DNA of 64,000 nt, taken from assembly GCA_958295865.1 (NCBI GenBank), contig CATQHF010000005.1:434001-498000 (forward strand), in the 5' to 3' direction. Below, one piece after another: positions 1 through 64,000 of the stretch. Position numbers and translations under genes: made by a program. Each line of letters begins with the position of its first letter. The first letter of the stretch is position 1. Below the pieces are notes generated by a model. That model made no database searches. It was not told the origin of the DNA and worked only from the letters and a program-made list of their open reading frames with translations. Source of the DNA: an uncultured Dehalococcoidia bacterium. GTDB lineage: Bacteria > Chloroflexota > Dehalococcoidia > Lucifugimonadales > JADFKI01.

Positions 1-1
1 A

Positions 2-388
2 CTGCTGTCCGAGCGCGCGGAGAGGCTGGACGAGATTGAGGCGGCGCTGCGCGGCGGCATCGACGAAAGGTTCGCGTATGCGGAGCGGCAGGCGGCGGCG
101 TTTGGGCGCGACCGCAGCGGCGTGTATCAGGAATTGCAGCTCTGGCTGGGCTGGTGGCGCGATGTGCTGGTCATCCGCGAGGGTAACGAGGACCTCGCGG
201 TGAACCTGTCGCGGCTGGATGCGCTGCGGGCGACGGCGGGCGGCTGCGACTCCGCTCAGGTGGTTGATGCCATCCATGCCGTGCAGGAGACGACGGCGAT
301 GTTGGAGAGCAATGTGAACCCGCGCCTGTGCTTGGAGGGGATGATGCTGCGTATGCCACAGACGGCAGCGCAGACGCAGAGCGCGTGA
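2..388 (+). CDS. holB: DNA polymerase III delta' subunit, C-terminal part
   Basis: The gene is cut by the left window edge; the frame is open from base 2 and ends with TGA at 386-388. The visible 128 residues match the C-terminal collar domain of clamp-loader delta' subunits: a WWRDVL segment, a helix with AVNLSRLDAL, and the late NVNPRLCLEGMMLRMP stretch that is typical of this domain. In the cell delta' is part of the clamp loader that places the DnaN ring on DNA. The next gene is a RicT/PSP1-like gene, and holB followed by yaaT/ricT is a common bacterial gene order, which supports the call. The N-terminal AAA+ part is not in the window, so ATPase motifs cannot be checked. Confidence 0.8.
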   Translation: MLSERAERLDEIEAALRGGIDERFAYAERQAAAFGRDRSGVYQELQLWLGWWRDVLVIREGNEDLAVNLSRLDALRATAGGCDSAQVVDAIHAVQETTAMLESNVNPRLCLEGMMLRMPQTAAQTQSA

Positions 389-665
389 GCGGGGGGTGGT
401 GTTTTTCTTTGGGCGGGTCGCCATAGCACGATGGCTTCTTGCCCTCGCTTCCGCAAGGGTGATGCTCTTTCGGAGGAATGGCGGAGCGGGGATTAGGCTT
501 TGTTGATATTTCTGCCATTCCCATGAAAACCGGATTTCAGAGCCGCGTAACGGAGCGGATTTTGCGCCACTTACGCCCATTGAAAGCGCTGGATTCCTAC
601 GAAAGCAGGAATAACGGAACGAGAATTGTCATTAGACTGGAAGCGCCGCAAAGCAGGAGGCATCG
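389..665. other. intergenic region with hairpin-repeat copy
   Basis: No convincing gene. Bases 515-617 hold a long-form copy of the dispersed hairpin repeat: a CATTCCCxTGAAAAC half, about 55 bases of spacer, then a GGATTCC...AAGCAGGAAT half. A short open frame across it is the repeat being read through, not a gene. The last ten bases carry the AGGAGG ribosome binding site of the next gene. Confidence 0.6.
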
Positions 666-878
666 ATGCTCACACTAACGGGCGTGCGAATTAGACCGTC
701 GGACAAGGTGCAGTATTTCGACGCAAACGGGATTAGCCTTGTCTTGGGTGAGCGTGTCATCGTGGAGACCTGGGACGGCGAGCAGGAGGGCACCGTGGTG
801 ATTGCGCCCGATCAGGCGCTGCACTCAGACTTGCGCGGGCCGCTCGCCAAGGTTTTGCGAAAGGCGCTGCCTGGATAG
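666..878 (+). CDS. RicT/PSP1-like protein, N-terminal domain only
   Basis: A 70-residue protein matching the N-terminal part of PSP1/RicT (YaaT) proteins: V-x-IRPSDKVQYFDA, then LGERVIVETWDG and a G-TVVIAP strand. In Firmicutes RicT is part of the RicAFT complex that affects RNase Y and biofilm phosphorelays; that role cannot be assumed here. Usual RicT proteins exceed 200 residues and continue with a cysteine-bearing PSP1 domain; this one stops at TAG just after the first beta domain. The start is well set by AGGAGG at 655-660, five bases before ATG. Its place after holB matches the conserved holB-ricT order. It is either a naturally short lineage form or a truncated gene. Confidence 0.6.
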   Translation: MLTLTGVRIRPSDKVQYFDANGISLVLGERVIVETWDGEQEGTVVIAPDQALHSDLRGPLAKVLRKALPG

Positions 879-1412
879 GAATTAGGAATTAAAAATTGGG
901 AATTAAGAATTGGGTTGTGTTTAGGGTTGGCGTGCGATGTTTCGTGGCCTGATGGCAACCGATGTTCGAGGGCGGTTGCTGAAGTTTATGTAGCCGCGAG
1001 GTTAGGATTTTTGATTCCTCACTGCGTTCGGAATGACAGGGGGAAGAGGTTTGGAATGAGAGGGAGGTCGGGGGGCGAGCGTTTTCGCCCCCATCCTAAC
1101 CTTCCCCCAAAGGGGGAAGGGACAATCACGCCGTCGGATTGCGCTTGACAGCAGGCAACCTTCCTCTATCAAGGGGGGAGGGACTGATGCGATTTTCTCA
1201 TTCTGCGCGGGGGTTTGCAGACGGATATGCCTTTGTGGTAATCTTATACTGACAGTGTGAAGTTTTGGATTGATTGCACAATTTTATTAGGCGATATGCC
1301 CCGATTCTATGCCCCGGTTCCTTGAGTTCAATTTGTCCCCGATGAAGGTTGCCCTCTCGCGCGCGCGAAGGCAGTTTGCGTCAAATTCTACCCCCCCCCG
1401 CAGTTGCAGCCC
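879..1412. other. intergenic region with repeats and poly-C tract
   Basis: No supported gene in about 530 bases. It holds part of the GAGGAATC palindromic repeat (about 1009-1040), and a C-rich/G-rich inverted repeat (CCTTCCCCC AAA GGGGGAAGG) at 1095-1120 with a second G-rich arm near 1160-1185. Nine consecutive C residues lie at 1391-1399, directly before the start region of the next gene. A possible -10 (TATACT) occurs near 1245, but no good -35 pairs with it. Confidence 0.5.
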
Positions 1413-4400
1413 ATGCGAAGCATAACGCTCGCGTTCCTGCTCATCGCGCTTGTGGCGTCGCTTGCGGGCATTAGCCTAGTAGCGGCGCAATCGACGACCG
1501 ACTACGATGACAACGGGCTAATCGATGTCAGGACTCCGGCGCAGCTGAACGCCATGGGCTGGGACTTGGACGGCGACGGCGTGGAGAGCCAGACGCAACC
1601 CGTGAGCAGCGACGACCGCGAGTTCGTCGATATTGCCATAGCTCTGCATACCTGCGGCTTAACCGCCGCTAACACCATTCGCTGCTGGGGCGATACCAGC
1701 CTTGGACCCGTCCGCGCCACAGGTTACACGGATGTGGTTACGGGGTACCCCTTCACCTGCGGGCTGCGCCTCGATGGGACGGTGGACTGCTGGGGGATAA
1801 ACGCGAGCGCCAATCCCGGCACCCCGGTAGATGCCAATGACAATCCGATTACCTTCTCCATGCTGGACAGCTCGCGGACCTTCGTTTGCGGTCTTCAGGA
1901 CGGACAGAACAGCCAGACTGAAGGCATAGCGCGCTGCTGGGGCGATAACCAGAATGAGGCTGTGTTCAAAGTGCCGTCCGACCTGGCTTCGGTCGCGTTC
2001 TCTGATATAGATGTCGCATCGGGTGGAGCCTGCGCCTTGGTGAAGGACGGCGCTGACGCCGGCAAGTTCAGGTGCTGGGGAAATGGAACCACATTTCTCC
2101 AAAGAGTCAAGAATGTGGATGCTCCGGCCGATAGTACGCGGAAGACTGCGATACTTGGTACGAAGTTCCGCAGCATCAGCGTCTATCTTGACGAGGCTTG
2201 CGGAATAGTGGATGAGGGGTCGGATACCGAAACGGGCGCGCTCATCTGCTGGGGAGGGCAGACGAGCGGCGGAGGCGATTCCGTATCCGACATATCCCTC
2301 ACCAGTGACTTCACCACTATCAAGTTTCGTTCCGTGTCTAATGCAGCGAAACACGCCTGCGCGGTGAAAGCCGACCGTACCGTCGTGTGCTGGGGCAATC
2401 CTAGTTCCGATCAGGGGCAGGCGACCGTTCCGACCGCGCTTGCCAGCGCTACCTTCTCCAGTGTGTATGCAGGAGACTATTACTCTTGCGGCATTTTGGA
2501 CGGGCAGAACATGCAGAGCGAGGGCGCAGTGAAATGCTGGGGCGATGGGAACTATGCGACGACCAACCCCGGGCGCACTCCGGACGATCACACCACAGGA
2601 GGGGCAACCCCGTATGAGGAGCGCGCGCCTTTGCCCACGCTTGCCACCGGCTTCAACGCCATTAGCAGCGGTAGCGTAGTAACTTGCGGCATGACCACCG
2701 ACGCCAAGATGGTGTGCTGGGGGAGCGGCCGATTTTTCGATTTCCCTGAGGTGACGGGTGTAATGTCCTTCAGCGCCGGCTTAAATAACGCCTGCGCGCT
2801 GAGTACCGGCGGCGTGGTCACCTGCTGGGGAGCGGACACTTATGGAATGTCCTCAGGGAGAGGGCTCAATATGGGCGTTCCAGCCGATCTCGACAATCTG
2901 ACCTTTTCCGCCGTCAGCGCCGGCGGTTTCCATGTCTGCGGCATTCTGGACGGGCAGAACATGCAGACCTCCGGCGTTGTGAGATGCTGGGGGAACGACA
3001 CCTACAATCAGTCCACGATTCCCACTGCGCTGACCTCCGCTACCTTTTCCTCTATTAGCTCCGGCGTCTATCACAATTGCGGCATTCTGGACGGGCAGAA
3101 CATGCAGACCTCCGGCGCTTTGAAGTGCTGGGGGAACGACAGCTACTCTCAGACCACGCTTCCCTCGGATGTGAGTTCCGTGACCTTCTCCGCCGTCGGC
3201 GCCGGCTGGGTGCATACCTGCGGCATATTGGACGGGCAGAACTCCCAGACCGCCGGCATTGTGAAGTGCTGGGGCGGCGCGACCTTCTCGACAATTCCTA
3301 TCACTATACCGCCCGAATTGGCGGAAGTGCCTTTCGCCCAAATCTCGGCTACCCTTCCACACACATGCGGGCTTACGCTGGTGGAGCGCCGCGTCCGCTG
3401 CTGGGGGAACACCGGAGGCAGCAGAGACTATGGTCAAACCGATATACCGCTGAAATACCAGTATGCGACCTTCACGGGCGTATCCACCAGCCTTCGCCAC
3501 ACCTGCGCCGTCGACACAAATGGACGGGCCGCCTGCTGGGGCGCTGATGCTGACCTGAACACCGACGGCATCCAGATCGCCAGGGGTTTTGTCATCAGGA
3601 ATGCCGGGCAAGCCGACCCACAGCCGCAGGCGGCGGGCGTTGCCGTGCCCGCCGCTCCGCCCCGGGAGGTCGCAATATCCGAAACGGGCTTGGTTACATG
3701 GAAGAAGGCTACGACGCTCATCTATGGTCAGCAGTACCCCGTGCGCTGGGCTTCTGGAACTACCGCTCCGCGTGAATCTGACTTGACCGCCGATTCGTCC
3801 GATGAGCGGCACGAACTGGTGCCGGAATCGAGCTGCGCCTCCGATGGAAGCTGTGAGCATCAGATTGTCCCGTTTGACTCATCCATGCACTGGCTGGCGC
3901 AGGTGCGCTCCACAGGCGGCTCGGACCTCGACTGGCGGGAAGCGCGGCTTGCGTCTATTGTGGCTGACCTTCCCCCCACTCCGACGCCAACGCGTCGCCC
4001 GACGAGGACGCCGACGCCCAGACCCACCAGCACGCCAACGCCCACGCCGACTTACACGGCAACACCGACGCCTACCGACACGCCGACGCCAACGCCGACT
4101 TATACACCGACGCCCACGCCTACTTACACGCCAACACCGACGCCGACTTATACACCGACGCCCACGCCGACTTATACGCCAACACCGACGCCGACATATA
4201 CGCCGACGCCCACGCCGACGCCTACATATACTCCGACGCCTACGCCAACTTATACACCGACGCCCACGCCCACTTACACTGCGACGCGCACGCCCAGGCC
4301 CGATAAGGTGCAAACTGCCGTCGCGCGCTCGCTTTCCCCTGTGCTGATAGGCTTTAGGGAAGTGATAGCTCAGGCGTCGGAAGGCGATGCGGCGATGCTG

Positions 4401-5171
4401 ACGGTGGAATCGAGCAGCGTCCTGTCTGCTCCCGTAGTCGTGCGCGTGCAGGCGATGCAGGGCACGGCGGACGTTGCGGACTACGCGCCGTTCATGTCGG
4501 AGCAGTTGATCATCGAGCCCGGCTATCGCAGCGTACCCGTGTCGGTGCCGATAGCGACTGACGACCTCGCGGAGGCGCATGAGGTGTTTGCGCTGAGGCT
4601 GATACTGGTGAGCGCGCCTGCCCGCGTGGCGCTGAACCAGGTTTCATCGACCGCGCAGGTGGTCATACGGGGCGAGGACACGCCTGCTTCGCAGCAGCCC
4701 GCGCCGACGGCGGCAGCGCCGACGGCAACGCCGACGCCCATGCTGGCGGCAGCAGCGCCCGCTTCTATGCCGACGCCCATGCTGATTGCGGCGAGCGCAG
4801 CTACCCCCGCGCCGACGCCAATGCCAATGCCAATGCCAGCGCGCGCTGCGACGCCAACCGCCACGGCGACGGCAATGGTGACCGCAACGGCAGCGCGGCC
4901 GACGCCCACGGCTGCGCCGATGCCTGCGACAGCGCCCGCCACCACGCCCTTGACGGCAGCGGCGGCTCAGCCTACGGCGATGCCGATGCCGAGCGCGACG
5001 CCGTCCGCCACCGCGTCGCCCGCGCCCGATTCGACGCAGACACAGACTTCAAGCCTCGTCGGGCGGGCTTGGTGGCTGCTGCCGCTCTTGCTTGTCCCGC
5101 TTCTCGCCTATTACCTCTGGCGAGAGTGGCTAGATAGACGAGCCGCCAAGAATGCGCGCGAGTTCGACTAG
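1413..5171 (+). CDS. RCC1-like propeller surface protein with Thr-Pro stalk and C-terminal membrane anchor
   Basis: A secreted, membrane-anchored protein of about 1,250 residues. From the N-terminus: signal peptide ([14 protein letters not shown]), a [17 protein letters not shown] acidic motif, about 650 residues of RCC1-like repeats each with a C-G...CWG core, a Thr-Pro stalk (residues about 855-965) rich in TPTPTYTP units, a Calx-beta-like domain ([16 protein letters not shown]...), a second Pro/Thr/Ala linker, a transmembrane helix ([17 protein letters not shown]) and a short basic tail. Each repeat carries paired cysteines, suggesting disulfides outside the cell. Three middle repeats are nearly identical in DNA around [12 protein letters not shown], a sign of recent duplication. 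TTG at 1404 would add three residues; ATG 1413 begins the signal peptide directly. A role in adhesion or surface display is inferred only from architecture. Confidence 0.75.
3985..4300 (+). repeat. Thr-Pro coding minisatellite
   Basis: Within the surface-protein gene, short units of the kind ACGCCGACGCCCACG / CTTATACACCG recur for about 300 bases and encode TPTPTYTP. The units are near-perfect and in frame with multiples of three, so copy-number change would lengthen or shorten the stalk without breaking the frame. Confidence 0.8.
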
Positions 5172-5603
5172 GGTCTTTCAGTTGTCACGCTGAACGGAGT
5201 GAGGGGGCTGAGATGCTTGCCATGTCGAGCGTGTTGGTGGCGGGGGTGGGATGTTTCGCAGGCTGAGGGCGGGACGGAGCGTTAGGGTGGTTGCTGCGGT
5301 GTGTTTGGGATGGCAGAGGGAGGGATGCGTTGACACCTGAAAACCTGACGACCTGACACCCTACCAGTGAGTGGTCTGAAATCCTTGCCATAGCAGGCGT
5401 GTTGGTGGCAGGGATTTTTGATTCCTCACTCCGTTCGAAATGGCAAGGGGGAGGCGGTCGGGATGACAGCGGGGGCCGGGGATGATGGGGAGAAGGGGAT
5501 ATTGACGGCTTATTTTCGCTAGAACTATTTGTGTGTGATGGGGTAGAATGAGCGGCATTATTCGGGATTATCAGAGTGGATATAGATAGGGAGGGCTTGA
5601 GGT
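5172..5603. repeat. intergenic region with two palindromic-repeat copies
   Basis: No gene is supported. Two diverged copies of the dispersed palindromic repeat lie at about 5174-5250 and 5361-5450. Shared cores are CTCACTCCGTTCG, GTGTTGGTGGC and CTTGCCAT. Other copies are at 26039-26143, 41809-41905 and 63606-63773. The 3' part holds the leader of dnaN with AGGGAGGGCTTGAGGT before the start codon. Confidence 0.55.
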
Positions 5604-6737
5604 ATGAGGTTATCCTGCCTACAAGAGAATCTTGCGCGGGGGCTGTCGATTGTGGGACGAGCGGTTGCCTCGCGCTCAACGTTGCCGATAACGCAGAATG
5701 TGCTTTTGACGACTGAGCAGTCTATGCTGAAGATTTCGGCGACGAATCTTGAGATTGCGATGACGACTTGGGTGGGGGCGCAGGTGGAGGAGGAGGGGTC
5801 TATCACGGTGCCGGCGCGACTGCTGGGCGAGTTCGTGACCTCGCTGCCGCCTGAGCGCATCGATATTGAGGTGACCTCGCAGCCGGTTGGGTTGAATATC
5901 AAGTGCGTGCGCTTCGAGTCCAATATCAGCGGGACGGTCGCCGATGATTTTCCGCCGATTCCGACGGTGGAGGACGGCATAGCGGGGAAGATAGACGCGG
6001 GGATGCTGCGGGAGGCGATCAGCCGGGTGGCGTTCGCGGCGGCGACGGAGGATTCGCGGCCTGTGCTGACGGGGGTGAAGACGGAGATCAGCGGGGGCGA
6101 TTTCAAGTTCGCGGCGGCGGACGGGTTCAGGCTGGCGGTGTACAGCGGGAAGCTTGCCGAGCCACTAGCCGAGGACATCGATTTTCTCATTCCGTCGCGC
6201 GCGCTGAATGAAATCAACCGGCTGCTGGGCAGTCAGCAGAAGGCGGTGGAGTTCATGGTTACGCCGTCGAACAGCCACGCGCTGTTTAAGGTGGAGGATG
6301 TGGAGGTGGTGTCGTCGCTGATTGCGGGCAACTTCCCGAATTATAACCAGCTGATACCGCAGAGCCATACGACGCGGGCGGTTCTGAAGTCGGACGAGTT
6401 TTTGCGGGCGACTCGGACGGCGGCGATATTCGCGCGGGACGGCAGCGGGATTATTCGCTTGCAGATGTCGGGCGGCGAAGAGGATGCGCCGGGGCAGCTT
6501 ATGGTGTCGGCGCGGGCGGAAGAGCTGGGGGACAATCAGGGGGAGATCGCGGCGAATGTGGAGGGCGAGGACTCGAAAATCGCGTTCAACTCCAAGTATC
6601 TGACGGATGTGCTGGATGTGCTGAGCGGGAACGATGTCGCGCTGGAGATTTCGTCGCCGTCAAGTCCGGGCGTGATAAAGCCGGTCGAGGGCGACGAGTA
6701 TGTGCATGTGGTTATGCCGATGTTCGTGCAGTGGTAG
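5604..6737 (+). CDS. dnaN: DNA polymerase III beta subunit (sliding clamp)
   Basis: A 377-residue protein of the normal length for bacterial beta clamps, made of three similar domains of about 120 residues. The N-terminus reads MRLSCLQENLARGLSIVGRAV, with SRSTLPITQNVLL and the LLGEFVTSLP strand of domain I. The C-terminus ends in VVMPMFVQW, the place of the usual MPM motif that lines the partner-binding pocket. It acts as a ring on DNA that holds the replicative polymerase and repair factors. It is not next to dnaA here; it follows the surface-protein gene, with holB 5 kb upstream. A purine-rich ribosome binding site precedes ATG. Confidence 0.95.
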   Translation: MRLSCLQENLARGLSIVGRAVASRSTLPITQNVLLTTEQSMLKISATNLEIAMTTWVGAQVEEEGSITVPARLLGEFVTSLPPERIDIEVTSQPVGLNIKCVRFESNISGTVADDFPPIPTVEDGIAGKIDAGMLREAISRVAFAAATEDSRPVLTGVKTEISGGDFKFAAADGFRLAVYSGKLAEPLAEDIDFLIPSRALNEINRLLGSQQKAVEFMVTPSNSHALFKVEDVEVVSSLIAGNFPNYNQLIPQSHTTRAVLKSDEFLRATRTAAIFARDGSGIIRLQMSGGEEDAPGQLMVSARAEELGDNQGEIAANVEGEDSKIAFNSKYLTDVLDVLSGNDVALEISSPSSPGVIKPVEGDEYVHVVMPMFVQW

Positions 6738-6740
6738 AAC

Positions 6741-6873
6741 TCATCTCATAGACAGACTGGTTGCGGTTTCCAGAGTTAAATGGCAGTGTTGTTCATACTT
6801 GGATGCGCCTTCAATGCTCTGGATTCCTGCCCCTGCTTCCGCAAGGGTGACGTTCTTTCGCAGGAATGACGGG
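6741..6873 (+). repeat. dispersed repeat, long form ending in the GGAATGACG hairpin
   Basis: About 130 bases starting TCATCTCATAGACAGACTGG, then CAGAGTTAAATGG, GCCTTCAATGCTCTGGATTCC and CAGGAATGACGG. The same series of blocks recurs at 10561-10668 and 10781-10883, so this is a defined repeat family. This copy has an extra internal hairpin (CCCCTGCTTCCGCAAGGG). Confidence 0.7.
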
Positions 6874-6957
6874 GTAAGTGAGCGGGAATGACGGGGCGTC
6901 GAGCGGGAATGACAGGGTGAGATTTCAAGGTCTCCACTAACATAAATGGCATGTCGC

Positions 6958-6995
6958 AAATAGGCCCGGCCGCAAAGTGAGCAGGGCCTATTTTT
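6958..6995 (+). terminator. rho-independent terminator-like hairpin
   Basis: A perfect 10-bp stem, AAATAGGCCC (6958-6967) with GGGCCTATTT (6984-6993), a 16-base loop and two further T residues. It lies 220 bases after dnaN and just before the leader of the LLM oxidoreductase gene, so it probably insulates the two. It could act on either strand. Confidence 0.6.
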
Positions 6996-7039
6996 GCGTA
7001 AGTTCAAAACAGGCGGACGGATGAGATACGGAGGGAACG

Positions 7040-7957
7040 ATGAAAGCAGGCGTGAACCTCATCAACTTTGGGCCTGGCGCTAACGCGGACTCTATGCGGC
7101 GCTGGGTGGAGATTTCGGAAGGTCTGGGCTATCACCTGATGATGACTTCCGACCATATCGCTATTACCCCGGATGTGAATGGGAGATACCCCGCGCCTTT
7201 CTATGAGCCAATCAGCACGCTGGGCTGGCTGGCGGGCATTACGAGAACGATGGAGATTGGCTCCACGGTAATCATCGTGCCATATCGCAGCCCGCTGGAG
7301 ACGGCGAGGGCTTGCGCCAATATAGATCGGCTGAGTGGGGGGCGCTTCATCCTGGGCGTAGGCGTGGGCTGGGCGCAGGACGAGTTCGACGCGCTTAATG
7401 TGCCTTTTGAGCGGCGCGGGGCAATGACGGACGAATACCTCGACGCGATAAAACTGCTGTGGACTGAGGACGTAGCATCGTTCGAGGGGGAGTATGTATC
7501 CTTCACGGATGTGCATACGGCGCCGCGTCCCGCGCAAAATCCCCATCCGCCGATATGGGTTGGCGGCCCGTCGGATGCGGCGATGCGACGGGCGGTGGTG
7601 TATGGCGACGCATGGCATCCGATTCGCATAACGCTAGACGGGTTCAGGAATACGGACATTCCGCGCCTGAGGGAGATTGCGGCGCGGGAAGGGAAGCCGA
7701 TGCCTGACCTTTGCCCTAGGATTCGCCTTAGAATCACGGACTCGCCGATGGACGAGGGGCAACGGCTGGCGGGGGAAGGGAGCATAGAGCAGATTCGCGG
7801 CGACCTCTTTGAGTTGGAAGAGCTGGGATGCGCCTATGTTCTTTTCGATACCTTCTACGATGACATCGAAGCGACAAGGCATCCCGAAAATTCATGGCGC
7901 ATGCTGGCGACTGTCGCGGAGAAGGCGCTGGACTTGGCGAATGAGAGCGTGAGGTGA
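7040..7957 (+). CDS. LLM-class flavin/F420-dependent oxidoreductase
   Basis: A 305-residue protein of the luciferase-like monooxygenase fold (TIM barrel). Seen: SDHI near residue 37, GWLAGITRTMEIGSTVIIVPYRSP at the third strand, the family's GGRFILGVGVGW turn at 100-111 followed by DEFDALNVPFERRG, and PPIWVGGPSDAAMRRAV. Family members use FMN or F420 to oxidise or reduce small organic substrates; the layout resembles the subgroup annotated as probable F420-dependent oxidoreductases. The start is fixed by GGAGGG eight bases before ATG. The substrate cannot be told. It stands alone in a plus-strand run with an SDR gene 255 bases on. Confidence 0.85.
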   Translation: MKAGVNLINFGPGANADSMRRWVEISEGLGYHLMMTSDHIAITPDVNGRYPAPFYEPISTLGWLAGITRTMEIGSTVIIVPYRSPLETARACANIDRLSGGRFILGVGVGWAQDEFDALNVPFERRGAMTDEYLDAIKLLWTEDVASFEGEYVSFTDVHTAPRPAQNPHPPIWVGGPSDAAMRRAVVYGDAWHPIRITLDGFRNTDIPRLREIAAREGKPMPDLCPRIRLRITDSPMDEGQRLAGEGSIEQIRGDLFELEELGCAYVLFDTFYDDIEATRHPENSWRMLATVAEKALDLANESVR

Positions 7958-8012
7958 TGGGGGCGGGCGTTGTTTTTGGCGGAGGCTGAGGTTTGGATTG
8001 CTGCGGGCGGTA

Positions 8013-8119
8013 GTTTCTTTTCAGATGATTTTGTTGCTATACCGCACTGGATTCCTGCCCCTGCTTTCGCAGGGGTGACGTTCTTTCGCAGGAATGACGA
8101 AAAGGTTTGCCGCCTGAAT
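8013..8119 (+). repeat. dispersed repeat with double hairpin (family with copies at 10.3, 45.2 and 47.9 kb)
   Basis: Starts GTTTCTTTTCAGATG, continues TTTTGTTGCTATACCGCACTGGATTCCTG and ends CAGGAATGACGAAAAGGTTTGCCGCCTGAATG (blocks quoted separately in order). Copies in the same orientation lie at 10278-10385 and in reverse orientation at 45154-45256 and 47831-47915. Confidence 0.75.
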
Positions 8120-8212
8120 GTGAACACTATCACGGGCAGCGCGGCGGTTGACAAGGGTTGAGCGCGTTGCAACAATGGCTGCATCAAGGAAGGTCATAGG
8201 CCGGAGGCGTAG

Positions 8213-8998
8213 ATGGGTACATTCGACGGCAAGGTGGCGCTGGTTACGGGCGCGGCGCAGGGGATGGGCAGGGCGATCGCTATGCGGCTTGCCGGTGAGG
8301 GCGCGAACGTGGTCGCCACCGACATCAACGGCAGGCTGGTCGAGCAGACCGGTATCGACATCAGGGAGCTTGGGCGTGAAGCCGTCGCGGTCGAGGCGGA
8401 CATTGGCGACATAGACGACATAAACCGCGTTGTCGATGAGGCGCTGGATGCGTTCGGGCGCATAGACATACTGGTGAACAACGCCGGAGTTACTCGACAC
8501 GCGGGCATTATGGATCTGACCGTGGAGGACTGGGACAGAATCCACCGCGTCAACGCTAGGGGCGTGTTCTTCTGCCTTCAGCGAGTCGCCCGCGAGATGA
8601 TCGAGCGCGGCGACGGGGGCAAAATCATCAACATCGCGTCAATCGCGGGCAAGGGTTATTCGGGGACTTCCAACGCGGCATACGCCGCCAGCAAGGGGGC
8701 GGTAATCGCCCTGACTCACATTGCAGCCCACCAGCTTGGAGGGTATGACATCAATGTGAACGCTATCTGCCCCGGCGTAACCCGCACCGCTATGAGCCAG
8801 GCTACGCAAGTTCAGCGGGCGCAGAACTTGGGCATCCCTTTGGATGAGCTGGAGGGGCAGCGTAACGCCCAAATCCCTATCGGTCGAGCGAACGAGCCTG
8901 AGGACATAGCGGACATGGCGGCGTTTTTAGCGGGCCCCGGTTCGCGCAACATCACAGGCCAGGCGTTCAATGTGGACGGCGGCTTGGTTATGCAGTGA
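8213..8998 (+). CDS. SDR-family NAD(P)-dependent oxidoreductase
   Basis: A 261-residue classical short-chain dehydrogenase. Seen: the nucleotide-binding TGAAQGMG at 12-19, NNAG at 89-92, and the full catalytic tetrad N114, S143, Y157 and K161 (YAASK). D37 at the end of the second strand suggests NAD rather than NADP. The C-terminal ITGQAFNVDGG motif is typical of FabG-like members. Such enzymes oxidise or reduce alcohol and ketone groups; the substrate is unknown. It is preceded by a purine-rich leader (AGGCGTAG) and follows the LLM oxidoreductase on the same strand, but a repeat lies between them, so cotranscription is uncertain. Confidence 0.9.
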   Translation: MGTFDGKVALVTGAAQGMGRAIAMRLAGEGANVVATDINGRLVEQTGIDIRELGREAVAVEADIGDIDDINRVVDEALDAFGRIDILVNNAGVTRHAGIMDLTVEDWDRIHRVNARGVFFCLQRVAREMIERGDGGKIINIASIAGKGYSGTSNAAYAASKGAVIALTHIAAHQLGGYDINVNAICPGVTRTAMSQATQVQRAQNLGIPLDELEGQRNAQIPIGRANEPEDIADMAAFLAGPGSRNITGQAFNVDGGLVMQ

Positions 8999-9125
8999 AC
9001 GAAGGTGTTCGGAATGACAAAGAAAAATGGCTCGGAATGGCAGGGTGAACTGCGCCCCGGCAACGGCGGGAACGATGCCGGGGCGATTGAAAGACTCTGC
9101 TAAGGGGCGGATGCGGGCGCGGTGT

Positions 9126-10202
9126 TTAGAGTATTCGGTTGCCGGGCATGTTTGTCCATGCGCTCATTTCGTGGGGGGTGGTTACGGCTTGATCCTCGCA
9201 CACATAGTCGGGGCCGAGCTGGTCGATGGAGGTTACGCCGAGCAGCGCCATCGCGACGATAATCTCGTCTTCCAGAATCTCCAGCATGCGGACGATGCCG
9301 GCCTGTCCGTCTGCCGCCAATCCCCAGCCTTGCATCTTGCCGAGCGCTACGGCGCGCGCTCCTAGCGCGACTGCCTTGAGGATGTCCGCGCCGCGCTGTA
9401 CGCCGCCGTCCAGGACTATCTCGGCCTTGCCGTCAACGGCTTCGACGATTTCTCCGAGCATATCCATCGTGCCCTGCCCGTGGTCGAGCTGGCGGCCTCC
9501 GTGATTGGACACCCATACTACATCGACGCCGTGCTCGATGGCGATTTTGGCGTCCTCGGCTGTGGCTATTCCCTTGAGCATGAAGGGAAGTCCCGCTAGG
9601 CTCTTTATCTTGTCCACCGTGTCCCAGGTGACGGATGCGGAGTGAACCGGAGAGGGTCTTTCGCGTCTGGTGGGGGGCATCCAGCCTGTCAGCATGGGGC
9701 GCTCCCGGCGGCTGTAATGCGCCGTGTCCACCGTGATGCACAAGCCGATGTAACCCGCGTCCTTTATGCGGGCTACCATCTCCTCGACCCATCCCCAATC
9801 TCCATGGATGTAGAGCTGAAAGACCTTGGGATGATCGGCGGCGGCGGCGATGTCCTCTAGGCTTGGCTCGGTTACGGAGCTGACGACATGGGTTATGCCG
9901 AACTCTGCCGCCGCGCGGGTGGACGCCGCGCCGCCCTCCGGGTTGAATACCTGAAGCGAGCCGATGGGGGCGAGCAGCGCGGGTATCCGCAGGTTGTTGC
10001 CCAGAAATGTGGTAGCGGTGTCTATCACCGAAACATCGTTCAGGATGCGCGGACGGAAGGCTATTCGGTCGAATGCCAGCCGATTGCGGCGCATCGTGGT
10101 TTCCGACTCGGACGCGCCTACGAGATAGTCCCATGCGCCCTGGGGCAGGTTCTTTCGCGCGCGTTGGACTATCTCTTCATTGCTCAAGAATTGTGAAGTC
10201 AT
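9126..10202 (-). CDS. FMN-dependent alpha-hydroxy-acid oxidase/dehydrogenase
   Basis: A 358-residue TIM-barrel flavoprotein of the lactate/glycolate oxidase family. Seen: APIGSLQVFNPEG at 78-90, FQLYIHGDWGW, CITVDTAHYSRRERP (FMN phosphate region), K210 in LPFMLKG, and the catalytic SNHGGRQLD with H234 and R237, then LDGGVQRGADILKAVALGARAVALGK. All catalytic residues are present, so the protein should be active on a 2-hydroxy acid. A second, clearly different paralogue lies at 40533-41627. The gene is transcribed against its neighbours and has its own leader. Confidence 0.88.
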   Translation of the reverse strand: MTSQFLSNEEIVQRARKNLPQGAWDYLVGASESETTMRRNRLAFDRIAFRPRILNDVSVIDTATTFLGNNLRIPALLAPIGSLQVFNPEGGAASTRAAAEFGITHVVSSVTEPSLEDIAAAADHPKVFQLYIHGDWGWVEEMVARIKDAGYIGLCITVDTAHYSRRERPMLTGWMPPTRRERPSPVHSASVTWDTVDKIKSLAGLPFMLKGIATAEDAKIAIEHGVDVVWVSNHGGRQLDHGQGTMDMLGEIVEAVDGKAEIVLDGGVQRGADILKAVALGARAVALGKMQGWGLAADGQAGIVRMLEILEDEIIVAMALLGVTSIDQLGPDYVCEDQAVTTPHEMSAWTNMPGNRIL

Positions 10203-10277
10203 GCTAATCTCCTAATGTATTTTGTCTGTGTCAATCATACCGAGAAGTTTTTGGCGGGCATACCCCGTCACAATAGG

Positions 10278-10385
10278 GTTTCCTTTCAGGTGGTTTTGTT
10301 GTTATATCGCACTGGATTCCTGCCCCTGCTTTCACAGGGGTGACATTCTTTCGCAGGAATGACGAAAAGGTTTGCCGCCTGAATG
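10278..10385 (+). repeat. dispersed repeat with double hairpin, second copy
   Basis: Same blocks and orientation as 8013-8119: TTTCCTTTCAGGTGG, TATATCGCACTGGATTCC, CACAGGGGTGACATTC, CAGGAATGACG, AAAAGGTTTGCCGCCTGAATG. Confidence 0.75.
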
Positions 10386-10484
10386 CAGACGCATACCCCG
10401 CCATCGCTACTTTGAATGAGTATTTTAACACTCTAAATTGCGATATACATCTTAAATCGCTCAAGAAGATTGCATTAGTACGGT

Positions 10485-10883
10485 TTAGCCGTCGATGGAC
10501 AAGCATTTTCACCCCCATCCTAACCTTCCCCCATAAAAGGGGAAGGGACTAATGCAATTTTCTCCTCATAGATGGGCTGATTGCGATTTTCAGAGTTAAA
10601 TGGTGGCATTGTTTATACTTGGCTACGCCTTCAATGCTCTGGATTCCCGCTTTCGCGGGAATGACGGGATGAAAAACGAAATGTCCACAGAACCTAGTAC
10701 AGTTTAGCCGTCGATGGGCAAGCATTTCACCCCCATCTTAACCTTCCCCCATAAAAGGGGAAGGGACTAATGCAATTTTCTCCTCATAGATGGGCTGATT
10801 GCGGTTTTCAGAGTAAACGGCGACATTGTTTATACTTGGCTGCGCCTTCAATGCTCTGGATTCCCGCTTTCGCGGGAATGACG
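10485..10883 (+). repeat. tandem pair of a 219-bp composite repeat
   Basis: Two head-to-tail copies with a 219-base period (GTCGATGG at 10491 and 10710). Each has TTTAGCCGTCGATGG, CACCCCCATC and AACCTTCCCCC...GGGGAAGGGACTAATGC, then CTCCTCATAGATGGGCTGATT, and ends with a GGATTCCCGC TTTC GCGGGAATGACG hairpin. No gene lies inside. The unit joins two repeat families that occur apart elsewhere (6741-6873; 43455-43617). Confidence 0.8.
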
Positions 10884-10928
10884 ATTTGACAATCAGCGCT
10901 TGTTGATAATACCGACGAGTTCGGCGAA

Positions 10929-10957
10929 TTGTTTAGTGCGGGATTCGGTGCTACACT
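10929..10957 (+). promoter_or_regulatory. candidate sigma-70-type promoter for the NHL-repeat gene
   Basis: TTGTTT at 10929-10934 and TACACT at 10952-10957 are 17 bases apart, about 60 bases before the GGAGG and ATG of the NHL gene. A second TTGACA at 10886-10891 has TAATAC only 15 bases further and is less likely. Confidence 0.45.
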
Positions 10958-11016
10958 TTGCGGGATTTGGGGCGCTCTACTTGTTCGCGCTTTGCCGCTT
11001 TGATGGAGGATGACTT

Positions 11017-11894
11017 ATGGCTACCGTAGGGACGGACAGACTTACTTTTGAGCTGGCGCAGGATTTTCCCAAGCTTCCCGATGGGGAGGCTTTCGCGGTG
11101 GTCAGCACTGTGGCTACCGATTCTCAGGATAGGCTGTATGTCTTTCAGAGGACGGACCCGCCGGTTGTCGTCTTCGACAGGGATGGGAATTATCTGGACG
11201 CCTGGGGCATGGCGCGTTCAGTTTGCCGCATGGCATGAGTATTGCCGATGATGTCGTCTATATGACGGACCGCGATGATTCGGTCACGGTGTCATATACT
11301 TTGGAGGGCAAGCCGCTGCTGACGCTGGGGGAGCGTGGGGTTCATTCCGATACGGGCTGCGATGCTGCGGGCGATATGGTTCCTCGCGCGGCGGGGCCTT
11401 TCAATTATCCCACGGAGATGGTGAAGGGGCCGTCGGGCGATATTTATGTTTCGGACGGCTATCGCAATAGCAGGGTTCACAAGTTCACAGCGGACGGCGA
11501 GCTCATCAAGTCGTGGGGAACGCCCGGCAGTTCGGAACCGGGGGAGTTTCATCTGCCTCATAGCGTATTGGTGGATCGAGAAGAGAAGGTGTATGTTTGC
11601 GACCGAACCAACCGCCGCATTCAGATTTTCGACTCGGAGGGCGAGTTCATTACGATGTGGACGGGCATGGGCGGGCCGAATAATATCGTTCAGGGCGTAG
11701 ATGGGCTGTTCTACATCTGCGAGCAAGAGGCTGACGGCAATCCCCCGCGCGTTACGGTGCGCGACGGCGACGGCGCGGTACTGGCGCGCTGGGATGTGCG
11801 CCATGCTCACGGTATATGGGTTGACTCGCAAGGCGACATCTATCTTGGGCTGACGACGAGCCGCAGCGTTGACAAGTACCTGCGCGTGCGCTGA
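11017..11894 (+). pseudogene. NHL-repeat protein with a single-base frameshift
   Basis: Two overlapping frames make one protein. Bases 11017-11238 encode 73 residues with the first blade (VATDSQDRLYVFQRTDPPVVVFDRDGNYLDAWG). From about 11213 the second frame continues with FSLPHGMSIADDVVYMTDR... to 11894. Adding one base after GGCATGGCGCG would give a continuous W-G...LPHG junction, the usual NHL inter-blade motif. Four to five more blades follow, each with a F-x-LPHS / D...Y-V-D/C core. NHL propellers of this kind resemble peptidylglycine-alpha-amidating lyase-like and SMP-30-like proteins, often secreted or associated with small-molecule enzymes. GGAGG precedes ATG 11017. It is either a real inactivating deletion or a sequencing error. 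Confidence 0.75.
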
Positions 11895-11911
11895 CTTGCC
11901 GGGACTTGTTG

Positions 11912-12030
11912 GCATTTCCGCTATTCCCGTGAAAACGGGAAGCCGGAGTCGTGAAATGGGGCGGGTCTTGCGTCGGTTACGCTCATTGGAAGCGCCGGAT
12001 TCCTGCTTTCGCAGGAATGACAGGATGAAA
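11912..12030 (+). repeat. dispersed hairpin repeat, long form
   Basis: CTATTCCCGTGAAAACGGGAA hairpin half, about 60 bases of spacer with GTTACGCTCATTGGAAGCG, then GGATTCCTGCTTTCGCAGGAAT. The same arrangement occurs at 515-617 and at 32121-32229. Confidence 0.7.
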
Positions 12031-12087
12031 TTTCAAAGTATCCGCACAACCTAGATGAGATAGCGGAACACATGACGAGGACGACAA

Positions 12088-13203
12088 TTGAAGATTACCG
12101 ATGTGAAGATAGAAGTCGTAAGGCGCGGGCTGCCCGATACGGGGCTGGACTCGGACTTGGGACGCTTCTTTGGCGATGTCGAACAGGGCGTGCTGCGAAT
12201 ACTGACCGACGAAGGGATCGAGGGGAACTGCTTCGTGGGCGACTTCAGGGGCGGTGGACATGGGCAGTTCGGCCCAATCCTCAATGTGCTGAAGCCTGAG
12301 ATTCTTGGACGGGATGCGTTCGAGCGCGAACGCCTGTGGAGCCGTCTTCCGATTCTCAGCGGTCGGCGGGGCTTGAGCATGAACGCATGGGCGCCGGTGG
12401 ATGTGGCTTTGTGGGACATCGCCGGCAAGGCGGCGGGCGTCCCCGTGTACAAGCTTCTGGGCAGCAGCCGCGATGAAACGGAGGTCTATGCAACTTATCC
12501 GCCGCGCCATGAGACGCCGGAAGGCTATTTCGAGGAGGCGCGCCAGATAATGGAAGCCGGGTTTCGCGCCTACAAGATACATCCGGGCGTTCTGGGCAGC
12601 GCCGACGCTTTCAAGCTGATGCGCGGTGTCAGGGACATCGTGGGCGACGGTATGGAGCTTATGCTCGATCCGAACAACGGCTACGACTTCCGCAAAGCCT
12701 TGGAAGTGGGAAGCGCGGCGGACGCCCTCGGCTTCTACTGGTACGAGGACCCGATACCGCCGCACGAATACGACAACATCGCCGAACTCAGCAGGCGACT
12801 GGTCACGCCCATCTGCATGAGCGACAAGCCGGAGAACCAGTTTCAGATCGGCTACCACTACATACGCCTCAATGCGCTGCGACTGGTGCGCGGCACGGCG
12901 CGAAAGCTCGGCATTACGGGGTTGAAGAAACTCTGCTCCATGGCGGAAGGGTTCGGCATGAACTGCGAGATAGGCACGGCGGGCAACTCGCTGCTCAACA
13001 TAGCCAATCTTCATGTAATCTGCTCTGTGCGGAACTGCGCCTACTACGAATACTGGATGCCTACGGAGGCGCACCAGTTCGGACTGGTGGAGGACATAAG
13101 GCTGAACGAGCGGGGCGTTCTGGAAACGCCCACCGCTCCGGGGCTAGGCTTCGCGCTGGATTGGGATTGGATAAAAGCCCATAGAGTAGCGACTTTGGAC
13201 TAG
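12088..13203 (+). CDS. mandelate racemase/muconate lactonizing enzyme family protein (enolase superfamily)
   Basis: A 371-residue two-domain protein: an alpha+beta capping domain (about 1-125) and a TIM barrel. Seen: the base motif K163-I-H165 in AYKIHPG, metal ligands D194 in LMLDPNNGY and E220 in YWYEDP, and a probable third ligand at D246. These enzymes abstract the proton alpha to a carboxylate, as in sugar-acid dehydration or racemisation. The usual His-Asp pair of the mandelate racemase seventh strand is not evident, so K163/H165 may be the only base; dehydratase is more likely than racemase. The start codon is TTG at 12088, with GAGG seven bases upstream; no in-frame ATG is available. 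A DUF385 reductase gene follows 48 bases later. Confidence 0.85.
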   Translation: MKITDVKIEVVRRGLPDTGLDSDLGRFFGDVEQGVLRILTDEGIEGNCFVGDFRGGGHGQFGPILNVLKPEILGRDAFERERLWSRLPILSGRRGLSMNAWAPVDVALWDIAGKAAGVPVYKLLGSSRDETEVYATYPPRHETPEGYFEEARQIMEAGFRAYKIHPGVLGSADAFKLMRGVRDIVGDGMELMLDPNNGYDFRKALEVGSAADALGFYWYEDPIPPHEYDNIAELSRRLVTPICMSDKPENQFQIGYHYIRLNALRLVRGTARKLGITGLKKLCSMAEGFGMNCEIGTAGNSLLNIANLHVICSVRNCAYYEYWMPTEAHQFGLVEDIRLNERGVLETPTAPGLGFALDWDWIKAHRVATLD

Positions 13204-13251
13204 CGAATGACAACACTAAGGCAATCGATAAGCGGAAGACAGGAGTGAATT

Positions 13252-13686
13252 ATGAGCGAATACATACCGTCGCCCACCGATTGGGTGCGTGAGCAGGTGG
13301 AAGTTTATGAGGGCAGCGGGGGGACGGACGGAACCACGCTGCGCGATACGGGGCTGCCCGTCATCATCGTGACGAACCGGGGCAACCGGACGGGGGCAAT
13401 CCGCAAGACGCCGCTGATGCGGGTTAAGGACGCCGACAACTATATCCTGGTGGGATCGCGGGGCGGCGCGCCGACTAATCCGGTATGGGTGTACAACCTT
13501 CGGGCGGACGGCAGCGTGCAGATTCGGGACGGAACGGCGGTGTATGATATGCGGGTGCGCGAGGTGGATGACGCGGAGGAACGGGCGCGGTTGTGGGATG
13601 TGGCGGTTGCCGCGTTCCCGCCGTATGAGGACTACCGTAACCGGACGGAGCGGGTGATTCCGGTGTTCGTTGCGGAGCCTGCATGA
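13252..13686 (+). CDS. DUF385 deazaflavin (F420)-dependent nitroreductase-family protein
   Basis: A 144-residue split beta-barrel protein of the Ddn/DUF385 family. Seen: VIIVTNRGNRTGAIRKTPLMRV, the family's G-R/I-RKTPL cofactor-binding turn, then YILVGSRGGAPTNPVWVYNL and the late V-x-ERARLWDVAVAAFPPYEDY, all in the usual order and spacing. Members bind F420 (some FMN or haem-related cofactors) and reduce nitro compounds, quinones or enones. The N-terminal 30 residues are polar. A leader with AGACAGGAGTGAATT precedes ATG. Tight spacing after the enolase-superfamily gene suggests one transcript. Presence of this family suggests the host makes F420. Confidence 0.85.
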   Translation: MSEYIPSPTDWVREQVEVYEGSGGTDGTTLRDTGLPVIIVTNRGNRTGAIRKTPLMRVKDADNYILVGSRGGAPTNPVWVYNLRADGSVQIRDGTAVYDMRVREVDDAEERARLWDVAVAAFPPYEDYRNRTERVIPVFVAEPA

Positions 13687-13741
13687 TGGGGGGTGGCTCG
13701 TCGATATTGCGATATGCGGGCGCGGTGAGAGCCGGATGGGG

Positions 13742-15319
13742 TTATCGTTCTCCCAACTTGGGTAGGCTGCCTTGCGTCAGCTTGCCGAGGGCGATGTTCC
13801 CGACGGCTTTCACGCGCACCCGCGTGGCATTGCTCGGTACATAGGTTAGCGGGACTTCTTCCACATCCACGACCTCGATGGACGCGGGATCAGCGCCTGC
13901 CGCAGCCGCGCGCTCTATGGCTGCGGCGGTGCAATCCGCGATAGCCTCATCCCGACTGCCGCCGTCCAGAGAGTACACGCGCTCAACCTGACCGCCAACC
14001 TGCGCGATAGCCGCTCCGATGGCATTGGCGACGCCGGCGTGTTGGGGTCGCAGCAGACGGGACGCCCCGACTAGCGAATCGCCGAGCAGGATGCTGCCGC
14101 CCCCTACCAGCACCACAGGCACGTCGTCGTGGCTGAGTTTCACGCGATCTACCGCCGATTCGACTTGTGCCTGAATCTCTGCCATGCCGCGCTCCACAAG
14201 CGGCGCTTCCAGCGCGGCGACCAGACGACGGTCGCCCAGCGCCGCCCTGCCGTGCGCGACGGCGAGGTCGGTGGTGGTGAGGGTTTTGCCACCAAAGATC
14301 AGCGCCTCTTGCGGCAGCAGGTAGCCGACGCTCTCCGGTCCTAGTCGCCAAGGCTCACGCTCGACAACGGTGCCGCCGCCCAAGGCGATGGACACCATGT
14401 CCGGGGTGCGGAAATTGGTGCGGATTCCCGCCAGATGGACGGCAACGGACGATTCTCTGGGGAAACCCTTGACCAGCGCGCCGACATCGGTGGAAGTGCC
14501 GCCGATGTCCACGACTATGGCGTCGGTCATTCCCGACAGGAACGCCGCGCCGCGCATGCTGTTGGTTGGGCCGGAGGAGACGGTCAACACCGGAAAGCGC
14601 GAGGCGAACGCGGTGTCCATTAGCGTTCCGTCGTTCTGGCTCATGAACAGGGGAGCGTGGACGCCCAGCAGTTCAAGGGCATGCTCTATTCCCCGTATGG
14701 TCGTGAGGGCTATGTCGCCGAGGCAAGCGTTCAGGGCGGCGGCGTTTTCGCGCTCCAGCAGCCCCATGCGCCCGTTTTCGTGGGACAGGCACACGCGCAT
14801 ATCGGGCGCTTCTTCTCGAATCAGCGCCGCCGCCTCGATTTCGTGCGAGGGATCCACCGGGGAGAACACCCCGCACACCGCTATCGCGCGAGCGCCACGC
14901 CGACGAATGTCCCGGACTGCCTCCCTTATGCCCTTTCGGTCTAGGGGGGAAATCTCCCTTCCGTCGAATTCGTTGCCGCCCTCGACCATGTATGTGAGAC
15001 CGCCAACGGCGTCCTTCAGCGGATTAGGCCAGTCAACCAAAGGCGGCAGCAGTTGAGTTGCGGGCAAAGCCAGCCGAATGACGGCGGTGGGCGAGAGGTC
15101 TTTTTGTTCCAGCAGCGCGTTGGTGAAGTGCGTGGTGCCCACCATCACGGCTTGGACTTGCCTGCCTTCCGGGAGTTGCTTCAGCAGTTCGGTAATCGCG
15201 TTCACGATGCCGGATGTGACTTCCTGAGTGGTGGGGACTTTGGCGACGCCCATGAGTTGGTGTCCGTCCATCAGGACAGCGTCCGTATTCGTTCCACCTA
15301 CATCAACGCCGATGAACAT
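13742..15319 (-). CDS. hydantoinase/oxoprolinase-family protein (HyuA-like)
   Basis: A 525-residue ASKHA-fold ATPase. Seen: phosphate-1 motif GVDVGGTNTDAVLM at 4-17, the central VVDIGGTSTDVGAL, ALGGGTVV, and the late adenosine-side VLVGGGSILLGDSL. Related proteins use ATP to open cyclic amides such as 5-oxoproline and hydantoins or to carboxylate ketones, usually with a second HyuB-type subunit. Here the partner slot is taken by a DUF917 protein encoded nine bases upstream in the same operon. Length suits the short HyuA class. The true substrate cannot be told. Confidence 0.85.
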   Translation of the reverse strand: MFIGVDVGGTNTDAVLMDGHQLMGVAKVPTTQEVTSGIVNAITELLKQLPEGRQVQAVMVGTTHFTNALLEQKDLSPTAVIRLALPATQLLPPLVDWPNPLKDAVGGLTYMVEGGNEFDGREISPLDRKGIREAVRDIRRRGARAIAVCGVFSPVDPSHEIEAAALIREEAPDMRVCLSHENGRMGLLERENAAALNACLGDIALTTIRGIEHALELLGVHAPLFMSQNDGTLMDTAFASRFPVLTVSSGPTNSMRGAAFLSGMTDAIVVDIGGTSTDVGALVKGFPRESSVAVHLAGIRTNFRTPDMVSIALGGGTVVEREPWRLGPESVGYLLPQEALIFGGKTLTTTDLAVAHGRAALGDRRLVAALEAPLVERGMAEIQAQVESAVDRVKLSHDDVPVVLVGGGSILLGDSLVGASRLLRPQHAGVANAIGAAIAQVGGQVERVYSLDGGSRDEAIADCTAAAIERAAAAGADPASIEVVDVEEVPLTYVPSNATRVRVKAVGNIALGKLTQGSLPKLGER

Positions 15320-15328
15320 AATGCTGCC

Positions 15329-16399
15329 CTACAATTCCAGGGGGATGTAGTCGGTTTCGTAGCCAAACGCCCCGGGTCCTGCGGTCGCCAAGCCTTCCGG
15401 GGTCGTCCAGAGCGCGGGAGCGGGGAAAGCGAGGATGGTAACACGGAGTCCGTATCGCATCAGCTCGGTGGTCACCGGCTCGCCCAAGTCGGTGGCTACG
15501 GCGCAGATGAGATCTGGCACGGTGCAGACAATCGTTCCGTCGAGGCGGGCGATGAGGTTTTCGTTCTGAAAGTCGATGACCATCCTCTTGCCGCCGAATG
15601 AGTCCAAGCCGTCGATGGTTACTGATCCCCGCGCAAATCCGGCGGTGGTGCGCCTGTCGAGGTCAACCACCTTGCCACTGAACAGGATTCGACCGGGGCA
15701 GGTCGCCAAAATCGCTTCAAGCGGGTCGTCTCCGTTGGCTTGAGCCAACTGCACGGCTGCCCCCAAGTCGCGCGCCAGCGACAGGGTGTTGGGAATGGCG
15801 GTGCGGCGCACCTGCTCGGCGGTCATGGGGGCGACCGCGTAACAGGCGACGCAGCCCATTTGAACGGTCGTCGCCCGCGCCAAGCGTTCTGCCCAATATG
15901 GCGTAATCGTCTCGCGTATGATGACGGAGTTGCCCTTTTCGTCGGCAACTGCCATAGGGCAGCAGGGGACGCCGTACACGAAGAAGGTCTTCATCTGAAA
16001 CTCGGGGAAGGCGCGCCCCATACCGTCGGCGTCCACGACGGGCAAGCCGGCCATGGCAGCGGGAATCAGAGGCTCAACCGAGTTGCTGCCGCCGATTTCG
16101 TTGGAGATTAGGGCGGTCGCCTTTTCGCCGGTGTAGTCCTCGATGGCGCGCAGGGCGTAGTAGGATTGGAGGTCGCGCACTTTTTCGATGCCCACCGTGG
16201 GCGCGCCAATGCCGCCGACGCAGACTACGCGGGCGTCGTCGGGCAGTTCCTCCGGGGACAGCACGGTGACGGGCCCGTGCTTGCGTATTGCCTGACGCGC
16301 CCGCAACTGCCCGATGTACGGGTTGCCGCCGCCGCCAGTGCCGAGAATACCGGCGCCGGTGGCGATGGGCAGCAGAACATCTTCCGTGACTTTCCACAT
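15329..16399 (-). CDS. DUF917-family protein
   Basis: A 356-residue protein of the DUF917 family, often found with HyuA-like proteins. Seen: the N-terminal glycine cluster GAGILGTGGGGNPYIG, VVCVGGIGAPTVG, ISNEIGGSNSVEPL, and VVDADGMGRAFPE, all conserved marks of this family. Its biochemical activity is not established. The gene ends nine bases before the hydantoinase-like gene and starts seven bases after the end of the aldo-keto reductase gene, so the three form one operon (17365 to 13742). A partner role with the HyuA-like ATPase is the natural inference. Confidence 0.85.
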   Translation of the reverse strand: MWKVTEDVLLPIATGAGILGTGGGGNPYIGQLRARQAIRKHGPVTVLSPEELPDDARVVCVGGIGAPTVGIEKVRDLQSYYALRAIEDYTGEKATALISNEIGGSNSVEPLIPAAMAGLPVVDADGMGRAFPEFQMKTFFVYGVPCCPMAVADEKGNSVIIRETITPYWAERLARATTVQMGCVACYAVAPMTAEQVRRTAIPNTLSLARDLGAAVQLAQANGDDPLEAILATCPGRILFSGKVVDLDRRTTAGFARGSVTIDGLDSFGGKRMVIDFQNENLIARLDGTIVCTVPDLICAVATDLGEPVTTELMRYGLRVTILAFPAPALWTTPEGLATAGPGAFGYETDYIPLEL

Positions 16400-16405
16400 A
16401 GCGTT

Positions 16406-17365
16406 TCAGCCCTGAGAGTTGGGTATGGAGAGAGAATCCAGCCGCGCGGCTATCTTGGCGGGGAGTTCGATGGATACCGCCTCCGCGTTGCTCTGCGCCT
16501 GTTCGGGGCGCGATGCGCCGACTATGACGGATGTTATCTGCGGCTTTGAAAGCGTCCAGGCGATGAGAAGCTGCGGCACGCTGACTTCTATCTCGGCGGC
16601 AGTCTCTTTCAGCGTCGCAACCGTCCTGAAGGTGCGGTCGTTCCAGTAGGTATCCTTAGCCCGCTGAGCATGGCGCGATGCCATGTGGCTGTCGTCGGGC
16701 GGCGGCGAATCGGGGTTGTAGCGTCCTGTGAGCACGCCGCCCATGAATATCTGGTATGGGATTATGCCCACATTCCGGTCGGAGCAGGCGTCGAAAAGCT
16801 CGCCCTCGATGTCCCGCTTGCCCAGGTTGTACTCCGGCTGCACCGACTCGAAGCGCTCGTAGCCGCGCTTGTCGCTGACCCACAACGCCCTGACAAGCTG
16901 CCACGCCGCGAAGTTGGAGCAGCCGATGTAGCGAATCTTGCCCTGCCGCACCAGGTCGTCCAGTGTCTTGAGGGTCTCTTCAAGCGGCGTGTCCGGGTCG
17001 AAGTAGTGTACCTGATACAGGTCTATGTAATCCGTTTGCAGCCGCTTCAGACTTGCTTCTACGGCGTCTATGAGGTGCTTGCGCGAAAGTCCCACTTCGT
17101 TGGGTCCGGTCCCTGTGGCTATGAATCCCTTTGTGGCAACTACGAAATCGTGGCGATGACCGCGAACCGCCTTGCCAACCACAACCTCGGAGCAGCCGGA
17201 GTTGTAGGCGTCGGCGGTGTCGATGAAGTTGATTCCCGCCTCATAAGCCGCGTCTATAACGGAGACGGCGCGGTCGTCATCAACATATCCCGCCCCGAAC
17301 ATGTTGGTGCCGACGCACACGCGGGAGACCTTCAGACCGCTGCGCCCAAGCCTGACATAATCCAT
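16406..17365 (-). CDS. aldo/keto reductase
   Basis: A 319-residue TIM-barrel oxidoreductase. The catalytic tetrad is complete: D49 (FIDTADAY), Y54, K79 (VVATKG) and H120 (YQVH). The NADP-binding end has VIVGASRPEQ and N293-like residues typical of the voltage-channel beta-subunit/Tas-like subgroup. Members reduce aldehydes and ketones using NADPH. It is the first gene of the operon with the DUF917 and HyuA-like genes, so it may act on an intermediate of the same degradative route; this is inference. ATG 17365 is the only sensible start and gives the normal length. Confidence 0.88.
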   Translation of the reverse strand: MDYVRLGRSGLKVSRVCVGTNMFGAGYVDDDRAVSVIDAAYEAGINFIDTADAYNSGCSEVVVGKAVRGHRHDFVVATKGFIATGTGPNEVGLSRKHLIDAVEASLKRLQTDYIDLYQVHYFDPDTPLEETLKTLDDLVRQGKIRYIGCSNFAAWQLVRALWVSDKRGYERFESVQPEYNLGKRDIEGELFDACSDRNVGIIPYQIFMGGVLTGRYNPDSPPPDDSHMASRHAQRAKDTYWNDRTFRTVATLKETAAEIEVSVPQLLIAWTLSKPQITSVIVGASRPEQAQSNAEAVSIELPAKIAARLDSLSIPNSQG

Positions 17366-17532
17366 AGCACATCCTTGCCTAATCTATTTCGGCTTTCAAG
17401 ACTAGCCGAATCCCAAGGGGCTGTCAAAGCCGATGCTTTTGCCGCCATATCGCGCCGAATTCCTGCGAAAGCGGGAATGGCGAATAGAGATTGCCGCCCG
17501 AATGGGGAATGCTACTCAAGGGACTGCGCCAC

Positions 17533-17560
17533 TTGACATTGCAGGCTGTCAGAGTAAGAT
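17533..17560 (+). promoter_or_regulatory. strong candidate promoter of the peptide-type ABC importer
   Basis: Consensus TTGACA at 17533-17538, a 16-base spacer and TAAGAT at 17555-17560. Transcription would start near 17567, giving a leader of about 60 bases that ends with AAGGAG before ATG 17626. A second TTGACA at 17570 has no matching -10. Confidence 0.65.
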
Positions 17561-17625
17561 TAGGCGGTATTGACAAGCTTCGTATCAATCGCTTTGGAGC
17601 GGACAGGCGCAGAAGGAGATGTTCT

Positions 17626-19437
17626 ATGAAATCTTCAATCGTCCAACTAGCGCTAATCGTTACCGCTGTCGCTACGGTCGTCGGCATGGCGTGCGGAGGC
17701 GGTGAGCAGCCCGCGCCGGCGCAGCCAACCGCCGCGCCCCAAGCGGCTGCCCCCGCTCCGGCGGCTCAGCCGACCGCCGCCCCAACAGCGATGCCCGCTC
17801 CAACGAGCGCCCCCGCTATGGGCAGCGCACCCGCCATGGCAAGCGAACAGTCCGGCAATCTGGTGTGGTGCTGCGTACTTGGGCATCCCAATGATGTGCC
17901 GAGTTATGTTCCATTCTACACGGCGGTCAGCGACCACTACGGAAGCAAGGAACCCCTGCTATGGCGTGAACGCTCGCCCATACCGCAAATCGGCGCTCTG
18001 CAAATGGATCAGAGCCTTGCCGAATCGTGGGAGGTGGAGTCTGACCAGAGCAAGATAACCTTCAAGATTAGGCAGGGCGTGCCGTTTCACAAGGATTGGG
18101 GCGATGTGACAGCCGCCGATGTGGTCTGGAGCTTCAATAACGCGAGAGAAGAAGGGAACACGAACCCGCGCTCCGGCTTCTGGGGTGAATACACAGACCG
18201 CTGGGAGTTGATAGATGACAATACCGCGGTGATGCATGTGCAGGGGCAGCTGAGTGTGCGCTGGAGCGTGGAGCTGTCCAACCAGTGGCGGGGTACAGGC
18301 TCAGTGCAGAGCAAGCGGGCGTATGACGAGCTTGGAGAAGAGGAAGCGAACCTGACCTTCGCGGGTACGGGTCCCTTTGAGGTTATGAAGTGGGTGCCTG
18401 ATGAAGTGCTCGAAGCCGAGGCGCTCCCCGTTCATTATCGGGAAGCGGCGAAGGTACAGTCCTTTGAGGTAAGGGTGATACCTGAGACTGCCAGTCAGAT
18501 TGCCGCCTTTGAAACGGGTGAGGTTCACATGGCTCCCATACCGAACCAGTTCCTCAAAGATGTGCTGTCCGACACCGGCGGGAGCAGGCAGAGGGTAGGG
18601 CTTGGCAACAGCGTATTCGTCGCGTTTGGCGGCAATTACTGGGCCGAAACGGCAAGGGCTACGGGCGAAACCGTCTTCCCCAGAGAGGGGTTCAAGCCTG
18701 ACGACGCTCACCCCTGGATTGGAGACCCCAGGGACGACGCTCACATGGAACGCGCCCGGAAGGTGCGGCAAGCCATGGCGATGGGCATAGACCGCGATCT
18801 TATCAGCGAGGCGATAGAGCAGGGATTGGCGCCACCTCACTATACTTTCATCGGCTTCACCGAAGACGAGCCGCAGTGGGAGGATAGCTGGCTGATACCT
18901 TATGACCCCGCGGGGGCAATAGAACTTCTCGCAGAGGCGGGATACCCGGATGGCTTCACCACGGACTTCTGGTCAACTCCCGGCGGGGCGACTCAGGAGA
19001 TAGCCGAGGCAATCGCGCAGATGTGGGGCGATATAGGGCTGGATGTCGAGCTGGAAGTTACCGCTTACGGGGCGCGGCGTCCCACCCTGATTGCCAGAAA
19101 CATATCAATCCCGTACATGTCCGGCAACGCGGTGGGAGATCACACTGACCCTCAGGGAAGGCTGATAAGCCCTGAGTTGGGCGGCGCAAATCGTGGCATA
19201 GAGATTCCCAATGACATTCTGGACAAGTTCTACTATCCCAGCCTCTCCGAACCCAGCGAGGATACGCGAATAGCGAACAACGCCGCCATTCAGGACTACC
19301 TTTCCCAATGGATGCTGAACTCTCCGCTAGTGCTGCGGCTGAACTTCATCGCGGTGCGTCCGGAAGTCGCGGAATGGACGCCATATACAGACACCTTTGG
19401 AGTGCTGAACTCCCCCGAAACCGTCGTCCTGAAGTAA
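17626..19437 (+). CDS. ABC transporter substrate-binding protein, oligopeptide family 5
   Basis: A 603-residue lipoprotein-like binding protein. The N-terminal hydrophobic segment ends in VVGMAC, so C24 is a probable lipidation site although the lipobox is not ideal; a Pro/Ala-rich tether (about 26-75) follows. The body has SBP_bac_5 features: LAESWEVESDQSKITFKIRQGV, DVTAADVVWSFNNAR, GTGPFEVMKW, and a C-terminal lobe with YDPAGAIELLAEAGYPDGF. These proteins catch peptides, nickel complexes or sugars outside the membrane. AAGGAG lies eight bases before ATG 17626; an upstream in-frame ATG lacks a site and would spoil the signal. Two permease genes follow; no ATPase gene does. Confidence 0.88.
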   Translation: MKSSIVQLALIVTAVATVVGMACGGGEQPAPAQPTAAPQAAAPAPAAQPTAAPTAMPAPTSAPAMGSAPAMASEQSGNLVWCCVLGHPNDVPSYVPFYTAVSDHYGSKEPLLWRERSPIPQIGALQMDQSLAESWEVESDQSKITFKIRQGVPFHKDWGDVTAADVVWSFNNAREEGNTNPRSGFWGEYTDRWELIDDNTAVMHVQGQLSVRWSVELSNQWRGTGSVQSKRAYDELGEEEANLTFAGTGPFEVMKWVPDEVLEAEALPVHYREAAKVQSFEVRVIPETASQIAAFETGEVHMAPIPNQFLKDVLSDTGGSRQRVGLGNSVFVAFGGNYWAETARATGETVFPREGFKPDDAHPWIGDPRDDAHMERARKVRQAMAMGIDRDLISEAIEQGLAPPHYTFIGFTEDEPQWEDSWLIPYDPAGAIELLAEAGYPDGFTTDFWSTPGGATQEIAEAIAQMWGDIGLDVELEVTAYGARRPTLIARNISIPYMSGNAVGDHTDPQGRLISPELGGANRGIEIPNDILDKFYYPSLSEPSEDTRIANNAAIQDYLSQWMLNSPLVLRLNFIAVRPEVAEWTPYTDTFGVLNSPETVVLK

Positions 19438-19612
19438 TTCCCCGGGAATAGGGTTGAATCACTTGGGGGATGTGCCGCGCGCCGCTTTGAGCGCTTGCGG
19501 GCGGATACGGGGCATGCGTCCTGCGGGCAGCATGCCCTAGCTTCCGAGCGGGGACTGACGGCGCAGCGGTTTTCAGCGCGGTTTTCAGCAATGAGGTTCG
19601 CCCGGGAGTGAA

Positions 19613-20530
19613 ATGCGGCGTTTCATAGTGTTCCGTCTGCTCTACTTGGTGGTAGTTCTGGCTATCGTAAGTATGCTCATCTTCGGGTTGTCCAGAATGG
19701 CGGGCGATCCCAGGGACTACTACCTCGATCAGTATGCCACGCCGGAGCAGTATGAGGCTTGGGGCAGGGCGATGGGGTTGGACAAGCCCCTTGTCGTGCA
19801 GTACGGCATCTGGGCGTCCAACGCCGTAAGAGGCGATTTCGGTCAGTCGCTGCGCCACAGGCGGGAAGCGCTGGATGTGGTCATGGAGACGGTTCCGGCG
19901 ACCTTGCAGCTTTCCTCGGTCGGCTTCGCGGTGGTTCTGGTCATCGCCGTGCCTCTGGGGATACTGTCCGCCGTAAAGCGAGGGACATCTCTTGACTACG
20001 CGGGCAGGACATTCGCCCTGTTCAGCCAAGCGCTTCCCGCCTTTTGGATAGGCATTATGCTGATACTCCTCTTCTCCGTTACGCTGGACTGGCTGCCAAC
20101 CGGCGGACGGGGGGACTGGAAGCACTACATACTTCCCGCCATCAGCCTGGGTTCGGGGCCCGCGGCGGGCTTGCTGCGGCTGATACGCTCTTCCATGCTT
20201 GCGGTGCTCGATTCCGAGTACATCAAGCTCGCCCGCGCCAAGGGGGTATCGGGCAGATCGATAATATGGAAGCACGCCTTGAAGAACGCCATGATTCCTC
20301 CCCTCACATTCGCCGGGCTGATACTGGCGGGGTTTATCACCGGAACGGTGGTGAATGAGACGGTCTTCTCCTGGCCGGGGCTGGGGCGATTGGCGGTTCA
20401 GTCTATCTTCAACAACGATTTTCCGATAATGAGCGCCGTCGTGATGCTTGGTTCAGGGGTGTATGTGCTGCTCAATCTGCTGGTGGATTTGAGCTACGCA
20501 TACATCGACCCGCGCATACGCTACGGATAG
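19613..20530 (+). CDS. ABC transporter permease, DppB type
   Basis: A 305-residue inner-membrane protein with six predicted helices. The N-terminus RRFIVFRLLYLVVVLAIVSMLIFGLSRMAGDP (read in parts) is the classic DppB start, followed by a periplasmic segment with LGLDKPLVVQYG-like text. The cytoplasmic EAA loop is clear: YIKLARAKGVSGRSIIWKHALKNAMIPPLT. Together with the next gene it forms the membrane channel of an oligopeptide-type importer served by the binding protein upstream. The 175-base gap after the binding-protein gene has no obvious terminator. GAGTGAAATG precedes/overlaps the start, a modest ribosome site. Confidence 0.9.
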   Translation: MRRFIVFRLLYLVVVLAIVSMLIFGLSRMAGDPRDYYLDQYATPEQYEAWGRAMGLDKPLVVQYGIWASNAVRGDFGQSLRHRREALDVVMETVPATLQLSSVGFAVVLVIAVPLGILSAVKRGTSLDYAGRTFALFSQALPAFWIGIMLILLFSVTLDWLPTGGRGDWKHYILPAISLGSGPAAGLLRLIRSSMLAVLDSEYIKLARAKGVSGRSIIWKHALKNAMIPPLTFAGLILAGFITGTVVNETVFSWPGLGRLAVQSIFNNDFPIMSAVVMLGSGVYVLLNLLVDLSYAYIDPRIRYG

Positions 20531-20541
20531 GGAGGGAATGC

Positions 20542-21444
20542 ATGGCGCGCTCAGGGGAAAGGGAGGCTTCTCTGCTCACAACGCCTGATGACTCATTAGG
20601 CGTCAGGGTTTATCGCTTTGTTCGCAGGTGGCCGATTATCCCTGTGGCGATTATCATCCTGCTGATACTGTGCGCCGCATTCGCCTCTTTAATCGCGCCG
20701 TATGACCCGGAGCGCGGCAACCTGCGTGAACGGAACATCCCTCCCCTCTGGTCTGAAGAAGGCAGCGTGCGGCACGTGCTTGGCACGGATCCTCAGGGGC
20801 GAGACATCTTCAGCCGCATCGTCTTTGGCGCGCGGATTTCCCTGATAATAGCCGCCGTGGTGCTGACTTCCGGGGCTGTGGGCGGCACTTTGCTGGGGCT
20901 GGTCGCGGGATACTTCGGCGGAATAGTGGACGAGCTGGCAATGCGGTTCGTGGACATCACCCTTGCCGTTCCCTTCATTCTGGTCGCCATGGTGGTTGTG
21001 ATAGTCGCGGGGCAGAGCTTTACGGTCATCATCATACTGCTGACGCTGTTCAGCTGGAACGCCTTCGCGCGGCAGGTAAGGGCGGAGACTTTGCAGCTCA
21101 AGACGACCGACTATGTTGCCCTAGCCGCCGTTGCGGGCGCTTCGACATGGAGAATCATGTACAAGCATATACTGCCCGGCGTTACTAGCACGCTCTTGGT
21201 AATCGCCACTCTGCGCGTGGGGCAGCTCATCCTGACGGAATCCATTCTCAGCTTCCTTGGGGTGGGGATTCCGCCGCCGACGCCCGCCTGGGGGGTTATG
21301 ATAGCCGATGGCAGATCTTACCTCGGCACGGCTTGGTGGGTGGCGTTCTTTCCGGGGATGGCGATTTTTCTGACGGTGCTGGCTTTCAACTTCATGGGCG
21401 ACTGGCTGAGGGACTGGTTCGACCCTCGCCTGCGACAGATATAA
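20542..21444 (+). CDS. ABC transporter permease, DppC type
   Basis: A 300-residue inner-membrane protein that starts 11 bases after the DppB-type gene, with GGGAGGG in the gap as ribosome site. Seen: the DppC signature HVLGTDPQGRDIFSR, six hydrophobic helices, the EAA loop DYVALAAVAGASTWRIMYKHILPG, and FLGVGIPPPTPAWGVMIADGR near the end. It pairs with the preceding permease. No DppD/DppF ATPase gene follows; the next genes run on the other strand and belong to a cobalt/nickel transporter, so the ATPases must be encoded elsewhere or shared. Confidence 0.9.
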   Translation: MARSGEREASLLTTPDDSLGVRVYRFVRRWPIIPVAIIILLILCAAFASLIAPYDPERGNLRERNIPPLWSEEGSVRHVLGTDPQGRDIFSRIVFGARISLIIAAVVLTSGAVGGTLLGLVAGYFGGIVDELAMRFVDITLAVPFILVAMVVVIVAGQSFTVIIILLTLFSWNAFARQVRAETLQLKTTDYVALAAVAGASTWRIMYKHILPGVTSTLLVIATLRVGQLILTESILSFLGVGIPPPTPAWGVMIADGRSYLGTAWWVAFFPGMAIFLTVLAFNFMGDWLRDWFDPRLRQI

Positions 21445-21479
21445 GGAACGGAATAGACGGGGTGGACGGGATGCGGCAG

Positions 21480-22217
21480 TTAGGGGAGTTCTAGTCCGTG
21501 AGATTCCAGGAGGGTCTGGTCTGCCAAGATTTGGTTGGTGGGGGCGTCGGCTACTACTTTGCCGCCGTCCATGATGATTGAGCGGGGGAATATCTCCTTG
21601 ACCATGTGCATGTCGTGGGTGGTTACGAGGATTGTCTGATCAAGGGCGTCGAGCAGGCGGATGAGGCCTCGGCGGGCGCGGGGGTCGAGTCCGGCGGACG
21701 GCTCGTCGAGGGCGAGTATTTGGGGGCGCATGGATAGCACGGTCGCTATGGCGGCGCGCTTCTTTTCGCCGCCGCTCAAGTGGAAGGGCATCCTGTCTTC
21801 GTAGCCTTCGAGTCCGACCTGCGCGAGCGCCTCGCTTACGCGCGCTTCTATCTCATCGTCGGGCAAGCCCATGTACACGGGGCCGAACGCTACGTCGTCA
21901 TAGACGCTGGGCGAAAAGAGCTGGTCGTCGGGGTCTTGGAACACGACGCCGACTAGGGCGCGTATCTCTTGCAGTCCGCGCTTGTCGCCCTCGCGCACCT
22001 CGCGCCCCAGGACGGTTACGCCGCCGCCGCCGTGCAATAGCCCGTTCAGATGCAGCAGCAGGGTTGACTTGCCGGCGCCGTTGGGGCCTAGTATGGCGAT
22101 TTTTTCGCCGGCGTCTATGCACAAGTCCACGCCGCGCAGGGCGGGGCGTCCGTCCGGATATGAGAACTCCAAGTTATGCACGGCGATGGCGCGCGTCTGT
22201 GTGTTCGGCGTGGTCAT
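21480..22217 (-). CDS. cbiO: energy-coupling-factor ABC ATPase of the cobalt/nickel type
   Basis: A 245-residue ATPase with Walker A GPNGAGKST at 44-52, the Q-loop GVVFQDPDDQLFSPSVYDDVAFGP that is typical of CbiO/EcfA proteins, signature LSGGEKKRAAIA, Walker B ILALDEPSAGLD and the switch THD. It powers uptake of metal ions through the CbiQ scaffold and the CbiM substrate protein. Its start (22217) abuts the cbiQ stop codon (22218), so the two are cotranslated. It is the last gene of the cbiM-cbiQ-cbiO operon. Confidence 0.92.
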   Translation of the reverse strand: MTTPNTQTRAIAVHNLEFSYPDGRPALRGVDLCIDAGEKIAILGPNGAGKSTLLLHLNGLLHGGGGVTVLGREVREGDKRGLQEIRALVGVVFQDPDDQLFSPSVYDDVAFGPVYMGLPDDEIEARVSEALAQVGLEGYEDRMPFHLSGGEKKRAAIATVLSMRPQILALDEPSAGLDPRARRGLIRLLDALDQTILVTTHDMHMVKEIFPRSIIMDGGKVVADAPTNQILADQTLLESHGLELP

Positions 22218-23018
22218 TTAGAGTACCAGCCTTGCGGTTACGGCTATGGCGGCGCACAGGCATAGGGACGCCGCAAGCAGCGCGAGGGTGCGGCGCTCAA
22301 GGGGGGGAGCGGCGGTCTGGCGCAAGTTGCCGTCGTAGCCTCTGGCAAGCATCGCCATGTAGATGCGCTCGCTGCGGTCGAGGGTGCGGATGAAGAGCGA
22401 GCCTGCCATTCCGCCGGCCGACTTGGCGCGCCATACGATAGAGCCGCCGGACTTGCGCCCGATGGCTGCGCTGCGGGCGGCGCGGGCGCGCATGAGGCGC
22501 TGCGCCTCGTCCACAAGCACGAACAGGTAGCGGTACATGAGCATCACTATCGCCACCAGCACGGCGGGGATGCGGAGCGCGCGCAGCGCTTCGAGCAGGC
22601 GCAGCGGCGGCGTAGTGGCGGTCAGAACGACGGCGGCGGTTACGGATGCCCACGACTTGAGCAGCACGCTTATGAAGAAGTCCAAGCCTTCGCGCGTGCC
22701 GGTGAGCGTGAAGAGCGCGAGGTCAAGCTCGAACAGCGGAGCGCCGATCTTGGTGAACACCGTCGGAAGGGCAATCAGGATGAACGGGATGGCGACTAGG
22801 GAGCGCAGGAATACGCGCAGCAACCCGACGCGCGAGAACCCCGCCGCCAGCCATACGAGCGCGAGCATAGCGGCGAAGGCGAGCCACTTGCCGGGCGGTA
22901 TGGAGGTGGTGGCGAATATGAAGCCGAGCGCCATCAGCAGCTTGATGCGGGCGTCGGCGGCGTGAAACCAGCTCTTGCCTTCCAGGTAGCGATTCAGAAA
23001 TCCGGCGGCGGTGGTCAT
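22218..23018 (-). CDS. cbiQ: cobalt/nickel ECF transporter T component
   Basis: A 266-residue membrane protein. Seen: N-terminal FLNRYLEGKSWFHAADARIKLL, the usual CbiQ opening, several hydrophobic helices, and the two coupling helices with A-R-G/A motifs: LLEALRALRIPAVLVAIVMLMYRY and the RARAARSA / LARGYDG segments. It links the CbiM metal-binding protein to the CbiO ATPases. It lies between cbiM (79 bases upstream) and cbiO (immediately downstream). Length is normal for the family. Confidence 0.9.
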   Translation of the reverse strand: MTTAAGFLNRYLEGKSWFHAADARIKLLMALGFIFATTSIPPGKWLAFAAMLALVWLAAGFSRVGLLRVFLRSLVAIPFILIALPTVFTKIGAPLFELDLALFTLTGTREGLDFFISVLLKSWASVTAAVVLTATTPPLRLLEALRALRIPAVLVAIVMLMYRYLFVLVDEAQRLMRARAARSAAIGRKSGGSIVWRAKSAGGMAGSLFIRTLDRSERIYMAMLARGYDGNLRQTAAPPLERRTLALLAASLCLCAAIAVTARLVL

Positions 23019-23097
23019 TCTTTCGTGTCAGAACTTGGCTATTGCCTATTGGTCATCGTTTTCGTGATTAGTACGCGGCAAAAAGGTCAGGCGGGTC

Positions 23098-24135
23098 TTA
23101 TTCGTGCAGCGGCGTGGCTCTGCGGCGGTAGAGTGTGTAGATGCCGTAGATGCCGCCTGCCACCAGCAGGTATATGAGGGTTACGCCGATGACGCCCGCG
23201 AGTATCGTGGCAAGCGCTTGGTTTTGTATGCCGGGCAAGGCGTAGTCGGCGATGACGGCGTAGGGCGCGGACTGGGCGCGCTCCATGAAGCCTGCGTTCT
23301 CGGCGACGCGCTCCAAGCCGTCGGGGGAGCCGGACGCGAAGGGAGCAAGCAGTACGACCGCTACGGCTATCAGGTAGCCGGCCGCCCACCAACGGATGCC
23401 GACGGGCATGCCGCCTGAGCGGACAGGCTGCGCGGGCGCGGCGGATTTTTCGGGCATTTGAAATAGGGCGGGACGCGCGGCGCGGATGAACGACAGGGCG
23501 AATACGGTTATCAGACCTTCGCCTATCCCGATGAGCATGTGGACGCCGGTCATGGTGGGGAGCGCGAGGGCGAGGGGCGTCGTGCCGCTCAGACCGAGCA
23601 TGAGCGCGGTGGATGCGGCGGCGACCACTACGGATACCCATGCGGCGATGAAGCCGCCTATCAACAGGTGCGTGAAGGATGCGCCGAACTTGCGGGCGAG
23701 CCAGTACACGCCATAGCCCGCGAGCACGCTGGCGATGGACATATTGAGCAGGTTGACGCCTAGCACGACAAGCCCGCCGTCCTGGAACAGCAGCGCCTGC
23801 ATGCCGACTACGGCGGTCATCACGAGTATAGCCGCCCAGGGGCCTAGGATGATTGCCGCGAGCGCGCCGCCTATCAGGTGGCCCGATGTGCCGCCCGCGA
23901 CGGGGAAGTTGAGCATCTGCGCGGCGAAGATGAAGGCTGCCATGACGCCCATCATGGGGACGATGCGCTCGTTGAGGTTCTTGTTGGCGCGGCGGATGGC
24001 GATGCCGATGAACACGGCGGCGAGCAGGTAGCCGACTATTGCGACCGGCATGCTGAAGAAGCCGTCGGGCGCGTGCAGAGGCAGGGGCAGGGGCAGGCTT
24101 GCGCCCGTGGTGGGCATGCTCATGCTGGATACCAT
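23098..24135 (-). CDS. cbiM: CbiM-type metal transporter fused to a PDGLE (CbiN-like) domain
   Basis: A 345-residue membrane protein. The first part is CbiM: HAPDGFFSMPVAIVGYLLAA (metal-binding N-terminal region), FPVAGGTSGHLIGGALAAIILGPWAA, LLFQDGGLVVLGVNLLNM and TGVHMLIGIGEGLIT. The last 110 residues carry a helix, SPDGLERVAENAGF, and another helix: the PDGLE domain that replaces the separate CbiN/NikN subunit. The substrate is Co2+ or Ni2+; sequence alone does not separate them. Upstream are AAGGGGG as ribosome site and a strong promoter with an operator-like repeat. Supplementary Met residues at 4 and 6 could also start translation, losing nothing of the metal site. Confidence 0.88.
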   Translation of the reverse strand: MVSSMSMPTTGASLPLPLPLHAPDGFFSMPVAIVGYLLAAVFIGIAIRRANKNLNERIVPMMGVMAAFIFAAQMLNFPVAGGTSGHLIGGALAAIILGPWAAILVMTAVVGMQALLFQDGGLVVLGVNLLNMSIASVLAGYGVYWLARKFGASFTHLLIGGFIAAWVSVVVAAASTALMLGLSGTTPLALALPTMTGVHMLIGIGEGLITVFALSFIRAARPALFQMPEKSAAPAQPVRSGGMPVGIRWWAAGYLIAVAVVLLAPFASGSPDGLERVAENAGFMERAQSAPYAVIADYALPGIQNQALATILAGVIGVTLIYLLVAGGIYGIYTLYRRRATPLHE

Positions 24136-24254
24136 CTTGGATTGCCCCCTTCCGCGCTTGGAGTGGCTTGACTGCTACGCTGTTCCTATATTCCTTCGAC
24201 GAGCAGAGAACAGGCTCTAATCTCCCCCTTTGGAGAAGGAGTATATGCGTAGAG

Positions 24255-24283
24255 ATTTTAATGTGAATAGTTGCACATGTCAA
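24255..24283 (-). promoter_or_regulatory. consensus promoter of the cbiMQO operon
   Basis: On the minus strand TTGACA (24283-24278), a 17-base spacer and TAAAAT (24260-24255). Transcription would begin near 24248, leaving a leader of about 112 bases. It is among the best promoter matches in the window. No cobalamin riboswitch core was recognised in the leader. Confidence 0.75.
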
Positions 24284-24292
24284 TTAGTTGCA
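24268..24292. promoter_or_regulatory. operator-like direct repeat over the cbiMQO promoter
   Basis: TAGTTGCA occurs at 24268-24275 and again at 24285-24292, a 17-base period (nearly two helical turns less four bases). One copy lies in the -35/-10 spacer and the other just upstream of -35. TTGCAA-type words are known in nickel-responsive Nur boxes, but the spacing here differs, so the regulator is unknown. Confidence 0.5.
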
Positions 24293-24354
24293 ATAACAAA
24301 CAACCGACAAATGCGACATTAAGCAAGGGATGGTGATACACTCTTGGGCAAGAT

Positions 24355-25671
24355 ATGAACCGAGAAGAGCGCGAACAGCAAGACGGGAACACCGCCGCGC
24401 CGCGCCGCAGGCGCGGGATGTTCTATGGCTGGTGGATTGTGATTGCCGGCGGGCTGGGGATGTCCATTACGGCGGGCATCAACTTTCACGGCTTCAGCAA
24501 CTTCATCATTCCGCTGACGAATGAGTTCGGCTGGAGTCGGACGCTGATTTCGGGGATATTCTCGCTGGCGCGCATGGAGTCGGGCTTGCTGGGGCCGCTG
24601 GAGGGGTGGCTGGTAGATCGCGTGGGGCCGCGCCGCCTGATGCTGGTGGGCATCCCGCTGATGGGCGTCGGCTACCTGCTGATGAGCCGGGTAGATTCGC
24701 TGGCGGCGTTCTTTTTCGTGTACATCTTCGCCATTACGCTGGGCAACAGTCTGGGGATGAGCACGCCGATGACGGCGTCGGTCGCCAACTGGTTCAACAG
24801 GAAGCGCGGGCTTGCGTTCGGCATAATGTGGGCGGGCGTCGGTCTTGGCGGCTTCTTCGTGCCTGCGGTGGGCTGGCTGATCACCACCTACGACTGGCGC
24901 ATGGCGTCCGTCATCATCGGGGTGTTCATCATCGTGATTGGCATTCCGATAGCGTCGCTGATGCGGCACAGGCCTGAGCCATACGGCTACATGCCGGACG
25001 GCGCGATACCGGATTCGAGCAGCGACGCGGCGGCTGCGCGCAGTCGGCGCGCGCCCGATCTGTCGGACGACTTCACGGCGCGCGAGGCGCTGCAAACATC
25101 CAGCTTCTGGTATCTGACGCTGTCGATTGCGGCGCGCTCACTGGTGAGCGGCGGCGTGGGGCTGCACCTTGTACCCTACTTCGTGGAGCTTGACGCTTCG
25201 GATGTGGCAGCGGCAACGCTCGCCGGCTCGGTGGGCGTGATGAGCATTCCGGGCAGGTTCGGGCTGAGCGCGGTGAGCGACTATCTGAACCGCCGCTATG
25301 TCATGGCGGCGTCGCTGCTGGTGATGACGATAGCGATCGTGTTCATGGCGCGCGCGAGCAGCGTATCGGAGGTGATACCGTTCTTGGTACTGTACGCGGC
25401 GGCTCAGGGCGGCATATCGGTCATACCGCAGTCGCTCATCGCGGAGTATTTCGGGCGCAGGGCATACGCGACGATTCAGGGCTTTCGCAGCACGATACAG
25501 ATGGTCGGCATCATAATAGGGCCGCTAATATCGGGGTATGTGTTCGATACGACGGGCAGCTACGAATGGGCGTTCATGGGGTTTGGGGCGGCGTCGCTGG
25601 TATCGCTGGGGCTGGCGCTGCTGGCAAAGCCGCCGAAGCGTCCGCGGCGCGCGCGGGGGCGGGGCGCGTAG
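24355..25671 (+). CDS. major facilitator superfamily transporter
   Basis: A 438-residue protein with 12 hydrophobic segments in two halves joined by a polar loop around residues 205-245. The N-terminal WWIVIAGGLGMSITAGINFHGFSNF and the loop 2-3 motif EGWLVDRVGPRRLMLVG (the MFS D-R-x-G-x-R-x pattern) are clear, as is the equivalent GRFGLSAVSDYLNRRYVM in the second half. It resembles the monocarboxylate/oxalate-formate antiporter branch of MFS. It is divergent from cbiMQO and shares the 219-base gap with it. The substrate is unknown. Confidence 0.88.
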   Translation: MNREEREQQDGNTAAPRRRRGMFYGWWIVIAGGLGMSITAGINFHGFSNFIIPLTNEFGWSRTLISGIFSLARMESGLLGPLEGWLVDRVGPRRLMLVGIPLMGVGYLLMSRVDSLAAFFFVYIFAITLGNSLGMSTPMTASVANWFNRKRGLAFGIMWAGVGLGGFFVPAVGWLITTYDWRMASVIIGVFIIVIGIPIASLMRHRPEPYGYMPDGAIPDSSSDAAAARSRRAPDLSDDFTAREALQTSSFWYLTLSIAARSLVSGGVGLHLVPYFVELDASDVAAATLAGSVGVMSIPGRFGLSAVSDYLNRRYVMAASLLVMTIAIVFMARASSVSEVIPFLVLYAAAQGGISVIPQSLIAEYFGRRAYATIQGFRSTIQMVGIIIGPLISGYVFDTTGSYEWAFMGFGAASLVSLGLALLAKPPKRPRRARGRGA

Positions 25672-25693
25672 GCGATATTCGGCGGTCTAAATC

Positions 25694-25939
25694 CTATCCT
25701 CGTAGATGTCCTCGCGTCTGAGGCTCATGTTTTTCAGGCCATACAGCAGTGGAATGGACGGGCCAAACCTCGTCGAGGTATGTCCTCCACTCCTGAGCCG
25801 GAAGGCTGCATAGATGTTCGTATAATCTCTGATATTTGCCACCAACAGACATTTGCCGATGCTTACTATCGTCGTCCGTAACCATTTCGATGCCTCCAGA
25901 TCCTTGTCCAATAGCGGCGAATGGGTGATTAGTTACCAA
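25694..25939 (-). pseudogene. short degraded coding fragment
   Basis: Two overlapping minus-strand frames (81 codons from 25939 and 74 codons from 25911) lie beside an inserted repeat element. The stretch GGKYQRLYEHLCSLPAQEW looks like the start of a small soluble protein, but no family-like sequence follows in that frame, and the other frame looks better near the end (SLRREDIYEDRI). This suggests a frameshifted remnant. No product can be named. Confidence 0.3.
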
Positions 25940-25946
25940 TTATAGC

Positions 25947-26324
25947 AGGACTTACGCACTTGAATATGAATTCCTATCAGGGCAATTGCATCTAAATCGT
26001 TGTTATGTTCTGTTGGAATGAAAATCACATCGCTTTCCCCCAATGTCATTCCGAACGAAGTGAGGAATCTAAAGTTCCTGCCACCAACACGCCCGATATA
26101 GCAAGCATTTTAGACCCCTCACTCCGTTCGGGGTGACAATTGAAAATCCCTGGTCAAATCAACGAACCCATAATGCATGAACATTGATGAATAAATCTGA
26201 TTTAGTGGATCAAAACACCAATTTTCAGTAGGATTTGCCTTTGAAATTTAGATGCGATTGCCCTGGAACTCCTATGAGATTGACCCGTTTCAAGTACGAA
26301 ATCGCGCTCAACTGCGTAAGTCCT
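25947..26324 (+). mobile_element. 82-bp-type inverted-repeat element (family A), split by another element
   Basis: Left end AGGACTTACGCACTTGAA at 25947, right end ...TGCGTAAGTCCT at 26324; the terminal 12 bases are perfect inverted repeats. Intact relatives are at 43370-43451 (82 bp) and 43618-43696 (79 bp). This copy is opened by a second element at 25978-26265. No transposase is encoded, so it is a miniature element moved in trans. Confidence 0.8.
25978..26265 (+). mobile_element. 288-bp inverted-repeat element (family B) inserted in family A
   Basis: Termini CAGGGCAATTGCATCTAAAT and ATTTAGATGCGATTGCCCTG are inverted repeats, 19 of 20 positions matching. Direct flanks GAATTCCTAT (25968-25977) and GAACTCCTAT (26266-26275) are a 10-base target duplication with one change. 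Inside lies a GAGGAATC palindromic repeat (about 26039-26143). CAGGG ends and a target duplication near 10 bases would suit an ISAs1-like transposase; that is inference. A relative is at 41694-42026. Confidence 0.8.
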
Positions 26325-26402
26325 AATATAGTTCGTAATGACGATTTGCATGAGCAACCACTTGTGAGGGATAGGATACCACACGCATTTGCCAAGCTGT
26401 GC

Positions 26403-27578
26403 CTAGCGGAGGCTTGAGAACGCGAAGCGGCGCGTTTCCACTTGGTCGAGCGCCTGCTGCACCAGCTCATCTACGGGCAGCAGGGCTTCCAGGCGGTTCA
26501 CCACTTTGGGGCTGCTCTTGGTTACGGGATGGCGGGGGACGAAGAGGGTGCAGCAGTCCTGGTCGGGCATGATGGAAACGGGATATGTGCCAATCTGCCG
26601 GGCGGCGTCGACGATGTCGTTCTTGTTCGCGCCGATGAGGGGGCGCAGGATGGGCATGTCGGCGGCGGCGTCCACGACTGCGATGTTCTCCAATGTCTGG
26701 GACGCCACCTGCGCGAGGCTTTCGCCGGTTACGAGCGCGGGTATGCCCTGCTGACGGGCGAGCGCCTCGGCGATGCGAACCATGAAGCGCCTGTACAGCA
26801 CCACGCGATACGGCGGCGGCGCTTCTACGATGATGCGCTGCTGGACGCCTGCGAATGGCACGAGGAACAGCTCGGATTCGTACTGGTAGCGCGTCAGGAT
26901 TTCGGCAAGTTCGGAAGCCTTCTCGATGGATGATGTGTCCACGAGGGGGTGGCTGTGGAAGTGAACGAACTTGACGCGGCTGCCGCGCCGCATGAGCTGC
27001 CAAGCGGCGACGGGTGAGTCTATGCCGCCGGACATGAGCGCCATGGTCGTGCCGCTAACATCTACGGGCATGCCGCCGTAGCCCTGAATGGGGTCGAAAT
27101 AGACTAGGATGCCGTCGTGGAGGACATCCAGGGATATTTCCAAGTCCGGGTCTTTGAGGCGGACGGGCGCATTGGTGAGCGCCTGCACATACGCGCCCAT
27201 CTCGCGGTTGATTTGGTCGGACTTTATCGGGAAGCGCTTGTCGGAGCGGTGCGCGGTTATGCGGAAGTCTTTGAATTGGCGCGCGGCGAGTTCGGGTTGC
27301 AGCAGTTCTTTGACGGCGTCCAGGTCGGCTGCGACCTTGTATGCCAGATAATACTTGGCGACGCCGAAGCAGTCGCCGATGCGCCGCCGCACGGTGTCCC
27401 AATCGGCATCGTCGCGCAGTCTGAGGCATATCATCAGGTGCGACTGCCAGACACGCTCGACGCCTGCGCCCTTTACCGAGCGGCGCAGGTTGCTGGCGAG
27501 GCGGCGAATGAACATCGGGCGGTTCTTGCCTTTGAGCGCCGGCTCGTGGAACTTTACGATTACAAGGCGTTTCTTCAT
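26403..27578 (-). CDS. thiI: tRNA 4-thiouridine synthase ThiI
   Basis: A 391-residue protein without the C-terminal rhodanese domain, as in Gram-positive ThiI. Domain order: N-terminal ferredoxin-like part (KFHEPALKGKNRPMF), THUMP domain (about 60-170, ending DPIQGYGGMPV), and a PP-loop domain with SGGIDSPVA at 183-191. GESLAQVASQTLENI and DCCTLFVPRHP (C342-C343) are typical of the family. It adenylates U8 of tRNA and transfers sulfur to make s4U; it may also serve thiamine thiazole synthesis. It lacks the rhodanese cysteine, so sulfur must come from an external desulfurase. It stands alone on the minus strand. Confidence 0.93.
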   Translation of the reverse strand: MKKRLVIVKFHEPALKGKNRPMFIRRLASNLRRSVKGAGVERVWQSHLMICLRLRDDADWDTVRRRIGDCFGVAKYYLAYKVAADLDAVKELLQPELAARQFKDFRITAHRSDKRFPIKSDQINREMGAYVQALTNAPVRLKDPDLEISLDVLHDGILVYFDPIQGYGGMPVDVSGTTMALMSGGIDSPVAAWQLMRRGSRVKFVHFHSHPLVDTSSIEKASELAEILTRYQYESELFLVPFAGVQQRIIVEAPPPYRVVLYRRFMVRIAEALARQQGIPALVTGESLAQVASQTLENIAVVDAAADMPILRPLIGANKNDIVDAARQIGTYPVSIMPDQDCCTLFVPRHPVTKSSPKVVNRLEALLPVDELVQQALDQVETRRFAFSSLR

Positions 27579-27822
27579 AGGGGTATTCTATCCCATCCGG
27601 GGGGCTGGCGCAGGGGTTTTTCCATCATCCTTGTGAACGCTGAAGTGGTTAAATCCCTTTGGCAACGCGAGATTGCAGGTGGACAAGGATTTCAGATTCA
27701 TCACTGCGTTCGGAATGACAGGGTGGGGGCGCTCGGAATGACGGGGTAAGAGGCACTTGGTAGGACGGGGGGAGGGCGTTCAAGATGACGGTGTGGGGGC
27801 GTTTGGGATGACGATGAAAAGA
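27579..27822. other. intergenic region with short repeat remnants
   Basis: No gene is seen. About 27690-27720 carries the CATCACTGCGTTCGGAATGACAG half of the palindromic repeat, followed by three degenerate GGGATGACGG-type copies. The end toward 27870 is the terminator of the Cache-repeat gene. Confidence 0.5.
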
Positions 27823-27853
27823 CCATGGAGGCCGACGGGGGCGACCTCCATGG
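27823..27853 (-). terminator. rho-independent terminator of the Cache-repeat gene
   Basis: CCATGGAGG and CCTCCATGG form a perfect 9-bp stem with a 13-base loop. Read on the minus strand it is followed by TCTTTTC, a short U-rich tail. It lies 18 bases past the stop codon at 27871. Confidence 0.72.
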
Positions 27854-27870
27854 ATGGGATAGATGGGGTT

Positions 27871-30840
27871 TTATTCGGTGTAGTAGCCGGAGCCGAAGAT
27901 TAACCCGTCGTGTCGGATGATCCACGAATGTTTTGGCTCATCCAGCCCGCTCACGGGGTTGACGCGGGTGTAGTTCAGCCAGCCGCCTTCTTCGGTCGCT
28001 TCCGCTATCGCCTTGCCGTGCGCGTAGCCGTTGGCGTCGGTGAGAACCTTGACATCTGTGCCTAACCGCTCGGGCGTCGCCGCGTGCGCCAGGAAGTTGT
28101 CGTCCGCGCCCACGATGAACACATACCACTGACCGTTGACGCTTGCCGGGTCGTTGTAGCGTTGGAGAATTGCGCCGAGACCTTCAGCGTCGTATCGCGC
28201 TATCGCCTGACGCACATACGCCAAAGTATATGCCTCCGGGTCCTCTTGCTCCAGTTCAATGTCCCGGTCATACCAGCCGGAGCCGAATATGAGATCATCA
28301 TGCTTCACCAAGTAGGAGTGCTTGCGCTCGTGCATGAAGTCGTCCACAGGGTTGAGATACACATAGTCAACCCACTTGCCCGCTTCGGTGGCGGTTACGA
28401 ACTCCGCGCCAAAGTCGTAGCCGGTGATGTCCACGCCAAACGGGCCTCTGACATCCAGCCCTATGTTAGACGGCACCGTCGGGTGAACGATTATCTCAAA
28501 GTCTTCATCCAGTACGAACAGATACAGGTCGCCGTCCACGCTGTCCATAGTGTTGTAGTAATCCAGCGTTGCCTCGCGGCCATCGGCTTCATAGCGGGCT
28601 ATTGCCTGCCGCACGAATTCCTGCGTGAACGCGACGGGGTTGCCATCTATGTCGCCGTAGTAGCCGGAGCCGAAGATTAGCCCGTCTTGGCGCCTGACCC
28701 AAGTGCGCTTAGGCTCTTCTTCATCAGTAGCGGTCGCGGGGTTGGGCCAGAGATAGTTTATCCAGACGCCTTCTTCGGTTGCTTTCGCCATCTCCTTGCC
28801 AAGCTCATAGCCGTCGGAGGATACCAGTTCCTTGACATCGGTGCCCAGCAGTGACGGTATGGGCGCATGCGCTATCATCTTGTCGTCTGCGTCGATTATG
28901 AACACATACCACGGACCGTCGATGTTTTCTTCGTCGTTGTAGTATTCGAGAACGGCGTCGCGCCCTTCGGCGCCATATCGCGCTATCGCCTGATTCACAT
29001 AGGCTATCGTGTACGCCTCCGGGTCCTCCTGATCCAGTTCAATGTCCCGGTCATACCAGCCGGAGCCGAATATGAGATCATCATGCTTCACCAGATACGA
29101 ATGCTTGCGCTCGTGCATGAAGTCGTCCACCGGGTTGAGATATACATAGTCAACCCACTTGCCCGCTTCGGTGGCGGTTACGAACTCCGCGCCAAAGTCG
29201 TAGCCGGTGATGTCCACGCCAAACTGGCCTTTGACACTCAGCCCTATGTTTGACGGCACCGTCGGGTGAACGATTATCTCAAAGTCTTCATCCAGCACGA
29301 ACAGGTACAGATCGCCGTCCACGCTCTCCATGGTGTTGTAGTAATCGAGCGTTGCCTCGCGGCCATCGGCTTCGTAGCGGGCTATTGCCTGCCGCACGAA
29401 GTCCTGCGTGAGCGCGGCGGGGTTGTCGTCCGTGTCGCCGTCGTAGTAGCCGGAGCCGAAGATTAGCCCGTCGTGTCGGATGATCCACGAATGTTTTGGC
29501 TCATCCAGCCCGCTCACGGGGTTTATGCGGGTGTAGTCCAGCCAGCCGCCTTCTTCGGTCGCTTCCGCTATCGCCTTGCCGTGCGCGTAGCCGTTGGCGT
29601 CGGTGAGAACCTTGACATCGGTGCCCAACCGCTCAGGCGTCGCCGCGTGCGCCAGGAAGTTGTCGTCCTCGCCCACGATGAACACATACCACTGACCGTT
29701 GACGCTTTCTTCGTCGTTGTAGTATTCGACAATGGCGTCGAGACCGTTGGCGTCATATCGCGCTATCGCCTGATTCACATAGGCTACCGTGTACGCCTCC
29801 GGGTCCTCTTCCTCCAGCGCGATGTCCCGGTCATACCAGCCGGAGCCGAATATCAGATTTTCGTGCTTCACCAAGTAGGAGTGCTTGCGCTCGTGCTCGA
29901 AGTCGTCAGCCGGGTTGAGATACACATAGTCAACCCACTTGCCCGCTTCGGTGGCGGTTATGAACTCCGCGCCAAAGTTGTGGCCGGTGATGTCCGTGCC
30001 AAGCGGGCCCCTGACATCCAGCCCTATGTTCGATGGCACCGTGGGGTGAACGATTATCTCAAAGTTTTCATCCAGCACGAACAGATACAGGTCGCCGCTC
30101 ACGCTGTCCATAGTGTTGTAGTAATCGAGGGTTGCCGCGCGCCCTTCGGTCTCGTAGCGGCGGATAGCCTCTTGCACATAGGCTTTGGTGTATGCGGGGG
30201 CGGCGGCTTGGTCGAGCCAGTCTAGGCGCTCCGCCAGCTCCGACACATCCGCGCTGCTGTCGGCTGCGTCGATGTCGGCGCGCAGCTCGTCGATTGCGGC
30301 ATTCAGCTCGGCGAGGGCGTCCTCATCGGCGTCGTCATCTTCGTCTGCCGCTTCCATAGCCAGCACGTCGGCTATCACCGCGCGCAGGTCGGCTTCCATC
30401 AGCTCGTACACATCATCATCGTCGAGATCGCCTTCGTCGAACTCCATGAACTCCATGAAGTCCATCTCGTCGAAGGCGCTTAGCAGTTCCATGAGGAGGT
30501 CTTCTTCCATGCTCATCGCTTCGTTGAGGGAGTCCTCAAGCGAGCCGATGAGTTCCTCGGCATCGGCAGCGTCAGCCTCGAGGCTGTCGATGCTCGCGGA
30601 CAGCGCGGCGATGTCGCTCTGTGACGCGCCGCCTTCCACAGCGGAGAGGGCAGCCTGCAAGCCGCTTATCTCGTTGGTGAGCGCGGCGATGTCGGCGTTT
30701 TGCGCCGCTACGATAGCATCAACATCACTTCCTGCGTCCGTATCGCCGCCCGATGCGCCAACGGCGAGTACGAGCGCGATTATCGCTATGACGGCAGCGA
30801 CGCCGCCAAGCGCAAGCGCATACATTGGGTTCTGGTTCAT
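27871..30840 (-). CDS. membrane-anchored protein with six tandem Cache-type sensor domains
   Basis: A 989-residue protein. Residues 6-30 form one membrane helix (ALALGGVAAVIAIIALVLAVG). Then comes a predicted coiled coil (35-110), a very acidic Asp/Glu region (115-200), and six tandem domains starting near 216, 348, 474, 608, 735 and 870. Odd domains share YYNTMDSV-GDLYLFVLDE-FEIIVHPTVPSNIGL and end SYLVKH-LIFGSGWYDRDI. Even domains share QWYVFIVG-DD-FLAHAATPERLGTDVK and end HSWIIRHDGLIFGSGYY. These match single Cache ligand-binding folds, usually found one per chemoreceptor or kinase. No kinase, HAMP, MCP or cyclase part follows; the protein ends after the sixth domain. DNA identity between repeats is high. 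A ligand-collecting or decoy role outside the cell is inference. Confidence 0.8.
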   Translation of the reverse strand: MNQNPMYALALGGVAAVIAIIALVLAVGASGGDTDAGSDVDAIVAAQNADIAALTNEISGLQAALSAVEGGASQSDIAALSASIDSLEADAADAEELIGSLEDSLNEAMSMEEDLLMELLSAFDEMDFMEFMEFDEGDLDDDDVYELMEADLRAVIADVLAMEAADEDDDADEDALAELNAAIDELRADIDAADSSADVSELAERLDWLDQAAAPAYTKAYVQEAIRRYETEGRAATLDYYNTMDSVSGDLYLFVLDENFEIIVHPTVPSNIGLDVRGPLGTDITGHNFGAEFITATEAGKWVDYVYLNPADDFEHERKHSYLVKHENLIFGSGWYDRDIALEEEDPEAYTVAYVNQAIARYDANGLDAIVEYYNDEESVNGQWYVFIVGEDDNFLAHAATPERLGTDVKVLTDANGYAHGKAIAEATEEGGWLDYTRINPVSGLDEPKHSWIIRHDGLIFGSGYYDGDTDDNPAALTQDFVRQAIARYEADGREATLDYYNTMESVDGDLYLFVLDEDFEIIVHPTVPSNIGLSVKGQFGVDITGYDFGAEFVTATEAGKWVDYVYLNPVDDFMHERKHSYLVKHDDLIFGSGWYDRDIELDQEDPEAYTIAYVNQAIARYGAEGRDAVLEYYNDEENIDGPWYVFIIDADDKMIAHAPIPSLLGTDVKELVSSDGYELGKEMAKATEEGVWINYLWPNPATATDEEEPKRTWVRRQDGLIFGSGYYGDIDGNPVAFTQEFVRQAIARYEADGREATLDYYNTMDSVDGDLYLFVLDEDFEIIVHPTVPSNIGLDVRGPFGVDITGYDFGAEFVTATEAGKWVDYVYLNPVDDFMHERKHSYLVKHDDLIFGSGWYDRDIELEQEDPEAYTLAYVRQAIARYDAEGLGAILQRYNDPASVNGQWYVFIVGADDNFLAHAATPERLGTDVKVLTDANGYAHGKAIAEATEEGGWLNYTRVNPVSGLDEPKHSWIIRHDGLIFGSGYYTE

Positions 30841-30862
30841 TTATGCCTCCAAGTAATCAATA

Positions 30863-30891
30863 GGGTGTTCCGACAAAGGGTGTTCCGACAA
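30863..30891 (-). promoter_or_regulatory. 14-bp direct repeat in the leader of the Cache-repeat gene
   Basis: GGGTGTTCCGACAA at 30863-30876 and 30878-30891, a 15-base period, between the putative promoter and ATG 30840. It is too regular for chance and could bind a regulator; nothing else is known. Confidence 0.5.
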
Positions 30892-30905
30892 GCGGAATAT
30901 CAATA

Positions 30906-30961
30906 ATTCTAGCATATTTTCAGCGTACTCTGTGAACTTTTTCACCAATGGAAAAGTTCAC
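30906..30961 (-). promoter_or_regulatory. candidate promoter and palindromic operator of the Cache-repeat gene
   Basis: On the minus strand a TAGAAT -10 lies at 30911-30906 with TTCACA 19 bases upstream. The -35 region overlaps a perfect 10-bp inverted repeat, GTGAACTTTT (30932-30941) and AAAAGTTCAC (30952-30961), with a 10-base centre. The overlap suggests a repressor or activator site. Confidence 0.45.
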
Positions 30962-31088
30962 TTTTGGAGGAATTGAGCGCGCAGGCGCGCGCACCTTCAC
31001 GGCGGCGCAAGGCATCGCGCGCCGCTATGCGAAGCTTAGAACAAGTGGATATGGAGCATGGAGACACGCGGCGGGGGCGGGCGCGGTA

Positions 31089-32090
31089 TCAGGCGGACAG
31101 GCTGTGCCTTGGGCTGGGGTGTGAAAGCACATCGCGGTTCACGAGATTGTCGGGCATATTGCCTTGCAGGACGGAGACGACCTCACCGGCGGCGCGCTCT
31201 TCCAGCTCGAGAACGGCTTCCTGCGAGAAGAAGGCGACATGCGGCGTTACTATCACATTGTCCAGCCGGAGCAGCTTGTAGTCGGGATTAGGATGGGCGT
31301 CGACGAGCACATCCAAGCCCGCGCCGCCGATGCCGCCCGATTGCAGGGCGTCATATAGGGCGTCCTCATCAATCAGTGGACCTCGGGCGCAGTTGATGAT
31401 GAAAGCGTCGGACTTCATGAGCGCGAGTTCGTCCGCGCCGATGAGGTTGTGCGTGTCGGGCGCGAGCGGCGAGTGGAGCGTTACGAAGTCGGATTCGCGC
31501 AGCAGCGTCTCCATATCGACGGAGCGCGCGCCTGCCGCCGCCGCCTGCTCTGCCGAAACATAGGGGTCATAAGTGAGCGCCTCGAAGCCGAAAGCGAGCG
31601 CCTTGTCGCAAACCGCCCTGCCGATTCTGCCGAAGCCGACGATGCCGAGCTTCTTGCCGCGCAGTCGCATTATTCGCATCGTGAGGGGAAGGCTGCCCCA
31701 GCCCGCGCCCTTGACGGAGGCGTCGAATATGGATATGCGCCTGTTCCAGTCGAGCAGCAGCCCCATCACATGGTCAGATACCTCATCCACGCAGTAGTCG
31801 GGGACATAGGTAACGGCGATGCCCAGCTCGGTGGCGGTATCCACCGCGATGTTGTCCACGCCCACGCCGTAGCGTCCGATGACGACGCAGTTTTGGGCGG
31901 CGCGCACGACCTTATCGGTGACTTGCGCGAAACAGGTCAGTATGCCGTCAACATCGGTCGCAAGCGCGGCGAGGGTGTCTTCATCGCCGTCGGGGGCGAC
32001 GACGAGTTCAGCGCCAATCTTGGCAAGCACCGCGCGCTCCGGCTCCACTGAGGGCCAGACATAATCGGTTACGAGGACTTTGAATGTCAT
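31089..32090 (-). CDS. D-2-hydroxyacid dehydrogenase, CtBP-like (C-terminal-binding-protein family)
   Basis: A 333-residue NAD-dependent dehydrogenase. Seen: IGRYGVGVDNIAVDTATELGI, DEVSDHVMGLLL, the Rossmann motif VGFGRIG at 151-157, the catalytic Arg in INCARGPLID, and the His in NVIVTPHVAFFS. DNVIVTPH with YVPDYCVDEV is the CtBP/phosphoglycerate-dehydrogenase-like pattern. It interconverts 2-keto and D-2-hydroxy acids. It follows the RACo-like gene by 150 bases on the same strand, with a hairpin repeat between. The physiological substrate is unknown. Confidence 0.88.
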   Translation of the reverse strand: MTFKVLVTDYVWPSVEPERAVLAKIGAELVVAPDGDEDTLAALATDVDGILTCFAQVTDKVVRAAQNCVVIGRYGVGVDNIAVDTATELGIAVTYVPDYCVDEVSDHVMGLLLDWNRRISIFDASVKGAGWGSLPLTMRIMRLRGKKLGIVGFGRIGRAVCDKALAFGFEALTYDPYVSAEQAAAAGARSVDMETLLRESDFVTLHSPLAPDTHNLIGADELALMKSDAFIINCARGPLIDEDALYDALQSGGIGGAGLDVLVDAHPNPDYKLLRLDNVIVTPHVAFFSQEAVLELEERAAGEVVSVLQGNMPDNLVNRDVLSHPSPRHSLSA

Positions 32091-32120
32091 AGCGTTCTCC
32101 TAAGTTGTGTGGATATTTGC

Positions 32121-32229
32121 GTCATTCCCGTGAAAACGGGAATCCAGAATCTCAGAATGTAGGCGCTTTTGCATATCCTAGGCTATCTCAATGCTCTGGA
32201 TTCCTGCTTTCGCAGGAATGACGAGATGA
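32121..32229 (-). repeat. dispersed hairpin repeat, long form
   Basis: GTCATTCCCGTGAAAACGGGA, then CTCAGAATGTAGG, CTCAATGCTCTGGATTCC and TTTCGCAGGAATGACGAG. Same build as 11912-12030. It separates the RACo-like gene from the CtBP-like gene. Confidence 0.7.
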
Positions 32230-32243
32230 AAAGCAGTATAGCA

Positions 32244-33863
32244 TCACAACTCTACTTCCATCGGCTTGAACATGCAGCCTTCCACAAAAATGTCGAAGAA
32301 GTCGGGGGTCGTTTCCAGTTCGATGTGCTGGATGGTCTGCGCCAGACGCTCTATGCGGCGGCGGAGTGTGCCGGACAGCAGCATTATCGTCGCGCCTTCC
32401 AGGGCGGCGTTGCCCACCTTGACGATGCGCTGCGGTGGCAGGTTCGCCACGAAGCCGATGTCCACGGCGTTGCCCACATCGATGTAATTGGCGAAGCCGC
32501 CCGCGAGATACAGATTGGATATGGCGTCGAGCGGCGCGCCGTAGTTGCGTAGCACGATGTACTGGCCCGAGTAGTTGGCAGACTTTGCCTGCGCGAGCGC
32601 GCTGATGTCCGCCCTGGACAGCGACATGCCCCGCTCCGGCACGAAGGCGAACTCGCGCGCGCCGTCATGGAACACGCCTAGCTCGCTCATCTTGCCGTTG
32701 CGCCGCAGCTCGGCGAGCAGGTCAACCAGCCCTGAGCCGCAGATGCCCTGTGGCTCAGCGTCGCCGATAGTCTTGTAGGCGACGCCCTCGTCGCCTATAC
32801 GCACGCTCTCCACCGCGCCGTCGTAGCCGGGCATGCCGTAGCGCACCTGACCGCCCTCGAAGGCGGGGCCCGCGGGACAGGACGCCGACATCAGCCTGTG
32901 GCGGTTGCCAAGCACGACTTCGGTGTTCGTGCCGACATCCACGAGCATCACTATCTCTTCTTCCTCATCCATCCCGACCGCGAGGATGCCGGCGGCGATG
33001 TCAGCCCCCACATGCGAGCCGATGATGGGCCCGCCATAGACATTCGCGTTGGGGAAGACGCGCAGCCCGACATCGGACGCCTTCACATTCAGGGCAGTCG
33101 TCTCGCGCTTGCCGTCGAGCATCTCAAGCTCGGTGACGGACTTGTACGGGCGCTCGCCGATGAGCTGCACATCGAAGCCGAAGAATATGTCGCGCATGGT
33201 GGAGTTGCCGACTACGACCACTTCATAGATGCGGCGGCGATGGAAGTTCAGGCGGCGGCTGAGTTCGCCTATCTCGAAGTTTATCGCCGACAGCATGACC
33301 TGTCGCAGTTCGCCGGGGAAGTCGCCGCCGTCGTAAGAGATGCGGTGCATTATGTCGCTGCCGCCAAAGCGCTGCGGGTTCTCGAACGACGCCGTTCCCA
33401 AGATCGCGCCAGACTCCAGATCCAGCAGGTTGAGCACGACCGTCGTCGTGCCGACATCAATCGCCACGCCATAGACCGCGCCGCGATAGTCGTCTATTCG
33501 GGCGTCGCCGAAGAACACGGCGTCCCCGACGCGCTTGGTGAAGGGAGACGGCTCTATGTCGCGGCGCACCGAGCGCGTGAGGATGCGCGGTTGGCGGCGC
33601 AGAACCGCGAACTCTATCTCAGCGTCCGCGTCGACGACGCTCGCCTGACACGCGAGGCGGTAGTCATCGCGCAGAAACGCCTCCGCTTCCGTATGCGGCG
33701 AGAGGGCATCCATGCCGCGCTTAATCTCCACGATGCACTCGTGGCACTCGCCGGTTCTGCCGCAGGAGGTCGGCACGCGCACGCTGAGCGCGTCGGCGTA
33801 GTCGAAGACGCTCTTGCCGACGGTCGATGTGAGGGCGCGCCCATTGTAGTTGAGTGGCGACAT
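32244..33863 (-). CDS. RACo-like ferredoxin/ASKHA protein (DUF4445), corrinoid activation
   Basis: A 539-residue protein. The N-terminal domain is a 2Fe-2S ferredoxin with cysteines C34, C40, C43 and C72 ([17 protein letters not shown]). The rest is the actin-like DUF4445 region: [69 protein letters not shown] and [20 protein letters not shown]. Such proteins use ATP and an electron to bring Co(II)-corrinoids back to Co(I) for methyltransferases. No corrinoid protein or methyltransferase gene lies next to it; a cobalt-type importer sits 8 kb away. The neighbours are an amidase gene upstream and the CtBP-like gene downstream. Its exact partner is unknown. Confidence 0.87.
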
Positions 33864-33973
33864 AGGGGTATTTTATCACGAACCGCCGCAGCGTCAGCGG
33901 TGTTGAGTGTTACATTCGGGCTGCCAGTCGTGGATTAGGGCAGATTCCGTGTCAGCGTCAGCCCCGCCGCCGC

Positions 33974-35371
33974 CTATATCGGCGGCTTCTGCCAGCCGCC
34001 TAGCGCACCTTCTAGGTACTGCGCCACTGCCAGCGACACATCCTCGCGCCAGGGTCGCGCTACCACCTGCACGCCTATCGGCAGACCGTCGGGCGATGTG
34101 CCGCCGCGTATCACCGTCGAGGGCCAGCCCGTGATGTTGTATGTGCCGGTGTAGCTCATGCCGGGCTGGTTTCTGTCCTCCAGCGATGCGCCGTGTTCCA
34201 GCGCGGCGAATGCCGCCACCGGGCAAACGATAACATCGTAGTTCCGCATGAAGCCCAGCATCGCGCTGCGGAAGCCGTCCACATGCTCCAGAACCGCCGT
34301 GTAGTCGCCCACGGATACCATATCGTCCTGCGCTTTCGCTATTCGCCGCGTCAGATAGGGGAAGGACTCCGTCGTTCCCCACTTCTCCAGCAGCCGCTTC
34401 GTCCACTCCCTGCCGTCGCCGCCCGACAGCCTGTTGGATATGTTCGGGTTCTCCGCGATGACGGATGGCACATCTTCTTCGACCGCTGCGCCCGTGTCTG
34501 CCAGCGCGTTAGCCGCCGCCCGCACAGCGGCGACGGTTTCGGCCGTGGGCGTGAGTATCCCGTTGTCGGTGTAGAAGCACACGCGCAGCCCGCTGATGTC
34601 CACTTCCGCAGGATCGCCCAGCGGCATTGGCGCGATGAACGGGTCGCTCCAGTCGGGCCCCGCGATGATGGGCAGGATGAGCGCCAGATCCTCCACATAG
34701 CGCGCCATAGGCCCATTCTGCGTCAGCGAGTCCACCGCGCCCATGCTGTGCGGGACGATATGCCCGGTGCGCGGCACGCGCCCCGAGTTCGGCTTCAGCC
34801 CCGCGATGCCGCAGAAGTGCGCCGGATAGCGCACGCTGCCGCCCGTGTCGCTGCCTATGTCGAACGCCGCGCCCCCGCAGCATACGATTGCGCCCGCGCC
34901 GCCGCTGCTGCCGCCCGTAGTGCGCGTGGCGTCGAACGGATTGTTCGTCCGCCCATACACCAGATTGTCCGTCTCGGCGGCAAGCGTAAGTTCAGGCGTA
35001 TTCGACTTGCCCAGCAGTATGCCGCCCGCCGCTCTGAGCCGCGCGGCAACCGTCGCGTCCGCTTCCGGCACATACTCCGACCGCCCCAATGTGCCGCCGG
35101 TGGTGATGACGCCCTCAGTGTCTATGGAATCCTTGAGCGTGAACGGCACGCCATGCAGCGCGCCCTTTCGCTCGCCACGAGCAAGCGCGGCGTCCGCCTC
35201 GGCCGCCTCCGCCCGCGCGCGCTCAGCCGCAAGCCGCACCACCGCGTTGATAGTAGGGTTGACCTCTTGGATACGCGCCAGATGCGCCTCCACCACCTCC
35301 GCCGCCGACACCTCCCCGTCCCCAATCGCCCGCGCCATCCGCTTCGCCGATGTGTAGATAATCTCGTCCAT
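33974..35371 (-). CDS. amidase (amidase-signature family)
   Basis: A 465-residue serine hydrolase with the Ser-cisSer-Lys triad: K80 (HGVPFTLKDSIDTEG), S155/S156 (TTGGSSGGAGA) and nucleophile S179 (GSDTGGSVRYPAHFCG). The glycine-rich core has IAGLKPNSGRVPRTGHIV. Members split amides, including the Gln-tRNA amidotransferase GatA, but the lack of gatB/gatC nearby and the text near the C-terminus favour a free amidase. A start at the first ATG gives the normal length. It lies 43 bases downstream of lysA on the same strand. Confidence 0.88.
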   Translation of the reverse strand: MDEIIYTSAKRMARAIGDGEVSAAEVVEAHLARIQEVNPTINAVVRLAAERARAEAAEADAALARGERKGALHGVPFTLKDSIDTEGVITTGGTLGRSEYVPEADATVAARLRAAGGILLGKSNTPELTLAAETDNLVYGRTNNPFDATRTTGGSSGGAGAIVCCGGAAFDIGSDTGGSVRYPAHFCGIAGLKPNSGRVPRTGHIVPHSMGAVDSLTQNGPMARYVEDLALILPIIAGPDWSDPFIAPMPLGDPAEVDISGLRVCFYTDNGILTPTAETVAAVRAAANALADTGAAVEEDVPSVIAENPNISNRLSGGDGREWTKRLLEKWGTTESFPYLTRRIAKAQDDMVSVGDYTAVLEHVDGFRSAMLGFMRNYDVIVCPVAAFAALEHGASLEDRNQPGMSYTGTYNITGWPSTVIRGGTSPDGLPIGVQVVARPWREDVSLAVAQYLEGALGGWQKPPI

Positions 35372-35414
35372 CGTCTATCCCCCTATCCTGTTCATCCCGT
35401 TAGCCTCGCTCTTG

Positions 35415-36728
35415 TTACACTACATCCATCATCATCATATCCGCGTAGCTCTCCCGCCTGCGGATCAGCCGCGCATCGCCATCCTTCGCCATCACGATTG
35501 CGGGACGGCCGTTCAGGTTGTAGTTGCTCGCCATAGAGGGCGCATAGGCTCCCGACGACGGTATGGCGATGATGTCGCCCGGCTTCACGACCGGCATAGT
35601 AATGTCCCTTACCAGCACATCGCCCGATTCGCAGTATTTGCCCGCGAGCGTAACCACCTCTTCCGACGACGCGGACATCCTGCTCGCCAGCACAGCCTCA
35701 TACTCCGAGCCGTAGATGGCAGGGCGGATATTGTCGCCCATGCCGCCGTCCAGCGACACATACTTGCGAACCGTCGGAATGTCCTTGATGCCCCCGACCG
35801 TGTACAGCGCAACGCCGGCGCGCCCCACGATGGAGCGCCCCGGCTCCACGATGAGGCGCGGCGTCCCGAACCCCAGCTCGTCGCACAGCCGCGTTGCGCT
35901 CGCCGCGATGACCTCGGCATACTCCGAAATCTCCGGCGGCGGTTCGTTCCGCAGATAGCCTATCGCAAAGCCCCCGCCCGGGCTGAACTCCCGCAGCTGC
36001 AAGCCTTCCTCTTTGAATTGAGACAGGAAGTTCAGCGCCACCTCTACGCCGAGCGCATACGGCTCAAGCTCGAATATCGGCGATCCCAGATGAAAGTGTA
36101 TGCCGACTAGATTCAGGTTCGCCGCCCGCAGCGACTGCCTTATCGCCTTTGCGGCGTCTCCCGTCTCGATGGAGAACCCGAACTTGCTGTCCAGTATGCC
36201 GGTGGTAGTTGCCGCGTGCGTGTGCGGGTCGACGCCCGGCGACAGGCGCAGCATGATGTCCTGCCGCATGCCGCGCCGTCCCGCGATCTCGTCCAGCGTC
36301 TCCAGCTCATGGAAGCTGTCCACCACAACCTGCCCGATGCCGTAGTCCAGCGCGAACTCCAGCTCGTCGGGCGTCTTGTTGTTCCCGTGAAAGTAGATGT
36401 CTTCCGCCGGGAAATCGACGGCTTTCGCCACCGCGAGCTCACCCCCCGACACCACATCCAGCCCCAGCCCCTCCTCAGCCACGATGCGCGCAATCGCCGG
36501 ATTCACGAACGCCTTGGATGCGTATGCCACCTTGCTGTCGGGATAGCGCTTGCCGAACTCGGCGACGAACTCGCGGCACATCCCCCGCAGCGTGTCCTCA
36601 TCGAACACATACAGCGGCGTCCCGAACTCCCGCGCCAAGTCCACCACGTCGCACCCCCCCAGCGTCAGATGGTCGTCCGCGTTCACGGCGGCGGTTACGG
36701 GGAACAGGCTTATGTTGTCAAAAGTCAT
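35415..36728 (-). CDS. lysA: diaminopimelate decarboxylase
   Basis: A PLP-dependent enzyme of 437 residues with an alanine-racemase-type barrel and a beta domain. Seen: VAYASKAF with the PLP lysine at 72, GLDVVSGGELAVA, HGNNKTPDELEFAL, GIHFHLGSPI, FSPGGGFAIGY, VEPGRSIVG, DGGMGDNIRPAIYG, and the active-site Cys in YCESGDVL. It makes lysine from meso-diaminopimelate, the last step of lysine synthesis. ATG 36728 is preferred: GGAG lies nine bases upstream, whereas ATG 36743 (five residues longer) has no ribosome site. The amidase gene follows 43 bases on. Confidence 0.93.
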   Translation of the reverse strand: MTFDNISLFPVTAAVNADDHLTLGGCDVVDLAREFGTPLYVFDEDTLRGMCREFVAEFGKRYPDSKVAYASKAFVNPAIARIVAEEGLGLDVVSGGELAVAKAVDFPAEDIYFHGNNKTPDELEFALDYGIGQVVVDSFHELETLDEIAGRRGMRQDIMLRLSPGVDPHTHAATTTGILDSKFGFSIETGDAAKAIRQSLRAANLNLVGIHFHLGSPIFELEPYALGVEVALNFLSQFKEEGLQLREFSPGGGFAIGYLRNEPPPEISEYAEVIAASATRLCDELGFGTPRLIVEPGRSIVGRAGVALYTVGGIKDIPTVRKYVSLDGGMGDNIRPAIYGSEYEAVLASRMSASSEEVVTLAGKYCESGDVLVRDITMPVVKPGDIIAIPSSGAYAPSMASNYNLNGRPAIVMAKDGDARLIRRRESYADMMMMDVV

Positions 36729-36819
36729 AGTTATATTCTCCATTGATTTTCTGAAAGACGGCGCTCATATCGCGTTGGCAGGCAGAGTACGCCCCAACCG
36801 CGTTCCGTCGAAATCGGCG

Positions 36820-37308
36820 TCAAAACTTATTATCGTCAACCATCTCACCCCACCAGTCGCTGACTTTGCGCTGCAACTCTACGGAAGTGTACGGCGTTCC
36901 GTCATCATTCAAGAACGGCTCTACCGAACCACGCAAGCCATTCACGGTCTTCACCCAATTTTTGCGCTTCTCGTGCAACCCTTCTATCAGACGCAGAGCG
37001 TCTTGACGCCTGTGCGCGGGCAGCGCGTACAATTCTTTCTCAAGCGCATCTTTGAGTCGCGCTTGCAATCGCCGCGAATTCTTCGCGCGCAATTCCGACT
37101 GCGCCTCTATTTGGTTCAGACTCGCATCAGCCCGCCTTGTTATCTCGCGCAGCGCATCCCTGAATTCCTGCGTCATCCTGTCATGCGCTTCGCTCTTTTC
37201 TCGCAGAGATTCTATACAGCCAAGGGCGCTCAGCTGCCAAGACAGCGGCATCGCTAACGCGCTTTCCAAGATTGTGTCTTCAACGACGATGTCCCGTTCA
37301 ATCGCCAT
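36820..37308 (-). CDS. hypothetical protein, Lys/Arg/Glu-rich helical
   Basis: A 162-residue soluble protein with no family I recognise. It is mostly helical, with long charged stretches (REKSEAHDRMTQEFRDALREI; LKDALEKELYALPAHRR) and a C-terminal segment SVELQRKVSDWWGEMVDD. ATG 37308 has AGGAG seven bases upstream; an earlier in-frame start lacks one. It follows a small antitoxin-like gene by 56 bases. The LPAHRRQDALRLIEGL segment echoes LPEDKKREALHFIEFL of that neighbour, so the two may be related. Lower GC than the flanking metabolic genes suggests accessory origin. Confidence 0.65.
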   Translation of the reverse strand: MAIERDIVVEDTILESALAMPLSWQLSALGCIESLREKSEAHDRMTQEFRDALREITRRADASLNQIEAQSELRAKNSRRLQARLKDALEKELYALPAHRRQDALRLIEGLHEKRKNWVKTVNGLRGSVEPFLNDDGTPYTSVELQRKVSDWWGEMVDDNKF

Positions 37309-37364
37309 AACCAAACTCCTGCCGCGCAACACATTCGGTGACAACTCTTATGTTACACCAAAGT

Positions 37365-37595
37365 TCATTCAGAACTATTCTCGCGGGAGTGTTCCCACAT
37401 ATCCCGCCGTGCTTCTTTCAGGTCTTCCTCAGTATGGACGACACCCAAATGAGACAAAACCCCCATGGAACTGCGAGGCTTCGTCGTTTCTTGAATATGC
37501 TTCTTGTGAAGAAACTCTATGAAGTGCAGCGCCTCCCTTTTCTTGTCCTCAGGCAGTTGTCGCAGTCTCGCCATGATGGTCTTTTCGTCAGTCAT
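37365..37595 (-). CDS. DUF2281/VapB-like small antitoxin-type protein
   Basis: A 76-residue protein. The segment IMARLRQLPEDKKREALHFIEFLHKK is the usual opening of DUF2281 and related antitoxins, and the acidic tail EEDLKEARRDMWEHSREN resembles the toxin-facing end of VapB-like proteins. No PIN-domain toxin follows; the next gene is the helical hypothetical above. GGGGAGGG lies seven bases before ATG 37595; an earlier start at 37625 is less likely. It starts 30 bases after the HAD gene ends, so it could share its transcript. Confidence 0.6.
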   Translation of the reverse strand: MTDEKTIMARLRQLPEDKKREALHFIEFLHKKHIQETTKPRSSMGVLSHLGVVHTEEDLKEARRDMWEHSRENSSE

Positions 37596-37625
37596 GCGCG
37601 CCCTCCCCGTTCGACTGGTCCGCAT

Positions 37626-38303
37626 CTATACTACACCAATCCCCAGCGCTCCCGGCAGTTCGCCCGCGCACTCTAGCATCATCGCCGGCTCATACTCCGC
37701 GAACGCGTCGCGCTCCGTAACGCCCGACAGCGCCGCCACAAAGCGCATTCCCGCCCGCCGCGCCGTCTCCGCGTCCGTCACGCTGTCTCCCACATACAAG
37801 CACCGCTCTTTGGTCGTGCTGAGCATATCAACCGCGCGCAGCAGCCCCGTCGGATCCGGCTTCAATTCCTCGACATCCTCACCGCCCACGATCACCGCGA
37901 ACCGCCCGGCCAGACCGTCCCGCAGCAGCACGCGCTCAATCCGCCGCCGGAACTTCGACGACACGATGCCCAGCGTGATGCCGTGCGCCGTCAGCGTATC
38001 CACCAGCGACGGCACGAACTCGAACAGCGCGATCGTATCGTGCAGCGCCTCATCGGCGCGCTCTATGAACAGCCGCATGAACTCATCCCCATGCCCCGAA
38101 TGCTCATCCCCGGCAAGCGCCGTCAGCGTGCGCGGCAGCGACATCCCTATCGTATGCCGTATGGCGTCGTCCGACGCGGTAGGAAGCCCAAGCCGTCGCA
38201 GCGCATAATTCGCGCACTCGATTACGCCCTCGGACGAGTCCGCAAGCGTATAGTCGAAATCGAAGATGACGCACTGCGCCCCGCTTACATCCTGTCCATC
38301 CAT
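37626..38303 (-). CDS. HAD-superfamily hydrolase, phosphoglycolate-phosphatase-like
   Basis: A 225-residue HAD phosphatase with D15 and D17 (IFDFDYTLADS), a helical cap (about 20-90), motif II VSSKFRR with S, motif III K in ELKPDPTGLL, and motif IV YVGDSVTDAETARRAG. All catalytic residues are present. The DYTLADS opening and cap type C1 resemble Gph/PpaX-like phosphatases that act on small phosphoesters. The tail ends TGALGIGVV-like. It lies between another HAD gene 106 bases upstream and the small antitoxin-like gene. Confidence 0.87.
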   Translation of the reverse strand: MDGQDVSGAQCVIFDFDYTLADSSEGVIECANYALRRLGLPTASDDAIRHTIGMSLPRTLTALAGDEHSGHGDEFMRLFIERADEALHDTIALFEFVPSLVDTLTAHGITLGIVSSKFRRRIERVLLRDGLAGRFAVIVGGEDVEELKPDPTGLLRAVDMLSTTKERCLYVGDSVTDAETARRAGMRFVAALSGVTERDAFAEYEPAMMLECAGELPGALGIGVV

Positions 38304-38409
38304 GTCAGTCCGTCCCCTCTACCACAGAGTAAATGCTAGAGCCTGCCCTGAGATTGCCAAAGGGGAGAGGGTTGAATATCCCATCCATCCCGTCAGCCCC
38401 ATGCCCCCG

Positions 38410-39117
38410 TTACAGCCCCATCAGCTCGGCAAGCGTCTTCAAGTCCGGCACTTCCAGATCAGCCCCCGAATCTCCGTCCGACGGATTGCCCGACGCGCTC
38501 CCTTCGCGCCCCGTGCCAGCGCTGCGATGCACCCACACCGCATCCATTCCGAAAGCCTTTGCCGGCACGACGTCCAGCTTGACGCTTTCAGCCACATGCA
38601 GCACTCGCTCTTTGGGGATGCCCAGCCGCTCTATCGCCAGCGCGAAGTTGTTGTGCGACGGCTTGTAAGACCCGGCTTGCTCTGCCGTAACCACCTCGTC
38701 GAACTCCACGCCCAGCGTCCTTTGCGTCCCCGCGAACAGGTCGTCATCCACATTCGACACTATACAAAGCTTATACCTGCTCTGAAGCCGTCGCAGCGCA
38801 TCCACCGTATCCGAGAACGGCTGCCAGCCGCCCAGCGATTCGGCGATACACTCCGCCTCCGACTCGGACGGGGCGAACCCCAGCCGCTCGCAGATGCCCT
38901 CCACCGTGGCGCGCAGAACCTCGCGGTATCGCCTGTACTCCCCCGACTTGCCCGCCCTCTCGATTTCCGCATACAGCCCCATCAGCTCCGCATCGCTAAC
39001 TTCCACGCCATGCGCCGCCACAACCGGACGCAGCGCGCCCGCAATCCCCGCCTCCCAGTCAATCAGCGTCCCGTAGCAATCAAAGGTAAGTGCCTCATAT
39101 CCCTCAAAATCAAGCAT
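38410..39117 (-). CDS. HAD-superfamily hydrolase, haloacid dehalogenase type II-like
   Basis: A 235-residue HAD protein opening with YEALTFDCYGTLIDWE, the FDxYGTL-x-D/W motif of type II haloacid dehalogenases, with nucleophile D13. Motif II is CIVSNVDDD, motif III YKPSHNNF, and the fourth motif region LHVAESVKLDVVPAKAFGM, where an acidic pair is less clear than usual. The substrate may be a haloacid or a phosphoester. The last 35 residues are a polar Gly/Ser stretch before a final helix. It is cotranscribed in direction with the next HAD gene. Confidence 0.82.
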   Translation of the reverse strand: MLDFEGYEALTFDCYGTLIDWEAGIAGALRPVVAAHGVEVSDAELMGLYAEIERAGKSGEYRRYREVLRATVEGICERLGFAPSESEAECIAESLGGWQPFSDTVDALRRLQSRYKLCIVSNVDDDLFAGTQRTLGVEFDEVVTAEQAGSYKPSHNNFALAIERLGIPKERVLHVAESVKLDVVPAKAFGMDAVWVHRSAGTGREGSASGNPSDGDSGADLEVPDLKTLAELMGL

Positions 39118-39166
39118 TCAATCCTATCCTTTCCGTCCCGTTTCCATTCTTCGTTTTTCTATTCTT

Positions 39167-39350
39167 CGTTCGTGGTGAGCCTGTCGAACCACCCCGATAA
39201 TCTTCGTTCGTGGTAAGCTTGTCGAACCACCCCGATAATCTTCGTTCGTGGCAAGCCCGTAGAACCACCCTGATAATCTTCGTTCGTGGTAAGCCCGTCG
39301 AGCCACCCGATAATCTTCGTTCGTGGTGAGCTTGTCGAACCACCCCGACA
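39167..39350 (-). repeat. five-unit 38-bp tandem repeat
   Basis: Units start CGTTCGTGG at 39167, 39205, 39243, 39281 and 39318 (periods 38, 38, 38, 37). Each has GTGGT...ACCAC inverted arms around AGCxTGTCGA and a CCCGATAATCTT tail. No spacers separate the units, and all three minus frames stay open through it. It fills the gap between the HAD and MBL genes. Confidence 0.85.
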
Positions 39351-39363
39351 AACTGAAATAGGC

Positions 39364-40275
39364 TCAACCGTCCTGCCCATCGATGTTAGCCACTCGTCCC
39401 TCAGCCTCCAGCTTGATGATATGCGCCCGTATCTGGCTGCGCGCCGTCTCCATCAGCTGCGGATGTATATTCCCCGCATATATCGCCTCCAGCAGCGCGT
39501 CGACGCTCCGATTGCCCGCCTCGACCAACGCCACAATCTGCTCCTCCCGCGCAAGCCGATGCGTGATAAGCTCATTCAGCTTAGCCTGCGGAGTTTCTAT
39601 CACCGGCCCATGCCCCGGCGCAATTAGCCGCGCGTCATACCCCAGCAGCTTTCGCATAGACTCTATGTACGCCGCCATATCCCCGTGCTCAGGACTGATG
39701 ACCGTCGTGCCAGTTCCCAAAATCATATCGCCGCTGAACAGCGCCCCCGCGTCACGATGCAGAATGCACAGGCTGCCCAGCGTATGCCCCGGCGTATGGA
39801 TGAACTCCAGCGTAGCCCCTCCGAGCGCGAGCGTAGCCCCGTCGCCCACCGTCGCGTCCACGCTCAAGCCTTCGATGCTGTCGCGCTCGATAGCGGCGTC
39901 GCTGACCCGCTGATACGGCGCGTCCGCCATTCGAGATGCGGAAAACTCCGACTCGATAGCCTCGCGCTCATCCACGCCGCAAACGACATCCCCGCCCATA
40001 GCCTCCCGCAGCCGCGCCGCGCCCCCGATATGATCGCCATGCCGATGCGTCAGCACAATCGCCGCGACCTCAGGCGCGCCAACCGACCTCCAGAACTCCA
40101 AGTACGCCTCCACCTCCTCATCCCTACCGTAAGCCGTATCGATAATCGCCGCCCGCTCGCTCCCCACCACCAGATACACATTCGGCGCATACACCCCATC
40201 ATGCGCCCCCTCGCCCACCACCATCTGAAACACCCCCGCCGCAATCTCCGTTACACTCGTTTCCATAGTTCCCAT
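39364..40275 (-). CDS. MBL-fold metallohydrolase
   Basis: A metallo-beta-lactamase-fold protein of 303 residues from ATG 40275. The zinc motif is T-H77-R-H79-G-D81-H82-I-G-G. Further ligands are in FIHTPGHTLGSLCI and LFSGDMILGTGTTVI, with IAPGHGPV near the end. The C-terminal helical part (about 235-303), with ELITHRLAREEQIVALVEAG and a winged-helix-like end, fits LACTB2/YobT-type hydrolases, some of which cut single-stranded RNA. Starts at 40299, 40275 or 40266 are possible; 40275 has GAGG in reach. Confidence 0.87.
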   Translation of the reverse strand: MGTMETSVTEIAAGVFQMVVGEGAHDGVYAPNVYLVVGSERAAIIDTAYGRDEEVEAYLEFWRSVGAPEVAAIVLTHRHGDHIGGAARLREAMGGDVVCGVDEREAIESEFSASRMADAPYQRVSDAAIERDSIEGLSVDATVGDGATLALGGATLEFIHTPGHTLGSLCILHRDAGALFSGDMILGTGTTVISPEHGDMAAYIESMRKLLGYDARLIAPGHGPVIETPQAKLNELITHRLAREEQIVALVEAGNRSVDALLEAIYAGNIHPQLMETARSQIRAHIIKLEAEGRVANIDGQDG

Positions 40276-40532
40276 CCTATCCCTCAAATTCGGCTTCATT
40301 CATATTACATCCCCCTGACGCTCAACCCCAATCACTACAATACATCCAAGCCGAACTCTAATCAATTCAATGAGCTGCCAGCCGCCTCATATCGCCCCGT
40401 CAGCCCGCGCCGACACCCGATTCTTGCCCCCTGACTCTTGACCGCTAATCGCCCTTTGACATTTCCCCCTCTGCGAGTATAATTCCCCGTGGTGTTTGAC
40501 CAAGCCTTGACAATAGCGGAAGGAACACGACG

Positions 40533-41627
40533 ATGGAACCTGTCAACTTGTTCGACCTTGAAGCCCTCGCAAAACAGACGATGCCCCACAACATGTGGAC
40601 ATTCGTCGATGCCGCCTCCAACGACGAGATAACCAAGCGCAGAAACAGAGATTCCTTCGAGCGCATACTGGTGAACGCAAAGTTCCTGACGGATGTGGCG
40701 AATAGGGACCTTTCCACGACCGTACTCGGCGAGAAGATAGACTTCCCCGTCATGGTTGCCCCCACGGGCGGACAGCGCCAGGCGCACCCCGAAGGCGAGC
40801 GCGCGACAGCCATCGGCGCAGGCAGGGCAGGCACGCTATACACGCTCCCCACAAGCTCCGGTTACAGCATCGAAGAGGTCGCCGAAGTCGCCACCGGGCC
40901 CCTCTGGTTCCAGCTCTACCACCACGACGATGAGGTAACGGAGATACTCGTCAAGCGCGCCAAGCAAGCCGGCTACAAGGCAATCTGCCTCACTGTGGAC
41001 ACCCCCGTCGGAAGCCCCAAAGAGCGCGATGTTCGCAACCTCTACATGGCGATGCCCGGCTTGCATTGGGGCAGCCTGCGCGACAGGCCCGACCTCATCA
41101 ACCGCAACTCCGTAGGCGTCCCCGACCTCACCGACTGGAACCCGCCCGGCTATGTTGGCTTAACATGGGACAGGCTCGACTGGCTGCGAGACCTCACGGG
41201 CCTCCCCCTTATAATCAAGGGTATCCGCACCGTCGAGGACGCTATCCAGTGCGCCGAGTACGGCGTTGACGGCATCGTCGTCTCCAATCACGGCGGCAGG
41301 CAGCTCGACGGCACGCCCTCCAGCATCGAGACGCTCGCGCCCATAGCCCAAGCCGTTGGCGACCGCTTGGAGATATACCTCGACTCAGGAGTGCGGCGCG
41401 GCTTGGATGTGCTCAAGGCAATCGCGCTCGGCGCGCGCGCCGTCCTAGTCGGTCGCCCCCTCTATTGGGGACTCGCCTATGGCGGAGCCGATGGCGTCGA
41501 GCACATGCTCAACATCCTCAAAGTCGAGTTCGACCGCACCCTCGCCTATGTAGGTTGCAGCGCTCCCGCCGAACTCAACCCCAGCTTCGTGGACATCCCC
41601 GATACCGACTGGTGGCCCCGCAACTAG
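40533..41627 (+). CDS. FMN-dependent alpha-hydroxy-acid oxidase/dehydrogenase (second paralogue)
   Basis: A 364-residue flavoprotein of the lactate/glycolate oxidase family. Seen: NLFDLEALAKQTMPHNMWTFVDAAS, VAPTGGQRQAHPEGE, FQLYHHDDEV, CLTVDTPV, K229 in LPLIIKG, and SNHGGRQLDG with H253 and R256, then DSGVRRGLDVLKAIALGARAVLVGRP. All catalytic residues are present. It differs from the paralogue at 9126 in the active-site lid (WGSLRDRPDL), so the substrate may differ. GGAAGG precedes ATG. A strong terminator hairpin follows 28 bases after the stop. Confidence 0.9.
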   Translation: MEPVNLFDLEALAKQTMPHNMWTFVDAASNDEITKRRNRDSFERILVNAKFLTDVANRDLSTTVLGEKIDFPVMVAPTGGQRQAHPEGERATAIGAGRAGTLYTLPTSSGYSIEEVAEVATGPLWFQLYHHDDEVTEILVKRAKQAGYKAICLTVDTPVGSPKERDVRNLYMAMPGLHWGSLRDRPDLINRNSVGVPDLTDWNPPGYVGLTWDRLDWLRDLTGLPLIIKGIRTVEDAIQCAEYGVDGIVVSNHGGRQLDGTPSSIETLAPIAQAVGDRLEIYLDSGVRRGLDVLKAIALGARAVLVGRPLYWGLAYGGADGVEHMLNILKVEFDRTLAYVGCSAPAELNPSFVDIPDTDWWPRN

Positions 41628-41654
41628 CCACTTGCCCAAAGTCGCCCGAAAGCA

Positions 41655-41689
41655 AAATGCCCTCTTCTGTTCGCAAGAAGAGGGCATTT
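41655..41689 (+). terminator. rho-independent terminator-like hairpin
   Basis: A perfect 14-bp stem: AAATGCCCTCTTCT (41655-41668) with AGAAGAGGGCATTT (41676-41689), loop GTTCGCA. It ends the second hydroxyacid-oxidase transcript. The inserted family-B element begins five bases after it. Confidence 0.75.
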
Positions 41690-41693
41690 CATA

Positions 41694-42026
41694 CAGAGCA
41701 ATTGCATCTAAATCGTTGTTATGTTCTGTCGGAATGAAAATCACATCGCCTTCCCCAACGTCATTCCGAACCCCTTCCCCAATGCCATCCCAAACCCCTT
41801 CCCCTGTCATTCCGAACGAAGTGAGGAATCTAAAATCCCTGCCACCAACACGCACGATATAGCAAGCATTTTAGACCCCTCACTCCGTTCGGGGTGACAA
41901 TTGAAAATCCCTGGGCAAATCAACGAACCCATAATATCTGAACATTGATGAACAAGTCTGATTTAGTGTGTCTAAACACCAATTTCCAGTAGGATTTGCC
42001 CTTGAAATTTAGATGCGATTGCCCTG
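41694..42026 (+). mobile_element. 333-bp inverted-repeat element (family B, second copy)
   Basis: Ends CAGAGCAATTGCATCTAAAT and ATTTAGATGCGATTGCCCTG. It matches 25978-26265 along its length but has about 45 extra bases from an internal duplication of the CCCCAAxGxCATTCCxAA block. No target duplication is visible. Its right end cuts into the reading frame that begins at 42103. Confidence 0.78.
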
Positions 42027-42103
42027 GTCCAGACAATATCTTTCGTGATGACTTTGGCGTCATCGGCGATAATCGCTTCGTATTCGCTTTGGCTCAAAGT
42101 CAT
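41972..42103 (-). pseudogene. 5' remnant of a gene truncated by the family-B element
   Basis: ATG 42103 overlaps the hsdS stop codon (ATGA), so it was translationally coupled to hsdS. The first 26 codons (MTLSQSEYEAIIADDAKVI, then TKDIVWT) read like the start of a small soluble protein often found after hsdS. At 42026 the inserted element takes over, adding RAIASKFQGQILLEIGV and a stop at 41972. The original downstream part is absent from the window. Confidence 0.65.
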
Positions 42104-43335
42104 GTAGAAGCCTCTGTAATTCTCAACTCCCCCGACACCAGCCTCGGTAGCAACGCATCCCGCTGAGCGGCTAGATTGCGGGTGGCAGCAGTGTTTAGTC
42201 GTATCTGCTCATCCCATTGTAGCGCAAATATGCCGAATGTGTTAATTACTTCGGGGGCAGGTTCCAGCGTCGGCAAATCCTCGAATTGCCCTTTGTTTAT
42301 CGCCCCGAACACCGTTCCCGTATGCTCGTATTCCTGCAATTCTCGTTGTATCGCCCAAATGGAGTAGTATGTGAACGATGTCGAGTTTGACTTGTGCCGC
42401 AGTGCGGCTAGACCGCGCCCTATGCAGCATCGTTCCCAAGCCATGTTGATGCTTCCGACGGGCGCTCTGACGCTGACCAGCGTATCGTCGGGCTGGGCAA
42501 TACGGGTTGGAGCGGTGCAAAAGCGTCTGTTTTCAGGATACCTAAAGCCAAAGTCGGCGCGACCTTGAAAGAATGGCAGACCTTCGCCATCATCGTTGTA
42601 AGTGCTGCCCGGCGGTGATTGCCCCATTGTAAGGTTGAAGCAATCCCCCAGCGCCTTCACCCCCCACCCCTCCGGCGCTTCCCCAAGCTCAGACGGGACT
42701 AAGCGGCTGGGGAATAGGTCGTAGAGGTGGGCGGGCAGGCCGGGTAGGGACTTGCCGCGACGCCAGCGGCCGCTCATCTTGGCGCGCACCGGGTCGAAGT
42801 CTATGAACCATGACTTGAAGAGCGCGCGCGCCATCTGCTCAAGCGTGGTGTTCATGCGGCGGTTGAGCTCTATCTTGTCGTCGAGCGTGCCGAGGATGTG
42901 GGCGATGCGGCGCTGTTCGGGTAGGGGTGGCACATATAGCTCACGAGCATGCACTGCATTGCGATTGATCCCTGGCACAGCGCTGTCAGTATTCATAGCG
43001 TCAAGTCCGAGCGTGCGTAAAACATAATACTTGAACTTCGTCAGATCAGCATCATCGGCTGTAAAAAAGAAGGTCGTGTCTATTGGCCAGCACGGAATGG
43101 GAGAATAATGAACCGCTCCCGCCGTACCCTTGCGCCCAATAATAATCGTAGGTCCATCCGTCAAAGCCGTATCGTGATAGCCAACGATGCCGTTTGAGCC
43201 AAACACCGGGACTTGCCCCAAGGCATTACGCTTACGCACAGGCAGAGACTTGCCATAGGTGAGTGGGGCAAACTCCCCGATAGTCGTTTCTTCCCAATCG
43301 CCAAGGAATGGCAAAGTGCGCCGCCAGTTCGTCAT
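42100..43335 (-). CDS. hsdS: type I restriction-modification specificity subunit S (orphan)
   Basis: A 411-residue HsdS with two target-recognition domains (about 1-150 and 220-380). Central and end conserved regions are seen: LPEQRRIAHILGTLDDKIELNRRMN with MARALFKSWFIDFDPVR, and the related FALQWDEQIRLNTAATRNLAAQRDALLPRLVSGEL at the end. It would select the DNA site for HsdM/HsdR complexes. No hsdM or hsdR gene is in the window. The gene is bounded by a family-B element downstream and a family-A element 35 bases upstream, so it looks like a stranded island piece. It may be non-functional or serve a partner elsewhere. Confidence 0.88.
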   Translation of the reverse strand: MTNWRRTLPFLGDWEETTIGEFAPLTYGKSLPVRKRNALGQVPVFGSNGIVGYHDTALTDGPTIIIGRKGTAGAVHYSPIPCWPIDTTFFFTADDADLTKFKYYVLRTLGLDAMNTDSAVPGINRNAVHARELYVPPLPEQRRIAHILGTLDDKIELNRRMNTTLEQMARALFKSWFIDFDPVRAKMSGRWRRGKSLPGLPAHLYDLFPSRLVPSELGEAPEGWGVKALGDCFNLTMGQSPPGSTYNDDGEGLPFFQGRADFGFRYPENRRFCTAPTRIAQPDDTLVSVRAPVGSINMAWERCCIGRGLAALRHKSNSTSFTYYSIWAIQRELQEYEHTGTVFGAINKGQFEDLPTLEPAPEVINTFGIFALQWDEQIRLNTAATRNLAAQRDALLPRLVSGELRITEAST

Positions 43336-43369
43336 AGATGCCTACCTGATGCCATCTTCTTATTGCTTC

Positions 43370-43451
43370 AGGACTTACGCACTTGAATATGAACTCATAC
43401 TTGATATTGACCCGTTTCAAGTACGAAATCGCGCTCAACCGCGTAAGTCCT
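43370..43451 (+). mobile_element. 82-bp inverted-repeat element (family A), intact copy
   Basis: AGGACTTACGCACTTGAATA... with right end ...CCGCGTAAGTCCT. The middle carries TTGACCCGTTTCAAGTACG and AAATCGCGCTCAAC. It lies just upstream of hsdS. Confidence 0.8.
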
Positions 43452-43454
43452 ATT

Positions 43455-43617
43455 CCCAATTGGAGAAAGTCCCTTCCCCCTTAGTGAGGGAAGGTTCGTC
43501 GGCGAAGCGAGGACGCCGCAGATGTAATTGTCCCTTCCCCCTTTGGGGGAAGGTTAGGATGGGGGCGAAAACGCTCGCCCCTCGACGGCTAAACCGTACC
43601 AATGCAATTTTCTCATC
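43455..43617. repeat. C/G-rich inverted repeats between two family-A elements
   Basis: Contains CCCTTCCCCCTTAGTGAGGG and TCCCTTCCCCC TTT GGGGGAAGG hairpins, then ATGGGGGCGAAAACGC and CGACGGCTAAACCG. It is the reverse-oriented relative of the blocks at 1080-1195 and 10485-10560. Confidence 0.6.
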
Positions 43618-43696
43618 AGGACTTACGCACTTGAATATGACCTCCCCGAGATTGACCTGTTTCAAGTACGAAATCGCGCTCAACTGCGTAAGTCCT
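43618..43696 (+). mobile_element. 79-bp inverted-repeat element (family A), third copy
   Basis: AGGACTTACGCACTTGAATA ... CTGCGTAAGTCCT with the same internal AAGTACGAAATCGCGCTCAA block. A GGATTCCCGTTTTCACGGGAAT hairpin half follows at about 43727-43750. Confidence 0.8.
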
Positions 43697-43802
43697 AATA
43701 TGAAAGCACCTACACTCTGATATTCTGGATTCCCGTTTTCACGGGAATGACGCGGCGTAACCCGGACTAACACCTAACCCCCAATGCCTGCCGCCCGACG
43801 CC

Positions 43803-45044
43803 CTACAATATCGCCCCCGCCTCCTGAAATCTCGCTATGTCGTCCCAGTCATACCCCAACTCATCTATCAGCACCGCCTCCGTGTCCTGCCCAAGCTCCG
43901 GCGCGCCGCGCACGATTGCCGTCGGCGTTTCGCTGTACGCCACCGGGAAGTTGCAAACCCTGATTGCCCCCAAGTCCGGATGCTCGAAGTCCGTGATATA
44001 GTCGTTGGCAATCACCTGCGGGTCGTCCCGCAACTCCCGGATGCTCTGCACCTTCGCGTATATGAACCCATACTGCCGAAATATCGCGTCCCACTCCGCG
44101 TATGTCTTCGTCGCGAATGTATCCTCGATAAGCGTCAGCAGATCCGGCGACACCTCCGCGCCGTCCTCGACACCCTGGAACCTCGGATCATCCAGCACCT
44201 GCGGGATGCCCAGCGCCTCCACGAACGGACGCCAGTATCGTTTCGGCTGCGGGTTGGACACGCGCAGCCAGCTCCCATCCTTGCACTTGTAGATGTTGTA
44301 CATATAGTTCCGCACATCTTCGCGGTTCAGCGTGGGCATGTGGCTGCCGATGAGCAAGTCCATTCCGATGGCAAGCCCCTGAAGCCACATCGTGCTGCTC
44401 ATGTGCGACACTTCCACCTTCTGCCCGACGCCTCGGCTCTCGCGCGCCCACAGCGCCGAAAGTATCCCCAGACAAAGGATGATGCCCCCTATCTGGTCTG
44501 ACGGCGCGCCCCTCACCGAGACGGGATGCTTCGCCCATGGCGGCGTCGCCGACATCATCAGCCCCGCCCGCGCCTGCCCGCATGCGTCCAGCGACGGCAT
44601 CAGCGCGTCCGGCCCCTCCGGCCCAAACCCCGACGCCGAGCCATACACCAGCAGCGGGTTGATAGCCTTCAGCGTGTCGTAGTCCATCGCCAGCCGCTCG
44701 GCGACGCCGTTGCGGAAGTTCTCGATGAGCACATCCGCCTCCGCGACCAGCCTATGCGCTATCTCCCTGCCCTCACTCGTCTTCAAATTGACCGCGATGC
44801 CGCGCTTGCTGCGGTTGCAGGTCTCGAAGTAGGCGTTGCGCCCGTTGGGCATCCCCGCCTGCGCCGACTCCATAGACGACACCGCCCGCCCCACATCGCC
44901 GTCCAGCGCCTCAAGCTTGATTACATCCGCGCCCATATCCCCAAGCATAGACGCCGCCACCGGCCCAAACTGCCACATAGTCCAGTCCAGCACCTTGACG
45001 CCCGCCAGCGCACCTTGTCCTTTGCCCGCTCCATTGCCGTTCAT
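43803..45044 (-). CDS. CaiB/BaiF CoA-transferase family protein
   Basis: A 413-residue class III CoA transferase. Seen: GVKVLDWTMWQFGPVAASMLGDMGADVIKLE (in parts), NRSKRGIAVNLKTSEGREI, ADVLIENFRNGVAERL, YGSASGFGPEGP, and the catalytic Asp in SLDACGQARAGLM. The C-terminal domain has KCKDGSWLRVSNPQPKRYW and FQGVEDGAEVSPDLLTLIED. It moves CoA between carboxylic acids during their breakdown. It starts divergently from the rhomboid gene with 405 bases between; a dispersed repeat lies there. The acid substrate is unknown. Confidence 0.9.
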   Translation of the reverse strand: MNGNGAGKGQGALAGVKVLDWTMWQFGPVAASMLGDMGADVIKLEALDGDVGRAVSSMESAQAGMPNGRNAYFETCNRSKRGIAVNLKTSEGREIAHRLVAEADVLIENFRNGVAERLAMDYDTLKAINPLLVYGSASGFGPEGPDALMPSLDACGQARAGLMMSATPPWAKHPVSVRGAPSDQIGGIILCLGILSALWARESRGVGQKVEVSHMSSTMWLQGLAIGMDLLIGSHMPTLNREDVRNYMYNIYKCKDGSWLRVSNPQPKRYWRPFVEALGIPQVLDDPRFQGVEDGAEVSPDLLTLIEDTFATKTYAEWDAIFRQYGFIYAKVQSIRELRDDPQVIANDYITDFEHPDLGAIRVCNFPVAYSETPTAIVRGAPELGQDTEAVLIDELGYDWDDIARFQEAGAIL

Positions 45045-45153
45045 ATCCCCCTCCGAACGCTTGTTATGTCATCTACCCGTCAAGTTCGCACCAGTTTAGC
45101 ACATCACGGCGCAAAATCCCCACTGAGAGGGAAGCCAGCGTTTCCAGCCAAGT

Positions 45154-45256
45154 GGCAAACCTTTTCGTCATCCCCACTCGCTCACCCGTCATTCCTGCGA
45201 AAGCAGAAATCCAGGGCGATATAGCGACAAAACCGTCTGAAAGGAAACGCTATCCG
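45154..45256 (-). repeat. dispersed repeat with double hairpin, third copy
   Basis: Reverse orientation of 8013-8119: GGCAAACCTTTTCGTCAT, CATTCCTGCGAAAGCAGAAAT, GCGATATAGCGACAAAACC and TCTGAAAGGAAACGCTATCC. The rest of the 45045-45449 gap shows no gene. Confidence 0.72.
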
Positions 45257-45449
45257 GCGGGAAGCAGTGCATTTTCATTATCGCAGCCCGCATCCGTCCC
45301 ATTCGTAGCAAGCGTCCTGAGCCTGCCGAAGTGCTTGCCGAATGGCGAACCGGCCATCCTGTCAGCCCCATCGTTCCTTGAACCATCTATGCGCTAATGC
45401 TATCGTGAATGTAGCAACTCCCAACACATAGCGCAGCGAGACAGGGGCG

Positions 45450-46499
45450 ATGCACCCATACCGGCACGACGACACTCAGCCTCAGACGGAACGACACACC
45501 CCCAGCAGAGGGCTGACTCTGCCCGGCGCCGACGGCAGAGTAGTCGTAACTTGGCTGCTGCTTGCGGTCAATATCGGCGTCTGGCTGCTGATGCAGCTCG
45601 CCGGCGGCTCAACCAACTCGGATGTCCTGTTGCGCTTCGGCGCGATGTTCGGCCCACTCATCGCCGCCGGCGAGTACTGGCGGATGTTCACCGCCATGTT
45701 CCTGCATGTCGGCGTGCTTCACCTGTTCTTCAACTGCTTTGGCTTGCTCATATTCGGCAGGCTCGTGGAAGGCGTGTACGGCAATTTGCGCTTCAGCCTC
45801 ATCTATGTGCTGGCGGGGCTGTCCGGCAGCGCACTAAGCTACATGTTCAACAAGACCGCCATCGCAGCGGGCGCGAGCGGCGCAATCTTCGGCATCCTCG
45901 GCGCGCTCGCCGCATACCTGCTCGTGCATCGCGGCGCGCTCGGCGATATGGGCAGGCGCAACCTGACAAGCTTGGCGATGATAGCGGCTTTGAACCTGGG
46001 AATTGGGCTGATAATACCCAACATCGACAATTGGGCGCATCTCGGCGGGCTTGTCGGCGGCTTCCTGATGGGCTTGGCGCTCGCGCCGCGTTACAGATAC
46101 TTTATCCTAGGTACTTCCCTTGGCACAGAGCGTCGCATCGTCGGCAAGATGCCCCTGCGCGCGCGCTGGCTTGCCGTGCCCGCATTCGCGGCGGCGCTGG
46201 CTGCGCTCGTCTGGTTCGGCGGCTTGAATCTGTCCGTCGCCGAGCAGTCGCAGCTGCTGGTAGTCCGCGCCGAGCAGTCGCTCCAAAACGATGAACCGGA
46301 GGCAGCCCTCCAGCATGTCGAGAGCGCGATTGAACTCGACCCGCGCAGCGGCCCCGCGCTCTTCATGCGCGGCAAGATAATGGCGCACATAGGCGCAACC
46401 GATAGCGCAAAATCCGACCTCAGCGCATCGCTGCGACTAGAAGGCCTCAGCCCCAACCAACGCGCTGAAGCAATATCCCTAATCGTCTCCCTCCCCTGA
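45450..46499 (+). CDS. rhomboid-family intramembrane serine protease with TPR-like tail
   Basis: A 349-residue membrane protein. Helices begin at about residue 30. Seen: WRMFTAMFLHVGVLHLFFNCFGL (H86, H91, N95), the nucleophile S143 in GASGAIFG and the catalytic H197 in NWAHLGGLVGGFLMG. After the sixth helix, a further helix (about 233-255) is followed by a soluble tail with LLVVRAEQSLQNDEPEAALQHVESAIELDPRSGPALFMRGKIMAHIG, two TPR-like units. It cuts membrane proteins within the bilayer; the tail probably binds a partner. AGGGG precedes ATG 45450. Confidence 0.9.
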   Translation: MHPYRHDDTQPQTERHTPSRGLTLPGADGRVVVTWLLLAVNIGVWLLMQLAGGSTNSDVLLRFGAMFGPLIAAGEYWRMFTAMFLHVGVLHLFFNCFGLLIFGRLVEGVYGNLRFSLIYVLAGLSGSALSYMFNKTAIAAGASGAIFGILGALAAYLLVHRGALGDMGRRNLTSLAMIAALNLGIGLIIPNIDNWAHLGGLVGGFLMGLALAPRYRYFILGTSLGTERRIVGKMPLRARWLAVPAFAAALAALVWFGGLNLSVAEQSQLLVVRAEQSLQNDEPEAALQHVESAIELDPRSGPALFMRGKIMAHIGATDSAKSDLSASLRLEGLSPNQRAEAISLIVSLP

Positions 46500-46580
46500 A
46501 CCAACATCAAATCCCTTCACCCAGAGGTTGCGGCTATTATAAGTCCCTCCATCCCGTTAGCCCCCGTCATGTAGTAAGAT

Positions 46581-47768
46581 GTGAACATGAAACTCCCGAC
46601 ATTCCCCATAGAGCGCACCGAAAAGCGCCGCATCCTGCTTGATGCCGTCGAATCCGTCCGCGACATCGTAGCCGCTTGCGCCGACGAATCCGAGCGGGGC
46701 GGCACGCTTGCCCCCGACGCGGTCGCCGCCATCCGCGACGCCGGCCTGTTCACCCTGAAACTGCCGCACGCGCTCGGTGGCGCGGAAGCCGACCCCGTAA
46801 CCCAGATTGAGGTCATCGAGGCGTTGTCCTACATAGACGCCGCCGCGGGCTGGTGCCTTATGATAGGCGCGACCGCCGTCGGACGCCCCGGCGCATTCCT
46901 GTCCGACGAAGCCATCGCCGAGATGTTCGCAAATGGGCGCATCCCTACGGCGGCGACCGCCACCTCCATCACCGGCAAGGCAATCCCCGTCGAGGGCGGC
47001 TACATCCTCACCGGCAGATGGCCCTTCGCAAGCGGCGTCCGCCACGCCGAATGGATGGTCGCGGGCGCGACCGTCCCCGCTCGCGCGAACACCGAAGAGA
47101 CCAGCCTGACGCTCGTCTATCCCGTGGCAAAGGGCAGCATCCACGACAACTGGCATGTGATGGGACTTGAAGGCAGCGGCAGCAACGACATCTCGGTAAA
47201 GGACATCTTCGTGCCTGCCCACTTCACTTGGGAGACTGCCATGTGGAATCCGAGGCGCGGCGACGCAATCTACCGCATGGGCAGGCCGGGCTTCGTCGCC
47301 AACGAGCACTCCGGCGTCGCGCTAGGCATCGCCCGCCGCGCCCTCGACGAGATTATAGACAGCGCTCCCAGGAAGAAGCGCGGCAACCCGCCAACATCAT
47401 CGCTGGCAGACCGCGAGGCGTTCAGGCGCGACATCGGCGCATGCGACTTCCGTCTGCGCGCCGCCCGCGCCCTATCCCACGAGGTCTATGAGCGCGCCTT
47501 CTCAATCGCCTGCTCAGGGCAAGTGCCTGATGCCGCAGTCCAAGCCGAGATGCGCGCGGTATCGGCGCATGTGACATTCGAGGCGCTCGATGTCGTTGCC
47601 ACCGCCTTCCGCTACGCCGGCGGCTCGGCGATACACCGCAACGGCATACTCCAGCGCTGCCTGCGAAACATCAACGCCGCCGCCCAGCACTTCATGGTCA
47701 GCGACAGCTCCCTGGAAAGCTACGGCGCAACCCTGCTCGACATCCCCGAAATCAAGCCCATGGCATAG
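46581..47768 (+). CDS. acyl-CoA dehydrogenase-fold flavin monooxygenase (HsaA/DszC-like)
   Basis: A 395-residue protein of the acyl-CoA dehydrogenase fold. Seen: RDAGLFTLKLPHALGGAEADPVTQIEVIEALSYIDAAAGW, GKAIPVEGGYILTGRWPFASGVRHAEW, WHVMGLEGSGSNDISVKDIFVP, and the C-terminal FRYAGGSAIHRNGILQRCLRNINAAAQHFMV. The SGSND turn and the His-rich end fit the flavin monooxygenases HsaA/DszC rather than true dehydrogenases, which would have a catalytic Glu. These use reduced FMN from a separate reductase. The start is GTG 46581 or ATG 46587; no strong ribosome site separates them. Confidence 0.82.
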   Translation: MNMKLPTFPIERTEKRRILLDAVESVRDIVAACADESERGGTLAPDAVAAIRDAGLFTLKLPHALGGAEADPVTQIEVIEALSYIDAAAGWCLMIGATAVGRPGAFLSDEAIAEMFANGRIPTAATATSITGKAIPVEGGYILTGRWPFASGVRHAEWMVAGATVPARANTEETSLTLVYPVAKGSIHDNWHVMGLEGSGSNDISVKDIFVPAHFTWETAMWNPRRGDAIYRMGRPGFVANEHSGVALGIARRALDEIIDSAPRKKRGNPPTSSLADREAFRRDIGACDFRLRAARALSHEVYERAFSIACSGQVPDAAVQAEMRAVSAHVTFEALDVVATAFRYAGGSAIHRNGILQRCLRNINAAAQHFMVSDSSLESYGATLLDIPEIKPMA

Positions 47769-47830
47769 CCTTGCCACAAAAATCCTTCCCCCGCAAGAGC
47801 TGACAGGGAATGATAGAGTTTCTATTCAGA

Positions 47831-47915
47831 TAGCAAACCTTTTCGTCATTCCTGCTTTCGCAGGAATCCGGTGCGATATAGCAACAAAACCATCTGAAAG
47901 GAAACGCTATCCGGG
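47831..47915 (-). repeat. dispersed repeat with double hairpin, fourth copy
   Basis: TAGCAAACCTTTTCGTCATTC, CTGCTTTCGCAGGAATCCGG, GCGATATAGCAACAAAACC and TCTGAAAGGAAACGCTATCC. It sits between two converging genes. Confidence 0.72.
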
Positions 47916-47928
47916 GATTGACCCACCA

Positions 47929-48642
47929 CTAATTTCTATACCGCAACCCAAGTTCCGCCTGCTCCAGCAGATGCCCGTCCCGTATCTCCTTCACCTCGTC
48001 CGCCATGGACAGCAGCGTCGAGTCGTGCGTCGCCGACACCACGCTGATGCCCTGCTTCACCACCATATCCTTGAACAGCCCGAATATCGCATGAGCATTG
48101 TTGGAGTCCAGCTCCCCCGTCGGCTCGTCTGCCAGTATCAGCGACGGGCGTATCACGATGGCGCGCGCTATCGCAACCCGCTGCTGCTCCCCGCCCGACA
48201 GCTCATAAGGACGATGCCGCGAGCGATCCCACAGCCCCACGATGTCCAGCGCCTCGCGCGTGCGTTCCACGCGCTCACCCGCGTTCACCCCGCTTATACG
48301 CAGCGGCAACTCCACATTCTCGAACGCCGAAAGCAGCGGCAGCAGCCCGAACGACTGGAATATGAACCCGATGCGATGGCGGCGCAAGTCCGTCAACTCT
48401 TGCTCGCTCATGGCGGCGAGGTCCCGCTCCTCGAACAGCACCTGCCCGCCGCTCGGCTTGTCCAGCCCCGCCATGATATTCAGCAGCGATGTCTTGCCCG
48501 AACCCGACCTGCCCACCACCGCGATGAACTGCCCCGGAAAGATGTTCAGGTTCACCCCCCGCAGCGCGTGAACCTCCTCCGAATCCAATTCATAAGTCCG
48601 AACCACATCAACCGCCGCAAGAAGCCTCTGTATTCTGCTCAA
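47929..48642 (-). CDS. ABC transporter ATPase, MacB/LolD type
   Basis: A 237-residue ATPase with Walker [10 protein letters not shown] (about 39-47), the MacB-type [32 protein letters not shown], signature [14 protein letters not shown], Walker [13 protein letters not shown] and the switch SATHD. It is the last gene of a six-gene run on the minus strand (58892 to 47929) with another ATPase, two Uma2-like genes and two large FtsX-type permeases. The permease genes lack ATPases of their own, so this pair likely drives them. MacB/LolD complexes act as mechanotransmitters that export lipoproteins or peptides. Confidence 0.9.
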
Positions 48643-48688
48643 CTCAGCCGCACCTCTGCATTAAAATCACTTCCCATCAGGGGCATCT

Positions 48689-49579
48689 CTACGCCTCATC
48701 AGGCGTCAGCGTTACCGTCCCGTCCACCGTGTCGATGCGCGCCCGCTCTCCGATGTTCAGCCGGTCTATAATATCCCTCGGTATCTGCACCCTGCCGCTG
48801 CCGTCAACCAAGATGAACTCTTCCAGTGGCTGGTCGGTCTCCGCGGAGCCGGACAGCCGTTGATAGGTAATCCTGCGCCGCACCTCAGTCGCCAATTTGC
48901 CGTCGCGTATCATCACCACGCGCCCGACCTTATACGCGATGTCCGGGTCGTGCGTAACGATGATGATAGTCGTGTTCAGCTCTTGGTTGATTTCGCCGAA
49001 CAGATCCAGTATCTCGGCGGCAGTGGCGTCGTCCAACTCCCCCGTCGGTTCATCCGCAAGCAGCAGCGGCGGGTGATTCGCAAGCGCGACCGCGATAGCC
49101 ACGCGCTGCTGCTCGCCGCCGCTCAGCTTCTCAGGTGTATGATCCATCCGATGCCCAAGCCCCACAAGATCCAGCAGCTCCTCGGCGCGTCTTCGCCGCT
49201 CCCCGGGCGATGTGAATGTCAGCATCATCGGCAGCGCCACATTCTCCACCGCTGTGAGATACGGGAACATATTGCGGCTCGTCTGCTGCCAGATGAACCC
49301 CACCTCATCGCGCCTGTACAGCTCCACCTCATTGGGCGTCATACGCAGCAGATCCTTCTCGCCCACGCTCACGCGCCCCGCCGATGGGCTGTCATACCCC
49401 GCGAGTATGTTCAGCAGCGTGCTCTTGCCGCTGCCGCTCGCCCCCACGACCGCCACAACCTCGTTGCGCTGCACATTCAAGTCCAGCCCACGCAGCGCCA
49501 CCACCTCCAGATCCGCTATCTTGTATATCTTGAACAAGTCCTCGCAGACGATGTACGCCTCGCGGTTCGCATAAGTCAT
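48689..49579 (-). CDS. ABC transporter ATPase fused to an AbrB/SpoVT-like domain
   Basis: A 296-residue protein. The first 230 residues are a MacB/LolD-type ATPase: Walker [55 protein letters not shown] and [14 protein letters not shown] linker (about 235-252) leads to a swapped-hairpin AbrB-like domain: LVDGSGRVQIPRDIIDRLNIGERARIDTVDGTVTLTP (two parts). AbrB-like domains usually bind DNA as dimers or tetramers, and this fusion to an ABC ATPase is uncommon. It may control dimer stability or sense the substrate, or bind DNA; which is unknown. ATG 49579 gives a full N-terminus. Confidence 0.88.
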   Translation of the reverse strand: MTYANREAYIVCEDLFKIYKIADLEVVALRGLDLNVQRNEVVAVVGASGSGKSTLLNILAGYDSPSAGRVSVGEKDLLRMTPNEVELYRRDEVGFIWQQTSRNMFPYLTAVENVALPMMLTFTSPGERRRRAEELLDLVGLGHRMDHTPEKLSGGEQQRVAIAVALANHPPLLLADEPTGELDDATAAEILDLFGEINQELNTTIIIVTHDPDIAYKVGRVVMIRDGKLATEVRRRITYQRLSGSAETDQPLEEFILVDGSGRVQIPRDIIDRLNIGERARIDTVDGTVTLTPDEA

Positions 49580-49656
49580 ATATTTCGCTTCCTCGCCGTC
49601 GCTTCAAAGTGAATGTGCTTGGATGCCGCCGCCTAAAGCCGCACAACGCCCAGCCG

Positions 49657-50373
49657 TTAGCCCTGCTGCAACTTTCTCAACTGCTCCCTAATAATCGCAG
49701 TCTCCGCTTCTATTGCCAGCCGCTCCGCTCGCGCGGTATCGATCTGGTCTGCTAACTCTGACATCGTGGGCAGAAACTCCCTCGTAGCCGGATCCCGCAA
49801 GCGCAACTCGCCATCGACCCAGCACAGATCAAGCCCCAGCGCAACGCTGTACCCCCATCTATGACCGTCTTTGCTCCGGTGTATCGGCAGACGGCGATAC
49901 TCCCCGTTCACCAGCTCATCGCCCCCAAGCGGCGCGTCATGGTAGCGCCCGCCCGTATAATCGAAGCGCCAGTATTCGGCAACCCCGAAACTCGCGTATA
50001 TCTCGCGCTTCACCGTACAATCTATTAGTCCGGTGCTGCGAGACGCCACCTCCAGCACGAAGTCGGGCGGCTTGCCCACCTCGCTTATCACATAACCGTT
50101 GCGCGCTATTATCGCGCGAGGGTCTTCCACATCCATAGCCACTATGCAGTCAGGAAAAACTCCATGCTCATCGGCAGCAGCCGTCCGACGCAGATAACCC
50201 TTTCCCCCAATTAGCACATGGGCGCAATTTCGGAAGTGGTAGCGGAATGTGGCTGCGACAGTCATCAGGGGCATGAACTGTTCCATATCATTCACGGGCG
50301 GCGGGTCCGGCAGCGGTTCTATGTGAGAATAGTCTTTGATGTATGACCGTTTCGGCGCGCTTCCTGTAGCCAT
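49657..50373 (-). CDS. Uma2-family (DUF820) PD-(D/E)XK nuclease-like protein
   Basis: A 238-residue protein of the Uma2/DUF820 family. Seen: FPDCIVAMDVEDPRA, GKPPDFVLEVASRSTG and KREIYASFGVAEYWRFD, giving the D-x(n)-E-x-K nuclease core (D in FPD, E in LEVAS, K in the KREIY helix). The C-terminal 45 residues form a short coiled coil ending LRKLQQG. Uma2 proteins are putative endonucleases of unknown role, often in many copies. It is a close duplicate of the gene upstream: long DNA blocks are almost identical. The two lie within the ABC operon, between its permeases and ATPases. Confidence 0.82.
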   Translation of the reverse strand: MATGSAPKRSYIKDYSHIEPLPDPPPVNDMEQFMPLMTVAATFRYHFRNCAHVLIGGKGYLRRTAAADEHGVFPDCIVAMDVEDPRAIIARNGYVISEVGKPPDFVLEVASRSTGLIDCTVKREIYASFGVAEYWRFDYTGGRYHDAPLGGDELVNGEYRRLPIHRSKDGHRWGYSVALGLDLCWVDGELRLRDPATREFLPTMSELADQIDTARAERLAIEAETAIIREQLRKLQQG

Positions 50374-50442
50374 ATCCGTAACCTCCAATATGCGATTGAC
50401 GCCGCGCTTCCTCGCCTAAACCGGCCGCACAACGCCCAGCCG

Positions 50443-51243
50443 TTAGCCTTGCTGCAACTTTCTCAGCTGCTCCCTCATACTAGCAATCTCCGCTTCTGCT
50501 GCCAGGCGTATCGCCCTTTCAGCGTCGTGCGCCGCTTCCGCTGCCAGTCGCCCCGCCCTTTCAGCGTAGCGCGCCGCGCGTTCGGCATCGCGTGCGGCAT
50601 CCGCGGCATCGCGCTGAGCCGCCAACTCTGGCGTCGTGGGCAGAAACTCCCCCGTAACCGGATCCCACAAGCGCAACACGCCATCGATCCAGCACAGATC
50701 AAGCCCCAGCACAACGCTGTGTCCCCATCTATGGCCGTCTTCGTCTTGGTGTATCGGCAGCCGGCGATACTCCCCGTTCACCAGTTCATCGCCCGCAAGC
50801 GGCGCGTCATGGTAGTGCCCTCCCGTATGGTCAAATCGCCAGTATTCGGCAACCCCGAAACTCGCGTATATCTCGCGCTTCACCGTGTAGTCCCTTCGTC
50901 CGGTGCTGCGAGACGCCACCTCCAGCACGAAGTCGGGCGGCTTGCCCACCTCGCTTATCACATACCCGTTGCGCGCTATTATCGCGCGAGGGTCTTCCAC
51001 ATCCATAGCCACTACGCAGTCAGGAAAAACTCCATGCTCATCGGCCGCAGCCGTCCGACGCAGATAACCCTCTCCCCCAACTAGCGCATGGGCGCAGTTT
51101 CGGAAGTGGTAGCGGAGTGCGGTTGTGACATCCATTAGGCTGTTGAACTGTTCCATATCATTCACGCGCGGCGGGTCAGGCAACGGTTCTATGTGAGAGT
51201 AGTCTTTGATGTACGACCGTTTCGGTGCGCTTCTGGTAGTCAT
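50443..51243 (-). CDS. Uma2-family (DUF820) nuclease-like protein, longer duplicate
   Basis: A 266-residue paralogue of the next gene. The nuclease core is the same (FPDCVVAMDVEDPRA, PDFVLEVASRSTG, KREIYASFGVAEYWRFD). The tail is longer: an Ala/Arg/Glu repeat, RDAERAARYAERAGRLAAE with AAHDAERAIRLAAEAE, that forms an extended coiled coil of about 60 residues and ends in the same LRKLQQG. The duplication and the tail expansion suggest recent copying. The 5' 50 codons differ more between the copies. It starts 205 bases after the permease gene ends; a hairpin repeat (51340-51425) lies in the gap. Confidence 0.82.
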   Translation of the reverse strand: MTTRSAPKRSYIKDYSHIEPLPDPPRVNDMEQFNSLMDVTTALRYHFRNCAHALVGGEGYLRRTAAADEHGVFPDCVVAMDVEDPRAIIARNGYVISEVGKPPDFVLEVASRSTGRRDYTVKREIYASFGVAEYWRFDHTGGHYHDAPLAGDELVNGEYRRLPIHQDEDGHRWGHSVVLGLDLCWIDGVLRLWDPVTGEFLPTTPELAAQRDAADAARDAERAARYAERAGRLAAEAAHDAERAIRLAAEAEIASMREQLRKLQQG

Positions 51244-51339
51244 ATCCGTAATCTCCAGTATGCGAATTGATGCGGCGCTTCCTCGCTTAACTCAGATGAT
51301 AGCACGGCACGGCGCTCCGCTATAGGCAATCCCATAGAC

Positions 51340-51425
51340 ACAAATGTCATTCCCGCTCAGATCCACCTATCATTCCCGCTCCCTCACCCGTCATTCCTGC
51401 TTTCGCAGGAATCCGGAGCATCGAA
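51340..51425 (-). repeat. dispersed hairpin repeat copy
   Basis: CATTCCCGCTCAGATCC, CATTCCCGCTCCCTCACCCG, then GTCATTCCTGCTTTCGCAGG and AATCCGGAGCATCGAAGGC. It separates the permease genes from the Uma2 pair and may mark the edge of the insertion. Confidence 0.6.
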
Positions 51426-51447
51426 GGCACATCCAAGTACAAACAAC

Positions 51448-54400
51448 TTAAAGTTCGCCCAGCCGCAGTATCCGTTGCAGTGAAATCCTGCGTATGAACC
51501 ATATCATGCCCAGGATAATCAGCGTGAACACCAAAATCATAAACCCGTAGGTAATTGCCAGCGTCCCCCAGTCGATTTCAAGCACGAACGGCGGCAGCAC
51601 CTGCGTTCCCCTGTCGTTGTGGCTCAGGAACGGCATGATGATCGCGCCCAGCCGACGCCCCATCTCCGCGCCCAGCGCCATGCCCGCCCCGATGACGATG
51701 GCTTGCTCCAGCCACACCAGCGTTATCAGCTGCCGCATGGAGAAGCCGACCGTCCGCATCAGCCCGAACTGCATCTCACGCTCCCGGAACGATACATACG
51801 AATGAACCAGAAAGCCTAGGCAGCTCAGTATCAGCACCGCCCCGAAAGCCATGAACAGCAGCGCGCGCCAGCCCGCCTGCACCAGCGGGTCCACGGCAGC
51901 GTCATCCAGCGCCTCCACGCGGTCATGCACCACGCGGCTCGGGAACGGCTCACCCTCATCGCGCAGCTCCGTCACGAACGCCTCCCGTTCGCTGCCGTTG
52001 GAAGCCGTCTTCAGCCAGACCTCGTTGGGCTTTATCTCAGCGGCAGTCGGCTCAAGGTTCGTGTACCGTATCACCGATGCGATGTCCGAAACCAGATAAC
52101 GCTTGCTTATCGTGTCCAATGTCGGGAAGTACTCGAACGAGCCTATGATGCGGATAGGCACGCGATGCCCCGACACCGACACCGTGAACTCTTCGCCGAT
52201 ATTGTGATCCGTTTCCGACAGGAACGACTCGCTCGCCAGCACAGGCAGCGGGTTCGCGGGCGGCCCGTGATAGATGCCGCGCCCGGTCAGCGGCGTCCCC
52301 TCCGACCAGATGAACTGCGCCGCGTCATGCGCCGCCGGGTCGTCCGCGTTCGTGCTTACAGGCTGCAAGTTGTCCGTGATGGACTCGCGCGCTCCACGCA
52401 GCACGCTCCACCCCGACACCGAGTCGAAGTCCTCCAGCACCGTTTGTTGGTTCGCCGCGTCCCTTGTCCATATCCTGTCGATGGCGATGTTGCCCGCGCG
52501 CAGCCTGCCCCGCGAGTTCGTATCGTGTATCGCCATAGACACCAGCGTTAGCGGGCGCGACGGCTGAAGCGGCTGGAAGCGGCGGAAGCTGCTGCCGCGC
52601 TCCAGCCCGCGCTCCAGCGTCAGCCAGTCGCCGTTGCCGCCCAGCCTGCCCACAACATAGGTGAAGTACCTGTCGTTGGAGTCCTTGATACGCAGCGACA
52701 CCGCGAGGCTCTCGCGCGGCCTGTCTGGCTTCACCCGCAGACCGATAGCGCGGGCGTTGTCGGGCAACTCGATGCCTATCGGCGGCTCGGCTTGCTTCAG
52801 CTGCGTCAGCATCTCCGTCATAGGACGCTCCGAGAAATCGCCCCTAAACCAGCCGATGCGTGTCAATGCTTCCCCGTCCACGCCGACCATCGTGTAGCTC
52901 TCGCCCAGCAGCTTGGACAAATCCGTGCCAAACGCCTTGATGACCGGCGACGCTTCTCCCACGACGGGCAGCTTCTCGTATGTGTCTATGAGCGGCACGC
53001 TGCGCCCCCGATTGTTGAGCGTCAGCCCCTCCACGCGAATGTCCGCGCCCGTCGAGTATTGCGCCTGCTCCTCGAAGCTGCGCTCCAGCGTCCCCCCAAA
53101 GCTGGCTGCGAATATCCCCAGCCCCGCCATCAGTATCAGCAGCAGCGACATCCGCGCATAGTGCGTCGGGTTGCGCGCCATCTGCCACATCCCCATCGAG
53201 AAGCCCACCGGCGCCCGTCGCGCGAACGCGCTGAACGCTAGAAAGACTATCCCCAACGGCACGGGGATGAAAAAACTTGCGCCCGCCGATATGCCCACCA
53301 CCAGCATGCCGCCCACAATCCCCGGCGTCACATCCGTCCCGCTGCCATTGTACGCGAGAAACTCCAGTATCGGCACATCTAGCGAACTCACCATCAGCCC
53401 GGCGACCACCGCGAATTGCGCCGCGAGTCCCACCGCGCGCAGCCTGCCGTTGGACATCCGCTCCGTTCCCCAGTACATGCCCACCAGCACGACGATTATC
53501 GCCAGCGATACGCCGCGCGTCGTCCAGTCCGCGCCCCCGCCAAACACGATCGCCGCCGCTTGCACGACTGCCACCACGCCGATTATCAGGTGCATCAGAT
53601 TAGGCGAATCGCCGCTGATATAGCGAATGGACAGCGGGAACAGCCGCAGAAGCGCCACCGCGAACGCGACCAGTATCAGCGCGGGCACGGCGAGCAGCGC
53701 CTGGTTCACCGCCACGCTGCCAAACAGCCCCGTCGCCACTACCGAACCCTGGTCATACAGCTGACGGAACAGGAACATGCTCACCACGAGCAGCATCACA
53801 TCCAGGTAGTAGCGCTGGTAGAACGGCTGCCCCGTCGGACGCGCCGACTGCTGCCGATGCCGCGTAACTCCTATCCGCGATGCCCGCACCGCCGGTATCA
53901 GCAGCGCTCCAAAGCTGAACAGCCCGCCCAGCGCGCTCATCATGTACGCCCCGCCGGTGATGAACACCCCTAGCCTGTCGCCGTCGCTCAGCCCCGAAAA
54001 CGCGGGCGTATATCCGAGCAGGCTGATGATGGTCGCCGCCAGCAGCGGCGCGGCAAGGATGGCGACAAGTGAAATCGTCGCCCCCTCCAGCACGAACACC
54101 GCCAATATCTGACCCGAACTCGCGCCGCGACTCCGCAGCAGCGCAAGTTCGCCGCGCTGCTGCTCCACAAGCAGAGACGACAGCGTAATCACATAGTACA
54201 GAATGACCACCGCTATCAGCACCATCACAACGAACATCGGTATCTTGCTGAAGAACAGCCGCTGGTCATACTCGGCGAGCGTGGAGTCGAGTTCCGTAAG
54301 CTGGCGGAAGCCGAATAGGTGTGCGGAGAGCTGCCCCCGCATAGAGCGCACTTGCAGATGCGTTATGGTGGAATTGCCGGCGTTCAGCCGCTCCCTGTCA

Positions 54401-55197
54401 GTGTCCAGATGCCATGCGTAAGAGGCGTCCATATCCGTGAAAGACGCCCCCAAGATGTTGAAAAACATCTGCTCGGAGATGTAAAGCGGCAGTGTGCGGA
54501 ACGAGCCGGAAGTAACCGACCTGAACAGCGTATCGTTCTGATGCCAGAACTCCGCGTCGGCGTCGTTGCGCTCGAACAGCCCGCTTATCACCACGCTGGT
54601 GTACGGGATACGGTCCCGCCAGTACGGCACAGCCGATACCCTGTCGCCCACGCCCACGCCAAAGAGTTCCGCGGCTTCGGCAGGCACGATTACCTCGAAC
54701 TCAAGCGGTGCGTCGGAAGTCGCGAGCTGCTGCTCGTTGGGTATCCGCCCGCCCGGAAGTATCGTTATATGCTCCGTCAGGCGCGGATTGAAGGTAAAGT
54801 ACGCGCGCGCGTCGTCCTTGCCCGCGTTGGCTTCATCGCCCGGCATGGATAGATAGAATGTCGCCGACTTTGCGCTGCGCTGCACATCCTTGAACAGCCA
54901 CCCAAGGCGCGCGGTGAACTGATTCTGCGTGGCGTTGGCGACCTTCTCATACTCTTCCACCGTCGTCGGCCCACGCTCGGCTTTCAGCAGAATATCCAGA
55001 TCAAGGTCGTCCACCTTGACGAGCGCATTCTTCAGCGCGAGCTCGCGCAGCGCGTCGAAGTAGATGACCGTGCCCGCCATCACCGTGGACGACAGAAGCA
55101 CCCCGATGATGACCGTCGAGAGCAGCCGCCAGTGCGACAGGCTGCGCTTCGCCACCATCGGCCACGCTGCGACTATTGCGGATGCTATTTGACGCAT
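51448..55197 (-). CDS. large FtsX/MacB-type ABC transporter permease
   Basis: A 1,249-residue membrane protein, about twice the length of common MacB permeases. It has an N-terminal helix, a periplasmic MacB-PCD-like region (about 45-310), an FtsX-type helix block (about 315-470), further helices in the middle (about 490-690), a second periplasmic region (about 710-1080) with SLRIKDSNDRYFTYVVG and ESFLSETDHNIGEEFTV, and a last FtsX block (1090-1249) ending RISLQRILRLGEL. Such permeases work outside the bilayer by moving periplasmic domains. It follows the other giant permease by 32 bases and likely pairs with it; ATPases are at 47929 and 48689. Confidence 0.85.
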   Translation of the reverse strand: MRQIASAIVAAWPMVAKRSLSHWRLLSTVIIGVLLSSTVMAGTVIYFDALRELALKNALVKVDDLDLDILLKAERGPTTVEEYEKVANATQNQFTARLGWLFKDVQRSAKSATFYLSMPGDEANAGKDDARAYFTFNPRLTEHITILPGGRIPNEQQLATSDAPLEFEVIVPAEAAELFGVGVGDRVSAVPYWRDRIPYTSVVISGLFERNDADAEFWHQNDTLFRSVTSGSFRTLPLYISEQMFFNILGASFTDMDASYAWHLDTDRERLNAGNSTITHLQVRSMRGQLSAHLFGFRQLTELDSTLAEYDQRLFFSKIPMFVVMVLIAVVILYYVITLSSLLVEQQRGELALLRSRGASSGQILAVFVLEGATISLVAILAAPLLAATIISLLGYTPAFSGLSDGDRLGVFITGGAYMMSALGGLFSFGALLIPAVRASRIGVTRHRQQSARPTGQPFYQRYYLDVMLLVVSMFLFRQLYDQGSVVATGLFGSVAVNQALLAVPALILVAFAVALLRLFPLSIRYISGDSPNLMHLIIGVVAVVQAAAIVFGGGADWTTRGVSLAIIVVLVGMYWGTERMSNGRLRAVGLAAQFAVVAGLMVSSLDVPILEFLAYNGSGTDVTPGIVGGMLVVGISAGASFFIPVPLGIVFLAFSAFARRAPVGFSMGMWQMARNPTHYARMSLLLILMAGLGIFAASFGGTLERSFEEQAQYSTGADIRVEGLTLNNRGRSVPLIDTYEKLPVVGEASPVIKAFGTDLSKLLGESYTMVGVDGEALTRIGWFRGDFSERPMTEMLTQLKQAEPPIGIELPDNARAIGLRVKPDRPRESLAVSLRIKDSNDRYFTYVVGRLGGNGDWLTLERGLERGSSFRRFQPLQPSRPLTLVSMAIHDTNSRGRLRAGNIAIDRIWTRDAANQQTVLEDFDSVSGWSVLRGARESITDNLQPVSTNADDPAAHDAAQFIWSEGTPLTGRGIYHGPPANPLPVLASESFLSETDHNIGEEFTVSVSGHRVPIRIIGSFEYFPTLDTISKRYLVSDIASVIRYTNLEPTAAEIKPNEVWLKTASNGSEREAFVTELRDEGEPFPSRVVHDRVEALDDAAVDPLVQAGWRALLFMAFGAVLILSCLGFLVHSYVSFREREMQFGLMRTVGFSMRQLITLVWLEQAIVIGAGMALGAEMGRRLGAIIMPFLSHNDRGTQVLPPFVLEIDWGTLAITYGFMILVFTLIILGMIWFIRRISLQRILRLGEL

Positions 55198-55229
55198 AAA
55201 ATCAGCCGGTTCCTCAGTCTATAAGTCCG

Positions 55230-58200
55230 TCATTCCATTCTCGCTATCGCATGGAAGTCCAGGTTACGCATGCTCCGCGTCAGGCGATACACCGACAGCG
55301 CGAATATCCCTATCAGCGCGGCATACAGCGGAACCAAGAAGCGGAAGTCCGTCTCCATTATGAACGGCGGTATAACCTGCCTGCCCGTCTCCGTTACTGC
55401 CACCGATGATACCATAAGGTCGCTCATCACCCAGCCCGCGCCGCTGCCCAGCCCGACGCCCACGCCCACGATGATGAAATGTTCCAGCGCCAGCAGCCCC
55501 ATCATCTGGCGCGGCGACAGCCCCACCGATTGCAGAAAGCCCATCTCATTGCGGCTGCGATTGGCGAACGCCAGCAGATATGTAACATACCCAAGACCCG
55601 CCGTGAACAGGATGATTGCCATCGCCAGCAGCACCATCGCCTGCCACCCGGCGGTTATCAGCGGGTCCAGCCGCACCTGTTCCAGCTGCGCCTCGCGGTC
55701 ATGCACCAGATCCCTGCCCACCAGCCGCGTAACCACCTCGCGCACCGATTCGCCCGCGCCCGTCGCCTTCTGAATGAACATTTCGTTGGGCGTCGCCACC
55801 ACCGCCGGACTCAGAATGTTGATGTGCCGTATCAGCGTATCTATGTCCGCCAGCAGGAAGCCCGCCCCCCGAGGGTCGAGCGTCGGGAAGAAGTCAACCG
55901 AGTCGCGTATGTGTATCGGCACGAACCGCCCCTTCAATTCGACGATGAATGCGTCCCCGATGCGCGCCCCCGATGTTCGCAGGAACGTGTTGCTCGCAAC
56001 CACCGGCACAGGCCCCCCGCTCGGGCTTCTGTACATCCCCCGCAATCCGTTGTCCGTGTCCTTGCCGAATGTGAACAGCCCCGCCTGCTCTCCCTGCTGT
56101 ACATCCTCCCCCGTGAATGTCAGCGAGTCCGATGACAGCGTGGATGTGGCAAGCGGCAGCCACGACGGGCGGCTGTCCTCGAAGTCCTCGAGCGGCTGAA
56201 CCTCGCCTCTGCCGTTGATGGTGAACACATCGTCTATCAGTATGGAGCCGGCCGTCCCCGCAGGCCCAAACACAGGCTCGAATATCTGTATTGACACCAG
56301 TTGCACCGGATGCTTCAGCGAGCGCGGCACCTCCAGCGTACTCACATACCACTCAGGAGGCCCCACGTTGCCCAGCGACTGCGTATCCAGAACGCCCTCC
56401 GCATCCTGGAACACCATCCACATGTACATGTTCGGATACACTTCTTCCGGCTTCACCCACACCCCGACTGCCTCCGCATCCTCCGGCAGCATGAGCGGCT
56501 CATTCACGCTCAGCGGATTCAGCGCGCGCATCACCTCAGGCAGCGTGCTGCGCGAAAAGTCGTCCCGATACCACGAATGATAGTGAAACTCGTCGGATTC
56601 CACCGCCAGCATGCGGAATGTGTTCCCCGTGTAGTTCGCGCCTAGCGTACCCCTATCCCGAAACGCCATGGAAACCGATGTTACCCCCGGAATAGTCGTA
56701 TAGCGCTCTTTGAGTCCCTGCACGCTGCGCGAAATATAGCCCGGAATCCCCGACACCCGCAAGTCCGTCGCCACATCATACAGGATACGCTCTTCATAGC
56801 TTCTGTTGAGCGTCCCCCCGACCGTCGTCGCCAGCACCGCAAGCCCCGTAACCATCACCAGCAGCAGCACGAGCCAGCTGTATTGCAGCGGGTTGCGCGC
56901 CATGTGCCACAGGCTCAGCGACACCCAGACGGGCGCTCTATGCGACAGCAGGCGCAAGCCCGCGAATAAAAGTTGCAGCGGCACGATAGCCATGAAGCCG
57001 ATTGACGGCAGGAAGGCGAGCGTGCCGTCGGTTGGCGGATAGAGTAGCGCCAGCGCCGCTATCAGCGCAATCTGCGCCGCCAAGCCGTATATCCATGAGC
57101 GCGCGCGCTCCGTGCGCTGCGTCGCCCAGTATGCCGCCGCCGCCCCCAGCGTGAGCGCAAGCGGCGGCAGCGCCCCCACAATGCCGCCCTCCGCGCTGTC
57201 GGACAATCTCATCGCGTCCATCAGCAGCGTCAGCGCGAGCGCCGCCGTTATCGCCCACACATACAGGTGCGCGAGCGCGGGCGACTCCCCGCTTATGAAG
57301 CGCACGAACATCGGGAAGAAGCGCATGAAGATTAGCGCGACCAGCGTAAGCAGCAGCACGGGCGCGAACAGCAGCGCCTCGTTTATCTCTATGCCGCTAA
57401 ACAAGCCGCCCGATACCAGCCGCCCCCTCGCGTTCAGCTCCCAGAACACAAGCCCCCCGATGGCAAGCACCATCATGTCGAGGTAGTAGCGCTGGAAGAA
57501 CGGCACATCGGGCGGTCGCGACGAGCGCAGCTTGTGTATCACCAAGCCCGTGCGCGCCCCGATGACGCTCGGCACGACGAATATCGCAAGCCCCAGCGCG
57601 CCCACCGCCGCCGACACCAAAAACGGCATCCACCGCCAGTTGACCGGCAGCAGCGCGCCGTTGGTGATGTCCGTGAAGTACGGCAGCTTGCCCGATATGG
57701 CGATTGCCCCCATCGCCAGCAGCGGCGCGATGATAACCGCGGCGGCGGTGATGACCAGCCCCTCTATCGCGTACATCCGCACCAGCTGAGCCATGCTCAC
57801 GCCACGACTGCGAAGCAATGCGACATCGTTCTCCCGGCTCTGCACAAGATACGACACCATCATCGCCATGTAGTAGAGCACCGTGATGACCATGATGGTC
57901 AGCAGCAGCAGCAAGGGAATGCTCGTGAAGAAACTCCGACGCTCAAATCGGTCAAGGAGCGAAGTGATGCCCGTGAAAACCGCGCTGCCCTGCATCCGAA
58001 TCGCCATCCCGCTCTCCAGATTGTCCAGGCGCTGGCTCAGCTCCTCCGGGCGAATTCGCTTCAGCGGCTCCTTGTCTATGAATATGAACCAGGACGACGA
58101 CACCAGGCTGCCGGGGTAAGCCTTGCCAAGACTGTCTATCAGCGCCTGCTTGGTAACGAACAGCGCGATGGGCGGCTCCTCCGGGTCCACCTCGACGCCG

Positions 58201-58892
58201 ACATCCGGTATCTCCTCGAGCGGCGCAGGCTCCATGAACACACTGGCATTCTGCTGCCAATAGTCCGCGCTCCCGTCGATAGGCTCGATGATGCCGACTA
58301 TCTCGGCGGTAACGGCGACATCCGTGCCGAGCGAAGGCTTCATCTCCAGCGTGTCGCCAACCTCAAGCTCGAATACATGCGCGGGCGTGTCTCCGATGAC
58401 AACCTCCACATGCAGCCCTGCATCCGTCGGCGTAACCGTGTCCGTGAACGCCCGCCCCTCGATGAACTCCACATGCCGCTCAACATTGGACAGGTATTGA
58501 AGGTAGCCGCGCGAAACCAGGTCCACATCTGCGTTGGCGAGCGGGCGGCGGGGCGTCCCCACCAGCAGCGTCGCGCCCTTCAGATAGCGCTCGCGGCTGA
58601 TATAGAAGTCGGAGATGTTGTCGTCTATGAGCCGGTCGATCTCGCCGTCCGTAACGGTCAAGCTATCTTCGGTGAGCGGCACATTCGGAGCGAAGGCGAA
58701 GATGTTCAGAAAGAGTGATGAGGATCGGTCGATGGAGGTGTTCAGCGTAAGCCGCGCCAGCGAATTCAGATACACCGGCGCGCCCGCAACCAGCGTGGAC
58801 GCTATGATGATGCCCGCGAATATGCTCAGCAGGAGCTTCCAGTCAGAACCAAGACGCTTGATTATGAAGCCAAAGGTCGAAAATGAACGCAT
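55230..58892 (-). CDS. large FtsX/MacB-type ABC transporter permease (second)
   Basis: A 1,220-residue protein of the same build as its neighbour: N-terminal helix, first periplasmic region (about 40-330), FtsX block with LLTIMVITVLYYMAMMVSYLV and ENDVALLRSRGVSMAQL, mid helices, second periplasmic region with FRMLAVESDEFHYHSWYRDDF, and a final FtsX block with SRNEMGFLQSVGLSPRQMMGLLALEHFIIVG (in parts). The two are likely ancient duplicates forming a heterodimer. It starts the six-gene minus-strand run. ATG 58892 follows a clear gap with no ribosome site stronger than AGTAGTATAGGCA. Confidence 0.85.
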   Translation of the reverse strand: MRSFSTFGFIIKRLGSDWKLLLSIFAGIIIASTLVAGAPVYLNSLARLTLNTSIDRSSSLFLNIFAFAPNVPLTEDSLTVTDGEIDRLIDDNISDFYISRERYLKGATLLVGTPRRPLANADVDLVSRGYLQYLSNVERHVEFIEGRAFTDTVTPTDAGLHVEVVIGDTPAHVFELEVGDTLEMKPSLGTDVAVTAEIVGIIEPIDGSADYWQQNASVFMEPAPLEEIPDVGVEVDPEEPPIALFVTKQALIDSLGKAYPGSLVSSSWFIFIDKEPLKRIRPEELSQRLDNLESGMAIRMQGSAVFTGITSLLDRFERRSFFTSIPLLLLLTIMVITVLYYMAMMVSYLVQSRENDVALLRSRGVSMAQLVRMYAIEGLVITAAAVIIAPLLAMGAIAISGKLPYFTDITNGALLPVNWRWMPFLVSAAVGALGLAIFVVPSVIGARTGLVIHKLRSSRPPDVPFFQRYYLDMMVLAIGGLVFWELNARGRLVSGGLFSGIEINEALLFAPVLLLTLVALIFMRFFPMFVRFISGESPALAHLYVWAITAALALTLLMDAMRLSDSAEGGIVGALPPLALTLGAAAAYWATQRTERARSWIYGLAAQIALIAALALLYPPTDGTLAFLPSIGFMAIVPLQLLFAGLRLLSHRAPVWVSLSLWHMARNPLQYSWLVLLLVMVTGLAVLATTVGGTLNRSYEERILYDVATDLRVSGIPGYISRSVQGLKERYTTIPGVTSVSMAFRDRGTLGANYTGNTFRMLAVESDEFHYHSWYRDDFSRSTLPEVMRALNPLSVNEPLMLPEDAEAVGVWVKPEEVYPNMYMWMVFQDAEGVLDTQSLGNVGPPEWYVSTLEVPRSLKHPVQLVSIQIFEPVFGPAGTAGSILIDDVFTINGRGEVQPLEDFEDSRPSWLPLATSTLSSDSLTFTGEDVQQGEQAGLFTFGKDTDNGLRGMYRSPSGGPVPVVASNTFLRTSGARIGDAFIVELKGRFVPIHIRDSVDFFPTLDPRGAGFLLADIDTLIRHINILSPAVVATPNEMFIQKATGAGESVREVVTRLVGRDLVHDREAQLEQVRLDPLITAGWQAMVLLAMAIILFTAGLGYVTYLLAFANRSRNEMGFLQSVGLSPRQMMGLLALEHFIIVGVGVGLGSGAGWVMSDLMVSSVAVTETGRQVIPPFIMETDFRFLVPLYAALIGIFALSVYRLTRSMRNLDFHAIARME

Positions 58893-58988
58893 TGCCTATA
58901 CTACTGACTGACCGCCGCATTGGGGGCGGTGCCGTTAGCGCCTGCTGGCATAGATGTATTGTCCCTTCCCCTGCGCCATAGTAGCACA

Positions 58989-59228
58989 TTATTCACTAAG
59001 CTGATCCATGAAATCGTACAGAGGCACGACCCCGGTCGGGCGAGATCCGTTGCTAAGCATCTCATCGATGCGCCGCGTAGCGATAGAACTCAGCAGCGTA
59101 TCGCCGCAAGTATCGCACACTTCCGCCGGCACATTGTCGATAACGATTATCCGCTCATTGTGTCGGGATGTATGCACAATGTACTGCCCTTCATACTTGC
59201 CCAGACATCCTTGGATGGTGCAGTCCAT
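58989..59228 (-). CDS. YgiT-type zinc-finger protein
   Basis: A 79-residue protein with C3-x4-C8 and C38-x2-C41, the two cysteine pairs of the YgiT (MqsA N-terminal) zinc finger, and a C-terminal helix (SSIATRRIDEMLSNGSRP). In MqsRA the MqsA antitoxin carries this finger, but many YgiT-only proteins are antitoxins of other small toxins. No toxin gene is adjacent. ATG 59228 has AGGAAAG upstream; an upstream start in the same frame would add 26 unrelated residues. A second YgiT-type gene lies 113 bases upstream. Confidence 0.75.
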   Translation of the reverse strand: MDCTIQGCLGKYEGQYIVHTSRHNERIIVIDNVPAEVCDTCGDTLLSSIATRRIDEMLSNGSRPTGVVPLYDFMDQLSE

Positions 59229-59341
59229 AATCACTTTCCTAACCGCAACGGCATCACCCGGCGCGGAGGCTGCGGCTCGCATGCTACGCTCACACGGCAG
59301 AGACATACTCGACAGGCGCTAACGCCGCTCACTCGGATACG

Positions 59342-59563
59342 CTAAGTGGCATACTGGACAATCTCCAGTTCCGTACCCGTATTCACACCCTTGATAATGC
59401 TCTCCACGCGCTCCATGACCGGATCGTCAATCAAGTATTGTCCGCAACTGGCGCAATTGGCAACCGGCATTTGCCTTATGATGACAATGGAGGTATTGGA
59501 CACTTTGAACGGCATATCCGTAACAACCGACGAGGTGCGCCCGCCGCATACATGACACTCCAT
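59342..59563 (-). CDS. YgiT-type zinc-finger protein (second)
   Basis: A 73-residue protein with C3-x2-C6 and C37-x2-C40 and the YgiT layout (MECHVCGGRTSSV; VANCASCGQYLID; MERVESIIKGV). ATG 59563 is eleven bases after the acyl-CoA dehydrogenase stop and has GGAG six bases upstream, so the two genes are likely cotranscribed. The first YgiT-type gene follows on the same strand. The first cysteine pair differs (CxxC against Cx4C), so these are diverged paralogues. Neither is next to a recognisable toxin. Confidence 0.75.
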   Translation of the reverse strand: MECHVCGGRTSSVVTDMPFKVSNTSIVIIRQMPVANCASCGQYLIDDPVMERVESIIKGVNTGTELEIVQYAT

Positions 59564-59573
59564 TGCCACTCCG

Positions 59574-60698
59574 CTACAACCCAATCCCATTCGCCACCGT
59601 CTCCAGGTGGAAGTCCGTATCCCCAAAAGCAAGCTCGGCGGCTTTGGCGCGCCGCGAGTACAGCTGCATGTTGTGCTCTTTCGTGAAGCCGATAGCGCCG
59701 TGGCACTGGTGACCAAGCGCGCAGATGCGCCGGTATGCGTCGCTCACCCACGCCTTCGCCATCGCCACTTCCTGCGTCGCCTCATCCCCCTCGGACAGCC
59801 TCCACGCCGCCTGATATGTGATGTAGCGCGAACCCTCAACATCGGTCGCCATGTTCGCGCAGTGATGCTGAATAGCCTGGAACGAGCCGATGGGCCTGCC
59901 GAACTGCGTGCGCTGCTTCGCGTACTCCACCGTCATATCCAGCACCTGCTCAGCCCCGCCGACCATCTCCGCGCACTTGCCGATCGCCCCCCATGCCAGC
60001 ACCTTCTCGATAGTGTCCCAGCCCTTGTTCACCTCCCCAAGGAGAGCGGAAGCGGGCAGCGCGGCGTCCTCGAACACAAGCTCCGACTGCCTGTCGGATG
60101 CGATGGTCTTCAGCAGCGTCTGGCTCACCCCGTCCGTGCCGCGCGGAACCAGGAACAGCGATATGTCCCGTTCACCGTCGCCCGTCCGCGCCGCGACCAC
60201 GTATGTATCCGACACATGCGCGTTTGGCACGAACAGCTTGACGCCGTTGAGCGTCCAGCCGTCGCCGCTCTGCGCGGCAGTCGTCTGCACGCCGGCCGCG
60301 TCCCAGCGCGCGCTAGGCTCAGTCAGCGCCAGCGTAACGATGAGCTGCCCCTCGCCAATCTGCGGCAGCAGCTCCTGCTTCTGCTCCTCAGAGCCGGCGT
60401 CCATGATTGTCATGCCGCCCATGACAACGGTCGAAAAGAGCGGACCCGGCAGCAGCGCGCGCCCCGTCTCTTCCAGAAGCACCGACAGGTCGAGGTAACT
60501 CAGACCGACTCCGCCGTACTCCTCCGGGAAAATCAGCCCCAGCCAGCCCTGTTCCGCGATCTTCTGCCACATCTCCGGCGTATAGCCGCGCTCATCCTCT
60601 TCCATCTCCCGCACATAGGTATCCGGGCACTCCGCCTGCAAAAACTCCCGCGCGCTGTTCTTCAGCATCTGCTGCGCCTCATTCAATCCAAGGTCCAT
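59574..60698 (-). CDS. acyl-CoA dehydrogenase family protein, non-catalytic-type subunit
   Basis: A 374-residue acyl-CoA dehydrogenase-fold protein. Seen: FPEEYGGVGLSYLDLSVLLEETGRALLPGP, ALTEPSARWDAAGVQTTAA, NGVKLFVPNAHVSDTYVVAART, GRPIGSFQAIQHHCANMATD and the end CHGAIGFTKEHNMQLYSRRAKAAELAFGD. The HNMQLYSRRAK end and absence of the usual catalytic base region match the beta-type subunits of heterotetrameric dehydrogenases (FadE28/ChsE kind). The gene at 62090 has the complementary features. The real partner is not proven. It is followed by a YgiT-type gene. Confidence 0.85.
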   Translation of the reverse strand: MDLGLNEAQQMLKNSAREFLQAECPDTYVREMEEDERGYTPEMWQKIAEQGWLGLIFPEEYGGVGLSYLDLSVLLEETGRALLPGPLFSTVVMGGMTIMDAGSEEQKQELLPQIGEGQLIVTLALTEPSARWDAAGVQTTAAQSGDGWTLNGVKLFVPNAHVSDTYVVAARTGDGERDISLFLVPRGTDGVSQTLLKTIASDRQSELVFEDAALPASALLGEVNKGWDTIEKVLAWGAIGKCAEMVGGAEQVLDMTVEYAKQRTQFGRPIGSFQAIQHHCANMATDVEGSRYITYQAAWRLSEGDEATQEVAMAKAWVSDAYRRICALGHQCHGAIGFTKEHNMQLYSRRAKAAELAFGDTDFHLETVANGIGL

Positions 60699-60877
60699 CT
60701 TGTTCGTCCTCCAGATAGTTTTCGATTGGTGTCCCGTCGAATTATAGTTGTATGTTCGGTATCGCTGATATGCTGGTGGTTATCCCAAGCGTCATCCCCG
60801 TTTTCGTGGAAATCTAGCGTGTTGCCAAACGCTTGGCTCTAACCCAATGTCATTCCTTCCGTGTGCGATAGTGGTCA
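60699..60877. other. intergenic gap
   Basis: About 180 bases without a gene. A degenerate CATCCCCGTTTTCGTGGAAATC hairpin half lies near 60793. Nothing else is recognised. Confidence 0.5.
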
Positions 60878-61342
60878 CTAGCCAAGCATACCATCTTCAT
60901 CTGCGGAAATGACTATTTTGAGTCCGGCTACCACTGCCGCCGCAAACATTTCAAATGCCGCCAAGATTTGAGCGGTGGAGATACACCCTATGAACGGAAG
61001 AGCATAATCCGCCGCCAGCACCCCTGGATTGTCCCCGGGAATATAGAATCTTCCAATCAGCAGGGTTCTATTCAATCCGTTGATGAGTTCAGGGCGTATT
61101 CCCAAAATGGTAATATCCTCATCGATAATATCTTCGAGTGGAAGCGTCGTCGTAAAGTTCAAGACTCTTTCGTCTTTGTATATGTCCACAACGATTCTCA
61201 TTAGCTCGGAGAAATAGACTAGGATTTCCTCGTTTTCCTCATCGACATCAACGTCGTCAACGAAACGCGACTGCTTCAAAAGCGCGCTAACGTATTCCAG
61301 CGTTACCTCATCCTCTGCGATGATTTCCGCCTGTTGTGCCAT
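60878..61342 (-). CDS. YbjN-domain-like protein
   Basis: A 154-residue acidic, soluble protein. The text ALLKQSRFVDDVDVDEENEEILVYF, then RIVVDIYKDERVLNFTTTLPL and LNRTLLIGRFYIPGDNPGVLAADYALPFIGCISTAQILAAFEMFAAAV (in parts) has the build of YbjN/T3SS-chaperone-like proteins: a sheet packed against two helices. Molecular role is not known in this family. ATG 61342 has GAGGGAAGG upstream; GTG-like earlier starts add nine residues. It lies 43 bases downstream of the hypothetical gene at 61386. Confidence 0.55.
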   Translation of the reverse strand: MAQQAEIIAEDEVTLEYVSALLKQSRFVDDVDVDEENEEILVYFSELMRIVVDIYKDERVLNFTTTLPLEDIIDEDITILGIRPELINGLNRTLLIGRFYIPGDNPGVLAADYALPFIGCISTAQILAAFEMFAAAVVAGLKIVISADEDGMLG

Positions 61343-61385
61343 TGCAAACCTTCCCTCGATAGTGTTCATTGCTTACGCTGACTGT

Positions 61386-61718
61386 TCATCCTCTGGCTTT
61401 AAGTATCCGGTCTTCTAACCTCAAATACTTAGGGTCCGGCTTCCCGCTCGCTCCAAGCGTTCCATCAGGTTGTCTGTACTGGTGCATGACCGCAACCATT
61501 CCATCCTCATTAAAGTAATGAACGATCTGAGTGTGAGTGCAGTATGTAACACTTGCGCCCCTCGCATTTTGTCTGCTCAAGTGGTTGCTAGAGCGAATTC
61601 GTACTCTGAACTCACCATCACGCGCCCTCTCCCAGAATTGCCCAGTATTGAACGCTTCTCGTATAATAGATGGCGAAACAATCTGAATTTCAATCTCCCC
61701 GAAAAGGTTAAAAGACAT
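61386..61718 (-). CDS. hypothetical protein with a conserved DGTLGASGKPDPK tail motif
   Basis: A 110-residue protein. The end HYFNEDGMVAVMHQYRQPDGTLGASGKPDPKYLRLEDRIL (in parts) is a pattern that recurs in small proteins of accessory regions, some with toxin-like folds; I cannot name the family. The start at 61718 shares the CATG word with the divergent gene at 61717, so the two start codons overlap on opposite strands. A GTG at 61730 is another possible start. It runs into the YbjN-like gene 43 bases on. No catalytic motif is recognised. Confidence 0.6.
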   Translation of the reverse strand: MSFNLFGEIEIQIVSPSIIREAFNTGQFWERARDGEFRVRIRSSNHLSRQNARGASVTYCTHTQIVHYFNEDGMVAVMHQYRQPDGTLGASGKPDPKYLRLEDRILKARG

Positions 61719-62001
61719 GGCTGAATTCACTCTACGCGAAAATGCTGACCGTTATCTTCTTGGCGAGATAACCCTTGACCAACTGAACAAGTTTGTAGAT
61801 GAGGACATCATCGAAGATTTTCAGTATGGTGAGCGCGATTCTGATGAAACTGACTTCGCCGGCTTCCTGTTTGGCTTGCACTACGACTTCGACATTTCCA
61901 AAAAGGCGCATGGATACTTTGAAGAAGACGAATTTCGCAATGCCATCGCAGCCCATCTATACCTCAAAAGCCTAAAGACTGAAACCGCAAAAGCCTCCTA
62001 A
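61717..62001 (+). CDS. hypothetical small acidic protein
   Basis: A 94-residue acidic protein. The sequence TLRENADRYLLGEITLDQLNKFVDEDIIEDF with RDSDETDFAGFLFGLHYDFD is compact and well ordered, suggesting a real gene. GAAAAGG before ATG serves as ribosome site. It is divergent from the hypothetical gene at 61386 with overlapping start codons, the kind of layout seen for toxin-antitoxin-like or phage-derived pairs. No family recognised. It is the only plus-strand gene between 59 and 64 kb. Confidence 0.6.
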   Translation: MAEFTLRENADRYLLGEITLDQLNKFVDEDIIEDFQYGERDSDETDFAGFLFGLHYDFDISKKAHGYFEEDEFRNAIAAHLYLKSLKTETAKAS

Positions 62002-62089
62002 CACCTCCATTCCCGTCTAGTTCGCCCTGAGCCTGTCCAAGGAAACTTGCCGCAAGAAGCCTGCCCAAGAACGGCCAACCCGCCCAACA

Positions 62090-63259
62090 TTAGCGAGGCA
62101 GCTCCAGCCCCCGCGTCGCGATTACATTGCGCTGAATCTCCGATGTCCCCGCCGCGACCGTGCCGCCGTGCGAGCGCATCCAGCCGTTTTCTATCCGCCC
62201 CCTCAGCGGCGCCCAGCTCGACTCCGGGTCCAGCTGCCCATACAGCCCCATAACCTGCATCCCAAGGCTGTACAGCCGAATCATCATCTCCGTGCCGTAT
62301 GCCTTCGTTATCGACGCCTCGCGGTTCGGAATCATGTCCTGGCTCTGCATCCACGCAACCGCATAGCACATCAGGCGGCACGACTCTATCTGCACCGCCA
62401 TCTCCGCGAGGCGGCTGCGAACCGTAACATCTTCCGCAAGCGGCTTGCCATTGCGGCTATTCTCCTTGCAGAAGCCGACGATGTCCTCCAGCAGCCGCTT
62501 CGCCCTCGCCGGACGGTCAACACCCGAGCGCTCGAAGTCCAGCAGCGCGGCGCCCACATACCAGCCCCGGTTGAGTTCGCCCACCAGGTTCTTCTTCGGC
62601 ACGCGCACATCCTCGAATGTTACGAGCGCGCGATGCGCGTCCCACATCATCGGTATCTTCTCCACCGTAACGCCCGACTGCTGCATCTCCGTCAGCAAGA
62701 AACTGATCCCCCGATGCTTCGGCGCGTCCGGATCCGTGCGCGCCAGCATGAACATCCAGTCGGAGCCTGAGTGCGCCCCGTTCCATATCTTGGAGCCGTT
62801 GATAACAAAGTCGTCGCCATCCTCGACCGCCCGCGTCTGCAAAGATGCCAAGTCCGAGCCGCTATCCGGTTCGGAATAACCCTGCGACCAGTCGATGTCC
62901 GCCTGCGCGATGCGCGGCAAAAAGAACTGCTTCTGCTCCTCCGTGCCATACAGCATCAGTATCGGCCCCACCATACGCACGCCCGAATCGCCCGCCGGCA
63001 CGCCCCTATACGCCATCTCCTCGTTGAAAATCATCTGCCGTATGTGAGGCGCGGCTTGCCCGCCATACTCCTCGGGCCAAGCCATAGTAAGCCAGCCATT
63101 GCCCGCGAGCTTCCTCTTGAACTCGCGCACCAGCCCGGCATCCTCCGGCTCCTCCGCGTCAACCGCGCGCTCGCGCCAGTCCCACGGCAATTCGCTCTCC
63201 ACGAAATCGCCTACTTCCCTCCGAAAGTCATCATCCTCAGAGCTGAAGCGAAAATCCAT
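62090..63259 (-). CDS. acyl-CoA dehydrogenase family protein, FAD-binding-type subunit
   Basis: A 389-residue acyl-CoA dehydrogenase. Seen: WPEEYGGQAAPHIRQMIFNEEMAYRG, QGYSEPDSGSDLASLQTRA, GSKIWNGAHSGSDWMFMLART, FEDVRVPKKNLVGELNRGWYV and the end GGTVAAGTSEIQRNVIATRGLELPR, which is the FadE-type flavin-binding end. The GTSEIQRNVIA end is what heterotetrameric dehydrogenases carry on their catalytic subunit. With the 59574 gene it may form an alpha2beta2 enzyme; 1.4 kb of accessory genes lie between. ATG 63259 gives normal length. Confidence 0.87.
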   Translation of the reverse strand: MDFRFSSEDDDFRREVGDFVESELPWDWRERAVDAEEPEDAGLVREFKRKLAGNGWLTMAWPEEYGGQAAPHIRQMIFNEEMAYRGVPAGDSGVRMVGPILMLYGTEEQKQFFLPRIAQADIDWSQGYSEPDSGSDLASLQTRAVEDGDDFVINGSKIWNGAHSGSDWMFMLARTDPDAPKHRGISFLLTEMQQSGVTVEKIPMMWDAHRALVTFEDVRVPKKNLVGELNRGWYVGAALLDFERSGVDRPARAKRLLEDIVGFCKENSRNGKPLAEDVTVRSRLAEMAVQIESCRLMCYAVAWMQSQDMIPNREASITKAYGTEMMIRLYSLGMQVMGLYGQLDPESSWAPLRGRIENGWMRSHGGTVAAGTSEIQRNVIATRGLELPR

Positions 63260-63351
63260 ATATGCACCTCATATTGATTGCAGAGATTTGGGTATTGGAG
63301 CAAATAAGATTATAGTTCGGTCGATACTCTACGGCATAAACTTGTGCGATG

Positions 63352-63537
63352 TTACCCCGCAAACCTCACGATGGCAAACACCGCCCCCACGACAGCGATG
63401 GCAAGACCAACTTGCCACTTAACCATATCCGCCCGCAGCCTCTCCACATCCGCTTTCGTTGCTAGGTATGGCAGTACCGCCTTTATCGCGCGAATCCGCT
63501 CGTGTTCCGTTGGGACTTCTTGCGTTTCCAGCGCCAT
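63352..63537 (-). CDS. small single-helix membrane protein
   Basis: A 61-residue protein. A polar N-terminal part with TKADVERLRADMVKWQ (coiled coil) leads into a C-terminal transmembrane helix (VGLAIAVVGAVFAIVRF). The TKADVERLRADM-helix pattern is common in DUF1640-like and holin-like small proteins. GAGG lies before ATG 63537. Function is unknown. Confidence 0.65.
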   Translation of the reverse strand: MALETQEVPTEHERIRAIKAVLPYLATKADVERLRADMVKWQVGLAIAVVGAVFAIVRFAG

Positions 63538-63605
63538 CGGTCAGCCTCGCCTTCAATGTTTATCTGGCAAACTCCGCGATGACAAACACAGCGCCTATCA
63601 CTGTT

Positions 63606-63773
63606 ATCCTAGGGTCTTTCAATTGTCAGGGCATCGTTCTCACTGTCATTCCAAGCAAATTTTTTCTGTCATTCCGAGCGCAGCGAGGAATCTCAAGTTC
63701 CCGCCAGCGACACGCCTGATATGGCAAGGGTTTTAGACCCCTCACTCCGTCGGAGCGCCAATTGAAATATCTA
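63606..63773 (-). repeat. GAGGAATC palindromic repeat
   Basis: CATTCCGAGCGCAGCGAGG and AATCTCAAGTTCCCGCC, then CACGCCTGATATGGCAAGGG and TTTTAGACCCCTCACTCCG. It matches blocks at 5174-5250, 5361-5450 and inside both family-B elements. It is flanked by a second CTAGGGTCTTTCA word also present at 5170. Confidence 0.72.
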
Positions 63774-64000
63774 ATTGTTATCCCAGCGCATCTTGACATA
63801 AACCTCTGACGGAAGCCCACCTGTCATATTCGGAGATATGCCTATCATTTCTTCAACAGTGGGCAAATCTTCGTCTCGAGGCAGTACCTGCATTTTCCAT
63901 CCCAAAACGGCGTTGGACTTGCCGTCTTTCGATGCCAACTTCCTGCCAAACACATTCACACGCCGCCCAATCGCTTGCTTGGCTTCTTGTATCAACTCCC
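63771..64000 (-). CDS. hypothetical protein, C-terminal part, cut by the window edge
   Basis: The minus-strand frame is open to the right edge; the TTG at 63995 need not be the start. The visible end has QAIGRRVNVFGRKLASKDG, LGWKMQVLPRDEDLPTVEEM and PNMTGGLPSEVYVKMRWD. It looks like a compact soluble protein, possibly an antitoxin or regulator, but no family can be named. The upstream part is outside the window. A palindromic repeat follows it. Confidence 0.55.
   Translation of the reverse strand, partial: ELIQEAKQAIGRRVNVFGRKLASKDGKSNAVLGWKMQVLPRDEDLPTVEEMIGISPNMTGGLPSEVYVKMRWDNN

Follow-up and report, generated by a model that had tools for sequence, protein, structure and literature searches.

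What does a protein do that strings six Cache domains behind one membrane anchor and ends without any signalling part? Such a protein is encoded in a 64,000-nucleotide stretch (hereafter the window) of contig CATQHF010000005.1 from an uncultured Dehalococcoidia bacterium, and we followed it through its domain structure, its relatives and its genomic setting.

Six tandem Cache domains on a single anchor

The Cache gene is uninterrupted and begins with an ATG codon, with a GGAGG ribosome-binding site 5 nt upstream (Table 1). Pfam sCache_2 (PF17200) matches its product in six separate stretches (E=5.9e-48, 163 bits against a cut-off of 25), and each of the six domains scores above 25 bits. These domains fall into two alternating types: identity is 79–95% among the A copies (1, 3, 5) and 59–88% among the B copies (2, 4, 6), as compared to 41–46% between A and B. 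The initial annotation had proposed this alternation, together with one membrane helix, an acidic stretch and the lack of an output part, and all four features were borne out. The hydrophobic segment at the N terminus is the single one in the protein, so that helices flanking the sensor on both sides are absent. The stalk that follows contains 30% Asp/Glu and 3 Lys/Arg residues, and is helical in the full-length predicted model (low confidence). The protein stops two residues beyond the sixth Cache domain and contains neither a cytoplasmic output domain nor a match to a solute-binding protein family of ABC transporters. A frameshift concealing an output domain downstream was ruled out, because the stop codon is followed by a hairpin with a T-rich tail and then by an intact thiI gene, an order kept in the orthologous loci. 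A whole-genome search returned these six sCache_2 domains, no further one, and no dCache_1 domain.

Table 1. Features of the Cache gene and its product, in window coordinates.
Feature	Coordinates	Strand	Remarks
Tandem-Cache surface protein, whole gene	27871..30840	-	989 aa
Ribosome-binding site GGAGG	30846..30850	-	From sequence
Inverted repeat, operator-like	30932..30961	strandless	Upstream of the Cache gene
N-terminal membrane anchor	30760..30816	-	aa 9-27, without lipobox Cys; hydropathy
Acidic helical (coiled-coil-like) stalk	30193..30735	-	aa 36-216; composition, low-confidence model; L068 and L070 have comparable stalks
Cache domain 1, type A	29830..30192	-	aa 217-337
Cache domain 2, type B	29440..29793	-	aa 350-467
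Cache domain 3, type A	29050..29409	-	aa 478-597
Cache domain 4, type B	28657..29013	-	aa 610-728; probably ancestral B, groups with last domain of L070
Cache domain 5, type A	28267..28629	-	aa 738-858
Cache domain 6, type B	27880..28230	-	aa 871-987
Intrinsic-terminator-like hairpin	27823..27853	-	12 pairs, tail TCTTTTC; 3' of the Cache gene

Fold and ligand pocket

The Cache assignment was confirmed by structure prediction. An AF2 model of the first A-B pair, built with 60 family pairs, reached a pLDDT of 94 and gives each repeat its own helix pair and sheet. The nearest solved structures are single Cache domains of the sCache_2 type (Z 14–17): Adeh_3718 (4k08, Z 16.6), 2qhk (16.3), PscD (5g4y, 15.9), 4exo (15.8) and TlpB (13.9), of which 4k08, 2qhk/4exo and 5g4y match over 126–127 residues. 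Foldseek agrees with these single-Cache matches. The dCache_2 profile (PF08269) also exceeds its cut-off on the protein (152 bits); a double Cache was rejected, as the model lacks the shared long N-terminal helix and has a helix pair in every repeat. The full-length model is poor (pLDDT 66, pTM 0.27) and we therefore make no claim about how the six beads are arranged.

In PscD, Tyr90, His103, Tyr143 and Lys156 hold the carboxylate, which is flanked by Trp92 and Trp145 and backed by Phe126 (PMC5062169). We mapped these positions by profile alignment of the family to 5g4y and found Tyr, His, Tyr and Lys in all six domains of the window protein. Across 280 distinct family domains they are kept in 96%, 74%, 95% and 96%, respectively; Tyr-Tyr-Lys occurs in 261 and all four residues in 198. 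By analogy with PscD, the pockets of the window protein would bind carboxylates. Trp92 is replaced by Phe, as in 4EXO (PMC12415202). The position of Trp145 is Tyr in A domains and Arg or Trp in B domains, and that of Phe126 is Gly throughout the window domains, so the pockets are not identical to that of PscD and their ligands may be larger. Since a single wall residue distinguishes A from B pockets, their ligand preference probably differs as well. The lactate sensors studied in PMC12415202 are marked by Leu in place of His; the window domains have His, which would make pyruvate or acetate likelier ligands than lactate.

A large family without signalling output

The initial annotation had treated the protein as a solitary oddity. 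It belongs instead to a large family, with relatives in 26 of 98 related genomes searched and 275 relatives in a separate repeat-profile scan of 84,980 species genomes, from which 78 loci were fetched. The relatives span Chloroflexota, Binatota, Poribacteria and Actinomycetes, and those listed are MAGs; the ones that could be traced are from marine sponges. Within the phylum the family is clumped, occurring in 37 of 400 genomes and in a few families. No relative was found on viral contigs, and plasmids yielded one distant match (28% identity).

The N-terminal part is readable in 104 distinct family proteins, which carry one to eight tandem Cache domains: two in 33 proteins, three in 24, one in 19, four in 18, six in 7, five in 2 and eight in 1. 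The anchor is a lipobox in 47 and a membrane helix in 54. Eleven have collagen-like G-X-Y stalks and others have coiled-coil stalks. The anchor type switches even among orthologues of the same genus, as in L070, which has a canonical lipobox (AMAAC) in place of the membrane helix; therefore, no part of the protein crosses the membrane in that species.

We saw no signalling output domain among the 104 proteins, about 18 unusual members being checked by Pfam and the remainder by tail length. The last Cache domain is usually followed by no more than 25 residues, and by no more than about 50 in all but six proteins (L069, L071, L074, L092, L093 and L104). Three of these (L069, L071, L074) form one type; the first two, from the window's own genus, have C-terminal PPC and RCC1 repeats (L069 6231-7907, L071 958-3336). 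In L093 (5183-7528) a lipoprotein joins Cache domains to a glucose/sorbosone dehydrogenase of the PQQ type, and the tail of L104 runs into an unread stretch. L092_8676 was rejected as a C-terminal output, since a Cache fragment is there attached to an SBP_bac_3 solute-binding protein. In the remaining fusions the partner lies ahead of the Cache array or is interspersed with it: Peripla_BP_6 in L137, a 5'-nucleotidase with a C-terminal membrane anchor in L123 and Ig-like domains in L134. All fusion partners in the family are extracellular types.

A search for a partner with a similar acidic, coiled-coil head, which had been proposed, returned same-genus orthologues only, and clustering of the neighbouring genes found no conserved partner gene across clades. 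The recurring neighbours Lit, UvrD and MazG were rejected as partners because they follow clade synteny. A homologue of the Lit lipoprotein transacylase lies on the opposite strand just downstream of the Cache gene in L120 (7178-8821) and 11 further loci, and its position in these 12 loci is probably the synteny of one clade. Peripla_BP_6-type genes, of which the window's own genome has 4 in all, occur in the fetched flanks of seven Cache loci, and three of these genes follow the Cache gene immediately, in the same orientation. As the seven loci include two orthologues and the tally is not a clean statistical test, the link between solute-binding-protein genes and Cache loci is at most suggestive.

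Repeat turnover and possible exchange between phyla

In a tree of 58 domains, window domain 1 clusters with the first domains of the two sister species, and domain 4 pairs with the C-terminal-most domain of L070; domains 3/5 and 2/6 are copies private to the source species. Domains 3 and 5 are 95% identical at the DNA level. The domain order differs in the sister species of the genus, in which the A/B alternation is absent. Because of these private copies and differing orders, we read the alternation as a two-domain unit that was recently duplicated in tandem. Such duplications recur: alternation arose independently in L065, and the domains of L075 look like a period-three repeat. The initial annotation had taken the A/B pair for a dimer-like unit repeated three times; a recent unit duplication that is absent in sister species gives no conserved functional pair.

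Domains from different phyla share 60–77% identity, with 77% between L137 (Actinomycetes) and L080 (Dehalococcoidia). This suggests transfer of Cache domains between phyla, with MAG contamination possible for short contigs; the members from Binatia, Poribacteria, Caldilineaceae and Tepidiformaceae are on chromosome-level assemblies.

The locus and its flanking signals

The Cache gene had been described as an independent unit with its own promoter, palindromic operator and terminator. An inverted repeat and a terminator-like hairpin are present and the gene is closed by the terminator, as an independent unit should be; the promoter part was not confirmed, a consensus scan having found no sigma-70 promoter for the gene. 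The arms of the upstream inverted repeat are 13 nt long and match at 92%, and its 11/12 palindrome was reached in 1 of 300 shuffles. Different palindromes occupy the same upstream place in the sister species L070 (12/12, matched in 0 of 300 shuffles) and L068 (11/12, 4 of 300), whose Cache genes also have downstream hairpins, as judged by eye. These palindromes and hairpins fit a single-gene, regulated unit.

The gene order is AcsV-like gene, 2-hydroxyacid dehydrogenase, Cache gene, thiI and MFS transporter, identical in L143, with only 292 bp between the stop codon of the Cache gene and thiI. The MFS transporter belongs to a family that includes lactate carriers. Conservation of the dehydrogenase, thiI and the transporter beside the Cache gene is limited to the genus. 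Beside the window's Cache gene we found no conserved uptake gene and no adjoining permease.

Habitat of the relatives

The habitat tally covers the 78 fetched loci. To our knowledge, none of the 78 loci carries a name recognised as free-living. Thirteen have SB06xx codes, which we take to stand for Ircinia ramosa, and the source of 24 was not traced. Fifteen loci coded jk18x come from Caribbean Ircinia (PMC9531527) and three more (p16x) share the accession series of jk18x. Aplysina aerophoba bins account for three loci (PMC5649159) and Petrosia ficiformis 277c for one (PMC8941161). The codes of a further 19 (RHO, COS, IRC, APA) fit the host sponges of PMC8163846, with no accession match. The family is likely restricted to sponges, a restriction left unproven by the 195 weaker relatives outside the tally, and the source bacterium is probably a sponge symbiont.

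Capture of carboxylates as the proposed role

We consider the chances about even that the protein is a tethered, multivalent extracellular binder that captures small carboxylates and is not a signalling receptor. The N-terminal helix would anchor it and the acidic helical stalk would keep the Cache beads away from the membrane. The six sCache_2 beads, presumably outside the cell, would each hold a small carboxylate; C2-C3 acids (pyruvate, acetate, propionate, glycolate) are candidates by analogy. The protein would thus capture and concentrate acids, or acid-bearing groups, at the surface and pass no signal, and the bound acids might serve uptake systems or host association. What favours capture over the other readings is that family members are fused to exoenzymes and solute-binding proteins; the Peripla_BP_6-type genes flanking seven loci are in agreement, with the statistical reservation given above. 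The multivalent display outside the cell in the initial annotation finds support, with the outside location itself presumed; its sensor array does not, since the protein has no signalling part, L070 is anchored by a lipobox and the genome lacks a chemoreceptor.

Lipoprotein solute-binding proteins of ABC importers are likewise lipid- or helix-tethered extracellular binders and are fused to two family members. They differ in having an unrelated fold, and no permease or ATPase genes are tied to the window's Cache gene. The animal alpha2delta and Cachd1 proteins are also extracellular Cache proteins without an output domain of their own; they are eukaryotic channel or receptor subunits with a double Cache and VWA, and a distant fold match to the window protein.

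The stalked beads could instead be adhesins that recognise the host by binding polymer-borne carboxylates in the sponge matrix or on adjacent cells, with copy number setting reach and avidity. The traceable relatives are sponge MAGs over several phyla, the cross-phylum domain identity suggests transfer, and rapid copy-number turnover with collagen-like or coiled-coil stalks is usual in surface adhesins. Sponge Thaumarchaeota offer a parallel: Cache domains are reported to be enriched in these symbionts, two Pfams being sponge-specific, and a surface location and host recognition were proposed (PMC7848895). Those proteins are archaeal and at most candidate members of the tandem-Cache family. 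However, adhesion alone would not need buried small-ligand pocket residues kept at 95–96%, the fusions suit capture better and the restriction to sponges is unproven, and we regard this reading as possible but somewhat unlikely. A wider version, in which the commonest extracellular sensor domain of bacteria, freed of signalling, was multiplied and traded across phyla into a surface class of sponge symbionts at large, and in which symbiosis rests on its binding of acidic host or community molecules (glycans of the sponge matrix that carry acidic groups, for example), is speculative and in our estimate unlikely.

A co-receptor that senses carboxylates and relays its state to a distinct membrane kinase for output in trans would accord with the sensory role of the domain family elsewhere; in a 2016 survey every Cache family except SMP_2 was found with known signalling outputs (PMC4822843). 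The genome has 10 HATPase_c matches, and in three species the presumed promoter region contains a palindrome. This reading is very doubtful, however: no kinase or chemoreceptor recurs among the clustered neighbours, the anchors swap between lipid and helix, and the genome has no MCP domain, while the 4 of 60 relatives' genomes with an MCP match lack the tandem-Cache family. That the beads are mere folded repeats of a surface coat or spacer, with vestigial pockets, would suit a repeat number of 1–8 and a very acidic protein (net charge about −147), but is highly improbable given the retention of Tyr-Tyr-Lys and the occurrence of single-domain members.

Chemoreceptors with sCache_2 domains (PscD 5g4y, Adeh_3718 4k08, V. 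parahaemolyticus 4exo, McpP) share the fold, the Pfam family and the Tyr/His/Tyr/Lys set with the window protein. In each of them a lone domain is flanked by two membrane helices and linked to HAMP-MCP, in contrast to the 1–8 domains after a single anchor, without output, of the tandem-Cache family. The usual receptor form is seen in L007 from genome G023, filed in the same order, in which one sCache_2 domain is followed by a HAMP-MCP-like tail (by eye) with an MCP match in the same ORF. G023 carries several MCPs, and L007 has a Firmicutes-like sequence; this receptor is probably a contamination of the assembly.

With an output-less family in symbionts of several phyla, Cache annotations there cannot be read as sensors. 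The family is a testable candidate for uptake or recognition of host-derived acids by sponge symbionts, and a single Cache bead, being small, should express and screen easily.

Other features of the window

Between the Cache gene's ribosome-binding site and the palindrome upstream of it lies a perfect 15-bp direct repeat, AGGGTGTTCCGACAA (30862-30891). The window also holds genes for a cobalt ECF transporter (CbiM, CbiQ, ABC ATPase) and for a corrinoid reductive activator of the AcsV/RamA-like kind, at 21480-24283 and 32244-33863. A dispersed intergenic repeat, GTCATTCCGAACGNNNTGA, occurs at 27706-27813 and at 1025, 9006, 26045, 41760, 41806 and 63668. Its core has 8 matches in the window as compared to 0.06 expected, and 128 exact copies are found genome-wide; the reversed control pattern has none.
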